Positions 1 through 64,000 of a stretch of 64,000 nucleotides of DNA are shown piece after piece. Numbering within the stretch: the stretch's first letter is position 1; every line of letters begins with the position of its first letter. The position numbers and the translations under genes are program-made. The notes beneath the pieces were generated by a model. The model saw only the letters and a program-made list of their open reading frames with translations. It had not been told where the DNA came from and did not search any database. Source of the stretch: Cordylochernes scorpioides (lineage: Eukaryota; Arthropoda; Arachnida; Pseudoscorpiones; Chernetidae); assembly GCA_030710605.1 (NCBI GenBank), contig CP092882.1, positions 14,141,677 to 14,205,676 of the forward strand, read 5' to 3'.

Positions 1-169
1 GAAGTGACATAGGTTGGGGAGAAGAGCTTCTTTGTACTTCTTCTCTTTTCTCCCCAACTTGTGTTTATTTTTCTTTAGTGATTAGGGAGATTATAATTGT
101 CTTAATTCTAATGTTTTTATTTGTAGAATATAAAGAGAGTGTTGTTCTGGGGATGGAATTTTGAGTTCT

Positions 170-515
170 CTTCTTCTTTATTATCTCCACTCAATCATAT
201 TAGGGTATCAAGCTTTGACAACCATCATGACTGGGTGAAGTAGAATGTGTCTGCCTTTGTCTTTAAGACTGGGAGCACTACTCAGTGGCAGGCCGACTTA
301 GTTCCGCAAGAAATGGCCGCCTCTGACATGAGGAACAGACGCCATGTGCAGCCACTCCTAACATGGAGTACAAACGCTGCTCATCCTGTATCCCAGGATT
401 AGGAGCCCTTACAGGATACTATCAGCCGGGCCATCTGAGCCCAGATTTTTTAGTGAGCTTGTTACTGCTCCCCTTCCTCCTTTTTCATTCGGGCTTGGGA
501 CCGGAGAAGGCGGTA
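170..515 (-). repeat. Non-LTR/SINE-type repeat J, copy 1
   Basis: About 330 bp shared with 986-1307, 7556-7880 and 63585-63893. On the minus strand it begins with a GGTCCCAAGCCCGG-like segment, often seen near LINE-derived SINE 3' parts, and ends in a (GAA)n-type tail. This copy is flanked by 67-bp direct repeats (96-163 and 522-588). Confidence 0.6.
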
Positions 516-741
516 GAGATGATTGTCTTAATTCTAATGTTTTTATTTATAGAATATAGAGAGAGTGTTGTTCTGGGGATGGAATTTGGAGTTCATTGAT
601 GCCATTTCCAATGTAATGCTTAATGTACTTGTGACTGACACAGTTGATGATGACATCCAGAGTCCCGGCAACAGAGGATTTGATGGACTCGTAGCTGGAA
701 GCTTTATTTATTTAATAATAGAGAGAGTGTGTTGGTGGCAG

Positions 742-902
742 CTCATCAACCCCAGCATCGTGTCCACGGCAGACATGGACAAGCTGCAGAGCCTCCTAAG
801 GCAGATAGTCCGGGAGTGGGCGGAGGAAGGCCTGCAGGAGAGGGAGACTTGCTACAGCCCCATCATCAAAGAGATCATGGAGAGATTTCCTGCTGATAAA
901 GT
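742..902 (+). CDS. CARNMT1: CARNMT1 exon a ([14 protein letters not shown] segment)
   Basis: The acceptor is read as ggcag before CTC ATC AAC. The donor is GT|gtgggtag at 902/903, chosen because it leaves two bases that complete a codon with the G opening the next exon and keeps the spacing of [13 protein letters not shown] equal to the human protein. A second AG at 754-755 could be the true acceptor. The same frame stays open back to about 565 without recognisable protein. Confidence 0.82.
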
Positions 903-3900
903 GTGGGTAGCTTCCTTCCTTCTCTTTCTATTTGTGTCTGTGTGTACTTCTATCTTAAAAACTGTATCTTCTTCTTTTTATCATGACAGAGTGAAGTAGT
1001 ATGTATCTGCCTCTTTGTCATCTTCTTTCTTTCTTTCTTTCTTTCTTATATCCCTCTTTGTCATTAAGACTGAGAGCACTACTTATTAGCAGGCCAACTT
1101 AGCTTCAATATGAAATGGCCGCCTTTAACTGAGGAGCAGACGCCATGTGCAGCTGCTCCTAACATGAAGTACAAACACTGCTCATCCTATATCAGGAGCA
1201 CATAAATGGTTCATCAGCCTGGCCAGCTAAGCCCAGGTTTTTTAGTAAGTTTGTTACTGCTCCCCCTCCTCCTTTTTCTTCCAGGCTTGGCACCGGCAAA
1301 GGCACAGTTAACAGTATAACAGTACTTAAATAAATACACTAGAACTCTCTCTAAAGGAGGACAGCACTTAGTTACAAAGCCTTCAAGTGTCCTTTAGAGA
1401 GAACTTTTATCTTATACCAGAGAACAGTTAATTGGTGTTCTTCTTTTCTTATCTACACCTAATTGGTAAAAATGGTAATTTTGGCAATATGAAAACTGTC
1501 TCTTGTAGAGAGGTATGTTCTAGTGAGAGGAACCTATCATGGGAGGTTCTATTCTATATCTGAGGAGTAATTTTTAGACATGACAATATGTAGTTTACAA
1601 GAAAAGCATAAAATGATGTGTGTATGCAACTCTTTTTTTTTATTAATGATAAAAAAGAGTTGCAGCCTTTAAAGTTTTTCTTGTAATTTGCTGGATTAGC
1701 AATCCTATGATAATGAACATGTAGTTGATTGGCCTTCCATCTGATCTGTTCTGTCACTCAACTGGGCTATATGAACTCGGGGGATTTGTCAAGGTTGTTA
1801 CTGTTCTCTCTCTCTCTATACCAATGTTGCATTCGTGGTTGGCTTTTCTTGATTTATCATGAAAATAGGTTGGCCAAATATCAGGGAACAAGCCTTAATC
1901 ATGGTTTAGTTTATTTCTACTCCACTAAAAGGTGCTATGCCATCTAAAATACTCATGTAAGAGGTCAGGATATGCCTTTTTGTATCACCTCGCGAGTTTC
2001 CCATTGAAAGAATGACATGGTAAAGAGCTCGAGGCTCGAAAGCTGGTCCCCATAATAATCTCTCTCTGCTCCTTGTTACAATGGGACTGTGGTGGCAGGA
2101 ACCCCAGGGAAGTGAAGATCCTCCAGCCCGGAGCAGGACTGGGGAGACTGGCATTTGAGATTGCCCAGCGGGGCTACAGCTGCCAGGGCAATGAATTCAG
2201 TCTCTTCATGCTCTTCACCTCCAACTACATCCTCAACAAGTGGGTAGCCTCGTTGGATTCCTTGGTTTTTGACAATGAATATATCTTTTTTTATTTGAAC
2301 GGCTTTCAACCAAAATAAATCCCTCTTCTACAGGCTCATATCAAGAGAAACATCTTTCCTAACTAGGACAGTTTACATATGTATATGAGTGGGTATTTAC
2401 AACCTAAATTTGAAAGATAGCATTTTAAGAATGGGATAGCTGTTTACATTTTTGGTATTTTACTCTAATTGAGGATTGAGAAGAATGGGTTTATTTATAT
2501 ATAGATTTAGGGGAACTAGAGAAAGCTTGAATTCCTCAACTACAAGGTAATAAGACCAAATCCAACTAAATAAATAGTGTGTGATGTTTCTGGTAACAGT
2601 ACAGCGTATTTATTTATTTGGATTATTATTATTATTTTTTGCCTATCCCTAGTACACGTGGTACAGGCCATGATAATCATGGTGGGTAGAAGTAGGCGAC
2701 TGCTTGTACTGTAAGTGTACCACATGTCTACATATGTGAAAAGCAGTTCGACTTTGCACTTACAAATGTGCCAGAACCCTGTTTGGTTACTTGCACTAGC
2801 TGGTGGGGTTGAACTTTTGCAAGAATTGGGGATCATTGGAGCATTTTTATTTTTTTAATTGGAAAAAAGTGCCCAATGTGGGAATCGAACCGGGTCATAA
2901 CGGTCGAAAACTAATGGTTTAGACCAGGGGTGGCGAACGTGCGGCCTTAAGGCCGCATGTGGCCTTTTCTTAAATTCAAAACTATAATTTTTGTTTCGCA
3001 GTTTTCAATTACTTTCATTATTTTATTGAAAATATCTAATACGAATGTCATATATTATATAATATATATAATATTTATATATATATATATATATATATAA
3101 ATATGCGGCCTTCTCAATAATGGTAAAATGAAAATTGGCCTTCTAATATAAAAAGGTTCGCCACCCCTGGTTTAGACCATCCTTCCACCCACCCCTATTT
3201 GAATTATAGGTCTTATTACTTTGTAGTTCTAATCTATAATCCAAATTGTGCTTTTTTTCTCTCTTCTCTCTCTCTCCTCTGCTAGAATTTAAAATTAAAA
3301 AATATACTCACAAGGTAATAAGACCAAATCCAAATAAATAAATAGTGTGTGATGTTTCAGTAACAGCGTTGTTACTGTTATCTTCTTATCTGTTATCTTG
3401 TTTACACACTTGAGATAACAGGAACTATTTAAAAACATGCTGTGGTAAAATTTCTCATTCAGTACTTTTGTCTGAAGATGGTAACAACGCTGTTACTGAA
3501 ACGTCACACACTATTTATTTATTTGGATTTGGTCTTATTACCTTGTGTTTATAATCTATAATCCAAATTGTGCCTTATCAATTAAAAATATACTCTTATT
3601 GTAAAAAAATAATTTATATAATTTTAATAGCTTTCTGACAATTTGACCTTAAATCATGAAAGAAAGAGTGGGTTATGTTGTGACGTAGACTCCAAGGTGT
3701 ACGGACCCGCATCCTCTACCCCTGGGTCCATCACCACAACAACAACCGCAGGGCGGAGGACCAGGAGCTGCCTGTGTACTTCCCTGATGTGGATACCAAC
3801 ATCATGCCACCTGATGGGGACTTCTCCATGGTGGCCGGCAACTTCACTGAGGTCTGCCGGGAGGAGAGTGAGTTGCTGTTGTTTATTCCCTAAGTTTTTT

Positions 3901-6900
3901 TTATTATAGGAAATATACGGCACATCTTCTAAAGGACTCAGCCAAAGTGTTCTTTTAGGGAGATAGGTGTCCTACCTCTAACTAGAGAATACCTAATGGA
4001 TTGAAATGGTAATTTTTTTTGAAAACTGTATATCTGCTCAAGGAGGTTTTACTGTACGGTAGAACCTCCCTGTAAAGAAGACCTAATTGCAGAGCCAAAG
4101 TGTCTTTTAGGGAGAGGTGTCCTCTTACAGAAGAGTTGCTAAATTGTAAAAATGGTAATTTTGAAAATGAAAACGGTCCGCTAGCGGGATGTCCGCTAAA
4201 GGGAGGTTCTACTGTATTTGCAAAATAAATTGTCCCTAGTTAAACTTTTAAATGCCAATAAGTCCATATATATGTATGCAAAAGATGGAATACAAGTCTT
4301 TTATGGACAGTGTCTTGTTTTAATGCCTGTTTTAAAGAGCTTCATGGCACGGAAAATAGACAAGTAGATTCAATTATATATACATATACATAAAAGTAAA
4401 GAAAGCATATCCTGACCATGAGCACATGTGCTTTTAGATGGCAGAGCGCCATCTAGTGCAACAGAAATCAATTAAACATTGATTTAGCCTGTTCCCTGCT
4501 ATTTGGCCAACCTAATTTCTGAAAAATCAAGAAATTGGGATGGCCAAATATCAGGGAACAGGTTAAATCAATGTTTAGTTGATTTCTGTTGCACTAGATG
4601 GCGCTCTGCCATCTAAAAAGCACATGTGCTCATGGTCAGGATATGCTTTCTTTATTTTCAATATCAACACCTGACCCACTTATTATATTTTTTTTTTCTA
4701 TTATTTTTCCATATATAAAAGTAAAAATTTTTGTCAGATTTGCGGAGGATCAGTGAACCAGTTGTCTAAATCGTTGGTTTTTGACCACTACAACGTGGGC
4801 ACCTTTTCTAAAAAAAAAAAAATTCTCCAAAGGCCCCCCAATTCATGCAAAAGTCCAACCTCACCAGCAAATGCAAGTAACCAAACAGGGCTCTGACACA
4901 AGTGAGTGAAAAAGTTGAACTGATTATAATATGTGTAGACATGTGGTGCACTTAAGTGACCTAAGTTTTTTTCTTCCTTAAATTGCTCTGAGGCCTGTGT
5001 TGAGGGAGTCAGTTGTTCAGATTGGTGGGACTGCGTGGCCACGTGTTTCTTCCTGGACACAGCAGACAACGTGGTCCTCTACCTGGAGAACATCTACAGG
5101 ATCCTCAAGCCGGGGGGTATCTGGATCAATCTGGGACCCCTGCTGTACCACTTCGCTGACCTGCCCGGAGCAGACTCCATCGAACCCAGCTATGACTACA
5201 TCAGGGCCATCATGCTGGAGATGGGCTTCCTCATGTTGGTAAGTTGTTCTCTCCACCTTTCCTTGTTTTCATAGGGTAGCAGTATCATATAGGTAACCCC
5301 TGTCCCTTTACAAATACATTTCTTACCTGTGTGAAGTGCAGAGCTTGAGGAATATACAGTAGAACTACCTCTCTTTAACGGATAACATCTAGTTGTAGGG
5401 CCTTTAAGTGTCTTTTAGAGAGGTGTCCTCTGATATATATATATATATATATACTAGCGAACCCGGCCACGCGATGCTGTGGCTAAATTGTAATATGTTA
5501 AATTAACATTATACTAAACTATTCAGTACAGTAAAGCTAATATTCACTTATAAAGATAAAAATGTTTTAGCCGAGCTAAAGCCCTACGGGATTGAGAATG
5601 GAACGTTACGTTAAAATTTGAAAGTGATTTTTATATATATAGATAATATAGCCCTTCATTGTAATCATTGATTATAATCACTGCATTAATAAATGTCAGT
5701 GAACGCGTTTATATGTATTGTTTTTTTGTTTTCGAGATATTCTAATAGAACGTTCTCACATTTTCTGTAAAATATTTATATATGCACAAACACAGAATAT
5801 AATCACTATGTCTTAATTTCGCCATAATTATTGTTATAAATATTATTCTAAAATAATTCGCCAGAAATCGTCCTGATAGTATACTAAACAACTTCCCAAA
5901 GTTTCATGGCAAACATCTAAAATAAAATAATACTTTTAAATACTTTGCTACAATATTAAAAAGAGGGGGGCCTAGGTGTTTAAAATGTAAAATGTGCTCT
6001 AAATAGTATTACATAGAGCCTTCATAACAAACATATTTAAAATAAACCAATCAAAATATAATAATTCTGTAAAAACAGACCTTGCTACAATAATATAAAA
6101 GAAACGAAAATAAAAAAGACACCCACGCTGAGCCTCGAACCTAGGTTTGTTACAAATATTATTAAAAAATTGTTTATGTTAATTTTTATTTTAAAAAGCC
6201 TACATTTTAAATAAAATAATATTTTTAATAATTTGCTACAATAATATAAAAGAAATGAAAAAAAAAAACACCCACGCTGAGCCTCGAACCTAGGTTGCGG
6301 GGGTACGAAGCTGTGTACCTAACCTATAGGCTAAGCTTGACGTTACAAATAAGCTCATGCGAGGCTATTTCAGGCCATACGTCTGCCGCGAGGGGGCGCT
6401 GATTGCGAGTGAATCTACGTTTTATCGTAAATAAAAATGCAGCGAAAGGTTATTTCTAAAGAGTAATTAGCCAGAAACCATCCCGGTAGTATACTAAACA
6501 TCTTCCCAAAGTTTCATCACGATTGGTTGAGCGATGTAGAAGATTATCACTGACGAACGGACAGACGGACGGACCAACGAACCGACGGACGGACGGACCA
6601 ACGGACCAACAAACATCCATTTTTATATATATAGATATGTTATAAATAAAATGAGATTTCAGTTGATTTTGATTATCTTGAAGAATGTGCTATGGTAATG
6701 CAGTCGTGGTTAAAATATTGAAAGTATAATAAAAATAGTAAAGATTAGAAATTGCTTTAATTAAGCTTATGGAATAAAGAAAACATATTTTGAGAAAGGT
6801 ATGCCTGACTTGAGGTGTAAGAATCTAAAAAAATGAAAAACTTATTTACATAATGTACAAAAGGTTTGAGCCGGCCAGCGGGAAAAAATAACAATGAGTT

Positions 6901-8685
6901 TTTATAGGGTAAGCGTGACCTCTGGCGGTCGATTTAACAGAGTATTTGAATCCATGAAATATAATTTTAAATAAAATAATATTTTAATATAACATATATA
7001 TAAAATATGTATATAAAAATAATTAAATTATTAATTTTTATACAGACCCACTCACTTATCTAATTGCACATATAGAACTATAAATACAGTAGAACCTCCA
7101 TGAGAGGACACTCCTGTTAAAGGACACCTTTAATCTCTGAAATGATCATTTTTACTAATTAGTAAGTCTCCAGTAAGAAGACATCTAAAGGGTACTTTGG
7201 CTCTGAAACTAAGTGTCCTTCAGAGAGAGTGTTTTACAGTACTTAAATGGACAAATTTTCTTGGAACAATGCTCTTCCACAGATGAAACTTATGTGTGCT
7301 CTCTGAGGAAGACTATCGCGGCCAACCAAATCAATATGAATATTACATATGAAAAGAAAATTAAGCATCAGCCTCACAGGTATCTGCAGGATTGACATAG
7401 GACAGAGAAAGTTGAGGAACATCAACCAGGTTTCCAGAGATGTACAGAACTGTCTATGTAGTTTCCTCCAGTATACCTACAGTAGAACTACCTCCCTGTA
7501 AAGGACAACACCTAATTGCAGAGTCAAATTGTCCTTTAGGGAGAGGTGTTCTCTTCTTCTTCCTTATCTCCACTCAATCATATTAGGGTCTGGATGAAGT
7601 AGAATGCGTCTGCCTTTGTCATTAAGACTGGGAGCATTACTCAGTGGCAGGCCGACTTAGCTCCAAAAGTAATGGCCGCCTCTGACATGAGGAACAGACG
7701 CCATGTGCAGCTGCCCCTAACATGGAGTACAAACACTGCTCATCCTGTATCCCTGGATTAGGAGCCCTTACAGGGTACTATCAGCCGGGCCAGCTGAACC
7801 CAGGTTTTTTAGCGAGCTTGTTACTGCACCCCCTCCTCCTTTTTCATCTGAGCTTGGGACAGGCAAAGGCGGAGTTGAGGTGCCCTCTTACCGGAGAGCT
7901 ACTAACTAGTAAAAATGGTAATTTTACAAATGAAAACTGTCCTTTATAGAGAGGTGTCCTCTAGCGTGAGTGTCCTCTCATAGAGGTTCTACCGTATCAC
8001 CTTTTAAATACAACACTTACTATCTTTCAGCACACTTACCATTACTTTCAACTAGTGTCCAAATTCCAATATAACCAACTCAACACCTCCTTTAATTCTC
8101 AACAGGAAACACTTTTCCTTTGGGGAGGGAAGAGGTTTGCCAATATACAGTTAAACCTGTCTATAGCGCCCCCTCTTGGGACTCACCAAAATAGGGTACT
8201 ATAGAGAGGGGGTCCTATAGATAGGTCACTTTTAATGATAAGGCACAATTTGGATTATAGATTATAAACACAAGGTAATAAGACCAAATAAATAAATAGT
8301 GTGTGACGTTTCAGTAATTTTGTCTGAATATGGTAACAACGCTGTTACCGAAACGTCACACACTATTTATTTATTTGGTCTTATTACCTTGTGTTTAGGA
8401 CACTTTTAATGTAAATCGCATCGTACTATGTATTTAAAATCGGGCGCTATAGAGAGGGAAGCGTTATTTAGAGGGGGTGCTATAGACAGGTTTAACTTGT
8501 ATGTAAATAGAAAGGAGGATGAGTATGATAGATTGTGACACTTCAGATATGTTGATGGGTTGCAGAAGGAAGACCTGAATGTGAGCTCAACGTACACCCA
8601 CACCCCCAACGCCATGTTGGAATACCGCTACAAGAGTGTCTTCTTCGTGTGCCAGAAACCAGCGCTGCCACATCCCGCTAGCTAG
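742..8685 (+). CDS. CARNMT1: Carnosine N-methyltransferase (N2227-like family), 3' five exons; 5' end missing
   Basis: SAM-dependent methyltransferase that makes anserine from carnosine in vertebrates. Five exons join in frame: 742-902, 2099-2239, 3689-3867, 5021-5238, 8566-8685. The joined protein follows the vertebrate order: [17 protein letters not shown], then the SAM-binding motif [15 protein letters not shown] and the family signature [12 protein letters not shown], then [33 protein letters not shown] and [17 protein letters not shown], ending near FFVCQKP. Junction phases agree with GT..AG introns, and segment lengths between anchor motifs equal those I recall for the human protein. 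The N-terminal part was not found and probably lies left of the window; an open frame continues upstream of 742 but without recognisable homology. Introns carry SINEs, MITEs and a Helitron. A poly(A) signal follows about 135 bp after the stop. Family assignment is strong; the first exon's acceptor is less certain. Confidence 0.92.
986..1307 (-). repeat. Repeat J, copy 2 (diverged), with (TTTC)n tract
   Basis: Same order of blocks as copy 1, with more substitutions; a TTTC microsatellite at 1022-1047 lies in the tail region. Confidence 0.55.
1335..1552. repeat. MITE family A (old copy)
   Basis: Diverged copy of a roughly 190-bp palindromic element whose ends read ACAGTAGAACCTCC. The internal GTAAAAATGGTAATTTTG block is recognisable. 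Confidence 0.55.
1840..1975 (+). repeat. Ribozyme-element family D, 3' part only
   Basis: Contains the D-family modules TTGGCCAAATATCAGGGAAC, TAGTT-ATTTCT, GCCATCT and GGTCAGGATATGCC. The hammerhead itself is truncated to a piece near 1830 (ttcgtggttggc). Confidence 0.5.
2099..2239 (+). CDS. CARNMT1: CARNMT1 exon b (SAM-binding motif)
   Basis: Preceded by ggtggcag and followed by gtgggtag. Encodes [20 protein letters not shown] and then [19 protein letters not shown]. The GxGxG-type glycine loop of the Rossmann methyltransferase fold is intact. Confidence 0.93.
2620..3190 (-). repeat. tRNA-derived SINE K, interrupted by a hAT MITE
   Basis: Read on the minus strand: a tRNA-like head with A-box-like TGGTCTAAACC and B box GGTTCGATTCC, a unique body, and an (AAT)n tail at 2620-2637. 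It is split at 2925-3169 by a hAT-type MITE. Other copies: 4770-4980, 9565-9708, 55590-55885. Confidence 0.75.
2925..3169. mobile_element. hAT-type MITE, 245 bp
   Basis: Terminal inverted repeats CAGGGGTGGCGAAC / GTTCGCCACCCCTG, flanked by a perfect 8-bp target duplication GTTTAGAC (2917-2924 and 3170-3177), both diagnostic of hAT. The core is AT-rich with a GGCCGCATGTGGCC palindrome and no ORF. It lies inside SINE K, so it is younger than that SINE. Confidence 0.9.
3300..3560. repeat. Fold-back family C with hammerhead-like arms
   Basis: Inverted arms read ACAAGGTAATAAGACCAAAT .. AAATAAATAGTGTGTGA. The right arm carries a plus-strand hammerhead-like core (3463-3515); the left arm carries a degraded antisense one. 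Other copies: 8240-8398, 8978-9300, 10886-10995. Confidence 0.75.
3463..3515 (+). ncRNA. Hammerhead-like ribozyme motif (family C)
   Basis: CTGAAGA (3472-3478), stem II GGTAAC/GTTACt with loop AACGCT, GAAA, self-complementary ACGT, cleavage triplet GTC at 3503-3505. One unpaired T sits between the core and stem II, and stem I (TGT/ACA) is short, so activity is uncertain. Confidence 0.5.
3689..3867 (+). CDS. CARNMT1: CARNMT1 exon c (carnosine-binding region)
   Basis: Start chosen at the gacgtag acceptor because it is phase-compatible with exon b and makes the ILNK..RILYPW spacing equal to human CARNMT1. Encodes [23 protein letters not shown] and [11 protein letters not shown]. The donor is gtgagt at 3868. 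The His/Asn-rich stretch and the DVD motif belong to the substrate pocket in this family. Confidence 0.9.
4052..4217. repeat. MITE family A
   Basis: GTAGAACCTCCCTGTAAAG .. GGAGGTTCTACTGTA; nearly palindromic arms with GTAAAAATGGTAATTTTG in between. No ORF. Confidence 0.75.
4395..4655. repeat. Family D palindrome without its ribozyme
   Basis: Two inverted D-family arms (each with GGCCAAATATCAGGGAAC-like, AGATGGC..GCCATCT and CATATCCTGACCA modules) meet near 4525. The hammerhead segment that should lie between the arms is absent. Confidence 0.7.
4770..4980 (-). repeat. SINE K, diverged copy
   Basis: Shares the head-to-body order of the 2620-3190 copy (GGTTTTTGACC.., AGTAACCAAACAGGG, AGACATGTGGTG). 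It ends a few tens of bases before CARNMT1 exon d. Confidence 0.6.
5021..5238 (+). CDS. CARNMT1: CARNMT1 exon d (catalytic core)
   Basis: Begins after ttgttcag and ends at a consensus gtaagt donor. The single base left by exon c plus AT gives Asn before [16 protein letters not shown], as in the family. Also encodes [20 protein letters not shown], the most conserved block of N2227-like enzymes. Confidence 0.95.
5352..5433. repeat. MITE family A, cut by a Helitron
   Basis: The left half of family A runs to GAGAGGTGTCCTCT and stops at the AT-dinucleotide tract where the Helitron begins. Confidence 0.6.
5454..6635 (-). mobile_element. Non-autonomous Helitron, 1.18 kb
   Basis: On the minus strand it starts TCTATATATATAAAAATGG after a host A and ends GCGTGGCCGGGTTCGCTAG before a host T. 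A GC-rich hairpin (GCCACGCG..GTGGC) lies just inside the end. 5'-TC, 3'-CTAG, A/T insertion and no target duplication are the Helitron hallmarks. There is no Rep/helicase ORF. It contains an internal repeat (6120-6150 and 6265-6300) with a tRNA-like B box and a short GGACGGAC-rich tract near 6555. Confidence 0.8.
6265..6345 (-). other. tRNA-like pol III segment inside the Helitron
   Basis: On the minus strand an A-box-like TAGCCTATAGGTTAGG is followed about 30 bases on by GGTTCGAGGCTC (B box). The acceptor arms do not pair convincingly, so this is a tRNA-derived relic rather than a tRNA gene. Confidence 0.4.
7086..7240. repeat. MITE family A
   Basis: ACAGTAGAACCTCCATGAGA at the left and a degraded right end at AGAGTGTTTTACAGTA. 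Confidence 0.65.
7482..7999. repeat. MITE family A split by repeat J
   Basis: Left part at 7482-7555 and right part at 7880-7999 are contiguous in the family A consensus. The intervening sequence is repeat J copy 3 (7556-7880). Confidence 0.75.
7556..7880 (-). repeat. Repeat J, copy 3, inserted in MITE A
   Basis: Same element as 170-515. Insertion inside a family A copy shows that J was active after A at this site. Confidence 0.7.
8154..8493. repeat. MITE family B with a family C insertion
   Basis: Ends read ACAGTTAAACCTGTCTATAG and CTATAGACAGGTTTAAC. The body resumes after 8398, and 8240-8398 is a compact family C element. Confidence 0.75.
8240..8398. repeat. Family C fold-back, internally deleted
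   Basis: Short inverted arms. The ribozyme core reads CTGAATA instead of CTGAAGA (8333 region), so the invariant G is lost. It is nested in MITE B. Confidence 0.65.
8566..8685 (+). CDS. CARNMT1: CARNMT1 terminal exon with stop
   Basis: Follows gggttgcag and encodes [25 protein letters not shown], ending TAG at 8683-8685. Spacing from the GF motif of exon d to STYT equals that of human CARNMT1. The C-terminus carries about six residues beyond the human KPQ end. Confidence 0.92.
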   Translation, partial: KEDLNVSSTYTHTPNAMLEYRYKSVFFVCQKPALPHPAS

Positions 8686-8819
8686 ATCACACATCTACAA
8701 TATACAACATTGTGTAAATCAGCTGGAGTTAACAAACTTTGTGCAGGAATGGAAAAACTTGAAAGTTTGTTTTACCAATTCATCCTACCTTTTTATTGTA
8801 GTAATTGCTATTTTAAAAA

Positions 8820-8825
8820 AATAAA
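8820..8825 (+). terminator. AATAAA poly(A) signal of CARNMT1
   Basis: Canonical AATAAA 135 bp past the CARNMT1 stop codon in AT-rich 3' UTR; no competing signal lies closer to the stop. Confidence 0.7.
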
Positions 8826-9043
8826 TATTGTAAATATATATATATGGATCTCTAATATGGTATTTTTTTCCCCTCTCTGTATAGAAAGTTTTCTGCTAGA
8901 AATAAATATTAATGCGCGCTAGGTTGATGTTAAGTAAACTTAAGACAACTTCATTGGAAGAACTCTCTTGGAAGTTGATAAGGCACAATTTGGATTATAG
9001 ATTATAAACACAAATAATAAGAGCAAATCCAAATAAATAAATA

Positions 9044-9090
9044 GTGTGTGATGTTTCGGTAACAGCATTGTTACCATCTTCAGACAAAAG
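9044..9090 (-). ncRNA. Hammerhead-like motif, left arm (family C)
   Basis: Minus strand: CTGAAGA, GGTAAC..GTTACC, GAAA, then ACATC in place of ACGTC. The core is intact; stem III symmetry is lost by one change. Confidence 0.45.
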
Positions 9091-9210
9091 TACTGAATGA
9101 GAAATTTTACCACACCATGGTTTAAATAGTTACTGTCTATCTGCTATCTTGTTTACACACTTGATTACAGCAACTATTTAAAACATGCTGTGGAAAAATT
9201 TCTCATTCAG

Positions 9211-9262
9211 TACTTTTGTCTGAAGATGGTAACAACGCTGTTACCGAAACGTCACACACTAT
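9211..9262 (+). ncRNA. Hammerhead-like motif, right arm (family C)
   Basis: CTGAAGA (9221-9227), stem II GGTAAC-AACGCT-GTTACC, GAAA at 9247, ACGTC with predicted cleavage at 9254/9255. Stem I is short (TGT/ACA, then AGT/ACT). Confidence 0.55.
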
Positions 9263-9564
9263 TTATTTATTTGGATTTGGTCTTATTACCTTGTGTTTCT
9301 CTAGGATGTTCTTATATTGATCCCATTATCTCTAGCCCCCCCTTTCCCCCAAGAAACAGGAGTTAATATGCATTCTCTCCCTGTGGGAGTATCTTATATA
9401 AATACATCTTTAGGTGGTTCAACTTGAATTTTCACAGAATGTTCATGTCTTTCAGAAAGGAAGATCAGGAATGTTATCTGTGTATAAACAAAACTCCCTA
9501 AAAGTTGTCTCATGATCTTGACTGTCAATCTCTTACAGAAGGGAAAAGGAAAATTCTCTTAGAA

Positions 9565-9708
9565 AATCCTTTTTTTTTTGCTTATCCCTAGTACACATGG
9601 TACAGGCCATGATAATCAAGGAGGGTAGTTAGCGACTGCTTTTACTGTAAGCGCACCACATGTCTACACATGTGAAAAGCAGTTCGACTTTGCACTTACA
9701 AATGATTA
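9565..9708 (-). repeat. SINE K, 5'-truncated
   Basis: Only the 3' two-thirds of SINE K, ending in a T-rich tract on the plus strand; typical of target-primed retroposition. Confidence 0.65.
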
Positions 9709-10039
9709 CAAAAGAGATTAGAAACAAAGTAACACAAGACCAAATAGATGAACTGGTGTTGTTTCTTAACCCCTTGTGTAAAGCTTACATGAATTCCATG
9801 AGTTCATGCTCCACGTGCTGAGATGAACTGTACACATATTGTCAGTAACTGTGTTGTTACTGGAATGTGTCATGTACAGTTTATTTATTTTAATCTTATG
9901 GTGTGTTGTTTTACCTCAATTCTCCAATCTAGTATTCCTTTAAGATTGGTTGTAGGAAGTTAGTATTGAAGATCATTTGTTGGGTTTGGAAGTTTTTTTA
10001 GAAAAATATATAGCTACATCAACCAATATTTTTATTTAG

Positions 10040-10083
10040 TTCCCAACATTTCAGTAACTTGCTGTCATTCTCTTCAGGGGAAT
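10040..10083 (-). ncRNA. Hammerhead-like motif (family G, minus)
   Basis: Minus strand CTGAAGA, weak stem II, GAAA, GTT triplet. Stem I GGGAA/TTCCC is perfect, although its bases differ from those of the plus-strand partner. Confidence 0.45.
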
Positions 10084-10093
10084 GTTCATTATG

Positions 10094-10136
10094 ATCATTC
10101 TACTGAGGAGAGTGACAGACTGAAATGTCAGGAATT
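10094..10136 (+). ncRNA. Hammerhead-like motif (family G, plus)
   Basis: CTGAGGA (10103-10109), stem II AGT/ACT, GAAA, GTC ending at 10129. Bases after cleavage (AGGAAT) pair with ATTCTA before the core in five of six positions. Confidence 0.5.
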
Positions 10137-10235
10137 AAATAGAAAAAAATGTTTGATATGTAGACATATATGTAGGAATATGGTTTCTTTTCTAATCTCC
10201 TGTTTGGGTTTACAAGTTTAATTCTATATATATAC

Positions 10236-10398
10236 AGTTAAAACCTGTCTATAGCGCCCCCTCTTGGGACTCGCCAAAATAGGGTGCTATAGACAGGTCA
10301 CTTTTAATGTAAATCACATCATACTACGTATTTAAAATCGGGCGCTATAGAGAGGAAGGCGCTATTTAGAGGGGGCGCTATAGACAGGTTTAACTGTA
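10236..10398. repeat. MITE family B, uninterrupted copy
   Basis: Complete at 163 bp, from ACAGTTAAAACCTGTCTATA to CTATAGACAGGTTTAACTGT. It gives the consensus for reading the interrupted copies. Confidence 0.8.
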
Positions 10399-10789
10399 TT
10401 TAATTGTTGATCTTTTTTCCTCCTAATGATCTGAATTGTTTTTTTCTTGTCTTTGTTGGGGTGTTTGGTTTTTATTTAGCTAGCATATCCATTCTTGAAT
10501 ATGAGACTATATCACATTTATAAGAGAATTTCATAATTCTTGAGAGATACTATTCTTGTACAAAGTAGACCAGAACAGATAAATGCATTTTGAAATTTTG
10601 AATTAAATGGCAACATACAAAAATAGATTTGTCTCTATAAATATAACTCGATCTTTGAACCTAAAAATGGCCCATAATTGTGTTATTTATTCAATATTTA
10701 AAAGAAAACTTTCTAAAAATTTTAGAAAAATCCTATTTCTATAATACATGAAACTCTTGTTTTCATTTTTAACAAGTTTCCTACTACAG

Positions 10790-11078
10790 TAGAACTACCT
10801 CCCTGTAAAGGACAACACCTAATTTCAGAGCCAAACTGTCCTTTAGGAAGAGGTGTCCTCTTACCAGAGAGTTGTCAAATAGTATTGATAAGGCACAATT
10901 TGGATTATAGATTATAAACACAAGGTAACAACACTGTTACCGAAATGTCACACACTATTTATTTATTTGGATTTGGTCTTATTACCTTGTGTTTGTCAAA
11001 TAGTAAAAATGGTAATTTTGTTAATGAAAACTGTCCTTTGTAGAGAGGTGTTCACTAAAGGGAGGTAGTTCTACTGTA
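10790..11078. repeat. MITE family A split by family C
   Basis: A-family halves at 10790-10885 and 10996-11078; the family C fragment at 10886-10995 lies between them with a TTGTCAAATAGTA-like duplication. Confidence 0.7.
10886..10995. repeat. Family C, deletion derivative
   Basis: Keeps GGTAACAACACTGTTACC-GAAA-TGTC but lacks the CTGAAGA strand, so only half of the ribozyme core remains. Confidence 0.6.
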
Positions 11079-11370
11079 TTGCAATTAAGACTGCTGGTCC
11101 ATGCACTAAACAGGACCTTTGGGAGAGGCCGCTGCTCATCATAAAACAGCTCGAGGAGCATGAACTCATGGAATTCGTGTAATGTTTACACAAGGGGATA
11201 AGAAACAACAACAGACTGCTGGTCCCATTTATTTTAATTCCATTGATCTCTTTATACAGTTGATACAACCTATTACAGTTCTCAAACCCCATTGAAGCTT
11301 TCACTATAAATGGAAATTGGAGGATCAGATTATAAAATTCTGTAATAAAATTTCAAGGTATAGTTGGAAC

Positions 11371-11532
11371 AGTAGAACCTCCCTGTAAAGGACACCTAAT
11401 TGCAGAGCCAAAATGTCCTTTAGGGAGAAGTGTCCTCTTACTGGAGAGTTGTTAAATTGTAAAAATGGTAATTTTGCAAATGAAAACTGTCCCTTGTAGA
11501 GAGGTGTCGGTTAAAGGGAGGTTCTACTGTAA
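11371..11532. repeat. MITE family A
   Basis: Well-preserved copy, CAGTAGAACCTCCCTGTA to GGAGGTTCTACTGTA. Confidence 0.8.
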
Positions 11533-11607
11533 TTTTATTTGGATGGATGATGTAAGGCTTCAGTGAAATTCATGTTCACAATTATATTGGAGAAAACACA
11601 CAATATA

Positions 11608-11797
11608 CATACAGTAGAACAACCTCCATGGGAGGACACTCATGCTAGAGGACACCACCTCTCTACAATGGACAGTTTTAATCGCCAAAATTTACCATTT
11701 TTACTATATAGCAACTCTCCAGTAAGAGGACACCTCTCTGTAAAGGACACTTTGGCTCTGCAATTAGGTGTTGTCCTTTACAGGGAGATTCTACACA
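11608..11797. repeat. MITE family A, inverted orientation
   Basis: ACAGTAGAACAACCTCCATG at the left, CTTTACAGGGAGATTCTAC at the right. Confidence 0.75.
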
Positions 11798-12030
11798 CAT
11801 CATATATATGAATATTATAAATTTGGGTAAATTATCCAATGTGTTGAACTCTCTTCTATAAATATATGTATATGCATATATATATTTTGATATATGATTA
11901 TAAAGTATCTTTTTTTCTTGATTCTTCTATCATAACTTCTTTCAAATGTTTTGTCAATAAATATATATTCTTATATTGTATCAAATCTTTTTATAGCTTT
12001 CTCTCTCTCTCATACACTCTCTAGGCATAC

Positions 12031-12116
12031 TCAAGCAAGTGTGTCATCCTTACACATGACCCATGCTAATCTTCTCTGTATCCTTCCAATTTTAGTAGTT
12101 GTACCGCTATACAAGC
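12031..12116 (-). pseudogene. U6 snRNA pseudogene
   Basis: The minus strand contains CTAAAATTGGAA, GATACAGAGAAGATTAGCAT and AAGGATGACAC in U6 order. The ACAGAGA box is intact, but the 5' stem (GCTTGTATAGCGG for GCTTGCTTCGGC) and the 3' half are diverged. No T tract for termination follows, so it is probably a retroposed copy. Confidence 0.85.
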
Positions 12117-12229
12117 TTTGGCATATAGGGTAAGAGAGTTTTAAGGAACTATGGAAATAAGTTTCAAGGACTGCAGAAATATACAGGAATACCTCTCATG
12201 TGAATTTCAATCGACCATTCCAAGGACCA

Positions 12230-12810
12230 TCCTTGAAGGACAGCTTCAAGACAAACTGTTTATTGATGGCTTCAGGTGGTTGGTCTTCATGTAAGATAAC
12301 CAATGGTATGTGTCCTTCTCACTTCTCAGAGAGAGCTGGCTTGGGGCCGTGAACATCATTCCTAGACCCAGGGTCCATGTTCTCTTTAGTGACAAGTCAA
12401 GACACTGAGTCTTGACATGTCTTTATCTGGAGAGAACCTAGAACCTGCTTCTATCCCGCTAACTGAAGATTCTTGAGTCCTATGTGAAATTGATATATTG
12501 AGGCTGTCTCATTTGTTCCTAGTTCCTTTTATGGATGATAATGCTTGTCAACATAGGATAGTGCTAGTCTATGAGGATATTCAGAGGATGGCTTGACCAG
12601 CCAATCCAAGACCTCCTCCTCTCTAAAGTACTATTTTTGGAAGATTCTACCATTAGGCTAACATCGCTTGTCTTATAACTGCTAACAGTATCTGTGTAGA
12701 TTGAGAGAATGTAACTCCACAAGGTTAAATGTGATATCTTTGGGTCTGATTAGGACCATTCTAAGGGGATCTTGGTCCCTTTGTTGTCTTGGCAACCTGT
12801 TCCAACAATC
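12230..12810 (+). pseudogene. Decayed Tc1-like transposase
   Basis: Separated frames retain VLFSDKSR (first catalytic Asp; DESRF in the family) near 12385, FMDDNACQH (second Asp) near 12530, and EDIQRMA followed by a proline-rich remnant of the WPARSPDLNP region. Several stops and indels. No terminal repeats identified. Confidence 0.65.
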
Positions 12811-14060
12811 ATAGAGTGGGAGGTCTTTTGGGGTGACAGTTGTCTTTAAATTTTGGCCTCCGGGCCTTTAGAATTAATTGCCAATATGGCAGGTGTACCG
12901 CTGATACTCTACTGGCCGTGTGGCTTTGAGCATTGTGCCTTTATGGCCGTGGTTTTATAAATGGACATCGTCAGTCTTACAAACCTATCTGTACCATCAC
13001 TTGGAGTGAGTCCCCTGCTTCCTCTACTAGGACCCGAGGACTGGACGACTCCATGTACGGGATCTTGGCGAGACATCAATGTCCCATGAAGATCCATGTT
13101 CTATCCATGAAGACTTCCTCCATTGCTCAGTCCTATGCTTCGTCCCAGTGGTCCATGAGATACCTAGAGGATAATCTTGATGAAGCATCTTGAGAAGGAG
13201 CTTGATCTTGAAGGATTCAATCTGAATAAATTTATCATCGTGCCACGTTTTTCAATTGCTGCCCAATGGATAAATTTACAAGAAGACAATCAAAAAAATA
13301 TATTTAAAGACTTGGTTTCTACATTTCAAAAGAATTCATTCATTAAGTGGTGAGGTTAAACCAGTGAAAGTTAGGAGCAATTCAAGCAATTGAATATTTA
13401 TTAAGTAATCAAAAATATCATACTCGCTTCCAAAATCTTGGTAACACATACACAATGGATAATTTACTGGAAGTTAGAAATATTTCAATGCTATTTTTTA
13501 AATATATGTCGTACCACAAGCACTAGCAGTCATGGGGCCCAGTAGATTCAGACATCTATCGCTAACACAAAGGACGAGGCAGGTTGGATGTCACCTAGGA
13601 GAGAGGCCAGCGCTGCAACAGGGCAAGGTCCAGGAGAGTGTGATTTGCATGAGAGGGAGAGATGATCTGCTGTTGTCAGCATCCGGCGGCGGTCGTAAAA
13701 CTCACTAATGATTTATGGAAGTTCCTCCATGAGGAAATGTAATTTCGACGATATAACCCAGGTTCCTGGAGCCCAGAACACCAACTACCTGGGAAGTCCA
13801 ACTTCCAAGTATGGATTAGTGCTAAGTGCTTTTACTTGCGTCCTGTTTTAATTGCTGAGTTGAACCAGTTGACCTGGAAGTTCCATGCTGAGGTTGAGTC
13901 TGGATGTCTGGCCATAGATGTAGGATTGAGATGGGTCAGTCCAAGCAGGATAGCTGTTTGCATCCTATGTCTCAGGAATGCTGGACAGCTAAAGATGATC
14001 AACTGTCTGTGGCTCTTCTGAACAGTGGATGCAGATAGGGTCTGTGTTTCAGGATGCACT
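12811..14060. other. Unassigned moderately GC-rich stretch
   Basis: More GC than its neighbours, with short ORFs (for example 12933-13193 plus and 13836-14021 plus) but no recognisable domain or splice-bounded exon. Possibly the flank or body of an old transposon containing the Tc1 relic. Confidence 0.3.
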
Positions 14061-14905
14061 CAATTAAAGAATGACTTCACACACAGGCTAAACTCTGAAA
14101 ACATTTATTTTTCAAGTACAGAGTAATTATATCAATGGGATTAATATATATTTTTTTTCTCTCTCAATAAAAGCATTTGACAACATTGATAAATATATTT
14201 TTTTTTCATCTAGATATGGGATATATTTTTTTATTTTATTGAGGTTGTTTTTATACATCAATTCTATTGACAACAACCGTTTTTTTTTTGTGTGGACAAA
14301 TCAACTTTACACACACCACAGCTGATTGGCCAATAATTCACACATACACATATATATATTTTTTTCTGATAAAATATTTTATATATTGATTTCTAAGTGT
14401 ATATATATATAGATTTGGTAAGAAGCTTTTTTTGGGGGGGAAAAATATTGGCTTTTTTTTTTCTTTAAATCTACGATATGCTTTATAAAATTTTCATTTT
14501 TTTTACCTAAATTACTAACATTTGGTCATCAAATGAAATGGGATGCGTGTACAAAATGGAGAGATGCAATATTCTATTATAAAAATAAGCATTCTTTTAA
14601 ATCTGTCATTGGTTGAAAAATCAACCAATTACAATGGAGATAGATTAAAAAACTTCGATAGAGTATGGATTTGAAGCTAGAAATTAATTCAAACAAAGTT
14701 ATCATCAATAAGATACAAATAAACAGAATATATCATTATTATCATTATAAATATGATTAGCTTTTAATTTTTCCCTATTTGCATACTCAGTGGTAAATAA
14801 ATGTATTAAGAGAAATTTCTTTTTCTCGGATTTACCCAGACTAATCTATTTATGAGCGTGATTGTATTAAGTTTTCATATATAAATATGAAACATATAAT
14901 ATATA
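14061..14905. other. AT-rich sequence with no recognised feature
   Basis: Poly-T tracts and short AT repeats only. I see no gene or repeat family here. Confidence 0.4.
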
Positions 14906-14909
14906 TATA

Positions 14910-15072
14910 CAGTAGAACCTCCCTTTAGCGGACACCTCTCTACAAAGGACAGTTTTCATTAGCAAAATTATCATTTTTACTATTTAGCAACTCTCTAGTA
15001 AGATGACACCTCTCCCTAAAGGATAGTTTGGCTCTGCAATTAGGTGTCCTTTACAGGGAGGTTCTACCGTAT
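14910..15072. repeat. MITE family A
   Basis: ACAGTAGAACCTCCCTTTAG to GGGAGGTTCTACCGTA, with GCAAAATTATCATTTTTACT in the middle. Confidence 0.8.
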
Positions 15073-15404
15073 ATAAATTTATTTATTACCATTAAATGTC
15101 ATTAGATTAAAAAAAAAGTAGAATTTGATAAAGTATGGTATTACAGCATTGTTTATTAATACAAAATTTTCTTTCGAAATTCCCTATACCCACTGCAGAG
15201 TATGTTTAATAACTGACTCTCTATACATGGACCAGCATATTTTCTAGCAGAGAATTGGTAAAATAAATAATAATACTTGAAATATCATCTCAATAATTTA
15301 TCGTCTTCTAGTTCTCGTTTAAAATTATATAAACATTTTAAACTATAATTTAAAATATATATATAATTAAAATTTAATTATACAGCCTTGATCATTCAAT
15401 GATT

Positions 15405-15475
15405 AAAAATTGAAAGAGGGAAGCTTATGGCTCATCAGTGGTGAACCCTCACAGTGGTTTCGCCATTTTAATCTC
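15405..15475 (+). repeat. Family I fragment
   Basis: GCTCATCAGTGGTGAACCCTC block. Fuller copies of this family are at 28612-28795, 30945-31300, 48165-48300, 56440-56600 and 62975-63325. Confidence 0.55.
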
Positions 15476-15811
15476 CAGAAATGTTTATAATTTTCAAATG
15501 ATAATACATTGTGTATCTTTGATTAGCAAATGGGGGACATAGAACACATTCTTTTCAATTGTCTTAATTTAAGTGAAAGCTCGAACGTCTTTCTAAAAAA
15601 TAAAAATATCTCTCTCTCTTCAAAATATACTTAAATTTATTAGAAATAAAGCCGTACAACATCAGTTTTGGAAAATTCCGAACGTCCACCATAGTTTCAC
15701 GTTATCACCCTCATCATTTTAGATAGGTGGTTCATAAGAGATTTGCAAAGTGTTCAGAATTCGCTGTTTATATATATTGACGCCAATATATATATGCACA
15801 TATTTGCATAT

Positions 15812-16168
15812 ACAGTTAAACCTGTCTATAGCGCCCCCTCTTGGAACTCACCAAAATAAGGTGCTATAGACAGGTCACATAAAAAAGTCGGTAGACGAGT
15901 GGGTAACACCCTCGATTCCCGACAGTCATGAACCGGGATTGAATCCCGCGTTAAAATTTTGTTTAATATGTGAATAACCTTCACATATTATTCACTTTTT
16001 CAATTATCATAAACGAGGTTGCTCTTGTTGAGCGGTATCTAATAAAGTGATTTTGAACCTGAGACGGGTCACTTTTAATGTAAAATGTTTACATTTCAAT
16101 GTTTAAAATCGGGCGCTATAGAGAGGAAGGCGCTATTTAGAGGGGGCGCTATAGACAGGTTTAACTGT
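15812..16168. repeat. MITE family B split by SINE L
   Basis: B-family halves at 15812-15878 and 16068-16168; the SINE lies between GACAGGTCAC and a second GGGTCAC, a plausible target duplication. Confidence 0.75.
15880..16070 (+). repeat. tRNA-derived SINE L
   Basis: Head AAGTCGGTAGACGAGTGGGTAA (A-box-like) and CCGGGATTGAATCCC (B box), then a body ending GTTGCTCTTGTTGAGCGGTA. Other copies: 30466-30690 and, inverted and partial, 56625-56735. Confidence 0.75.
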
Positions 16169-16761
16169 ATTTATATGTATTGAACTTTTATTTTCATATT
16201 CTCTACTAACCACACATATATACTATATATATAATTTTATAAAGAATCAACCATGTATATAATTTTTCCTTTGTGAATGGAGATATCCAACAGGCTCATA
16301 AATGAATGCCAAACATGCGATTATATATAATTTATAATTGTTAAATTGAACATACGACATAAACATCTGATTATATATAACCATAATAATGATAAATATT
16401 CTCTTGATCATCAGGAAGGATTGTTGTTGGCTTAGGACAACGTGTCCACAGGAGATGTCATCAAACTGGTCTCAACTTGCTGGATTGGCTAGATCTAATG
16501 CTTGTTGGGCCTCAATATCGTTTCATATTTTATCCAAATGTTCTGATAATTCTTGGCCATGACACTTTGGACATACTGCACCAGTACATTACCCTTCTCG
16601 CCACGTGCCACTTGCCAAATTTCGATTATACCATATATATATATATATGTCATAATTTGTATAATGCCCAAGAGATATAATTTATTTTCACCATAATAAG
16701 TATGGTAAAATGTAAATACAAATTCATCCATCTATAAATACACTGTACAAAATAAACGTAG

Positions 16762-16893
16762 GAGCCTGCGAGCGCGGCGAATGCTACGTCACGCCGCCAC
16801 GTGCGCGCTCTCACGAGTGTGGAACAAGTTCTTTTTCGAAGCTTACATCCACAACGGCTGCGCCCTTCCATTCGACCACGACGGATACGACAT
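16762..16893 (+). CDS. Unassigned exon-like ORF, faintly F-box-like
   Basis: A GC-rich island in AT-rich DNA. The frame after an acgtag acceptor reads SLRARRMLRHAATCALSRVW and then NKFFFEAYIHNGCALPF up to DHDGYDM, followed by a weak GTATAT donor. The LR..A..C..W pattern recalls an F-box helix, but this is only a visual impression. No neighbouring exon was found. It could equally be a fragment of a mobile element. Confidence 0.3.
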
Positions 16894-17102
16894 GTATATA
16901 TATATATACGAGTAACGGCCAAAGCTTTGCTGGACTTCTTATTTCCCCCTCTATTATATCTATATAAAACAAACTTCCTATGTTTAAATTAAATAACAAA
17001 TTTATAAATTTTGAAATTATTTTAACAGTATTATTCTATAAAGAAATAGCTTGCTGTTCTGACTCAATGTTATATTCAAAATTTGTAAATCTTAATTTAT
17101 TA

Positions 17103-17383
17103 TACACCAATACCTCGCTTTGCGTCGTTTCGTTTTGCGTTTTTTTCGAAGTTGCGTCGCTGCTTAATTTTTACTGATTTTCACTGTGCGTCGTTAGATT
17201 TTCGAAGTTGCGTTGTTTTGGATTCGAGTCTTTAATTTTTTTTTTTTTGAATTTTTTTTCCTGAATTATGGCAACACACCTTTGTTTTTGATTGCGCCTT
17301 CACATATTTTCACTTTGCGTCGTTTCAATTTGCGTCGTGTTTTTTTGGAACGTAACCCCGACGCAAAGCGAGGTATGGGTGTA
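17103..17383. repeat. TIR element, CGTCG-rich MITE
   Basis: Inverted ends TACACCAATACCTCGCTTTG / CAAAGCGAGGTATGGGTGTA around a GTTGCGTCG-rich interior of about 280 bp. No ORF beyond short open frames. Confidence 0.7.
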
Positions 17384-17399
17384 TTTTACTTTACTCTTC

Positions 17400-17680
17400 C
17401 TTTTAACAATGAATCAGAACGATGGCACTATTCATCACCCTAGTAAAGTACTTTACCAGTGATAATGATTCACAACATCAATTTTAGCAAATTCAGACAA
17501 AAATGATAAGGATCAAAGCCAGAAACCATAGTATACTGGTTGAATTTTTGTCTGAATTTGCCAAAACTGATGTTGTGGCTCATTCTTTATTATCACTAGT
17601 AAAGTGTTTTATTAGGGTAATGTACAGTGCCATCGTTCTGAGCCACAATTAAAGGGAGAGATGTCTCTTTTGGTACATGA
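17400..17680. repeat. Palindromic relative of ribozyme family H
   Basis: Arms CACTGTACAT-like and TCACTAGTAAAGT flank TTTTTGTCTGAATTTGCC. The core remnant reads TGATAAGG..GAAACCATAGTA, with the conserved CTGATGA lost. Confidence 0.5.
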
Positions 17681-18239
17681 ATATTGTAACGGCAGCTAGC
17701 ATGCCTATATAGTAAATTATAATTTACTCTTATAATTATCAGTGAGCACATATTTATCACTGATAATACTCTGTGCAGTTGCCTTTGGACTTATTGTAAT
17801 ATATTCCACATGTAAACTTATGTCTGTTAATTAATATATCATATCCGATGTTAGCCTAAAGAAATAAAGACTTTCTTTTAAACTTCCAAATACTTCTTGC
17901 TGATTAACGTCAACCAACAAATACGAGGACGTTACAAATATCATCCTTCCGCAACTTTGTGATATATATAATTTTATATATAAGAATTACTCTCTCACAG
18001 GTATTATTTGTACGAATCCAGCATGTGTATGCAGGAAACCTTATTAAAATACAATCTTACTCTTTATTTCATTTATACAGATTCCCTTTTCAAATTATAA
18101 AATTAGCCCATTCTAATATTATCCACGTTTACAGTACGATTTCTTTTAATCAACACACTATAGAAACATTTTAATTGTTGAAAAATTTTTTTTTTTCTTT
18201 CTGTTATTGTGCTTTTTTTTTTACCTACGACTCTAGACT

Positions 18240-18420
18240 AGCTTCGTTTAATTGATGTCTTATGCACACACACACACACTCTATCTGTATTTCTTTTACA
18301 GGATTCCAAACGTGCTTTTATATATATATCATTTTTGCATTTTAAATTATAAATATATCATTTTTGCCAACACATATATAGATTATTTAAAATAATTCAA
18401 CACATGTATATATATATAAA
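18240..18420. other. Low-complexity CA and AT dinucleotide tracts
   Basis: A (CA)n run at 18267-18280 and several (TA)n runs; no gene seen between 17700 and 18600. Confidence 0.4.
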
Positions 18421-18599
18421 ACAACTTCGAAATAACGATAATAATCAAGAGGGACAAAACATCAACTATCGTTATATCGGGGTATACTCTTTATAACATA
18501 AATTAACGTTTATCTTTCTCATTATAACTTTCATTTTGAAAATGGAATGTTTTAACCTTAAATTATGAATATATTGTAATAATAATGGATATTAAATAT

Positions 18600-18885
18600 A
18601 CATATACATATTTACGCAAACTTGGCCTTAAATACCAAATTCTTGATTTCTCAGGAAGCTTCTGGGACCATATTTTGGTCGTAGAGGTAAAGTCTGCACC
18701 ACGCTGACGAGAACCAACAGCCCGAAACGCATTCATGGTTGACTTTTCTTGATTTATCAAGAAATTGGGTTGGCCAAATATCACGGAGCAAGTTAAATAA
18801 ACGTTTAGTTCATTTTTGCTTCACTAGATGGCGCTCTGCCATCTAGAAATGCTCATGTGAGCCTGGTCAGGATATGCCTCTTTTG
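18600..18885 (+). repeat. Family D ribozyme element
   Basis: Order: TTTTGGTCG hairpin, hammerhead (18697-18742), TTTTCTTGATTTATCAAGAAA hairpin, TTGGCCAAATATCA, AGATGGCGCTCTGCCATCT palindrome, GGTCAGGATATGCC end. Confidence 0.75.
18697..18742 (+). ncRNA. Hammerhead ribozyme relic (family D)
   Basis: CTGACGA (18704-18710) and GAAA (18724) are intact, but stem II (GAAC/GCCC) has two mismatches and the site reads ACGCATTC. Probably weak or inactive. Confidence 0.5.
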
Positions 18886-19477
18886 TTTTTAAATAAACTT
18901 TAAAAGAGTAATGAGTTTTTAAAATGAAATTGTAATTTTTTACAAACATTAATAGTGATGCTCACCGATTCTTTCTTTGATACAATTTAATGCACAAAAA
19001 ATGAGAGAGCAGAAAAAACAACAACAACAACAAAAAAACCTTTGGAGTCAATCGCTAAATCGAGGCAAATAATCGGTAAATAGGGGGGCAGGGGTTACTT
19101 TATCACCTCTATTTCAGCCGAACATAAATGAAAAGGGGTGTTAAATCGAAGATTTACTGTATTTCAATACGAAATATAGTATATAATTATACACATTAAT
19201 AATTTCTCTTTAGATGAATCAAGCGGTAATTATTCCATCAATCCAACATACATAGCTAGAATTTAGTGGATATTAAACACGGGTAAATTTATTGAATGAA
19301 ATTATTCAGCGCTATTTTTTTAATTGTTAATCCTATAGGACAAATTTGTCTACAATTACTGAAGAACTGAGGATTGAAAGATATTCTGTTTACTAATGTA
19401 ACCTAAACAGACTTTTGTATATGAAATGAAAGCATTAAAGAACAAATGTTTCTTTTACATATAAAACAAACTTCTAC

Positions 19478-19590
19478 TGTCCTTACTGCGATGAAAAAAA
19501 TATTGGAAGAGCTTGGCTCATCAGTGGTAAACCCTTCATGCGGTTTCTCCAATTCAATCTACCAGACCACTTTTTTTTAGAGTTCTAATA
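19478..19590 (+). repeat. Family I fragment
   Basis: CTTACTGCGATGAAAAAAAT, GGCTCATCAGTGGT and CAATCTACCAG blocks in family order. Confidence 0.55.
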
Positions 19591-20185
19591 CTGTATTGGA
19601 GGATTCTTATTATATATGCTACATTGAAGAGTGGAATCTTAAAAATGGTATTTTGTATATTTGACGCTTTGTCCTTTAAGAGGTAGAACTATGGTCGAAG
19701 CATAACATAGTGTTGAAATTGCTGCAATCACAGAAGTCTCTTTGCACACAATTTCTTATAAACAACCATGATCAAGAACAGACTTCCAAGTACAGACTAT
19801 ATAAGTAAAATGAACGATATAATAGTTGTAGATTAAATTGTCGAAAATTCTGAGAAGGTTCACCATTGAAATGCTAGGACTTCCCAAATTTTTCCACCAA
19901 CATTAGAAATTGGTTGATAAAAGATTAAAAAAATAGCGCTGAATAATTCCATTTTTAGTATATAGATGGCGCTATGTATTGTTTACGTGTAAGTATATAT
20001 ATGTGTGTGAGAGGTGTGTTGCGAACATATGTCCACGCGAGCGGGCGGGGCAAGCAGGGGGCCAGACAGACAGACAAGGAGCTATTTGGTCCATACAGTT
20101 GGAAGAGACGTTACTTTGATGGACCACAGGGTGGGTGGGTGCACTACAGGATACCGTGTATATATATATACAGGGGTAGAGGTAT

Positions 20186-20363
20186 CTACATGAGGGTGTC
20201 GCGGGTCTCCTGTAGCTTCAGTGATGTCAACCCGCCCAACAGAAGGACAATTCCTGTTGTCAGGATAGCAGGGTTAGCTTGTCCACCGAAACTGCCGAAT
20301 GTTAGGGTCCCCAGGACGGCAGCCAGTCTGCTGCACGAGCTCAGGAAGCCGTAGCCCGTGCTC
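20186..20363 (-). CDS. SV2 terminal exon with stop
   Basis: Acceptor atccag, then STGYGFLSSCSRLAAVLG (vertebrate SV2 has TGYGFLNALCKLAAVLG), a last hydrophobic helix, and LKLQETRDTLM before TAG. The final base of the upstream exon plus G gives Arg, as expected. Confidence 0.92.
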
Positions 20364-23300
20364 CTGGATCACAGCACGTGTCAATACAACGTCAACGTGG
20401 TCAAATAAACACTGAGAAACCCGATGGGAAGCGTTTCTCTCTTATTCAGTAATCATTCTTACTACATCGGATTTGTCGGAAATTCAGCAGGTACACAGCA
20501 ATATAGTTATTAGAAAAGGATTTCTATATACACTCATGGACAAAACTTAAGGAAGTTGTAGAATTTAGAATGTACATTGGACAATAATTCTGAAAGATAT
20601 TACAGTAACCTTTATTGAAGATACACGAGATTTTACCTAGTGTGAACAAAATTGCCTCTGTCTCCTTAAAAAAAAGAAGTAGATAACTGGCGATACCAAG
20701 GACTTTCAACTTCCTTAGTGTATAACTGATCAGTTCTAAATATAACGCTCTTTCTTTGTAACTTATTTCTCTTCAATTATACACACCTATTGAAGGACAG
20801 ATAAATCCGTGGAATGTATGATAACTAAATATATTAAACGTTCCAGTCTTGTTGTTTTACCTTTACACGTCATCAGGGATCTTATCTAAGAATTACTCAA
20901 ATAAAACGATAGAAAGGTTAGTAGAGGTTGAGCAGGCCCCGAGGTACTGTAAAAATCCAGAAGACGGAGGTGAAACCTTCCATTTTGAGGTTTTGATAAC
21001 ACAAGCATTCGAGAATTTGTTCTAAAGGTATGTAAATATGGTAAACAACGTTAGAAAACCGGACTATATCCTTGAAGTAGCTTTTGCATAAACATTCAAA
21101 AGATAAATAGAGATTTTAGACCCATTGAAGAGCCTTTTTGTTTCAAATTCTCGCCAGGTGTTTTAATAATTAAAAAAAAAAAACGCTACTCGTTGCTAAC
21201 CTTTCTCCTTATTTCGTTTTAATTAACTCGGTCAGCTTGTTTGGATAAACATGCAGGAATTTATATAAATAGAAAGCGAATTACAAAACAAAACAAAAAG
21301 TCACATATCCTTACTGCTCACATGAACATTCTAGATAACAGAGCGCTATCTAGTAGAGCAAAAATCAACTAAACGTTGATTTTATGCTTGTTTCCATAAT
21401 ATTTGGCTAACCCATTTCTTGATAAATCAAGAAAAGGTTAACCACGAACGCGTTTCGGGCTGTTGGCCCTCGTCAGCGTAGTGCAGACTGTACCTCGACG
21501 ACCAATAATTATGGTCCAAGAGGCTTCCTGAGAAATGAAGAAATGGGTATGTGAGCGGTCAGGGTATACCTTGTATATAATTATTTGCAAACATATTTCC
21601 TCTCATTATATTCCTAATTTAATCATTTTTTAGCAGTGAAGTAAACTCTCTCTCTCTTCATTATTTATTTATTCATATTTATTCTGTATTTAACCTTATA
21701 TAATCTTATATGGACTTTGTAATAAACCAGTTTCAATCTCAATCTCTCTCTCTCTGTGTTAAAGAATATCCTCTGTGAATTGTTCTTTGCCTGATTTCCC
21801 AATGTTTTTGAAAGATACCCATCCTTTTAAACATCCTTTCTTTTTAAATTGTATATATCTATGGAAGATATCAACCACCATGGTGGTTCATGATAAATAA
21901 CTTTCATATGGTCTAGGTGTTGTCCCACTAACTACTGTATTGTTTTGAGGGCCCTCTCGAATGAAGAGTCAGATCCAGCATCTAATTGAGAACTATTGAA
22001 AATAGAAGTTATAGCGGGTTTGAAGTCAATGTGAGTTTCATTACAGCAGCGGTGTGTACTACATGTATGTCCTAACATTTAGAAATATATAAATAAAATG
22101 GCCTGGGTGGGAGTATGATAGGAAAGGGAAGGTAAAATAGCCTAGTCAAAACAACCTCCTTGGTCACAAGATGTCCAGCCTTTACTCCACTTCCCCTGGG
22201 GATAATTTATCTTACTCAATGTGGTTTAAAAGCAGCTGGACAGTTAACACCGAGGTGGTCTCGACACCAGTTCTTCCCAGGGTGGTCCTAGAACCTTCTG
22301 TTGTATATCATATTTTAAGTTTAATTAATTGTTTTCTCCCACAGAGTATGTGTGTAAGATCACAAGTAAATAGGTGCTAACTGTAAGAAGATAAGTTTCT
22401 CTTTGTTTACTATGTTATAAATTTTATTTTGTTCTCTCTCTTGTAAATCAATAAAGATAATGTTTGATTATTCTTCTTGGAATCAGTATCTTTAAAAGGC
22501 CAAAGTTAACACCTTCGCTCTTCCCTCTACGATCTACTTTTCACGGTTTTTTTAAAATCTCTGGATCCTGTCTCCTGTTTGTATTGGGTTGGCCAAATAT
22601 CAGGGAACAGGCAAAATCAATGAATAGTTGATTTCTGTTCCACCAGATGGCGCTCTGCCTTCTGAAAAGCACATGTGCTCCTGGTCAGGATATGCCTTTT
22701 TTTTATTTTATAACATATATATATCTGTATATAGGAACACAGTGTGTAAGGAGTTACCGGAGGGCGGCAGGGTAGGACTCTGTGGTGACCACGTCCAGGG
22801 CGTTCCAGCCAATGATGGAGACAAAGTTGAAGAGTGACTCAAACGCCACCACAGCGGACCTGGACTGGGGAACCACCCACAACGCCAGGACACATATGCT
22901 CGCCAGGATCAGAGATGGACCTGTCGACATACAGTGCTGTTAATACATAAACCTTTCGTTATGGTTCTGTGTCTCGGTGTGTTTTTGTGTGTGGTGCCAT
23001 ATGTTTTTTTTTGTCTGTGTTATGCTATGTTTTTTTATGTGTGAGAATTATTCAAGATAAAACTTTAGCGTCACACGATATTTCAACGTAACTCCAGCAA
23101 AACTTGCGATACTCTCCTGGAACCAGGTCATAATGGGATGACAAATAGAGTTGGGTGTGAAGTCAATGTTCGTGAAGGACTATATAGGCGGTTTATATTG
23201 AAAACATATTGGTGATCATCTATATATGCAAATATGTTGACTGTCTGTGATACGCGATTTCGATTCGGAAACTGATTGGAGTTGAGACTTGACTTTTTCA

Positions 23301-26300
23301 AAGATTGTTCATGACCATAAAAGGAGGAAGAAATCCAAAAAATCAGATTTCTATCTCAAACCTCCTTGGAACTATAAGAAAAAACTGGCAAAAAAATCTC
23401 GACGCAAACTAGCGGTCTCGAGTCGGTGACAAAGCCACAACACCAGCTTTGGAAAACTGAAAGGCGTCCACCTAGAGACCATGGTTTCGGGCTAATGACC
23501 CTCGTCAGTCTAGTACGGACTTTATTCCATGAGATCCACACGGGATCTAATGGAACACAATAGATGACGTCTAGTTATACCATTTATTTTGACAGGAGAG
23601 GCGCCCATATGCTTTTTTAGATCAATTTCCTCCCGGAAAAAATATCTCTATATGTATACTTAGATTTTTTTGCCAGGAGGACAATTTGGCTCTGCAATTA
23701 GGTGTCCTTTACAGGGAGGTTCTACTGTATATCTATATATATACTTATACAGTATAATCTCCCTGTAAAGGACAACACCTAATTTAAGAGCCAAATTGTC
23801 CTTTAGGGTGAAGTGTTCTCTTACTGAAGAGTTTCTAAATAATAAAAATGGTCATTTTTCAAATGAAAACTGTCCTTTATAGAGAGGAGTCCTCTAGCGC
23901 GAGTGTCCTCTCTCTCATGAAGGTTGTTCTACTGTATATATAAACCTCTCTATAATCCTTTAAAAACATCACCTACGTATAAGCTTAAAACACTTCAAAA
24001 TAATAATAAAAAAGAATTAAAACCCACTCAAACAAGAGATTAAATGTTCTATTTCTTAGTCTTCAAAAAAGAGGGCTTAAAAAGAAGCCCACAAGACGTG
24101 GGCGAACAAGCTAAAGAAGTGGAGCCTTAAAAAAAAACCCACCTTTTTAAATATGTACGACATGGAGGGCAGGCTAAAAATGTCACAGCAAACAATGAGA
24201 TGGTGGTGACATGTTCGTTTGCTCAGTAAACACAGGATCTTCTGCTTAGATAGATTCTTCTGCACCATTTTAAAACACAATCTTATATCGCGTCACAGTT
24301 TGGAATGGTTAAAAAAAGCAATTTTGAGTTTTTTCGTTAATGTTACATAATCTTGTCATAACAAATTATTTAAAAATATTCAGACATTTATAAAAAATAT
24401 ATATATACATGTATGTGTGTGCGTTAGGGTTTTAATTATTAGTTTTAGGGTTATAATTAATCTATTATTTAAGCTTTTTTGTTCAAAACGTGTTTAAAGT
24501 AGGGTTGAAAAATAAAGCTATATTTTGTTATATTTAATATGGTATCTGAAGTAATCAACCAAATTAGTTAACATATGACAAAAAAAGTTGCTTTTTTACC
24601 TTTTCATTTCGTATATATAAATAGCAAGCTAAGATTTATGTTTAATTTACGAGGTGTGTTCAAAAGGTATCGCGACTTTTGTGTTTTTTCAAATATTATT
24701 TATTTATTCATGAATACCTATTTTGTCCCCTTCAAAGTAATCCCCATGAGATATTATACACTTGTGCCAACGGTTTCTCCAATCTTCGAAGCATTTCAAA
24801 AAATCATTTTTAAAAATATTTTTCAGCTCCTCCTTCGATGCCGTCTTTATCTCGTCAAGCGTAGCGTAACGTCGTCCTTTCATGTGCCTCTTCAGTTTAG
24901 GGAACAAGAAAAAGTCACAGGGGGCCAGATCTGGGGAATACGGTGGCTGCGCGGCATCATTAGTGTGTTGTTTTTGGCCAAAAAGTCGCGCACAAGCAAC
25001 GATGTGTGAGCAGGGGCGTTATCGTGGTGCAAAAGCCAATTTTTGTTCTTCCACAAATCCGGGCGTTTCTGGCGGATTGCTTCGCGCAAATTGCGCATGA
25101 CTTGCAGGTAATATTCCTTATTGACCGTTATACCCTGTGGCAAGAACTCATGATGCACCACGCCCCTGCAATCGAAGAAAACTGTCAGCAAAACTTTCAC
25201 ATTCGACCGAACTTGGCGCGCTTTTTTCGGTCTTGGTTCGTGCGGCAGCTTCCATTGAGATGATTGGGCTTTGGTTTCCACGTCACAACCATAAACCCAC
25301 GCTTCGTCACCAGTTATGACCCTCTGGAGCAAATTTAGGTCGTCGCGGACAGAGTCCAACATCTCATTAGCAATGTTCATGCGATGCTGTTTTTGGTCGC
25401 AATTGAGAAATTTTGGTACGAATTTCGCGGCGACCTGTCTCATGCCCAAATCATTGATAAAAATCGAATGGCACGAGCCAATTGATATGTTTAGGTCCTC
25501 AGCAACTTCTCTAACGGTGATTCGACGATTGGCCAAAATCATTTTCTCCACTTCATTAATTTTTTCGTCTGTTGTTGAAGTGCTCGGGCGTCCGGCAAGC
25601 TCTTCGTCGTTCACATCTTCTCGGCCTTCTGAGAACATTTTGTACCACCGATAAACGTTGCTTCGGTCCAAGGTAGCTTCTCCGTATGCCACAGTCAACA
25701 TTCGGAATGCATCCGCGCACTTAATTTCGTTTTTCACACACAAAATTTGATACAGGTTCTTTGATCCATTTTTTTAATAGGTAAAAATCGAAGACGATCC
25801 AAAACACCTGCAAGCAAAGCAGCTGTCAACAACTAAGTGAACATTCAAAATGGCCGAGCTTGTCGGCATAAGTGAGAGACATGAGTACCAACATAAAGCC
25901 ACAAAAAGATCGAAATTCGAATATACGTAACTCGCGAAAATTCAAAGGTCGCGATACTTTTTGAACACACCTCGTATACCTTACTGGCCTTTTGTGAATT
26001 GTTTACGGATGAGAAGTGCTCGAGGCAAGTATATTCACGGACAAAACTTAAGGAAGTTGTACCTTTTAGCATGGTATATCGGGATTCAGACAATAACTCT
26101 GAAAGATATTACAATGACCTTTATTGAAGACACACGAGATAACAAAGTGTGAACAACCTCTGTCTCCTTAAAAAAAAAAAAAAAAAAAGACGACCAGCGA
26201 CAACAAAGACATTCCACTTCCTTAAGTTATGTGTCCATGTGTGCAATTGTCTTCATTCCTTCTTTGGCGGCATCAAAGACTATCCACTTTCTTAAGTTAA

Positions 26301-29300
26301 GCCCATGAGTGTAATTACGTTAAAGTATACCATAATAATATCTATTAACGCAGGTTCCCCTGGAGCGTATGACAGATGTCGCCAACTACTCGTGTTGGCT
26401 TTCAGATCTAAATCTTTTAGGCTTTATTTACAATGCAGTGGAAGTTCTCGTTATTAAGTGACACTCGGCTAAAATAATTCTATATACAGTTACGAGCGTC
26501 ATCCGTTCTTAATTCTTCATCTCCTAATCATTTGTCATCTCTGTCACCGTTTGCTTTTTTTTTTTGGAATGGCGCCCTCCTATTGGTTGGCTACGATCAC
26601 GCCACCTTTGCCCCCCCCCCCACTCGCTTTTTCGTTTTTGTAACTATTGTGTTGGAGCGGGTCGCTCCTTAGATAAATGCATATATTAGTTAATAACTAA
26701 ATGGAACCCTCTCTTATTGTATTTAATTGTAACAAATAGTATTTGAATAAAAACATTCAATCGGGTAAAACACGGGCGTTGCCCGGGTCATTCGGCTAGT
26801 AAAACATAAAAAGGAAGATATAAATGTTGAAAGTAATGACAATATCCTGATAAACAGCTAGTGACATTCCAATGATGACTAGCGCCATCTATCAGTCCCA
26901 ACTATCAACTAATGCTACAGAAAACAGTCAATTTCTCTCTCTATAAACTGTTATTTTATAAAGTCCCCCGTGTTGACGTCCATTTGACCGATTTGTTATT
27001 TCTACGGATAATCTTTTAAGCTGATTATAAACTGGGAGATCTTCTCTGATTTGTTGGAGGCCATTTAGAGAGAAACGGCTGCTCCCATCATAGATAGTTT
27101 TAGCTGCTGAAAGAAACGGCTGTTATAATAGCAGATAGTTTTATCTGCTGAGAGAAACGGCTGTTTTATCATCACAGATAGTTTTAGCTGCTGAGAGAAA
27201 CGGCTGTTCTCATCAGAGATAGTTTTAGCTGATGAGAGAAACGGCTGTTTTATCATCACAAATAGTTTTAGCTGCTGAGAGAAACGGCTGTTCTCATCAC
27301 AGATAGTTTTAGCTGATGAGAGAAACGACTGCTATAATCACAGATAGTTTTAGCTGCTGAGAGAAACGGCTGTTCTCATCACAGATAGTTTTAGCTGATA
27401 AGAGAAACGGCTGTTCTCATCGCAGATATTTTTGCTGCTGAAAGAAACGGCTGTTATCACAGATAGTTTTAGCTGCTGAGAGAAACGACTGCTATAATCA
27501 CAAATAGTTTTAGCTACTGAGAGAAACGACTGCTATCATCGCAGATAGTTTTAGCTGCGGAAAGAAACGGCTGTTATCATCGCAGATAGTTTTAGCTGCT
27601 GGGAGAAACGGCTGTTTTATCATCACAGATAGTTTTAGCTTCTGAAAGAAACGGCTGTTCTCATCACAGATAGTTTTAACTGTTGAGAGAAAAAGATAAT
27701 TCTACAAGTGTCTTAATGTTAAAAACTTAAATATTTGATAGTAAAACTCGTTAAAATAAATTTCTACAACGTCGCGCTTATCTTCTTTAAAAATGGATAT
27801 TGCTCGGCCAAGGAAACTAATTTATTTTATGGAAATTATACTTTCGGACAGGAAAAAAAAATCTTTAATTTCATCATTTTCTTCTAACTAGGAATATCTT
27901 CGTATTATATTTGAGGTTTTAAGAATTAGTTTGGGGTAAGTATAGTCATGAGAAATTTTCTGTGAGATATTTATTAAACTCTATTTTTAGATATGTAAAT
28001 ATTTTTCTTGTTTTTATGGTTAACATAAGGATGGTTATACTTGTTTGTAAATATGCATATATATATATGTCATAATATATACTCTTCCAGGAATAATAAA
28101 GCCAACCTACAGACGACCCAGAGAGAGACGGGCGGCTAAAGTCCGGTCATTTAAGACACCAGCGACATTCCAAGGGGCGACCACAGGGGCCCGTGAGTTC
28201 TCGGGACTATTAAGACAGTTGGGGATTGTGTGCAACACGAACGGACGCCCGGCTCTCTCCCTCTAGTTGCCTGGGTTCCTCTTCCAAACTTGTGGTGTCC
28301 TTATTTCTTTCCCCACCTTATTATATTGTCACATGTATATATAAACAATTTATCTTCTTATAAGTTTTAAATTTTTTTTCTCCTGTAGAAGGGCAGACAT
28401 GCTTGGCGAAATAATACAATCTTAAAAGAAACCTTTCGCATCACGTACTTTTTTACATTTATCTTTTGAAGATGTGGAGATAGATAGAAATATATTCCAG
28501 ACAGAAGAACAAATCAAGTCATATTCAAAACTACCAAACATTCATTCTAGATAAATGTTATATGAAATTTGAACTATTTTAGACGGCGTACGATTCTTTT
28601 TAAAAAATAAATCAATTTTCTACTGCCCTTACTGCAATGATAAAATAATGAGAGGGCCTGGCTCATCAGTGATGAACACTCCCAGCGGTTTCGCCAGTTT
28701 AATCTACCAGTGGGAGGGTTCACTAATGATGAGCGAGGCCCTTCATTATTTTATCCATTGCAGTAAGGGCAGTAGAAATTTGATTTATTTTTAGGAGAAT
28801 CATACGCGTCAAAAATAGTTACAATTTTTTATAACAGATGGCGCGCTAATACATCTTTTAAATAATGAAAACAACCCAGCCATGCAGAAAATTGACATGG
28901 ACCCATAGCAGCAGCTTTACACACCCAAGATAGTGGACATTGCTGTGATAGAGATGTATGGAGACATCTGAGGCTCTTCATTGGACACGACAACAACAGA
29001 AAATTGACAAATGGACCCAGAGCAGCAGCTTTACACACCCAAGATAGTGGACATTGCTGTGATAGAGATGTATGGAGACATCTGAGGTTCGTCATTGGAC
29101 ACAACAACAACAGAAAATTGACATGGACCCATAGCAGCAGCTTTACACACCCAAGATAGTGGACATTGCTGTGATAGAGATGTATGGAGACATCTGAGGC
29201 TCTTCATTGGACACGACAACAACAGAAAATTGACAAATGGACCCAGAGCAGCAGCTTTACACACCCAAGATAGTGGACATTGCTGCTGCTGTGATAGAGA

Positions 29301-32300
29301 TGTATGGAGACATCTGAGGCTCTTCATTGGACACAACAGCAACAGAAAATTGACATGGACCCAGAGCAGCAGCTTTACACACCCAAGATAGTGGACATTG
29401 CTGCTGCTGTGATAGAGATGTATGGAGACATCTGAGGCTCTTCATTGGACACGACAACAACAGAAAATTGACATAGACCCAGAGCAGCAGCATTACACAC
29501 CCAAGATAGAGGACATTGCTGCTGCTGTGATAGAGATGTATTGAGACATCTGAGGCTCTTCATTGGACACAACAACAACAGAAAATTGACATGGACCCAG
29601 AGCAGCAGCTTTACACACCCAAGATAGTGGACATTGCTGTGATAGAGATGCATGGAGACATCTGAGGCTCTTCATTGGACACCACAACAACAACAACAAC
29701 CCGGACAACAAATAGGATACATGCGGGAATAGATTTTGACACAAAATAACGTTAAAAAAAACACATTTACAGGAACACCGTATTTATATAAAGAGATAAA
29801 ATATATTTAAAAAATATAATTATTAGTAAAAAAAGACTATAATTACCATAAATTTATTTCTAAACTAAGTCAAGCGTACAAACTGAGAGTAATAAAAGCG
29901 CTATGTATATATTATCAACCTAAAATTGATCAATTTTAACTTGGTAATTAATATCTCAACAGTTAAGCCTAATTAAATCTGTTCAATTAACACTTAAATA
30001 AGTGCAGAAGATGAACGTGGGTTTACAGAACGTGAGCAGAATATTCTCTCTTTTTTATTTCTTAAATTATTTATTCCCCGTGCTTTCCTATATCTTCTGA
30101 TTCTTTTAAATCTGTTGAAAACCTTTAACTTTCTCTTCACGTACTTTTTAATTTGGAGTTTGCCTCGAGTCAAAAATGATAAAAAACAAATACTTTTTTT
30201 TTCTCTTTTTATTCTTTACCTCCCTCCCTCTCTTTCTCTTTTTAAAAAGGAATTATCAATTCGTGTGTGGTTTTAAATAAGATTAAATTGTTTTTGAACA
30301 ACAAAAAATTACAAGATTTACTTTTTACTAGCGAATGACCTGATTTTGAATATCTCTCTCCATTATATAGTGTTTTTATTATAAATATAAACTATTTATA
30401 TAAGCACCCTTTTAAAAATATAATAAATTCTACTGCTCTTACTGTGATTTATTTATTTATTATAAATAAAGAGTCTGTGGATGAGAGGGTAACACGCTCG
30501 ATTCCCGACAATAAGTCGGTGGATGAGAGGGTAACACGCTCGATTCCCGACAGTCATGAACCGGGATTAAATCCCGCGTTAAAATTTGTTTAATATGTGA
30601 ATAACCTTCACATATTATTCATTGTTCAATTATCATGAACTAGGTTGCTCTTGCTGAGCGGTACCTATTTATGTGAATTTGAACCAGATTATTTATTAGA
30701 AACAAATCAGACGCGATATCCTCACAAGGGATGCTTGTGTCAAGCAACAACACTAAATTTAGAGAACTGTGATGATGATGGAAATAGTGCGAGGGTCTGG
30801 CTCATCATTGATGAACACTTACAGCGGTTTTGATCGTTTTATCGACCATTTTTATTTTTAGGTTCTCAGTGAGGAGATAGTAGAATTTGTTAAATAATAA
30901 ATCTATTTTTGACGGGTTTGATGCTTTTTGAAATAAACAATTTTCTACTGTCCTTAATACAATTATAAAATAATGGGAGGGCCTGGCTCATCAATGGTGA
31001 ACCCTCCCAGCGGTAAATTAATTAAATTTCAAAAACCTGGCGTACAAAAGCTCAGGCGTACAGATTTCGGTCTAGGTATCCCACAATCCATTGGTGTCCT
31101 CAAAATGTATATCCATAGTTTATTTAAAATATCTTTTCCAAGCTTCAGTATTAGTATAAAAGCAAAAATCCCAATGTAATAATACAGCGGTATGGTAGAT
31201 TAAACTGGAAAAATTGCTGGGAGGGTTTACCATTGGTGAGCCAGGCCCTCCCATTAATTTTATCATTGCAGTTAAGGCAGTAGATATGATTGTTTAATTA
31301 AAAAAAAGAAACATAAGCGTCTAAAATAGTTTGAATTTCTTATAACAGATGTTGCGGGAATGCATCATATTAGAAATACATTTGTTTACGTCCCTGACAA
31401 GTCAATGTTGTTGTATATTTGACTATAGATACCAATTTCTAAAAGGCTCCACAAGATAAGAATATTCTCCGATAAATACCGAGAAAAAGTCATCATCATC
31501 ACAATTACCATTATGGTCGGAGGTTTGAAAAGCGTTAACGCCTCGGTGGACCAATTCTCCCAGTTTCCTGATTGGTCGATATGGTATCACGTGATGGGAT
31601 ATAGTCAGGAAGGTTCCAGCAGTCCCCACAAGGGCAATCCAATCAGCGTAGAGTCCGAGCGGCGGACATTCTTTGGAATTGCACCAACGGTCGTCTGGGT
31701 TTCAACACTTTTTTGTTGTTGTTGTTTTACCTGAGAAAGAGTTTCTGTGGTGGAAATAACCTTCTAGCTCTAATTTTCCCTTAGTCCCCAAACACACAAA
31801 CGAGGATTGCCCCATAAACATATCTGGTCTAATCATTAAATACAAGGTTCTCCCAAAAGTTCGTAAACACTTGAAAAAAATTAAATACCAATATTATTCG
31901 CCGTTATGTATGATGGCTTTGTATTATTTATAAAGTAATTATATTATGTATTATTATATATATTCGCCCCGTAATAAGAAAAACAAAGTTTTAAGAACAA
32001 CACGAACTTTTGGAACAACTTTTAATTTGATATTTTAGAATTGAATTTTTTGCTACAATTTTACATTTTTTTGAAAGAGAAAATTACTTGAGGATCATTT
32101 GTTGTTTGAGAGTTTGTTTGTAAAAATATATAGCTGCATCAACTAATATTTTTACAAAAGAGAAATTCCTTTATTATAAGAAATAAAAATCATCAAATAC
32201 TTCCCCCTTATTCCCCAGAACTATCTCCTAGCCACTGATAGTCATTCAGACATCTACAAAAATACAAGAAGTAAAGAAATATGAAGATAATCATGAAGTG

Positions 32301-35300
32301 CTTGATACAGTTGTGGAGCTATTAGAGATTCTATGAAAAATAGATAGAAAGCTTTAGATGATCGGAAAAAATGTATAGATTTTCAAAGGGCACGATATTT
32401 AAAACTTGGACAATATATTTCACATGTTGGTTAGTCTGGGCCAGGTATTATTTGGGACAATCCTTGTATTTAAATGCACTGAGTTTCGATATCTTCCATT
32501 GAAACTCGAATAATTCCCCCAATAATTTGATCGAGCTCACCATTTCCACGCTGATTAATCGAACAAGTTGTTGTGTCCACAGTGAAGGAAAACAGCAAAC
32601 AAGCTGCTGTGTCCACAGTGGAAGAAGACAGCCAACAAGCCGCAGTGTCAACAGTAGAAGAAGACAGCCAACAAGCTGGTATGTCCACAGTGGAGGAAGA
32701 CAGCCAACAAGCCGCTGTGTCCACAGTGGAGGAAGACAGCCAACAAGCTGGTATGTCCACAGTGGAAGAAGACAGCCAACAAGCCGCTATGTCCACACAG
32801 TGGAAGAAGACAGCCAACAAGCTGGTATGTCCACACAGTAGAAGAAGACAGCCAACAAGCTGGTATGTCCACAGTGGAAGAAGACAGCCAACAAACCGCT
32901 ATGTCCACACAGTGGAAGAAGACAGCCAACAAGCTGGTATGTCCACAGTGGAAGAAGACAGCCAACAAGCCGCTATGTCCACACAGTGGAAGAAGACAGC
33001 CAACAAGCTGGTATGTCCACAGTGGAGGAAGACAGCCAACAAGCCGCTATGTCCACACAGTGGAAGAAGACAGCCAACAAGCTGGTATGTCCACACAGTG
33101 GAAGAAGACAGCCAACAAGTCGCTATGTCCACACAGTGGAAGAAGACAGCCAACAAGCTGGTATGTCCACACAGTGGAAGAAGACAGCCAAAAAGCTGGT
33201 ATGTCCACAGTGGAGGAAGACAGCCAACAAGCTGGTATGTCCACACAGTGGAAGAAGACAGCCAACAAGCTGGTATGTCCACAGTGGAAGAAGACAGCCA
33301 ACAAGCTGGTATGTCCACAGTGGAAGAAGACAGCCAACAAGCCGCTATGTCCACACAGTGGAAGAAGACAGCCAACAAGCCGCTATGTCCACACAGTGGA
33401 AGAAGACAGCCAACAAGCTGGTATGTCCACACAGTGGAAGAAGACAGCCAACAAGCTGGTATGTCCACAGTGGAGGAAGACAGCCAACAAGCTGGTATGT
33501 CCACAGTGGAGGAAGACAGCCAACAAGCCGCTGTGTCCACAGTGGAGGAAGACAGCCAACAAGCTGGTATGTCCACAGTGGAAGAAGACAGCCAACAAGC
33601 CGCTATGTCCACACAGTGGAAAAAGACAGCCAACAAGCTGGTATGTCCACACAGTGGAAGAAGACAGCCAACAAGCTGGTATGTCCACAGTGGAAGAAGA
33701 CAGCCAACAAGCCGCTATGTCCACACAGTGGAAAAAGACAGCCAACAAGCTGGTATGTCCACACAGTGGAAGAAGACAGCCAACAAGCCGCTGTGTCCAC
33801 AGTGGAAGAAGACAGCCAACAAGCTGGTATGTCCACAGTGGAAGAAGACAGCCAACAAGCCGCTATGTCCACACAGTGGAAGAAGACAGCCAACAAGCTG
33901 GTATGTCCACACAGTGGAAGAAGACAGCCAACAAGCTGGTATGTCCACACAGTGGAAGAAGACAGCCAACAAGCCACTATGTCCACAGTGGAAGAAGACA
34001 GCCAACAAGCTGGTATGTCCACACAGTGGAAGAAGACAGCCAGAGGAGGACAGGGAAGATCAATAGTGGAAATCAAGGTCAAACGCCCATCGATTTATTT
34101 GGAGGAGAGGCATCGATTGCCAATATCGAACTGCTCCTCGCCTCTAATTGGTCCGTGGAGGAGCCAATCACAGTACTCCCCCGGGATTATCCCGTGGACC
34201 CAACTTTCTACATTTACGTATGGGACATTTCCATGGGGGGATCTCGTTGGCATCCACACTCTTTCTTCGAATTTTACAATGCACGATGTCACCCTGGATC
34301 TAAGAGTTCTTTTATGCTATTAAAATATACAGTAATTTATGCTCTCTATATATGTGATAAACATTTTCCAATCTCATTAAATCGATATATATATAAATAC
34401 ACATACAGTAGAACCTCCATGAGAGGACACTCACGCTAGAGGACACCTCTCTACAAAGGACAGTTTTCATTTGTAAAATTACCATTTTTTCTATTTAGTA
34501 GCTCTCCGGTAAGATGACATATTTTTCTAAAGGACACTTTGACTCTGAAATTAGGTGTTGTCCTTTACAGGGAGGTTCTACTGTATATATATATTTTCTG
34601 TTTATTCCAAATTTTAAAAAATGTGCTATTTTGGATACGGATTATCTATACAGTCAAACTTTTATCTTTTTTTTCAAGTTTCAGAGCAAGCGCTCCAGCT
34701 CTATTATTCCTAACGAATTCTTATGCAAAGTTAAGACTAAGAAAAACGACTTTTAAAATGAAAAAAAAAAAAAAAAAAAAACGTTAATGATTAGAGGCCG
34801 ATGCTTCTCGAAGGAATTCTACTCTTAGATCAACGTAGGAAGTCAAAAAGAGGAATGAAAGATGTAGAAATCGTAGATGAGCTCCTAGAATAGCTTTCTC
34901 TGAAGTTTATTTACTTTGCTACAATCAAAGAAATCATCTTCAACTGTTTCAGGAGATCGGGAACAGTGCTTGCAGAAACAAGCCCCATCTTGCTTCATAT
35001 CATCCAAGCCCCATCTTGCTTTATATTAGGCAAGGAAAATTTTCTTATAAAAATTAACTAAAATTTTCGGGCCTCTCTCTTGGAGTTCTTCTATAGGAGT
35101 AATGTTGGCTATAACGTTATATAGTACCCTTACTTCTGTAGAAGGACCCCAAGGCCCGAAAGCTCGAGTCAATTATTATGAGAAATATTTCCTTGGCTGT
35201 GTGTGTGTGTGTGATATTTTCTCTCAAATGATTATCTATGTTCCTATCTGAACAAATTTCGGGAAAGAGTGAAGATTTAAGGAAATTAGGTGATATGAGA

Positions 35301-36979
35301 GAAGATGTTTGCGGGAAGAGTGGAAGAAGCTGCTGAATAATCAAGAGAATAATTAGACAAACAGTTGCCAAACCACTTCATGTTCTTTTTGAGCCTGAAG
35401 AGAGAACTAACGTGGGAGATAGTAATGTTGTAGAGAAGATTTTGTCATGAGTGCATTAGGAAATGATGAGAACCAGGAGAGGTGAGTGTAGAAATTTGTA
35501 ATGGAAGTTCTGTAAGGAGAGCGCATGTTTATACAACAATCACTTCAACTATTGGACTGTGCCGTTGTTGGACATGTGCAAGGTCAGGTAACTATTTAAG
35601 CAATTTATACTCGTGGATAAAACTTAAGGAAGTGGAAAGTCTTTAATGTCTCCGGTTGTGTTTTTTTGAAGGAGACAGAGACAATTTTGTTCACACCTGG
35701 TTATCTCGTGTGTCTTCAATAAAGGTCACTGTGTATCAAATATCTTTCTGAGTTATTTTCAGAATCGTGATGTACATGCTAAAAGGTATAACTTCCATAA
35801 GTTTTGTCCATGAGTGTATTGCCTGGTTGTTGAAGTCAGTTTTGGACATCATATATTCACTTCATTCATCATTTAGATTGAATTATCTTGGATGTAATAC
35901 GCACACAACAGTAACGTTTACCAAACCGTTGCCAGCGAGAAACAATAAACAATTTCCCGATTCAACATCTCAAATATCCAGGAAACATCGAGATATTTAC
36001 AACACGTACCAATTGAAACAACAATTGTCCTTATGTGTGTGTGTTTCCCTATGTTTTGCTTCTATGAAAAACTCAATAATATATATTTAGAATAATCAAA
36101 GGAGAATCAACAAGCTTCGGAGACATCACCAACTCTTAGTAAGTTGTTCTGATTTTCCTAAAAAGAGACCTACACTCATAAACAAAATTTAAGGAAGTTG
36201 TACCTATTAGTATGTATATCTGGATTCAGACAATAACTCTGAAAGATATTTAATACACCGTTTATTGAATACACACGAGATAACCAAGTGTAAACAAAAT
36301 TGCCTCTGTCTCCTTAAAACAAAGGAAACATTAGACTTTCCACTTCCTTAAGTTTTGTCCATGAGTATAAATTTGTAAAACAATGTTCTATGTTGAACTG
36401 TAGTGTTTGAAAGTTTTTCAAAGTTTTTTCACTCTAGAACGCGATGGGGAGAGAATGAAGGTAGTTGAGGACTTACTCATTGTGGTGACCCGGCCTGCTC
36501 GGTCCAGGAGGTAGGCCGAGAGAATGTTGCCAGGGATGAGGGACAGCTGCGCCACCAGATGCTCGAAGAACACTCTGGACAACTGGAAGTTGAGGTCGAG
36601 ATCCAACTGACATCCTTCTCTTGTGTCAGTCCATGTCGTCTTCTCGAAGCGACAATCCAAGAACCTGTAGGACCACAGGTCTGTCTGGTGGAAGTCGACG
36701 TCGAGGAAGTGGGAATGGTCGAAGAAGGACATGCTCGAGGTGATATCGGAGAAGGTGCAGTTGACGAAGGCGCAGTCGGAGAACGTGACGTGGTTCAGGA
36801 CGAGGTGCTCGAAGGTGACGTCCCGAAAGATGGTACGTTCGAAACGCACGTTCTCCAGCGTGGTGTTGACGTAGAAGTGGCGCACGCTGATGTTGGCCTC
36901 CACAGCGGTGTGAGAGGCGTACTGCGCCGACTCCAGACGTTTCAGGTATTCCGGGAACCAGATCTGGAGACCGTAGAAC
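20186..36979 (-). CDS. SV2-like synaptic vesicle glycoprotein, last three exons (partial)
   Basis: Member of the SV2 family: 12-TM major-facilitator-like proteins of synaptic vesicles. The minus-strand exons 36979-36477, 22920-22758 and 20363-20186 join in phase (1, 2 and stop). The first encodes YGLQIWFPEYLKRL, then the luminal pentapeptide-type domain (repeats such as ENVRFERTIFRDVTF and ADCAF/VNCTF-like pentads), EGCQLD, and the next transmembrane segment LIPGNILSAYLLDRAGRV. The second encodes two hydrophobic stretches around SIIGWNALDVVTTESYP. The third begins STGYGFLSSCSRLAAVLG and ends LKLQETRDTLM. Order and motifs match vertebrate SV2A-C. Upstream exons were not found and may lie right of the window. 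The introns (13.5 kb and 2.4 kb) are filled with mobile elements. Which SV2 paralogue it is cannot be told. Confidence 0.9.
20530..20721. repeat. MITE family N (TACACTCATGG ends)
   Basis: TIRs ACACTCATGGACAAAACTTA / TTCCTTAGTGT at a TA site, interior AACAATTCTGAAAGATATTA-like. Complete at about 200 bp. This family gives rise to the satellite at 40613-42575. Confidence 0.75.
21300..21560 (-). repeat. Family D ribozyme element, inverted
   Basis: Minus-strand copy with all D modules, including a well-preserved hammerhead at 21441-21485. Confidence 0.75.
21441..21485 (-). ncRNA. Hammerhead ribozyme, type I (family D)
   Basis: Minus strand: CTACG before CTGACGA (21476-21470), stem II GGGC-CAACA-GCCC, GAAA (21456-21453), self-complementary ACGCGT, GTT triplet, predicted cleavage at 21447/21446. 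CGTGG after the cut pairs with CTACG. All core bases are present. Confidence 0.8.
21640..21770 (+). repeat. LINE 3'-end-like segment with (TC)n tail
   Basis: TTATATGGACTTTGTAATAA followed by repeated CAATCTC and (TC)n; looks like a retroposon 3' end with a tail. Low certainty. Confidence 0.3.
22135..22480 (+). other. Unassigned region with weak poly(A)-like end
   Basis: A 69-codon open frame at 22171-22380 without known domain, then CAATAAAG near 22450. It might be a retroposon 3' end. Confidence 0.25.
22580..22705 (+). repeat. Family D, 3' part
   Basis: GGGTTGGCCAAATATCAGGG, AGATGGCGCTCTGCC and GGTCAGGATATGCC modules. It ends 50 bp from the SV2 penultimate exon's donor. Confidence 0.65.
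22758..22920 (-). CDS. SV2 exon: penultimate TM pair
   Basis: 163 bp; the acceptor follows tgtcgacag and the donor is gtaact. Encodes SLILASICVLALWVVP, a polar connector, then SLFNFVSIIGWNALDVVTTE. The first two bases complete the Ser codon left open by the upstream exon. Confidence 0.9.
23395..23595 (-). repeat. Family H' ribozyme element
   Basis: Minus-strand repeat containing a hammerhead and a CCAAAGCTGGTGTTGTGGC block. Partial relatives at 37555-37720 and 49180-49300. Confidence 0.7.
23468..23520 (-). ncRNA. Hammerhead ribozyme, type I (family H')
   Basis: Minus strand: CTAGA, CTGACGA (23508-23502), stem II GGGT-CATTA-GCCC, GAAA (23488-23485), stem III ACC-AT-GGT, GTC, predicted cut at 23477/23476, then TCTAG, which pairs perfectly with CTAGA. 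A second helix GTCC/GGAC continues stem I after a small internal loop. The most complete example in the window. Confidence 0.88.
23680..23736. repeat. MITE family A, right end only
   Basis: GCTCTGCAATTAGGTGTCC to GGGAGGTTCTACTGTA. Confidence 0.6.
23750..23938. repeat. MITE family A
   Basis: ACAGTATAATCTCCCTGTAA to GAAGGTTGTTCTACTGTA; full length. Confidence 0.75.
24650..25974 (-). mobile_element. Mariner-like element, 1325 bp
   Basis: Inverted ends CGAGGTGTGTTCAAAAGGTA / TACTTTTTGAACACACCTCG flanked by TA (24648-24649 and 25975-25976). The size and D,D34D transposase are those of mariner. The transposase frame is broken twice, so this copy is non-autonomous. Confidence 0.93.
24704..25769 (-). 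pseudogene. Mariner transposase, two 2-bp frameshifts
   Basis: DDE/D cut-and-paste transposase. Minus strand: ATG at 25769, N-terminal helix-turn-helix region with DRSNVYRWYKMFSEG, linker WVYGCDVETKAQSSQW, first Asp in VITGDEAWVYG, second in LLHHDNAPAHTS, third in YSPDLAPCDFF (the D34D spacing). Frame breaks: an extra TG within a (TG)n run near 25735-25743, and two extra bases in CCGCGCAGCC near 24947-24953, just before the third Asp. The long central frame (25743-24892) is otherwise intact, so inactivation appears recent. It lies inside the large SV2 intron. Confidence 0.92.
26029..26242. repeat. MITE family N
   Basis: CACGGACAAAACTTAAGGAA at the left; TTCCTTAAGTTATGTGTCCA at the right; poly-A expansion at 26171-26188. 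Confidence 0.7.
26479..26799 (+). mobile_element. Short non-autonomous Helitron-like element
   Basis: Starts TCTATATACAGTTACGAGCG and ends with the hairpin ACGGGCGTTGCCCGGGT then CATTCGGCTAG before T. A second copy is at 46805-47231. It contains a CCTATTGGTTGG CCAAT-type motif and a poly-C tract. Confidence 0.7.
27065..27690. repeat. 41-bp minisatellite, about 15 copies
   Basis: Unit GAGAAACGGCTGTTCTCATC + ACAGATAGTTTTAGCTGCT; units vary from about 38 to 44 bp by small indels in the middle. It does not encode a continuous ORF. Confidence 0.85.
28091..28266 (+). CDS. Candidate terminal exon of an unrecognised gene
   Basis: Directly after a good polypyrimidine/ccag acceptor, a 57-codon frame runs to TAG. 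It is Arg/Lys-rich (YRRPRERRAAKVRSFKTP) and ends NTNGRPALSL. It is far more GC-rich than its surroundings, which suggests selection or recent origin. It lies antisense inside the SV2 intron. No family recognised; upstream exons not found. Confidence 0.4.
28612..28795. repeat. Family I palindrome
   Basis: Inverted arms TTCTACTGCCCTTACTGCAA / TTGCAGTAAGGGCAGTAGAA meeting at CCAGTGGGAGGG. Confidence 0.75.
28884..29700 (+). repeat. 112-120-bp satellite derived from a LINE 3' end, 7 copies
   Basis: Each unit runs CAGAAAATTGACATGGACCC .. GATAGAGATGTATGGAGACA to TTCATTGGACACGACAACAA. The same segment occurs once at 45228-45355 as the 3' end of a non-LTR retrotransposon coding region plus its (ACA)n tail. 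Unit lengths change in steps of GCT and ACA triplets. Confidence 0.85.
29760..30420. other. AT-rich sequence with no recognised feature
   Basis: No repeat family or exon-like ORF seen. Confidence 0.4.
30466..30690 (+). repeat. SINE L with duplicated head
   Basis: The A-box head (GTCGGTGGATGAGAGGGTAA-like) is present twice in tandem before one B box (GGGATTAAATCCC) and the body. It continues into a second repeat shared, inverted, with 44655-44720. Confidence 0.7.
30945..31300. repeat. Family I inverted arms around 170 bp
   Basis: GGGAGGGCCTGGCTCATCA at 30972 and its inverse TGAGCCAGGCCCTCCCAT at 31237 flank an unrelated interior. Confidence 0.65.
31565..31598. promoter_or_regulatory. CCAAT plus CACGTG motif pair
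   Basis: CTGATTGGT followed 8 bp later by TATCACGTGAT. The same pair recurs at 39152-39178. These are classic NF-Y and bHLH (E-box) motifs; no transcription start is evident. Confidence 0.3.
32565..34045. repeat. 36/38-bp minisatellite, about 40 copies, open in many frames
   Basis: Unit CCACAGTGGAAGAAGACAGC + CAACAAGCTGGTATGT (36 bp), alternating with a 38-bp form with an extra AC at the start. Second variable position: GCTGGTATG or GCCGCTATG. The unit lacks stops in all plus frames and in at least two minus frames, so ORFs of 445-524 codons appear in three plus frames. Codon repeats such as STVEEDSQQA are a by-product unless transcription is shown. Confidence 0.9.
34046..34320 (+). other. 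Open stretch after the minisatellite, unrecognised
   Basis: One plus frame runs out of the array through SIANIELLLASNWSVEE and DPTFYIYVWDISMGG without a stop. It is GC-balanced and looks more coding than its surroundings, but no family is recognised. Confidence 0.25.
34405..34587. repeat. MITE family A
   Basis: ACAGTAGAACCTCCATGAGA to GGGAGGTTCTACTGTA. Confidence 0.8.
35608..35818. repeat. MITE family N
   Basis: TACTCGTGGATAAAACTTAA to AAGTTTTGTCCATGAGTGTA. Confidence 0.75.
36172..36369. repeat. MITE family N
   Basis: ACACTCATAAACAAAATTTA to AAGTTTTGTCCATGAGTAT; 105 bp from the SV2 luminal exon's donor. Confidence 0.75.
36477..36979 (-). CDS. SV2 exon: luminal pentapeptide-repeat loop and following TM
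   Basis: 503 bp between a gtgtcag acceptor and a gtaagt donor. The luminal loop has pentads with Phe at the centre (VRFER, TIFRD, VTFEH, VTFSD, CAFVN, CTFSD, HFLDV, CRFEK), predicting a right-handed quadrilateral beta helix. One potential N-glycosylation site in the loop is NTT. It ends with SLIPGNILSAYLLDRAGRVTTM. Confidence 0.92.
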
Positions 36980-37554
36980 CTGACACGACAACACTTTCAT
37001 CAATATACGAACGGACTGATAAAATAGATTAATCACATCTGGATATAACAATCCTAGTTCGGTTCTCTTTATAGAGCCAAATTACTGGAAATATCTGTTT
37101 GCCATCAACATATATAGAAAGGAAAACACGTCATACTCCATTCTCTCTAAATGAATTGGAAGAGTTCAACCTATCGCCAGCCATCTAGAAGCAATTGCTC
37201 TTCACAAGCGCTGCCGTGAAATGTCTGAAGAGATTTGTCTAAAGGATGACCTCATCAACCGCTTCCAGCAATAGCTGAGCGAGGTTAGCTCCAAGATAAC
37301 CAGCAGGGCTTAATTGAAGAAGGTTTGTGTTGGCACTGCACAGGTTCCAAATCTCACCCTTGGCCTACTTCCTAGAAAACAGAAAAGGAGATAGAACCAT
37401 TTAAAATCGTTTGTATTTTGCCGTTTAATTGAAGTATATTTAGTACGGACGGACTGTAGATATAGTAAAAATTTTGGTTAACAAACTTACCTAAAATCGG
37501 TAATTTAAACTGTCATTTATTTTTATAAAATAAAGATCGCCAGTCAAAATATAC

Positions 37555-37720
37555 TTTAAAACTAAGCACCATCTGCTGACCATCTTCGCAAACTAGAGGA
37601 CTGAGGTCGGTGACAATGCCACAACACCAGTTTTGGTAAACTGAGAAGCGTACACCTGGAAACCATTGTTACGAGTTAATGGCCCATGTCAGTCCCGGAA
37701 TCAAATGAAATCTTCACGAT
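37555..37720 (-). repeat. Family H' element with decayed ribozyme
   Basis: CCACAACACCAGTTTTGG and GTACACCTGGAAACCATTG blocks. The core region (CTGACATG..) has lost CTGACGA and the GAAA strand. Confidence 0.5.
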
Positions 37721-38077
37721 CCACCAAAAAGGTGTTAAAGGATACCTTGACCACATGAAAATTCTTCATTTTGGCAACTTCTCGGTTAATAGCATTCTCA
37801 ACTTCCTGACCAGTATTGGAAATAAATTAAAACTACCGAGGACACATATACATTCATGAACAAAACTTTAAAAGTGGAAATTCTTCAATGCTTCGGTCAT
37901 ATGTTTAGTTGAAGGAGACAGAGGTTGTTCACACTTGGTTATCTCGTGTTGTCTTCAATAAAAGTCATTTTAGATCGCCTAGAAAATTGGCGTTACTTTT
38001 GGAGAGTTGATTGCCATATGGAGCATTGTTGCCTAAAAGAGAATATTTAGGATACCATTATCAATTAAAATCTACAG

Positions 38078-38245
38078 GCCTGGATCTTCGGAGTTGACCT
38101 GGTGGACGACGAACTGGCCATCCTTACATCGGCGAAATCGAGAATCAACCGATACTTCGTCCAGGTCGGACTGGGCCAGGCCATCGAGGACCCCGTCATC
38201 GCCTGGAGGAGGACTCTATCGCGGTGGGGAAGAACACCTGGCTGA
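38078..38245 (+). CDS. Candidate terminal exon of an unrecognised gene
   Basis: After a ctacag acceptor the frame reads AWIFGVDLVDDELAILTSAK and continues with RYFVQVGLGQAIEDPVIAWR to a TGA at 38243. AATAAA follows 53 bp later at 38298. High GC and an amphipathic composition look coding. It lies antisense to SV2, about 1.1 kb upstream of the first visible SV2 exon. No family recognised. Confidence 0.45.
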   Translation, partial: AWIFGVDLVDDELAILTSAKSRINRYFVQVGLGQAIEDPVIAWRRTLSRWGRTPG

Positions 38246-38297
38246 TCTTTTTCATGTAAATATTTTAAACTGTAACCTCTACTGTTGACTAGATGTC

Positions 38298-38303
38298 AAT
38301 AAA
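38298..38303 (+). terminator. AATAAA after the 38-kb candidate exon
   Basis: Poly(A) signal at the expected distance from the TGA at 38243-38245; it supports reading that ORF as a last exon. Confidence 0.4.
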
Positions 38304-38712
38304 CTGTCTCTAATTTTAAAAAAGTATATTTCTACGTACATAAGTAAACATTGCTTTTTCACTAGATTGGTTTTGACGCTTTTTCTGATACACCTTTCTG
38401 CATCCTACTTCAACTGGATTATCCTCTATTGCCCTACTAACGGAGTAAGGAAAAGAGGAAGATACCAACACTCCAATACTGTCCATACATCATCAACCAT
38501 TGCCTCTAGTTATCTACAAGATTACGCATGGCAGAGTAAAGCTGAAGGAACAGAATTCATTTTCAACCACTTTTCCTGATATTTATAGAAAAAACATCGA
38601 GTTTCCCTATTTTACACACATTTATAAAATAAAGGATGATTTGAAGTGATAGATCACAAATAGCATTATCTTGAGATGGTTTAAACTGTATTCTGTTATG
38701 ATTTTTCCATTT

Positions 38713-38919
38713 ATACTCATGGAAAAAACTTAAGGAAGTGGAAAGTCTTTAATATCGCCGGTCGTTTTTTTTTAAAGGAGAGACAGGTGTAATTTTGTTT
38801 ACACTTGGTTATATTGTGTATCTTCAATAAAGGTCACTGTAATATCTTTCAGAGTTATTGTCTGAACCCCGATATACATGCTAAAAAGTACAACTTCCTT
38901 AAGTTTTGTCCATGAGTGT
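38713..38919. repeat. MITE family N
   Basis: ATACTCATGGAAAAAACTTA to TAAGTTTTGTCCATGAGTGT. Confidence 0.8.
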
Positions 38920-39151
38920 AGATATGAGAAAAGGTGAGAAACGCCTGTAATTAGGGTTTTCCAACATCTCAATTTCAAGGCAAATTTATAAATAAAATGT
39001 TACGATTTAAGGAAAAGGATTAGAACGGCTTGACTCATCAGTTATAAAAATATCTCAGAAAATTAAACAAATTTACTGCAATATGAGTTATTCCCTTTCA
39101 AACTACTATATTATACCTTTTAATGTCAATGGTGTCCGTTATATACGGCCG

Positions 39152-39178
39152 CTGATTGGTTCTCTACTATCACGTGAT
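39152..39178. promoter_or_regulatory. CCAAT plus CACGTG motif pair (second)
   Basis: CTGATTGGT, 7 bp, TATCACGTGAT; a further CCAAT (GCCAATCAGCG) lies at about 39213. No start site could be assigned. Confidence 0.3.
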
Positions 39179-39517
39179 CTCATTCACCCAATCTCAACGT
39201 TGATTCCACTTGCCAATCAGCGTGCAATATTTGTATAGCTTAGTGGTTGCATTGAGCAACCAAGTCTATAAAAATATAAGATTGTGTGTGGTCGATATTT
39301 AGAAATTTATCTTTTTAATTATTTTTTCACATTCTATTTGTAGTTTTTTTTAAAACAAGGGTATTTCACGGTTTGGTATTTATAAATCAAATTGATATTA
39401 GGCTTTTTAATTTTTTATTATAAAGATCTAACACTTGATCTCTTCATTCAATGGTCAATTATATACATATGTATGTGAAAAAATAATAGAAAGGTCAGGT
39501 GTTGATATTATAAATAA

Positions 39518-39690
39518 AAAATGGCATATCCTGACCAGGAGTACATGTGCTTTTCAGAAGGCAGAGCGCTATCTGGTGGAACAGAAATCAACTAAACATT
39601 GATTTCACCTGTTCCCTGATATTTGGCCAACCCAATTTCTTGATTTATCACATCTGCTCCTGGTCAGGATATGCCTTTTTTATTTTTAAT
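39518..39690. repeat. Family D arm pair without ribozyme
   Basis: Minus-strand arm GGCATATCCTGACCAGGAGT .. CAACCCAATTTCTTGATT joined directly to a plus-strand end TGGTCAGGATATGCC. Confidence 0.6.
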
Positions 39691-39872
39691 ACATATACAT
39701 ATATGGGAGATGCCTTTTTCTTAATTTATGCACCTTATCCCAGTACAATGTTATATTTGTGCTATTTTTTCACATTGTGTAGCGTCCTCACGCAATTCTG
39801 GCCTTAACTACCCGTTTCATGATTTTTCAGGATGCCTTAATGACCAAATTTTTTGGTCGTTGAGGTACAGCT

Positions 39873-39918
39873 TGCACCACGCTGATGAGGGCCAACAGCC
39901 CGAAACGCGTCCGTGGTT
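39873..39918 (+). ncRNA. Hammerhead ribozyme, type I (family E unit 1)
   Basis: CCACG, CTGATGA (39882-39888), stem II GGGC-CAACA-GCCC, GAAA (39902-39905), self-complementary ACGCGT, GTC ending at 39911, then CGTGG, which pairs perfectly with CCACG. Every conserved core base is present. Confidence 0.88.
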
Positions 39919-40094
39919 AGCTTTTCTTGATTAATCAAGAATGGGTATTTGGCCAATTCTGGAATAATTAAAAATCAACGAGAATAGTTGATATTTATTC
40001 CGATAGATGGCGCCAGCCATCAGCAACTTTCAGTTGCACGATAAGGAGATGCCTTTTTCTTAATTTATGCACCTTATCCCAGTACAATGTTATA

Positions 40095-40226
40095 TCAACA
40101 CCACAGAGGTCCGTACGTCTCTTGACCTCACGGACAATACAGCAGCTACATTATTCATTTTGTCTCCTCTCTAATTGTAAATACGCTACTGTATCACCTC
40201 ATAAGCATAAATAAATAATGTTATAT
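40095..40226 (+). mobile_element. 132-bp retroposed fragment with 10-bp target duplication
   Basis: Begins CAACACCACAGAGGTCCGTA after AATGTTATAT and ends with ATAAATA before a second AATGTTATAT. It looks like a 5'-truncated LINE/SINE piece inside the family E tandem. Confidence 0.6.
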
Positions 40227-40342
40227 TTGTGCTATTTTTTCACATTGTGTAGCGTCCTGACGCAATTCTGGCCTTAACTACCCGTTTCATGATTTTTCAG
40301 GATGCCTTAATGACCAAATTTTTTGGTCGTTGAGGTACAGCT

Positions 40343-40388
40343 TGCACCACGCTAATGAGGGCCAACAGCCCGAAACGCGTCCGTGGTT
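40343..40388 (+). ncRNA. Hammerhead ribozyme, mutated core (family E unit 2)
   Basis: Identical to unit 1 except CTAATGA for CTGATGA (40352-40358). That G is invariant in hammerheads, so this copy should be inactive. Confidence 0.75.
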
Positions 40389-40612
40389 AGCTTTTCTTGA
40401 TTAATCAAGAATGGGTATTTGGCCAATTCTGGAATAATTAAAAATCAACGAGAATAGTTGATATTTATTCCGATAGATGGCGCCAGCCATCAGCAACTTT
40501 CAGTTGCACGATAAGGAGATGCCTTTTTCTTAATTTATGCACCTTATCCCAGTACAATGTTATATTTGTGCTATTTTTTCATATACATATAAAGAGAGAG
40601 AGTATTTTATGT

Positions 40613-42575
40613 ACACTCATGGACAAAACTTAAGGAAGTTGTGCCTTTTAGCATGTATATCGGGATTCAGACAATAACTCTGAAAGATACACTCATGGAC
40701 AAAACTTAAGGAAGTTGTACCTTTTAGCATGTATATCGGGATTCAGACAATAACTCTGAAAGATACACTCATGGACAAAACTTAAGGAAGTTGTACCTTT
40801 TAGCATGTATATCGGGATTCAGACAATAACTCTGAAAGATACACTCATGGACAAAACTTAAGGAAGTTGTACCTTTTAGCATGTATATCGGGATTCAGAC
40901 AATAACTCTGAAAGATACACTCATGGACAAAACTTAAGGAAGTTGTACCTTTTAGCATGTATATCGGGATTCAGACAATAACTCTGAAAGATACACTCAT
41001 GGACAAAACTTAAGGAAGTTGTACCTTTTAGCATGTATATCGGGATTCAGACAATAACTCTGAAAGATACACTCATGGACAAAACTTAAGGAAGTTGTAC
41101 CTTTTAGCATGTATATCGGGATTCAGACAATAACTCTGAAAGATACACTCATGGACAAAACTTAAGGAAGTTGTACCTTTTAGCATGTATATCGGGATTC
41201 AGACAATAACTCTGAAAGATACACTCATGGACAAAACTTAAGGAAGTTGTACCTTTTAGCATGTATATCGGGATTCAGACAATAACTCTGAAAGATACAC
41301 TCATGGACAAAACTTAAGGAAGTTGTACCTTTTAGCATGTATATCGGGATTCAGACAATAACTCTGAAAGATACACTCATGGACAAAACTTAAGGAAGTT
41401 GTACCTTTTAGCATGTATATCGGGATTCAGACAATAACTCTGAAAGATACACTCATGGACAAAACTTAAGGAAGTTGTACCTTTTAGCATGTATATCGGG
41501 ATTCAGACAATAACTCTGAAAGATACACTCATGGACAAAACTTAAGGAAGTTGTACCTTTTAGCATGTATATCGGGATTCAGACAATAACTCTGAAAGAT
41601 ACACTCATGGACAAAACTTAAGGAAGTTGTACCTTTTAGCATGTATATCGGGATTCAGACAATAACTCTGAAAGATACACTCATGGACAAAACTTAAGGA
41701 AGTTGTACCTTTTAGCATGTATATCGGGATTCAGACAATAACTCTGAAAGATACACTCATGGACAAAACTTAAGGAAGTTGTACCTTTTAGAATGTATAT
41801 CGGGATTCAGACAATAACTCTGAAAGATACACTCATGGACAAAACTTAAGGAAGTTGTACCTTTTAGCATGTATATCGGGATTCAGACAATAACTCTGAA
41901 AGATACACTCATGGACAAAACTTAAGGAAGTTGTACCTTTTAGCATGTATATCGGGATTCAGACAATAACTCTGAAAGATACACTCATGGACAAAACTTA
42001 AGGAAGTTGTACCTTTTAGCATGTATATCGGGATTCAGACAATAACTCTGAAAGATACACTCATGGACAAAACTTAAGGAAGTTGTACCTTTTAGCATGT
42101 ATATCGGGATTCAGACAATAACTCTGAAAGATACACTCATGGACAAAACTTAAGGAAGTTGTACCTTTTAGCATGTATATCGGGATTCAGACAATAACTC
42201 TGAAAGATACACTCATGGACAAAACTTAAGGAAGTTGTACCTTTTAGCATGTATATCGGGATTCAGACAATAACTCTGAAAGATACACTCATGGACAAAA
42301 CTTAAGGAAGTTGTACCTTTTAGCATGTATATCGGGATTCAGACAATAACTCTGAAAGATACACTCATGGACAAAACTTAAGGAAGTTGTACCTTTTATC
42401 ATGTATATCGGGATTAAGACAATAACTCTGTAAGATATTACAGTGACCTTTATTGAAGACATACGAGATAACCAAGTGCTAACAAAATTGCCACTGTGTC
42501 CAAAAAAAAAAAAAACAGACGACCGGAGACATTAAAGACCTACCACTTCCTTAAATTTAGTCCATGAGTTTATAT
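40613..42575. repeat. 76-bp satellite, about 24 copies, grown from MITE N
   Basis: The unit is the left 76 bp of MITE N (ACACTCATGGACAAAACTTA .. AATAACTCTGAAAGAT). Copies start at 40613 and then every 76 bp to 42361. The last copy continues into the rest of the MITE, ending with the right TIR near 42570. Units are almost identical (one change near 41791, two in the last copy). Confidence 0.93.
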
Positions 42576-43132
42576 ATATAATAACAGCATAAGGGAATTA
42601 ACGATCACTTTAACCACACACAACAACCTGTATTTGTGTTTTTAGAGAAATCCCTATACAGTATTAGACGCCATAGGTTATATCACAGAAAATACGTTTA
42701 CTTGAGGGCGAAATGATATTCCATCATGGCCGACCACCATATAAAATATAGCATTTTATGATAATGATGAATAACACTAGCGCAATTTAATATCATTTTA
42801 CATATTTCCGAAAAATCTCATTTATAATGATAGATAGCTATATAAAAAAAAGAAACTCATTGTGAGAAAATATTTGTAGTTTTTTAAACGCTTTTCACAA
42901 AATTTCATCTTGAATAAAAATATATATTTCCTATTAATTCTAAGATATACATCGATTCGCCCCTTCTAATCAGTTATATGGATTGATAAGATACACTTTC
43001 TATGTTCTACATTATCCAATAGAGTTCATTTTTAATAATAATAATTTTTAAATTTATAAAATTTTGTAAATATATCTATGATTTTCTCTCTTGGTTAAAA
43101 AAAACCCTTAATTGCCAAACTATGTATATATA

Positions 43133-44527
43133 CCCTATAACAAAAAAATCGACGCACCAAGAAGCAGTTGTCCGATTTATATGAAAATACGCATACAAAG
43201 AGGTTTCGACCAAACATGCAAATGAGTGAAATTTGGTGGCCGAATTATGCAAAGCAAGAGCTCCAGCGCATCTGAACTGCGCATCCAGCACGAGCATTCT
43301 ATACTCAATATTCGGCGCGGCACGAGCTGATTTTCAGAATTTCCGTTTAATATTTTAGCAGTACGCCTATTTCTACTATATCAATGCCTCGCCGAAAGAT
43401 TCGTGCTCATTACGAACATATGCCAGAGTTTGAAAATTGGTCGTGCCATTGGATTGAAAGAGGCTGGTTGGTCTAATCGACTAATCGCGCGACATCTGTG
43501 TCGAAGTGATGCCGCTATTAGACGATGTTGGTAAAAGTGGGTCAACAACGGAAGTATGCAACGTCAGAACGGCAGCGGTTGACCAAGGGCAACAACAGAA
43601 CGGGAGGACAGAGCAATTGTCAGAATGGCTGTCGCAGCACCGGAATCTAAATATCTACCATCCAACGTGTGACCGGCACACAAGTATACAAAATGACCAT
43701 CAACAGGCGACTGAGAGAGCGGAATCTAAGAGCTCGCCGACCGTTACGATGCCTACCCCTCACACCCGTGCACCGACAAGTCCGACTACAATGGTGTCGG
43801 GAGCGATCAACTTGGAACTGCGCTGCCTAGGGACGTACGTTTCTTACTGTGTCCTGACGACCGTCGCAAACGTGTCTGGAGACGTCCTGGGCAGCGTGTG
43901 GATCCTGGCCTCACTGTCGAACACCACACAGGTCCACAACAGGGCGTTATGGTCTGGAGTGCCATTTCATTTGATAGCAGAACCCCATTCATTCCTGGCA
44001 CCCTGACAGCACAACGGTACGTAGTTGACATTCTACGGCCTGTTTTGTTGCCGTTCCTCTCACATCACCCCGGGCTTACTTTTCAACAAGGTAATGCCCG
44101 TCCACACACGGCACGTGTTACTAGGGATTGTCTTCAATCTTGCCGAACTCTTCCGTGGCCAGCAAGGTCGCCTGATCTCTCGCCCATAGAGCACATCTGG
44201 GACGTGATGGGAAGGCGATTGCAACCATCCCGGAATGTTGACTATTTAGCCCGACAGTTGGAGACAATTTGGCAAGAAATCCCGCAGCACACCATCCGGA
44301 ATCTTTATCAGTCCATGACACGCTGGGTGGCAGCCTACATCCAGGCCAGTGGGGGTCCAACGACATATTGACATTCTCAATTTGTGACTATCAAACTCTG
44401 AAATAAAACAATTAATTGTTCTGAAATTTTAATAGTTTTTTCCCCTATACATGCTCTTTACATACACCAATTTTTGTCCTAATCTGACAACTCCTTCTTG
44501 GTGCTTCGATATTTTTGTTATACAGTG
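43133..44527 (+). mobile_element. Tc1-like element, about 1.4 kb, degenerate
   Basis: Inverted ends (TATAACAAAAAAATCGACGC at the left; the inverse of GCTTCGATATTTTTGTTATA at the right, continuing into AAGAAGnAGTTGTC) at TA sites, with a broken transposase frame between. Confidence 0.85.
43384..44371 (+). pseudogene. Tc1-like transposase pseudogene
   Basis: DDE transposase of the Tc1 group. It begins MPRRKIRAHYEHM; an early frameshift precedes a recognisable helix-turn-helix (IGLKEAGWSNRLIARHL). Several stops follow to about 43700. The first catalytic Asp region is damaged by a small deletion. The C-terminal 157 codons (43898-44371) are open: GVMVWSAISF, QQGNARPHT, WPARSPDLSPIEHIWD, and end GGPTTY. 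The second catalytic residue is Gly where the family has Asp (QQDNARPH), while the final Glu is kept. Non-functional. Confidence 0.88.
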
Positions 44528-44559
44528 TATATATTTGTATTTATTTCATTAGTTGGTTG

Positions 44560-44728
44560 TAAATTCAAGCATGCTTTTAATGTCCTTTCTTTTTTATTCT
44601 TTAAACTCTACTTAAACCATGTAAATATCCAATTGTTTATGTAATATAGTATCTGAATTTAGTGTTGTTTCTTGACGCAAGCATCCCTTGTGGGGGATAT
44701 AGAGTCTGATTTAATAATAAATAAATAA
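44560..44728 (+). repeat. Retroposon 3' end with (AATA)n tail
   Basis: GACGCAAGCATCCCTTGTG is shared, inverted, with 30735-30755; it ends in AATAATAAATAAATAAA. Confidence 0.5.
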
Positions 44729-45117
44729 ACAGAGTTCATTTAAATCGTTTTTTTCTGTATTTCTCTGAACAGATGTTCCACACAAGGTGGAGAACAAATT
44801 AAGTTCTGTCACTTTTTCCTCAACCTAATTAATCCAGAAAATATCTCGATAATTGAGTGGTCCAATTACATTTAATTCCAATTATCTCTGTGCAGAGCTT
44901 ATGATTAATTGGAATGTTCTACTCTGGAAACATCGAGATTCGTACCACTACTTAAAATACGATAATTCAAAAATATATTTTTAATGGCATTCTAACAATC
45001 AAAATATATTTTAAAAAAATCAAAGATAATACTACACTTAAATCAACCTTTTGTGAAATAAACTCTGAGGGAAAAATGACCAAAAACTATAACAAGACTT
45101 AGAACAAAACACTATAA

Positions 45118-45360
45118 AGGAATGTCAATACATCCAGATGACACAAGAACCTACAGGACATGCAACAATTGTTCTGGTGTGGAACTAACACCTATCCACA
45201 TATTCTCATGTCCAGCAATGGCCGCAGCCTTGCAGAAAATTGACATAGATCCAGAGCAGCAGCTTTACACACTCAAGATAGTGGTCATTGCTGCTGCTGT
45301 GATAGAGATGCATGGAGACATCTGAGGCTCTTCATTGGACACGAAAACAACAACAAATCA
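45118..45360 (+). pseudogene. Non-LTR retrotransposon 3' end (5'-truncated)
   Basis: A 67-codon open end encodes TRTYRTCNNCSGVELTPIHI and FSCPAMAAAL, the Cys/His cluster found C-terminal to the RNase H region of several LINE clades. It then runs IDPEQQLYT..EMHGDI and stops, with an (ACAAC)n tail. It is the single-copy source type of the satellite at 28884-29700. Confidence 0.65.
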
Positions 45361-45440
45361 ACCTTTAGTTGATTTCTGTTCCACTAGATGGTGCTCTGCT
45401 ATCTAAAAGAACGCCCATTTTAGTGGTCTGGATATGTCTA
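45355..45440 (+). repeat. Family D fragment
   Basis: TAGTTGATTTCTGTTCCACT, AGATGGTGCTCTGC and GGTCTGGATATG modules only. Confidence 0.5.
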
Positions 45441-45464
45441 ATTTATTATTATATTGTAATGTAG

Positions 45465-45782
45465 AAAATTAGGAAAGACAAACTTCAGGATCGCCAAGAA
45501 GACCTCGAAGCCTTGATTGCTGTGATCTACATTTTCCAAGATTGGCTCCAGGATTCCATCGCCGTGTCAAAGCCAAGACTTCCCTACAAGAAGACGATGT
45601 CCTTATTGACGATACGACGAGAAAGCCGATCTTCACGCCGTAAGAGAAAGGATGCGAAGCTACTAGAGACAGAGTTCCAAGACTCCAAGGAATTCCTTGG
45701 CAGAAGCATGTCAGATCCATGTCAGTATCTACAATATATACAAGCTTTGGGTCACAGCTCCAATAGAGAAGAAGCTATGTAG
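45465..45782 (+). CDS. Candidate terminal exon of an unrecognised gene
   Basis: After a ttgtaatgtag acceptor an open frame of 105 codons ends at TAG 45780-45782. It starts IRKDKLQDRQEDLEALIAV, has one amphipathic segment (VIYIFQDWLQDSIAV), then a very basic Ser-rich stretch (RRESRSSRRKRKDAKL) and ends SLGHSS-like to NREEAM. It could be the cytosolic tail of a longer protein. It sits just downstream of a LINE fragment, so a mobile origin is possible. No family recognised. Confidence 0.4.
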   Translation, partial: KIRKDKLQDRQEDLEALIAVIYIFQDWLQDSIAVSKPRLPYKKTMSLLTIRRESRSSRRKRKDAKLLETEFQDSKEFLGRSMSDPCQYLQYIQALGHSSNREEAM

Positions 45783-46059
45783 CAAAGTATTTATTATTTT
45801 ATGTACAGATTATTAATTTTGATTATATTTTATTATACTCTGCGGAAACTTCTATCATATTGCTTGTTATGTATTTTTATCAATTTTAATGGGTGCTTGT
45901 GCCTTATATAAATTTCTGTGTTATCCTGAAGTTTGTCTTTCTTAATTTGTGCTTCACTTCCATCAATAATTGACAATATGACCCAGAATAAGTATATTGC
46001 TACGGCGTTTTATGGTTTCCACAAGTCCATATCTCAGAAGAAGGCCAAGTGACACTCAC

Positions 46060-46255
46060 TCCTCACTTTCTTACTGCTACTCTTTTTGTGTTGTTTTCTT
46101 GCTTCCCTCTTTCTCTTTCTTGTTTTTTTTTCTTTTTCTTCTGTCTATATCGTTGTTTCCTTTGTCTCACTGCTTTGTTCTTATGCATACCTCTGGTGAA
46201 TCCTGTATAGGGTCAGTCTCCCTAAATAAAAGCTTTTTGTTGTTGTCTTTCCTAA
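46060..46255 (+). repeat. Retroposon M 3' end with (GTT)n tail
   Basis: CTGGTGAATCCTGTATAGGG, AAATAAAAGC and TTGTTGTTG; an inverted partner is at 46563-46745 and a fragment at 56870-56935. Confidence 0.65.
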
Positions 46256-46480
46256 TTTTCTATATGACAATATTTTAAACACTCCAAATCGCGGGAGGAT
46301 GATATTCATGTACCTAAAGTGGCACCTCTTCTCTTTTGGTAAATGTATACCATCCTACCGTAACTTATATGTTGTATTCTAGCCTACAACAGCCCTGTCA
46401 CTTTACCAGCTGTTCAACCTGTTTGGTAAATTCGACCGATTTCATAATTCCCTTCGTAGGATGTTATGAAATTGAAGCCG

Positions 46481-46527
46481 CCCCTGTACTGATGAGGGAC
46501 AAAGCCTGAAACCATGGTATACAGGTT
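46481..46527 (+). ncRNA. Hammerhead ribozyme, type I (family H)
   Basis: CCTGTA, CTGATGA (46489-46495), stem II GGG/CCT with one G-T pair, GAAA, stem III ACC-AT-GGT, GTA triplet, predicted cut at 46519/46520, then TACAGG, which pairs perfectly with CCTGTA. Interrupted downstream by retroposon M. Confidence 0.82.
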
Positions 46528-46562
46528 GTTGGCTTTTTGTCTGAATTTGCCAAAACTGGTCT

Positions 46563-46745
46563 TGTGGCCCATTCTTTACCAACAACAACAACAAAAAGCC
46601 TTTATTTAGGGTCACTGACCCTATACAGGATTCACCAGAGGTATGCATAAGAATAAAGCAGTGAGACAAAGGAAATAACGATATAGACAGAAGAAAAAGA
46701 AAAAAAAAAAAAACAAGAAAGAGAAAGAGGGAAGCAAGAAAAACA
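46563..46745 (-). repeat. Retroposon M 3' end, inverted, inside family H
   Basis: Starts with (CAA)n and AAAGCCTTTATTTAGGG. It is flanked by CCCATTCTTTACCA (46549 and 46746 regions), a target duplication of about 14 bp. Confidence 0.7.
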
Positions 46746-46804
46746 ACCCATTCTTTACCATCATTAGTAAATATTTTACTAGGATAATGTACATAACGTA
46801 TGAT

Positions 46805-47231
46805 TCTATATACAGTTACGAGCGTCATGCGTTCTTAATTCTTCAGTTTTCATCTCTGTCACCGTTTGCTTTTTTTTTTGGAATGGCGCTCTCCTATTGG
46901 TTGGCTACGATCACGCCACCTTTGCCCCCCCCCCCCCCAATCATGTCCCCCCCACTCGCTTTTTGGTTTTGTAACTATTGTGTTGGAGCGGGTCGCACCT
47001 TAAATAAATGCATATATTAGTTAATAACTAAATGGAATCCTCTCTTTCTTTTTCCCAGTAAGAGACGCCTACGGAAGCCAACAGTACATAGATAGATAAA
47101 GCACATAGGCTATAGTTATTAACTAATATATGCATTTATTTAAGGCGCCAATTTATAATTGTAACAAATAGTATTTGAATCAAAACATTCAATCGGGTAA
47201 AACACGGTCGTTGCCCGGGTCATTCGGCTAG
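46805..47231 (+). mobile_element. Short Helitron-like element, copy 2
   Basis: Same ends as 26479-26799. It carries an extra inverted duplication of AAATAAATGCATATATTAG at 47008-47155. Confidence 0.7.
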
Positions 47232-47404
47232 TGTATAATAAAAGGGAGAGATGCCTCTCTAGAACATGAATATCATCCTCCCGTAACTTTATGTTGTATT
47301 CTTGCCTAAGAACCGGCTCTGTGACTTTACCAGCTCAAACATTTTAAAGGAAAATTCGACTGATTCCATAACTTCTCTTGTAGGATGTTATTGAATCAAA
47401 GCCG

Positions 47405-47450
47405 TCCCTGTACTGATAAGGGCCAAATCCCGAAATCCTGGTATACAGGT
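47405..47450 (+). ncRNA. Family H hammerhead relic
   Basis: CCTGTA and TACAGG still pair, but the core reads CTGATAA and stem III has changed; predicted inactive. Confidence 0.55.
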
Positions 47451-47654
47451 TGTTGGAATTTTGTCTGAATTTGCCTAAAACTGGTGCTGTGGCTCATTCC
47501 ATATCTCACCACTAGATTAGTTTTTTACTAGATTTATAAACATATTGCATTATTATGATGTGTAATTAAAGGGAGAGGTGCCTTTTTCTTTAAGTGCAGA
47601 GCTATATAACTTTTTCTTGAAAATAAAGATACTTCGAACAAGTAAATCTTTTTA

Positions 47655-47700
47655 TTACCTTGACGTTTCGACAAAAATCTTTTGTCCTCGTCAGGAGCAA
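47655..47700 (-). ncRNA. Hammerhead-like motif (family F, left arm)
   Basis: CTGACGA, stem II GACAAAA/TTTTTGTC, GAAA, ACGTC. Stem I is poorly paired here. Confidence 0.45.
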
Positions 47701-47754
47701 ACAAAAATTAAACATTTAGCATGGCGTTAAAAATCTTTAAGCTAAATGTTTAAT

Positions 47755-47800
47755 TTTTGTTTGCTTCTGACGAGGACAAAATATTTTTGTCGAAACGTCG
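47755..47800 (+). ncRNA. Hammerhead-like motif (family F, right arm)
   Basis: CTGACGA (47767-47773), stem II GACAAAA/TTTTGTC with one extra G, GAAA (47792), ACGTC with predicted cut at 47799/47800; stem I CTT/GAG is only three pairs. Confidence 0.5.
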
Positions 47801-47914
47801 AGATAATAAAAGATTTACTGGCCGAAGTATCTTTATTTTCAAGAAATATAAATGCCACCGGCCAGGCAGCCTCAATATTTACGAGATCTATAAATGTATG
47901 GTTTGCTTGCTTTA

Positions 47915-48077
47915 AACCAGGACACCTCTCTATAAAGGACAGTTGACATTGCCAAAATGATCTTTCTTTTTTACTATTTATCTGTTCTGTCTGGTAAGAA
48001 GGACACCTATCTCTATAAAGTACACTTTGTCTCTGCAACTAGGTGTTGGGTTTTAGAGAGAGGCAGTTCTACTGTAT
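47915..48077. repeat. MITE family A, right part
   Basis: ACACCTCTCTATAAAGGACA to GAGGCAGTTCTACTGTA; abuts family F. Confidence 0.65.
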
Positions 48078-48164
48078 TACAAAAACAAAACAAAAACCAA
48101 TTATAATATGATACATTAGCATGCCATCTGTTATGATAATACGAAACTATTATAGACGCTTATG

Positions 48165-48300
48165 ATTCTTTTAAAAATTAAACAATTTCTACTGCCCTTA
48201 CTGCAATGATAAAATAATGGGAGTGCCTGGCTCATCAGTAGTGAACCCTCCCAGCGTTCCGCCAGTTTAATCTACCATACTGCTGTTATATTGCATTTTT
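48165..48300 (+). repeat. Family I copy
   Basis: TTTCTACTGCCCTTACTGCA, CTGGCTCATCAGTAGTGAAC and AATCTACCATAC blocks. Confidence 0.65.
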
Positions 48301-48309
48301 CTGTTTTCC

Positions 48310-48920
48310 TTTTATATCGACACTGACGCAGACCTCTTAGAAATGATATTTTGAATTAAATATATGAACATAAGCTTTGAGGACAGTAGAAATACAAACA
48401 ATTATAAATATATAATATATGCTTTAAAAACAATTATATATATTTGAAAACAAACATATCACACGATAGTATTTTCCAAAAAAAAGGTAAGATAAAATCC
48501 CTAACAAACATCAATTTTCTATTCACACTAAAACTCTTAAGAATTTTTTAGGATATTTTAAAAAATATTTTTCTATTACCTTTTGAAATGTAAATTCTAA
48601 TATTTTTTATATCGAGGAGGAGATTTTCCTGTTAAGAGTTTGCGGGGGAAAAGATCTAAATAAATATTTAAAATAGAGAGAGAGAGATAAGAGTTGTGAT
48701 TTATACAAACTAGATTATTTTATTCGAATAATATTTTATTTGATAATAAAACAGATTGTGGGATTTATTTCTATATATATATAATGTAAAACGACATTTT
48801 AAAACTATCCCGCATGTGTTTTTTTTCAACGAAAAATTAAAATTCATTTCAAGGAGAAATAACAATTATTTCTAACCTTTGGGATGAGGTATGAAAGGGT
48901 GAATTGTGAAGAGTAATGAT
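48310..48920. other. AT-rich sequence with no recognised feature
   Basis: Poly-A/T tracts and a short (GA)n run; no gene seen. Confidence 0.4.
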
Positions 48921-48938
48921 AAACGGAAAAATAAAAGT

Positions 48939-49011
48939 GTCCAGGGATGGGAATCGAACCCACAGTGTTCCGCTTACCGGGCAGATGCCATGTCCACTAG
49001 GCTACCCTGGA
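48939..49011 (-). tRNA. tRNA-like gene, nominal anticodon GGT, in a palindrome
   Basis: A 73-nt cloverleaf with canonical numbering: acceptor TCCAGGG/CCCTGGA, D stem GCC/GGC, anticodon stem TCTGC/GCGGA, loop CCGGTAA, 5-nt variable loop, T arm GTGGG-TTCGATT-CCCAT. B box GGTTCGATTCC is perfect, and CTTTTATTTTT follows as a pol III terminator. Oddities: C33 replaces the usual U33, and GGT (Thr) is not a normal eukaryotic anticodon. The body resembles tRNA-Arg more than tRNA-Thr. Perfect 12-bp inverted repeats (AACGGAAAAATA, 48922-48933 and 49014-49025) flank it. A tRNA-derived mobile or pseudogene copy is likely. Confidence 0.6.
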
Positions 49012-49179
49012 CATATTTTTCCGTTCGTAAATAATACATAAAGTAATTTATAATACAATATAATATAATGCGTCTTGTAATTGTAAAACGACATTTGAAA
49101 AGTATAGTGTATAGATGGAAAATTTGCCGAGAGGAAATTGATCCATAGAAGCATAGGGCGCCTCTCCCGTCAAAATAAA

Positions 49180-49300
49180 CGTCAAAACTACACGCCATCT
49201 ATTGACCGTCGCCGCAACTAGCAGCCTCAGGTCGGTGACAAAACCAACAACACCAGCTTTGGCAAACTAAGAAGCGTCCACCTAGAGACCATGGTTCTAT
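49180..49300 (-). repeat. Family H' fragment, truncated at the ribozyme
   Basis: Keeps ACCATGGTCTCTAGGTGG (stem III, cleavage site and 3' strand of stem I) and the downstream body, but lacks CTGACGA and stem II. Confidence 0.6.
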
Positions 49301-49338
49301 ATATAGTGTGTAGAATTTCGATTTAAGATCAATATAGG

Positions 49339-49462
49339 TGTTTTAATGTCCATTTATACAGAGAGCCAAACAACAACTGACTCACCCGTGCAGCCAAGGT
49401 CACGCTCCGCTGCGTCACGTGGGAAAACATAGGTACATGTTTTCTTACTTGTTCACAGCACA
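49339..49462 (-). repeat. 3' LTR of the intact gypsy element
   Basis: 124 bp. Contains GTTTTCCCACGTGACGCAGC-type GC-rich sequence with a CACGTG E box; one mismatch to the other LTR. Confidence 0.93.
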
Positions 49463-49522
49463 TCCCCCTTTTTAAGACTTGAAATATATATATACATTAC
49501 AAACTTTAAATGCATAATATAA

Positions 49523-52500
49523 TTAATAATGAAGGCGATCCACAGGTTTAACAATTCGTCCACTCCGGGTTCTTATCTGGCCGTCTTCTGAGTCGTTAGA
49601 GGGATAATCCACAACTGGGGTCTTTTCATTTTCAACCAGTTCCTCCCCCGAAAAGGTCGGCGTCGATGGGTCGGCTGGATATTGCACTGTAACTCCTTTT
49701 CGTAGATGGAACCTGTTTCGACGTAAAGTCCCAACTGGAGTATCAACCATATACGACCTTGGTGTCGATGCTTTCTTCTTTACAATCCCCCAGGTTCGCA
49801 TATCTGTAATCCAAACCGTGTCACCTTCGGATAGCTCCTCCATGTCCGTAGCTCCGCAGCGTCGATCATATCTGGATTTCATATCCTTTCTCCTTCTCCC
49901 CTCCTTTCTTTTCAGGGTCTGAGAGTCCACCAACCTTGGATTAAGATTCTCTGGTGCAATTGGCAAGGTCGTTCGGAGTTTACGTCCCATGAGAAGCTCA
50001 GCAGGGCTGTAACCGTTCTCCAAAGGGGTCGATCGATACTCCAGGAGTCCAAGCGATGGGTCTTGATTTTTCTTGAGGATCAACTTAGCAATTTTCACAC
50101 CTGCTTCTGCCATCCCATTGCTCTGCGGGAATCGAGGACTTGAAGTGACATGTTGGAATCCGTACTGCCTTGCGAAATTTGCAAATTCACGAGCAGCTCC
50201 AAATTGCGTCCCATTATCGCTTACAACAGTTTCTGGTATTCCATGTCGGGCAAATATGGATTTGCAACTACGCACCACCACACTGGCTGTGAGCCGATCC
50301 AGCTGAATCATTTCAGGAAAGCGAGAATAATAGTCATTGACGACTAGATACCACTTATTCTCGAACTTGAACAAATCCATTCCAATCTTCTGCCACGGTC
50401 GTGAAGGAAAGTTCGTTGGTATCAAAGGTTCATGTTTTGAGACGGCTTCCTGGATACAGACACTGCACTTTCTGACCGTTTCCGCGATCTCTTCCGAAAT
50501 TCCAGGCCACCATACCGTCTCACGTGCGCGAAGTCTTGTTTTTGTAATCCCGAAGTGCCCAGCGTGCAACTTCTCTAGGATCTCCAGTTTCATACTTGCT
50601 GGAATAACAAGACAACAGCTACGCATCAGTAGTCCATTTTGAACGCCGAGTTCATCCTTGACATGCCAATAAGAGAGCAGAGCCTGTGACATCTTCTTCT
50701 TATCTGGCCAGCCTTGCTCAAGGTAGTTGACTACTGCTTTCAGGGTCGTATCTTCTTGTTGAGCTTCAAAAATCTTCGTCAACATCTCGTCCTTGTCGGT
50801 TATACTCGAGAGAACTGCATTTATATGCGCTGAGGTTGGCCGTTCGTCTTCACCTCCCTCGGTTGTAAGAAGTGGTTGTCTGGATAATGCATCGGCGTCG
50901 AGCAGCTCCTTTCCAGGGATATGCACTATTTCGAATCCAAACCTCATCATACGCATTCGGAAACGTTGCAGTCTTGGGGTCAGCGAACTCAATTCTTTCG
51001 TCGAAAATAGAGGAATGAGAGGCTTATGGTCGGTCTCAATTCGGAAACGCTTTCCAAGCAGGAAATCTTGAAAACGTTCGCAAGCCCATGTAATTGCGAG
51101 AGCCTCTTTCTCGATCTGAGCATATCGTTTTTCGGTAGGTGTCATAGTTCTAGAAGAATAAGCAACAGGTCGCCAGATTCCATTCTTACCTTCTTGCTTC
51201 AGTACCGCTCCCAAGCCGTATGAAGATGCGTCGGATGACACCATAGTTGGTTTCCTGACGTCGTATGCTGCCAAGATGGGTTGAGTCGTGAGCAATTCTT
51301 TCAACTTTCGGAATGCTCGCTCCTGGCTGCAATCCCAAACGAAGTCTTGACCTTTCACCAGCAACTGGTTCAGTGGTGCCACAATTTCAGATAAATTTTC
51401 CACAAAGCGTCCCAGATGGTTCACCATGCCAAGAAATCTTCTTACGCCATGAACATCGGTCGGAGCAGGCATCTTCGCCACTGCTTCGATTTTCGCTGGA
51501 TCTGGTCGGATACCGTCTTCATCCAGTATGTGCCCAAGAAAATTAATTCTTGGCACGCCGAAGACACACTTGGCCTTGTTTAGTGTAACTTTCGCCTCTT
51601 TCAGTTTTCGGAGCACTAAACGAAGAATTCGATCGTGAGTCTTGGAGTCGGAGGCAAATATCAGGATATCGTCCAGGTAACACATTACACCGTCCATGCC
51701 TTGCAAGATTATTGACATAACTCTCTGAAAATACTCTGGGGCGAGTGAGATTCCAAATGGCATTCTGCAGTATTTATATCTCCCAAAAGGAGTGATGAAG
51801 GTCGTTAAATGCTGGCAGTCCGGGCTCAACGGAATCTGGTGAAAGCCACTGTTCGCGTCCAGTTTCGAAAAGAATCTTGCTTCCCCCAGTTGCCCCAGCA
51901 TGTGCTCCACCACTGGCATGGGTTGCACTTCGCGCTGTACATGTTCGTTCAGCCTTGAGAGATCCACACAGAGTCGTATGTCGCCATTCGGTTTACCAGC
52001 AATCACAGTCGGTGCACACCATTCAGTCGCAACGTTAACTTGTGCTATGATTCCCGCCTTCTCGAGCTCTTCCAATCTTGTTTTAAGCTTTTCCATCAAA
52101 GGTATTGGTACCCGTCGAGGAGTATGCACAGCATATGGTTTTGCTCCAGGTTTCAATTTGATTTCGTAAGGGTTTCCGATCTGTCCCAGTCCTTCAAATA
52201 CTTCGGGAAATTCCTTGATCGGGTTAATTCTCGTCGCAACCACTTCAATCCGCCTCGCCAGGTTCAAGAGCTCACATGCCCGGCGACTCAGAAGAGGTTC
52301 ACTCAAACGACGAATGACATAAATCTTCTCCTTGATTTGATAATTGCCATTTCGCAGCGTTGATAAAAACATACCCACAGTCTGAAGTTCGGAGAATTCA
52401 GCAGCTCTAAGGTTGATATCACTTTTCACTAGTCGTTGCTGTCCCATTATCTTCTTGAAGAGACACAGAGGAACACATGTAACATCCGCCTGGGAGTCGA

Positions 52501-53434
52501 GCTTGAACTTCACCTGTTTCCCGTTCACTTGGATTTCTGCTGTCCATCGCCTCCTGCACTCGCCTTCATCATCATCGAGATTAGATGAATCCTCCACCGC
52601 TGAGACCTCCAGGAGAAAACCAATTTCTTCATCAAGTTCAGAAACAGCTTTGACTTCCGCAGTCATCGCCTGCTTATCTGGGCAGCAATTTGCAAAATGG
52701 CCAGGTTTTGAACACAGGTTACATTTCTGTCCTTCAGCACGGCAAGCCTGTCCTTCCCTGTGGGTGAAACCTCCGCACTTTGGACATCGTGATCTTGTTT
52801 TGGCTGACTTCTCCTTCTTCCTCGAAGGCTGCTGTTGTTGTTTCGGTGATTGTTTCTTCGAGTTGAACTTCACCTGATTGACCTTTTGGCTTGTTGAGGG
52901 ACACTGCAGGTCGACTTGCTGCTGTCGAACGGCTTCCTGCTGTCGAACCATTTTCACCGCCTTTTCCAAAGTCAGTTCGCTGTCCAACTGCATTCTTTCA
53001 GATAAAGCTTTGTCCCTCACTCCAACCACTATTCGGTCACGGATCAACTGCTCATGAAGACCCTCAAATTCGCAACTATCAGCCAATTTGTACAATGAAG
53101 TGATGAATTCGTCCACTGGCTCCCGATCCTCTTGGATTCTTGAATTAAATTTCGCACGTTCGTAGATAATATTCTTTCTGACACAGAAGTGGCTGTCGAA
53201 CGCCTTGAGGACGGAATCAATTTTCGTTGCCTCTTCCTCCTTTTCGAACTTGAAGGTCCTGAATATATCATCCGCGCGGTCACCCATCAAGTACATGAAC
53301 AAATCGATCTTGTCCGCCTCCTCTTTCTTCTTCATTCCACTGACCACGAGGTATCGTTCGAATCTTTTCCTCCATTTGGGCCATTCGTTGGGAGTCGAGA
53401 AGTCGAAAGTTTCTGGAGGTTGAATCTGAGCCAT
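49523..53434 (-). CDS. Gypsy Gag-Pol polyprotein, 1303 codons, single frame
   Basis: Starts MAQIQPPETFDFS. Gag occupies about residues 1-260 and has two zinc knuckles (CPKCGGFTHREGQAC about 217-231; CNLCSKPGHFANC about 238-250). Protease follows at about 310, where the active-site loop reads LDSQAD in place of the usual DTGA/DSGA. RT is at about 420-640 with YLDD at 586-589; RNase H follows with DASSYGLGAVL. Integrase has an HH-CC zinc region (HAGHFG..CSVC), then GMDLF, SDNGTQF and a Glu in SNGMAEAG (D,D,E). The C-terminal tail has no chromodomain that I can see. Gag and Pol share one frame with no frameshift. No interrupting stop. The odd protease motif is the only sign of possible defect. 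The overall style resembles the Mag-like clade, though this is only an impression. Confidence 0.95.
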   Translation of the reverse strand: MAQIQPPETFDFSTPNEWPKWRKRFERYLVVSGMKKKEEADKIDLFMYLMGDRADDIFRTFKFEKEEEATKIDSVLKAFDSHFCVRKNIIYERAKFNSRIQEDREPVDEFITSLYKLADSCEFEGLHEQLIRDRIVVGVRDKALSERMQLDSELTLEKAVKMVRQQEAVRQQQVDLQCPSTSQKVNQVKFNSKKQSPKQQQQPSRKKEKSAKTRSRCPKCGGFTHREGQACRAEGQKCNLCSKPGHFANCCPDKQAMTAEVKAVSELDEEIGFLLEVSAVEDSSNLDDDEGECRRRWTAEIQVNGKQVKFKLDSQADVTCVPLCLFKKIMGQQRLVKSDINLRAAEFSELQTVGMFLSTLRNGNYQIKEKIYVIRRLSEPLLSRRACELLNLARRIEVVATRINPIKEFPEVFEGLGQIGNPYEIKLKPGAKPYAVHTPRRVPIPLMEKLKTRLEELEKAGIIAQVNVATEWCAPTVIAGKPNGDIRLCVDLSRLNEHVQREVQPMPVVEHMLGQLGEARFFSKLDANSGFHQIPLSPDCQHLTTFITPFGRYKYCRMPFGISLAPEYFQRVMSIILQGMDGVMCYLDDILIFASDSKTHDRILRLVLRKLKEAKVTLNKAKCVFGVPRINFLGHILDEDGIRPDPAKIEAVAKMPAPTDVHGVRRFLGMVNHLGRFVENLSEIVAPLNQLLVKGQDFVWDCSQERAFRKLKELLTTQPILAAYDVRKPTMVSSDASSYGLGAVLKQEGKNGIWRPVAYSSRTMTPTEKRYAQIEKEALAITWACERFQDFLLGKRFRIETDHKPLIPLFSTKELSSLTPRLQRFRMRMMRFGFEIVHIPGKELLDADALSRQPLLTTEGGEDERPTSAHINAVLSSITDKDEMLTKIFEAQQEDTTLKAVVNYLEQGWPDKKKMSQALLSYWHVKDELGVQNGLLMRSCCLVIPASMKLEILEKLHAGHFGITKTRLRARETVWWPGISEEIAETVRKCSVCIQEAVSKHEPLIPTNFPSRPWQKIGMDLFKFENKWYLVVNDYYSRFPEMIQLDRLTASVVVRSCKSIFARHGIPETVVSDNGTQFGAAREFANFARQYGFQHVTSSPRFPQSNGMAEAGVKIAKLILKKNQDPSLGLLEYRSTPLENGYSPAELLMGRKLRTTLPIAPENLNPRLVDSQTLKRKEGRRRKDMKSRYDRRCGATDMEELSEGDTVWITDMRTWGIVKKKASTPRSYMVDTPVGTLRRNRFHLRKGVTVQYPADPSTPTFSGEELVENEKTPVVDYPSNDSEDGQIRTRSGRIVKPVDRLHY

Positions 53435-53516
53435 GTTGAATTATCTTCCAAGGTACGCAAAAATCGATATTTTGCAATATACGGGTTCGTATTTTATCCA
53501 GCTATCGCTGCCACCA

Positions 53517-53640
53517 TGTTTTAATGTCCATTTATACAGAGAGCCAAACAACAACTGACTCACCCGTGCAGCCAAGGTCACGCTCCGCTGCGTCACGTGG
53601 GAAAACATAGGTACATGTTTTATTACTTGTTCACAGCACA
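53517..53640 (-). repeat. 5' LTR of the intact gypsy element
   Basis: 124 bp; the promoter end for the minus-strand element. The primer-binding region starts immediately inside at 53516. Confidence 0.93.
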
Positions 53641-53869
53641 ATAGGTGACACGAATTATTCTTAGTTTAAAATACGCTCCAATTTTAATTCGTGATTTTTT
53701 TTTAAATATCTCTTTTGAATTCAAGTTTTATTTATTTGTTGTCTCTCAATATTTATGAAAATATAGAAAACATTTTTCTCTGCACTAAATACTTTCTTAA
53801 AGATAGTTCTATATTTCATATATTTATATATGTGAAAAAACAATAAAAAAAAAAATAAAAATATAAAAA

Positions 53870-53930
53870 ATCTCTGCCATCTAGAAAAGCTCATGTGAGC
53901 CTGGTCAGGATATGCCTCTTTTGTTTTAAA
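53870..53930 (+). repeat. Family D 3' fragment
   Basis: GCCATCTAGAAAAGCTCATG and GGTCAGGATATGCC modules, followed by a family N fragment at 53967-54047. Confidence 0.5.
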
Positions 53931-53966
53931 TATATATATGTATAAGAAATGGGAGCATTAAAGAGT

Positions 53967-54047
53967 AATATATTTCAGAGTTATTGTCTGAATCCCGATA
54001 TACATGCTGAAAGGTACAACTTCCCTATGTTTTGTCCACCATGAGTG
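53967..54047. repeat. MITE family N, right end
   Basis: TTTCAGAGTTATTGTCTGAA to TTGTCCACCATGAGTGTA. Confidence 0.65.
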
Positions 54048-54559
54048 TAGGTATATATAGAATGTCTATAATCGAATCTATCGTCTTTAAGCTGAGAGCT
54101 AGCTAAATACTTGGATAATGTTTTAGAGAGTTACATATTTTATTAGTTTTGCTTTTTCGGAATTTCTCAATTTTATTGTGACACACGTTGTTGCGGAACT
54201 ATAAAGATTTTTTTTATTTTCAATATAATCTCTAAAAAGAGGAAGTGTTGTTTCAATCAACTTGAAAAAGGTAAAAATTTTATATAATATTTTCTATATT
54301 TGTAAACGTCTCGTTATTATTTTAGTATTTATACTCAATGAGATTTTAATTAAATTTGACCAAATTTTGGGCGGTTTTAAATTACGAGAAATCTTTTTAT
54401 TTAGTGAGATAATTGTTTATTTAATTTTCCACTAAAATTGTTATAAAGAAAAATAGAGTAAACTGGTGTATATGAAAGTAAAAAATTATTCTGAAAAATA
54501 TTTTATAACAAATGCTATTTACATGAATGTGAAATTCCACTTCAATTGCATATTGTCGT

Positions 54560-54730
54560 TTAATTTGCATAATGTTCGGGAGTAATTAGAATTACTTACG
54601 TAAGGTGGCCTTTCCGATACCTGATTGGCTGAAATCCGATGACGTCACCCCCCATGATGGAGTGATGACGTCATGGTTCGAGGGATTATGGTAGGAGTCG
54701 ATAAAACAATTCAGTCAGTCAGTCACTAAA
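54560..54730 (+). promoter_or_regulatory. Promoter-like cluster: POU, PAR-bZIP, CCAAT, two CREs, TATA-like, Inr
   Basis: In order: ATTTGCAT octamer (54563), TTACGTAA (54596-54603), ATTGG (54624), two perfect TGACGTCA cAMP-response elements (54640-54647 and 54666-54673), GATAAAA (about 54699) and tandem TCAGTC initiator-like repeats (about 54711). Spacing of the last two suits a plus-strand TATA promoter. The target gene is unknown, and downstream sequence is cut by the assembly gap. Confidence 0.5.
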
Positions 54731-54954
54731 GTGACTTATTTTGATTTTTTTACCCCCGATATTATCCTGTTCTTTATACGTTTTTGATTATTCCAACTCT
54801 CCTTGGTGCGTATGTTTGGTTTAGGGGTGTATAATCTACCAATATTATGAATTTGATCTATCAATTTAGTCTCCATGTCCTTGTATAATTATACAATGGG
54901 ATAAATAATAAAAAATGAGTGTGATAACCTCGATAGAAAATAGTAATTGCCTTG

Positions 54955-55160
54955 CCGATATTCATATTTCATAAAATAAAAGACACTTTGGCCAGAAAAA
55001 GTTTTATTTTCTCAATGTTTCAACTAAAACATTTTGTCCTCGTCAAGGAAAAAGAAAAAATAAAGTATTTGGCAAGGAGTTATGAATGTTTCTGAGATTT
55101 TTAAGGGCGTTCTCACTCGAGAAAATACTCTTCTTCTGACCGAAGCTTCAAGAAAGCTCG
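54955..55160 (-). repeat. Family F relative with decayed core
   Basis: Minus strand CTTGACGAGGACAAAATG..GAAACATTG; the first core C is replaced and stem II is impaired. Confidence 0.5.
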
Positions 55161-55277
55161 ATAGAGTTTCAATTGAAAAATTCTAATAGCATTCAAATAC
55201 AACAACAAATATAAGTTTAACAGCTCTATCAAGAACGCCTAGAAAGTTTATATTTCAGGTTCGGCCGAGGGAATAAG

Positions 55278-55377
55278 NNNNNNNNNNNNNNNNNNNNNNN
55301 NNNNNNNNNNNNNNNNNNNNNNNNNNNNNNNNNNNNNNNNNNNNNNNNNNNNNNNNNNNNNNNNNNNNNNNNNNNNN
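55278..55377. other. Assembly gap (100 N)
   Basis: Exactly 100 Ns, which is usually a placeholder of unknown true length. Confidence 0.99.
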
Positions 55378-55589
55378 GCCTAGAGAATTTGGGAGCAGAA
55401 ATTATTCCATTAATACGATAATTATTTTTTAAGAAAAACGTTTTTTTTCACTCCTCTCTAAATCATATTAAGTTCTTAGAATTAAAGAGAGTAAATGTTT
55501 TCTCTTCACCTCGGGGGACTTCCTAAAATTGGTCTTGGTTATTTTAAATATAGACGTTGCCTGGCCAGCATTCATAGTTCTTAGAAGGG

Positions 55590-55885
55590 GGTCCGTTGGT
55601 TTTCGACCGCTACGACCCGGAATCGTATTTCGCATTGGGCACTTTTTATATATATATATATAAAAAAATGCTTCAATGCCCCCGATTCTTGCAAAAATCC
55701 AACCCCACCAACGAGTGCAAGTAACCATACGGGTTCTGGCACATTTTTAAGTGCAAAGTCGAATTGCTTTTCACTTGTATAGACATGTGGTGAATTTACA
55801 GTAAAAAGCAGTCGTCAACTACTACCCACCATGATTATCATGGCCTGTACCACGCCTACACTAGGGATAATAATAATAATAAAAA
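55590..55885 (+). repeat. SINE K copy
   Basis: Head-like TTTTCGACCGCTACGACCC, body AGTAACCATACGGGTTCTGG, AGACATGTGGTG and (AATA)n tail at 55868-55886. It has a (TA)n expansion near 55650. Confidence 0.7.
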
Positions 55886-56439
55886 AAGAGATACTTCCGC
55901 CACATAGTGAATGTTTTTATTTTTTCATAAAAACACTAATTGGCTGAAGTGTCTCTATAATTCTAAGAACAACGAATGCCGGCCAGGCAGCCTCTATTAT
56001 TAAGATAATCAAAGTTATAAACTCTATGGAAAACTTTATATATAGGGACGTCTAAAGTTTTGATGGAACACGAAGGGTGATTTTTTGGGACGTTGCCTGT
56101 CCCACCTAATCTCCCTCTACTCCTTCTCTTCCAAATATGACAACAAAATCCTTCAATAGTATCAACTCATCATTCGAAAATAAGATAATAAGCTTTATAA
56201 TTGTGTTATCATTAATTATTTATGTCATATATATTTTTTTTATCATCTTTCATTTGATCTAACGCCCGGGGAAACTGTTTTCGGGTCGATTCGGATTATA
56301 TACCATCTATTCAAATAACCTGGCTTCGCCCGGATCTGCCGGAGTGAATGTTTAATCAGATAATTAATATAGATTTATTTTTATTATATTACCATATTAT
56401 ATATATAGGAAATGAAAGCATTTAAGCGCGAATGTTTCT

Positions 56440-56600
56440 TTTATACATAAAACAAACTTCTACCTTCCTTACTGCCATGAAAAAATATTGGGAGGGCTTG
56501 GCTCATCAGTGGTAAACCATCCCAGCGGTTTTGCCAATTTAATCTACCAGACCGCTTCTTCACAGTAAGGATAGTAGAAAATTTTTAATGTATAAAAGAA
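56440..56600. repeat. Family I copy
   Basis: CTTCTACCTTCCTTACTGCC .. GGCTCATCAGTGGTAAACC .. ACAGTAAGGATAGTAGAAA; arms inverted. Confidence 0.65.
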
Positions 56601-56624
56601 ATACGTGAAGGCCATTCACTTATT

Positions 56625-56735
56625 AAAACAAAGTGTCCAATGCGGGATTCGATCCCGGTTCATGGCTGTCGGGAATCCAGGGTTTTAAACACTCGTCCAC
56701 TGACTTCATGAAGTGAACAGTAGCTCGGTATACAT
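56625..56735 (-). repeat. SINE L, head only
   Basis: The minus strand reads GTCAGTGGACGAGTG (A box) and CCGGGATCGAATCCC (B box) and then a T-rich end. Confidence 0.65.
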
Positions 56736-57079
56736 GCGACTGAGATATACAAAAATATCTAAACCGAAATTTACAGGGCTGCGGAAGAGAAGAAACATTG
56801 ATATCAGTATGTAAATGGACATGTAAATGAACCATCACCTGTAAATAACTAATCGTTTCTAAGAAATAATCACCTGGGTGAATCCTGTGTAGGGAATAGG
56901 TCCCCAATAAAAGGCTTGTTGTTGATGTTTTTGTTGAATTTCTAAACCGAAATATTATTTTTTTGAAATCTAGATTATCCAAAAAATTAAAGAATTACCC
57001 ATGAAAAAGCCACGTGGAAATATAATACATTGCTGCCTGATAACCATTATATTCACTACGGGATTGCAAGAATCCACGT

Positions 57080-57325
57080 TAAATCACAATTTATTCCGAT
57101 AGATGGCAATAACAATCTTTGCAACGCTTAATTACAATTTATTCCGATAGATGACAATAATAATCTTTGCAACGCTTAATTACAATTTATTCCGATAGAT
57201 AGCAATAAAATCTTTGCAACGTTAAATTACAATTTATTCCGATAGATAGCAATAAAATCTTTGCAACGTTAAATTACAATTTATTCCAATAGATAGCAAT
57301 AACAATCTTTGCCGCGTTAAATTAC
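57080..57325 (+). repeat. 48-bp tandem, 5 copies, of family E origin
   Basis: ACAATTTATTCCGATAGATG + GCAATAACAATCTTTGCAAC. TTATTCCGATAGATGGC is a module of family E, so a piece of that element was amplified. Confidence 0.75.
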
Positions 57326-57339
57326 CAAAAATCAGGATG

Positions 57340-57393
57340 CCTGAATGACCCAATTCTTTTGGTCGTTAAGGTACAGCTTGCACCACGCTGATG
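57340..57393 (+). ncRNA. Family E hammerhead, 5' half (split by LTR element)
   Basis: TTTTGGTCGTTAAGGTACAG, ACCACG and CTGATGA, ending in the first bases of stem II. The 3' half resumes at 62008. Confidence 0.7.
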
Positions 57394-57398
57394 AGAGC

Positions 57399-57583
57399 TG
57401 TTGTATAGTTATTGTTGTATTGTTATTATTTAATTAAACATTACTCACCAGATGAAATTATTATTACTAATTGTTTATTACACTTTATATTTATATTTTT
57501 ACATTAACACGTTGTTTACATTATACATCGTATGTTATTGTTTATGATGATCTATTATATATTTTAAAACACAGAATACTACA
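57399..57583 (-). repeat. 3' LTR of the second gypsy element
   Basis: 185 bp, very AT-rich, TG..CA ends. Confidence 0.93.
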
Positions 57584-57734
57584 TTCCCTCCTTCCTTTAG
57601 ATGAAAGGAATCATGTCTTTATATCTTGATGATGGCTTGACGACTCTTCCACTCCTGGTGATCACGGGTTCCTTGGTAGTCGGCAAGGGTGGAGAAACCT
57701 CTGGTGGCAACTGGTGAAGAGCCTCGGCATCAAG

Positions 57735-60700
57735 TCAATCTGAAACAACTGGGTTAAATGTAGACCCTGTTCTACTTGAACTTGGTCGGTTTAAAGAAGT
57801 GTCCTTGTCTTGGTTTGAGGAATTATCATCTGGTATTTGTACATCAGAAGAGTTGAGGTGTTCAATTCTTGTCGAATCTGAACTAAGATTTTCCTGGCTC
57901 TCTTCTGGAATCAAGTCAGAAATGCCTTGATTGGTCTCTTGAGTAGGAACATGTTTCAAATGTTTAGCATTTCTATGAATTATTTTCCCATTTTTAGTGT
58001 TGACTAATTTAAAAGAATTTATTGAAGTGTTTTCAAGAATGACATGATGTTCTGATCTGAAATTTGAATCAAGTTTTCCATTATTTGGATTTGCCACATA
58101 AACTAAATTTCCAATTTCAAAATTATGAGGACTAGCTTTCCGAATTATATCATTATATGTTTTCATTTTTTCTTTGTAGACCATATTGAATTCTTTGATG
58201 TTGGATTCATCTTCTTCTGCATCATTAACAAGTGAGCTTAATTTAGTTTTGATTTCTCTTGAAAATAATAGGAATGCTGGAGTCTTTCCTGTAGATCTGT
58301 TTGGAGTAGTTCGGTAAGACATTAAAATTCTGGATAAATCTTCTTTCCAATCTTTCCCTTCTTCAGAACTTGAATTGAATTGTTTCTTTAGAAATCTATG
58401 GAATATTTCTATCTTCCCATTACTTTTTGGGTAATAGGGTGAGGCTTTGATGTGCTTGATTCCACATTCTTTTAAAAATCTTTCCATTGATGTACTTACA
58501 AACTGTAAGCCATTATCTGTTACAACTTCATGTGGATAACCATGTCTTGCAAAGATCTCCATCAATTTTTTAATAATTGTCTTGCTGGAAATGTCTTCTA
58601 TTATCATTGCTTCAGGAAATGAAGAATAGTAGTCGATCACTGTTAAAACATAATGATGGCCAATTGGACCAACTATGTCAATTCCAAGTTTCATCCAAGG
58701 TTTTGATGGTAACGGAACTATTTGCAATGGTTGATCATTTATCAATGGTTGATTCCTTACACAAATTGGACAGTTTCTAATCAAATTTTCAATGTCAAAG
58801 TCCATGTTTATCCAAAAATATTTTTCTCTTAACAGTTGTTTGGTTCTTGTCATTCCTTGATGTGTTTCATGTGCAATTCTCAAGACTCTCTTTATTAGTT
58901 TTGAAGGTAGCAAAATTCTACTTCCTTTTAAGATAAGATTATCAAAAATTGAGAGTTCATCTTTAAACTTATAAAAACATTTGAATTCTTCATTCAAAGG
59001 ATATGGCCAAACTCCCTTTTGAACCATATCTTTCAGTTTTTGAAACAAAGGATCTTGCTCTGTACAAACTTTTATCTCTTTCAAAGACAGTGCTTGAAGC
59101 TCTTCAGAAGTGATGGATAAGACTTTATGAACATAGTCCTCCAGCCATTTTTCATCACTTGTGTTAGAAAGAGGTTGTCTTGAAAATATATCTGCAATAT
59201 TTTGCTTTCCTTGAATGAATTCAATTTCAAAGTCATATGGTTGTAATCTCCAACTCAATCTTTGAATTCTTGGAGGCAAAACAGCTCCATTTTTAGGATT
59301 CAGCATATAGATTAGAGGTTTGTGATCTGTTTTTAACACAAATTTCCTTCCCCAAATATAGGTGTTAAAATGTTCAATTGCCCATACACATCCCAATGTC
59401 TCTTTTTCTATTTGTGAATATCTTTTTTCAGTATCAGTTAAGGATCTGCTGGCATATGCAATGGGTCTTTTAATGCCATTTTGTTGTGTTTGTATTAATA
59501 CTGCTCCAAGACCAATAGGGCTTGCATCTGTGATTAATTCAGTTGGTGAGTTCAAGTTATAATATGCCAAGCATGGCTCTTTTGTTAGTGACTCTTTAAG
59601 ATCCTGAAATGCTTTATTTGTTTTCAAATCCCAATTCCACCTAACATTTTTTCTAGTCAAATTATTTAAAGGTTCTGCCAATTTAGAAAAATTAGGTATG
59701 AATTTTCTTAAAAACCAACAAGTTCCTAAGAATGACCTTAACATCTCAATATTTTTTGGTATTGGAAAATTTAAGACTGCTTCTATTTTCCTATTATCAG
59801 GTTTAATACCTTCACTACTAACAATGTGACCTAAAATATCCAATTCTTCCATGGCAAATTTGCACTTATTCCTGTTGAGCCTAATGCCTACTTTATCAAA
59901 TCTTTGTAAGACTTTTCTAAGCCTTTCTTCTAGTTCTTGTCTATCTTTGGCGTTAACAACGACATCGTCCAAGTAACAAATTGCACCTTTCAAATCAAGC
60001 AAAATTGAATCCATTCCTTTCTGATATGCCTCTGGAGCACTTGATAGACCAAAAGGAACTTTTCAAAATCTGTAACAACCACGGTGCGTGATGAAAGTTG
60101 TAAGGGGTCTTGATTGAGGGTCTAAGTCAACCTGCCAAAACCCTTTTTTTGCATCCAGCTTTGCAAATACTTTAGCACCTTTAAGGGCATGTAACATGTT
60201 GTCAATTGTAGGAATTGGATGTCTTTCTCTCAATATTGCTTTATTCACTTCCCGAAGGTCTATGCATAGTCTAATTTCCTCACTATCCCTTTTTGGAACA
60301 ACTATTATGTTAGAAACCCATTCAGAACCTTGATGCACTTCTTCAATGATTCCATTCTCTAGCATCTTATCAAGCTCTTGATTTACTGCTTCTACCATTG
60401 CATAAGGTATACGACGGCATCTCTGGGCAATGGGCCTATAGTTGTCTTTCAATGTCACTTTATGACTATAGCCTTTTATAGTTCCAAGTCCATGGAAAAG
60501 ATGTTCATGTTCTTGAACAAGAGTTTCTATATTAGTAGACATTGATTCATTTACATGATTTACCCTTTTAATTATACCTAGTTCAAAACTAGCCTTGCCT
60601 CCCAACAAAGATTCAACTTTTTTATCAATCACATAAATTTCTTCTGAAACTGAATTTTCTTTCCAAGAAATCACAGCATTGAAATAACCATAACATGGAA

Positions 60701-61055
60701 GAGGTCTATCTTGACCATAGGCAAAAAAGGTTCGGGTGGTGTCATGTAATTTTGGCATAATTTTATGGCCATATAATTCAAGCATCTTATTATAGCTTAT
60801 GAAAGTTCTATCACTCCCTGTATCAATTATCATATTTATTTCACTACCATCTATTTGCACTTTTTGTTTATTTTCAGCACCTGTATAGTAGGTATATTCA
60901 TCTGAACTTTCACCTACTTCAGTCTTATTTTCTTCTTGTATGGTCTTAACTTTAGTTTGATTGAAACTTTTGTGGTTTCTATTATTATTTTGATTTGGGC
61001 GGTTCCTGCAAGCTCTAAAAAGATGTTCTAATTTATTGCAATATGAACAAGTCAT
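57735..61055 (-). pseudogene. Pol of the second gypsy element, one in-frame TGA
   Basis: Protease has IDTGSDRTFIS, the normal DTG motif. RT is split: its N-terminal part (to 60066) ends in THRGCYRF, then TGA at 60065-60063, then KVPFGLSSAPEAYQKG in the same frame, CYLDDVVV, RNase H DASPIGLGAVL, integrase zinc region (HETHQG..CPIC), and core motifs GIDIVG, VTDNGLQF and SNGKIE. The tail is Ser/Asn-rich. Only the one stop is seen, so the rest of the frame has survived intact. Loss of RT-RNase H-integrase from the main product is expected unless the stop is read through. Confidence 0.93.
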
Positions 61056-61768
61056 TTTTTAGCACCACATTCTTGTGCTGAATGTGTATCTAATCCACAG
61101 CGATAACATTTAGGCTTTGAGGCACCTGAAAATGATGGGGTACCTTGATTAGTGAATCTACCTTTGTTGAAATTATTAGCATTATAGTGCTTTTTAGGTT
61201 TATTTTGAACTCTATTTAGTGTTTGATCATTTTGAGGTTCAAGAAGTCTAATTTCTTTTCTAGAAATTTCTAACATTCTAGCAATATCAATGGTTTTTGA
61301 CAGTGTCAAATTTTCTTGCTGCAACAATTTTTCTTTAAGTTTTTTGTTGTTACATTTTTCAATTATTTGGTCTCTTATCATATCAGCTTCTAAATTCCCA
61401 AATTCACAAGATTTAGAAAGCTCTCTTAAAGAAATTAGGTAGTTGTCGATCGATTCATCATCTTTCTGGACTCTTTGTCTAAATTTAAATCTCTCAGTGA
61501 CCACATTTTTATGAGGTGTGAAATATTTATCTAAAGCCATTTTAGTTTGTTCATAATTTTCCTTTTCATCTGGCAAGTTGAAAAATATACGCTGTACATT
61601 TGGCCCTAAACAATGCAATAGAGTTGCTCTCTTAATTTCATCCGATTTTTTTGAAATTCCAGATGCTATTTCAAAAATGGCATAGGATTCCATCCATTGC
61701 TTATATTCCGCAAATAAATTGCAAGCATTCATATTCATGGGTAAAGGTGGCGTCAGGTTGGCTGCCAT
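61052..61768 (-). CDS. Gag of the second gypsy element, 238 codons
   Basis: Starts MAANLTPPLPMN; the capsid-like region is about residues 20-150, with FRQRVQKDDESIDNYL and CEFGNLEADMIRDQII, related to the other gypsy's FNSRIQEDREPVDEF. It ends with one zinc knuckle CYRCGLDTHSAQEC just before TGA. The stop overlaps the ATG of the next frame (ATGA), and a second knuckle (CSYCNKLEHLFRAC) opens that frame. The last codons are AAA AAA TGA, so either -1 slippage or stop-restart could deliver Pol. Confidence 0.9.
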   Translation of the reverse strand: MAANLTPPLPMNMNACNLFAEYKQWMESYAIFEIASGISKKSDEIKRATLLHCLGPNVQRIFFNLPDEKENYEQTKMALDKYFTPHKNVVTERFKFRQRVQKDDESIDNYLISLRELSKSCEFGNLEADMIRDQIIEKCNNKKLKEKLLQQENLTLSKTIDIARMLEISRKEIRLLEPQNDQTLNRVQNKPKKHYNANNFNKGRFTNQGTPSFSGASKPKCYRCGLDTHSAQECGAKK

Positions 61769-61822
61769 ACTTGTTTTTTTTTAGGGCTACAGGTATATTT
61801 TCAAATTCTCGTCGCCAATTTA

Positions 61823-62007
61823 TGTTGTATAGTTATTGTTGTATAGTTATTATTTAATTAAACATTACTCACCAGATGAAATTATTATTACTAATTGTTT
61901 ATTACACTTTATATTTATATTTTTACATTAACACGTTGTTTACATTATACATCGTATGTTATTGTTTATGATGATCTATTATATATTTTAAAACACAGAA
62001 TACTACA
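61823..62007 (-). repeat. 5' LTR of the second gypsy element
   Basis: 185 bp; one T/A difference from the 3' LTR. Confidence 0.93.
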
Positions 62008-62190
62008 AGAGCCAACAGCCCGAAACGCGTACGTGGTTATCTTTCTTTGATTAATTGAGAATGAGTATTTGGCCAATTCTGGCCAATAATTCTAAAAAAT
62101 CAACGAGAATAGTGAATATTTATTCAGATAGATGGCGCAAGTGATCAGCAACTTTCAGTTGCACGATAAGGAGATTCCTTTTTCTTAATC
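62008..62190 (+). repeat. Family E element, 3' part after the LTR insertion
   Basis: Resumes with AGAGCCAACAGCCCGAAACG (stem II 3' strand and GAAA), ACGCGT, GTA, CGTGG, then the E modules to GATAAGGAGATTCC. Confidence 0.8.
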
Positions 62191-62199
62191 TTAACAATA

Positions 62200-62975
62200 T
62201 TTGGTTAAACAATCAGAAAATGTATTTAATGCAATATATTTTAACACAACTCTAATTTTCTTAACTTTAAAAAAAATTCCTTGGGAGTACATCGATTTAA
62301 TAAACACACAAAAAAAAAATGTTTAAATCTAAATTTAGAATCATGTTTTAGTAAGAGAAACGAAATCACAGTATAAATAAATATAAACTATATGGAATTT
62401 TATAATTTTCAACATAACAAAGATTCCATAAAATAACTATAATGTTTATTCCAAACTAACCCAAAACTCCATTCTTTATTCTCTTTATGGTTTTATTTAT
62501 ATAAAGGGCTATAATTTGGAGATTTTGACTTGGAAAAAAAAAGGTATAAAATTTATTTAAATAAAAATCAACATAGACAATAAAAACACCCCATTTCCTA
62601 AAGCTACATTTCCTATATAAATATAACATTAAAGGTAATTTTAGAAAAAATATTTTTTTTTTACAAAAAATTGCAGACGGCGAAATGGATGAAATTTAAA
62701 GTAGAGAATACATAAAACGAAGTCGTTGGTTTTAAATATTTAAAATTTAAATTAAATGTGAAAAATATTTAGTAGGCGCTCGCTTTAAAAACTGTATATA
62801 TATATATTTATATTTATATCAGGATGTGTGCTTTTTATTCTTTACTTTTCGGTATGTTTTTTTATATGACAAGGATAATAAGGTGTGTGAGAAAGATAAA
62901 AAATATATTATGATGCATTAGCGCGCCATCTGTTATCAAAATTCGAAACTATTATACACGCGTATGATTCTTTTT
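62200..62975. other. AT-rich sequence with no recognised feature
   Basis: Homopolymer-rich; no exon-like ORF or repeat family seen. Confidence 0.4.
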
Positions 62976-63325
62976 AAAAATAAACAATTTCTACTGTCCT
63001 TACTGCAATGGAAAAATTAATGGGAAGGCCTGTCTCATCAGTGGTGAACCCTCCCAGCGTATGATTCTTTTTAAAAATAAACAATTTCTACTGTCCTTAC
63101 TGCAATGGAAAAATTAATAGGAGGGCCTGTCTCATCAGTGGTGAACCCTCCCAGCGTATGGTTCTTTTTGAAAATAAACAATTTCTACTGTCCTTACTGC
63201 AATGGAAAAAAACCTTCCGCTAGGAGGGTTCACCACTGATGAGCCAGGCCCTCTCATTAAATTTTCCATTGCAGTAAAAACAGTAGAAATTGTTTATTTT
63301 TAAAAAGAATCATACGCGTCTATGA
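62975..63325. repeat. Family I: 115-bp direct tandem plus inverted arm
   Basis: TATGATTCTTTTTAAAAATA .. GTGAACCCTCCCAGCG occurs two and a half times head-to-tail, then an inverted copy to AAAAAGAATCATACGCGTC. Confidence 0.75.
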
Positions 63326-63469
63326 AAATATATAAAATTTAAAGGTAATTTTCTTTATAAATTGGTATATGATTGGCATTATCAGTTGTTTACTGTGTTG
63401 TTATTTGCCTCTGCTCTATATTGTAAATTGACAAAATATTTTATTGACACTTAGTCAATTGAGAAAAAG

Positions 63470-63580
63470 GGCATCTCCTGATCGTGCAACTAAAAGTTGG
63501 TTAGCACCATCTGTCGGAATAAATATCAACTATTCGCTGATTTTTTAATTATTCCTGAATTTGCCAAATACTCATTCTTG
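63470..63580 (-). repeat. Family E 3' part, inverted
   Basis: GGCATCTCCTGATCGTGCAA, GATATTTATTCC-like and GCCAAATACTCATTCTTGAT modules; interrupted by repeat J, then resumes at 63892 with a decayed ribozyme (CTGACAAAGGCC..AAAACGCGT on the minus strand). Confidence 0.6.
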
Positions 63581-63584
63581 ATAC

Positions 63585-63893
63585 TCTTCTTCCTTATCTC
63601 TACACTGGGTGAAGTAGAATGCGTCTGCCTTTGTCATTAAGACTGGGAGCACTACTCAGTGGCAGGCTGACTTAGCTCCAAAAGAAATGGCCGCCTCTGA
63701 CATGAGGAACAGACACCATGTGCAGCTGTTCTTTACATGGAGTACAAACACTGCTTATCCTGTATCCCTGGATTAGGAGCCCTTACAGGGTACTATCAGC
63801 CAGGCCAACTGAGCCCAGGTTTTTTAGTGAGCTTGTTACTGCTCTCCCTCCTCCTATTTCATCCGGGCTTGGGACCGGCAAAGGCGGAGTTCT
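63585..63893 (-). repeat. Repeat J copy 4, inside family E
   Basis: Same blocks as 170-515; flanked by ACTCATTCTTGAT-like and TTCTCATTCTTGATT sequences, probable target duplication. Confidence 0.7.
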
Positions 63894-64000
63894 CATTCTT
63901 GATTAATAAAGAGAAGCAAGTTACGCGTTTTGGGGTGTTGGCCTTTGTCAGCGTAGTGAAAGCTGTAGTTGATATTTATTCCGTCAGATCACGCAAGCCA

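Follow-up and report, generated by a model that had tools for sequence, protein, structure and literature searches.

The window analysed here is a 64,000-nucleotide stretch of contig CP092882.1 from the pseudoscorpion Cordylochernes scorpioides, in which a short non-coding element with hammerhead ribozymes lies among other repeats. In the following list, F1 to F4 are four hammerhead families found among the loci that we retrieved (the names are our own), A and B are the two end sites of the element, and PLE stands for Penelope-like element.

12013-12112, minus strand: U6 snRNA match (61.4 bits)
21442-21481, minus strand: older F1-like hammerhead
23472-23513, minus strand: F3 hammerhead, stem I CTAGA/TCTAG, stem III ACCATGGT
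24892-25743, minus strand: reading frame, presumably mariner-like
39475-39692, strand not given: F2 miniature head-to-head copy, with a B-like end on the left and an A-like end on the right, assigned by eye
39694-39703 (left) and 40582-40591 (right): target duplication TATACATATA, read from the sequence
39706-40581, plus strand: whole retrozyme copy, ~2.2 turns of the 339-nt unit with the insert set aside
39706-40044, plus strand: reference unit 1, 339 bp, GC 0.407
39877-39916, plus strand: unit 1 type I hammerhead, core intact, cleavage predicted after 39911
40040-40078, plus strand: stem-loop A (GATAAGG...CCTTATC), whose T-rich loop contains the A start site
40086-40095 and 40217-40226: the two copies of AATGTTATAT that flank the 121-bp insert
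40096-40216, strand not given: foreign insert of 121 bp, with the 10-bp duplication AATGTTATAT on either side
40347-40386, plus strand: unit 2 hammerhead, core CTAATGA, predicted inactive
40551-40581, plus strand: B site, a hairpin followed by ATTTTTTCA, forming the 3' end of the window copy
40612-42437: 76-bp satellite, 24 copies with 99% matches, beginning ~30 bp past the retrozyme
46484-46524 and 47408-47448, plus strand: F4 hammerheads, stem I CTGTA/TACAG, the second with core CTGATAA
47610-47890, strand not given: head-to-head PLE insert consisting of pLTRs only, with minimal hammerheads, a short left arm and a tailed right arm; borders approximate, by eye
49523-53434 and 57735-61768, minus strand: reading frames that we take to be Ty3/gypsy-like

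The repeat at 39706-40581 is a single, damaged copy of an animal mobile element that is very abundant and carries a self-cutting RNA. Its left junction carries two additional bases (TG) beside TATACATATA, and its 3' terminus falls at unit position ~67, which is the B site. The initial annotation had described a non-autonomous, retrozyme-like element with two 338-bp units in direct tandem. Two units are indeed present, with 99% identity over a 300-nt stretch, but the unit measures 339 bp and the two are not in contact: the 121-bp repeat splits them, which accounts for their spacing of 470 and for an expected monomer of 470 nt. This insert belongs to a different repeat family (at least 40 matches, from the best 40 of 1,245 candidates scored). 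The proposed non-autonomy is supported. No reading frame of at least 120 aa overlaps the copy, which speaks against a PLE proper with its reverse transcriptase (RT) and GIY-YIG frame. A viral origin was also rejected, with an exact 35-mer occurring in 0 IMG/VR contigs. The F2 miniature directly adjoins the copy, and related elements are likewise adjacent at three retrieved loci (L045, L051, L085).

Unit 1 carries the motif CCACG-CTGATGA-GGGC-CAACA-GCCC-GAA-ACGCGT-C/CGTGG (the slash marks the predicted cleavage at 39911/39912), with the intact core and stem I first reported for it; the open helix is helix I. Unit 2 has the same motif except for its CTAATGA core, also as reported, a change that corresponds to G5 to A in standard hammerhead numbering. 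Among 144 scan matches, this core occurred at the window locus only, which was entered twice (as the window and as its own genomic locus). The covariance-model search that had been proposed as a check found no hammerhead in the window at the Rfam gathering score. RF00163 gave no match in the genome and was silent in control genomes too. At a lax threshold, RF02275 (Hammerhead_HH9) matched 39866-39931 with 26.5 bits (gathering score, 52; E = 9e-4), in an alignment that draws stem I with an internal loop. The structural case for a hammerhead draws on covariation across families.

F1 has stem I CCACG/CGTGG and stem II GGGC/GCCC, F2 has stem II GCGC/GCGC, and F3 and F4 have the stems listed above. 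We aligned 17 of 28 distinct variants, the 11 omitted being mostly one-base F1 variants, and found pairing in 96.4% of cells, compared with 86.3% after shuffling and <46% for slid structures. Two-sided changes affected 6 of 13 pairs (stem I, 4 of 5; stem II, 2 of 4; stem III, 0 of 4), with stem I pairing partly selected for by a variant scan that demanded 3 bp of it. One of the five covariation measures, further pair types, showed no excess over shuffles (199 of 500 as high). Stem III is palindromic in F1 to F3 and in one of the two F4 units in the window. The proposed assignment, a type I hammerhead whose stem III (ACGCGT) is complementary to itself, is supported.

The pattern CTGATGAG-N4..14-CGAAAC-N2..10-GTC occurred 13,766 times (6,833 + 6,933) in the 2.6-Gb genome and once (1 + 0) as a reversed control, a count that omits families departing from the fixed bases of the pattern. 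At loci outside contig C1, the core was intact in 85 of 89 passes over the unit. Changes were found in 16 of 3,638 cells of the 40-nt motif, in 372 of 25,642 cells of the rest of the unit excluding stem-loop A, and in 44 of 4,670 cells of stem-loop A, counts in which passes within one array are non-independent. The silence of Rfam at the gathering score would suit a hammerhead that arose by chance or is a relic without a role, which the 13,766 matches against one in the control, the covariation and the scarcity of mutations in the motif make extremely improbable.

ACGCGT is too short for a closing hairpin, so the ribozyme is probably dimeric, its palindromic stem III pairing between two RNAs and hardly within one. 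The predicted folding energy was -35.6 kcal/mol for the dimer versus 2 x -14.9 kcal/mol for two monomers. When two units share stem III in a dimer, each core acts on the cleavage site of its partner; the unit 1 core would then cut the unit 2 site, and the unit 2 defect would spare 39911/39912. The case for the two units as a natural active/inactive comparison, made in the initial annotation, is therefore weaker than claimed, and the insert, which alters the expected monomer, weakens it too. Folded as a circle, the RNA reached -113.8 kcal/mol, compared with a mean of -71.7 (s.d. 5.2) for 100 base shuffles.

We assembled relatives of the window copy from two samples: 139 matches from a DNA search with one unit, hand-grouped into 36 loci (from the best 40 of 1,067 candidates scored), and, picked by position rather than similarity, the 30 pattern hits that come first on contig C1. 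Merging overlapping pieces gave 58 intervals with 59 F1 arrays at an identity of at least 88%, and removal of four duplicated loci and three arrays truncated at locus ends left 52. Overall, 33 of these 52 were head-to-head inverted, so that the head-to-tail arrangement first reported holds for the one-way window copy but is not the commonest form in our sample. A further 17 were called one-way, nine ending at B (including the window copy) and eight at A, some of these calls being possibly incomplete (at C3:88035771 (L036), for example, a gap of ~245 bp divides a head-to-head copy). The remaining two had other ends, one of them being the left half of the window copy.

In head-to-head arrays the minus arm lies on the left and the plus arm on the right, with 5' ends facing. 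Inversion points were dispersed over the unit and outer ends were fixed, A at unit position 14-25 (~20) and B at 65-76 (~67), a spread that comes partly from alignments extending into AT flanks. The two ends of an array were almost always of different kinds (31 A+B, 1 A+A and 0 B+B, p = 1.5e-8; one further array had a B and an uncalled end), as was the case before deduplication among arrays with both ends called (35, 1 and 0). All 33 inversion junctions were head-to-head and none tail-to-tail, with microhomology of at least 2 at 14 of the 33 (16.4% expected) and short inserts at 10. Among pattern-hit pairs <1 kb apart in the first 100 places listed, five were -/+ and one was +/- (C1:7792511/7793033). 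Two arrays with different flanks, C10:52186224-52189410 (L037) and C17:57241266-57242669 (L044), share a near-identical inversion junction (unit 303/244-247 or 264/244, by two different alignments), which points either to a hot spot or to an inverted RNA as template. Stem-loop A differs by two paired changes between F1 (GATAAGG/CCTTATC) and F2 (GGTCAGG/CCTGA[TC]C) and appears from these sequences to be shared by both families; we make no such claim for B, with no B-like stem-loop of F1 recognisable by eye in F2.

The flanks of the arrays were 83% AT, compared with 63% for the window. Left and right flanks matched over at least 8 bp in 32 of 48 arrays (re-paired flanks, 20.5%) and in 11 of the 19 arrays without (TA)n flanks (re-paired, 2.1%), giving target duplications of 8-14 bp in a search that ranged up to 14 bp. 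Had the arrays instead been expanded and inverted by recombination after insertion, as satellite DNA, then unequal crossing-over and gene conversion could have added and homogenised whole units, and a genuine 76-bp satellite does adjoin the window copy. Dispersed copies with target duplications, fixed outer ends and a 33:0 excess of head-to-head junctions are, however, products of insertion, and we regard a satellite origin as very remote; satellite-type recombination may be a source of the longest arrays.

Copying frequently continued beyond one full turn. Among 32 head-to-head arrays measured, 41 of 64 arms exceeded one turn, with a maximum of 9.12, and 67 of 82 outer cDNA segments crossed the cleavage site, both the arm lengths and the crossing count being inflated by the choice of loci that contain a unit or a hammerhead. 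Three segments stopped within ~6 nt of the site, approximately the uniform expectation, and three of the 15 non-crossing segments 'stop' at unit 1 merely from a split alignment. Because copying runs past the cleavage site, a cut linear monomer is not the usual template.

These data also bear on a LINE enzyme as the source of the copies, with the inversions produced by L1-like twin priming. Twin priming yields both a head-to-head inversion and a target duplication, and the excess of junction microhomology would be in line with it. To our knowledge, however, L1 twin priming has no fixed second site, whereas both sites are fixed here and paired 31 to 1. No poly-A tail was seen in the flanks inspected by eye, the arms often exceed one turn, and the tail rule of PLEs described below fits the ends instead. 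Copying by a LINE enzyme is therefore highly unlikely.

Arms of one array resembled each other more closely than they resembled other arrays. At loci outside C1, divergence was 0.0066 between passes of one arm, 0.0075 between opposite arms and 0.0134 between different arrays (0.0063, 0.0075 and 0.0183, respectively, including C1). Of 24 arrays (with a duplicated C10 pair counted as two), 23 had arms that agreed in a two-site haplotype, the discordant one being C15:5112626, and first-pass haplotypes agreed in 24 cases against a permuted mean of 9.4 (p <= 1e-5). Gene conversion between inverted arms could also be a source of this concordance. One array, C7:101476073-101480184, has arms of ~4.1 and 9.1 turns, and 12 passes over both arms share a two-marker combination absent from other retrieved arrays (each marker occurs singly once elsewhere, and a thirteenth pass lacks letters at both sites), which argues that one monomer sequence served both arms.

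A circular RNA is the best fit to these sequence patterns, and the original suggestion of copying through such a molecule agrees with the arm haplotypes and the multi-turn copies, from which we infer circularisation. The possible alternative is that the same element is copied by the same PLE enzyme from a linear multimer, transcribed off an array in the genome and left uncut. Arrays of several units do exist in the genome, and 19 of 91 partial variants within arrays recur in other arrays (18 of them non-CpG); recurrent mutation aside, this is not expected of a template consisting of a single monomer. Hammerhead mutants were also without effect on PLE insertion in vitro, where cleavage was dispensable, according to the available text of that study, which favours unprocessed RNA (PMC11167929). 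A multimer would, however, transmit differences between its units, whereas a single haplotype runs across arms and through 12 passes, and the lower mutation rate of the ribozyme relative to the remainder of the unit is hard to explain without a use for cleavage. On balance we consider a multimeric template unlikely and favour the circle.

We then compared the ends with those of PLEs. The genome contains at least 146 GIY-YIG matches at E <= 0.001 (from the best 150 of 17,015 candidates scored), and GIY-YIG pairs <10 kb apart were head-to-head in 11 of 11 cases. Five scanned open frames all contained GIY-YIG and yielded neither a further Pfam family at E <= 0.001 nor an RT domain. At three loci (L096, L101, L104), open frames have GIY-YIG near their start, an arrangement resembling that of PLEs with permuted domains. 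Minimal hammerheads were present in PLE loci L097, L100 and L106, and L099 has a degenerate one. By eye, all four head-to-head PLE copies (the window piece, L097, L099 and L106) had one short and one tailed end, in a comparison of hammerhead-side ends that covers the window piece and 3 of 12 retrieved loci. In the tailed arms of three folded PLE copies the short site also lies inside a stem loop. A CTGGCC-type stem holds the short PLE end in its loop, as GATAAGG/CCTTATC does the retrozyme A end, so that PLE and retrozyme ends in one genome have a like architecture with different letters; no PLE with the A/B letters of the retrozyme was noticed among the 12 retrieved loci.

Published PLEs have target duplications of 8-10 bp and inverted head-to-head pLTRs, of which one bears a 31-bp tail (PMC3846280). 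According to the available text of the biochemical study, purified PLE enzyme cuts and extends both strands at AT-rich sites and starts reverse transcription at two adjacent internal positions whose interval equals the tail (PMC11167929). Judged by sequence, each of these hallmarks has its genomic counterpart in the retrozyme copies: two adjacent putative RT starts, one per inverted end, a tail on one end, a hammerhead near the RT start, and AT-rich targets with duplications that overlap the PLE range of ~8-10 bp. Relative to the PLEs covered by these sources, the A-B distance is ~47 nt rather than 30-40, the retrozyme has no open reading frame and its hammerhead is fuller than the minimal form found in PLEs.

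The element belongs to the metazoan non-LTR retrozymes, of the kind published by Cervera and de la Pena in 2020 (PMC7229834), which bears out the retrozyme-like assignment of the initial annotation. As in the accessible part of that description, it combines an intact-core type I hammerhead and a weak or palindromic helix III with a non-coding unit of 170-400 nt and GC <50% (here 339 bp and 0.407). It also forms multimers (the arms longer than one turn, in a sample that favours long arms), has target duplications >4 bp and coexists with PLEs. In contrast to the tandem repeats of that account, whose available text describes no inverted form, inverted two-end arrays dominate our sample. Plant LTR retrozymes, as far as the text available to us describes them (PMC7761336), share a hammerhead, non-autonomy and a circular RNA, which for the present element is the favoured reading, but have a type III hammerhead, an LTR, PBS and PPT, and 4-bp duplications; the open helix I and the longer duplications rule out this class.

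Taken together, these observations are best explained if a PLE enzyme copies a circular retrozyme RNA by doubly primed, rolling-circle synthesis, a reading to which we give a probability of roughly 75% on genomic evidence. Paired (dimeric) type I hammerheads would cut the transcript, and the 339-nt monomer would probably close into a circle. A PLE reverse transcriptase/endonuclease, the presumed enzyme, would bind a two-site start module, stem-loop A and site B ~47 nt apart, and make cuts 8-14 bp apart in the two strands of an AT-rich target. Each of the two target 3' ends would then prime synthesis, at A in one case and at B in the other, and the two cDNAs would extend away from the start, often for more than one circuit of what may be one and the same template molecule. 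End joining would unite them in the middle, leaving a head-to-head array between target duplications, and priming from a single strand would produce a one-way array, of which the window copy may be an example. Somewhat better than even, in our view, are the chances of a more specific version in which a dimeric PLE enzyme loads both subunits on one circle, at A and B, each priming from one strand for rolling-circle synthesis before the cDNAs are joined, with the A/B module acting as the helper-recognition signal.

PLE copying of retrozymes is a hypothesis in the existing literature: PLEs are named merely as a strong candidate helper of metazoan retrozymes in the available text of one paper (PMC7229834), and that of a review finds no conserved retrozyme motif that reveals the helper (PMC7761336). 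Neither head-to-head retrozymes nor PLE-type ends on retrozymes were found in the literature searched, mostly titles and the beginnings of abstracts. Relative to that literature, three things are new: the head-to-head arrangement, the rule that A is combined with B, and the evidence for copying by a PLE enzyme.

Which enzyme moves animal retrozymes is a standing question, to which the ends described here bring a motif and a rule of one A and one B. This rule can be checked in any retrozyme-bearing genome and in vitro with purified PLE enzyme, as obtained in the published work to the extent available to us (PMC11167929), and the arrays themselves record how far reverse transcription proceeded around its template. 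If the version with a dimeric enzyme on one circle is true, the A/B module would supply the signal for helper recognition that has long been missing for animal retrozymes.
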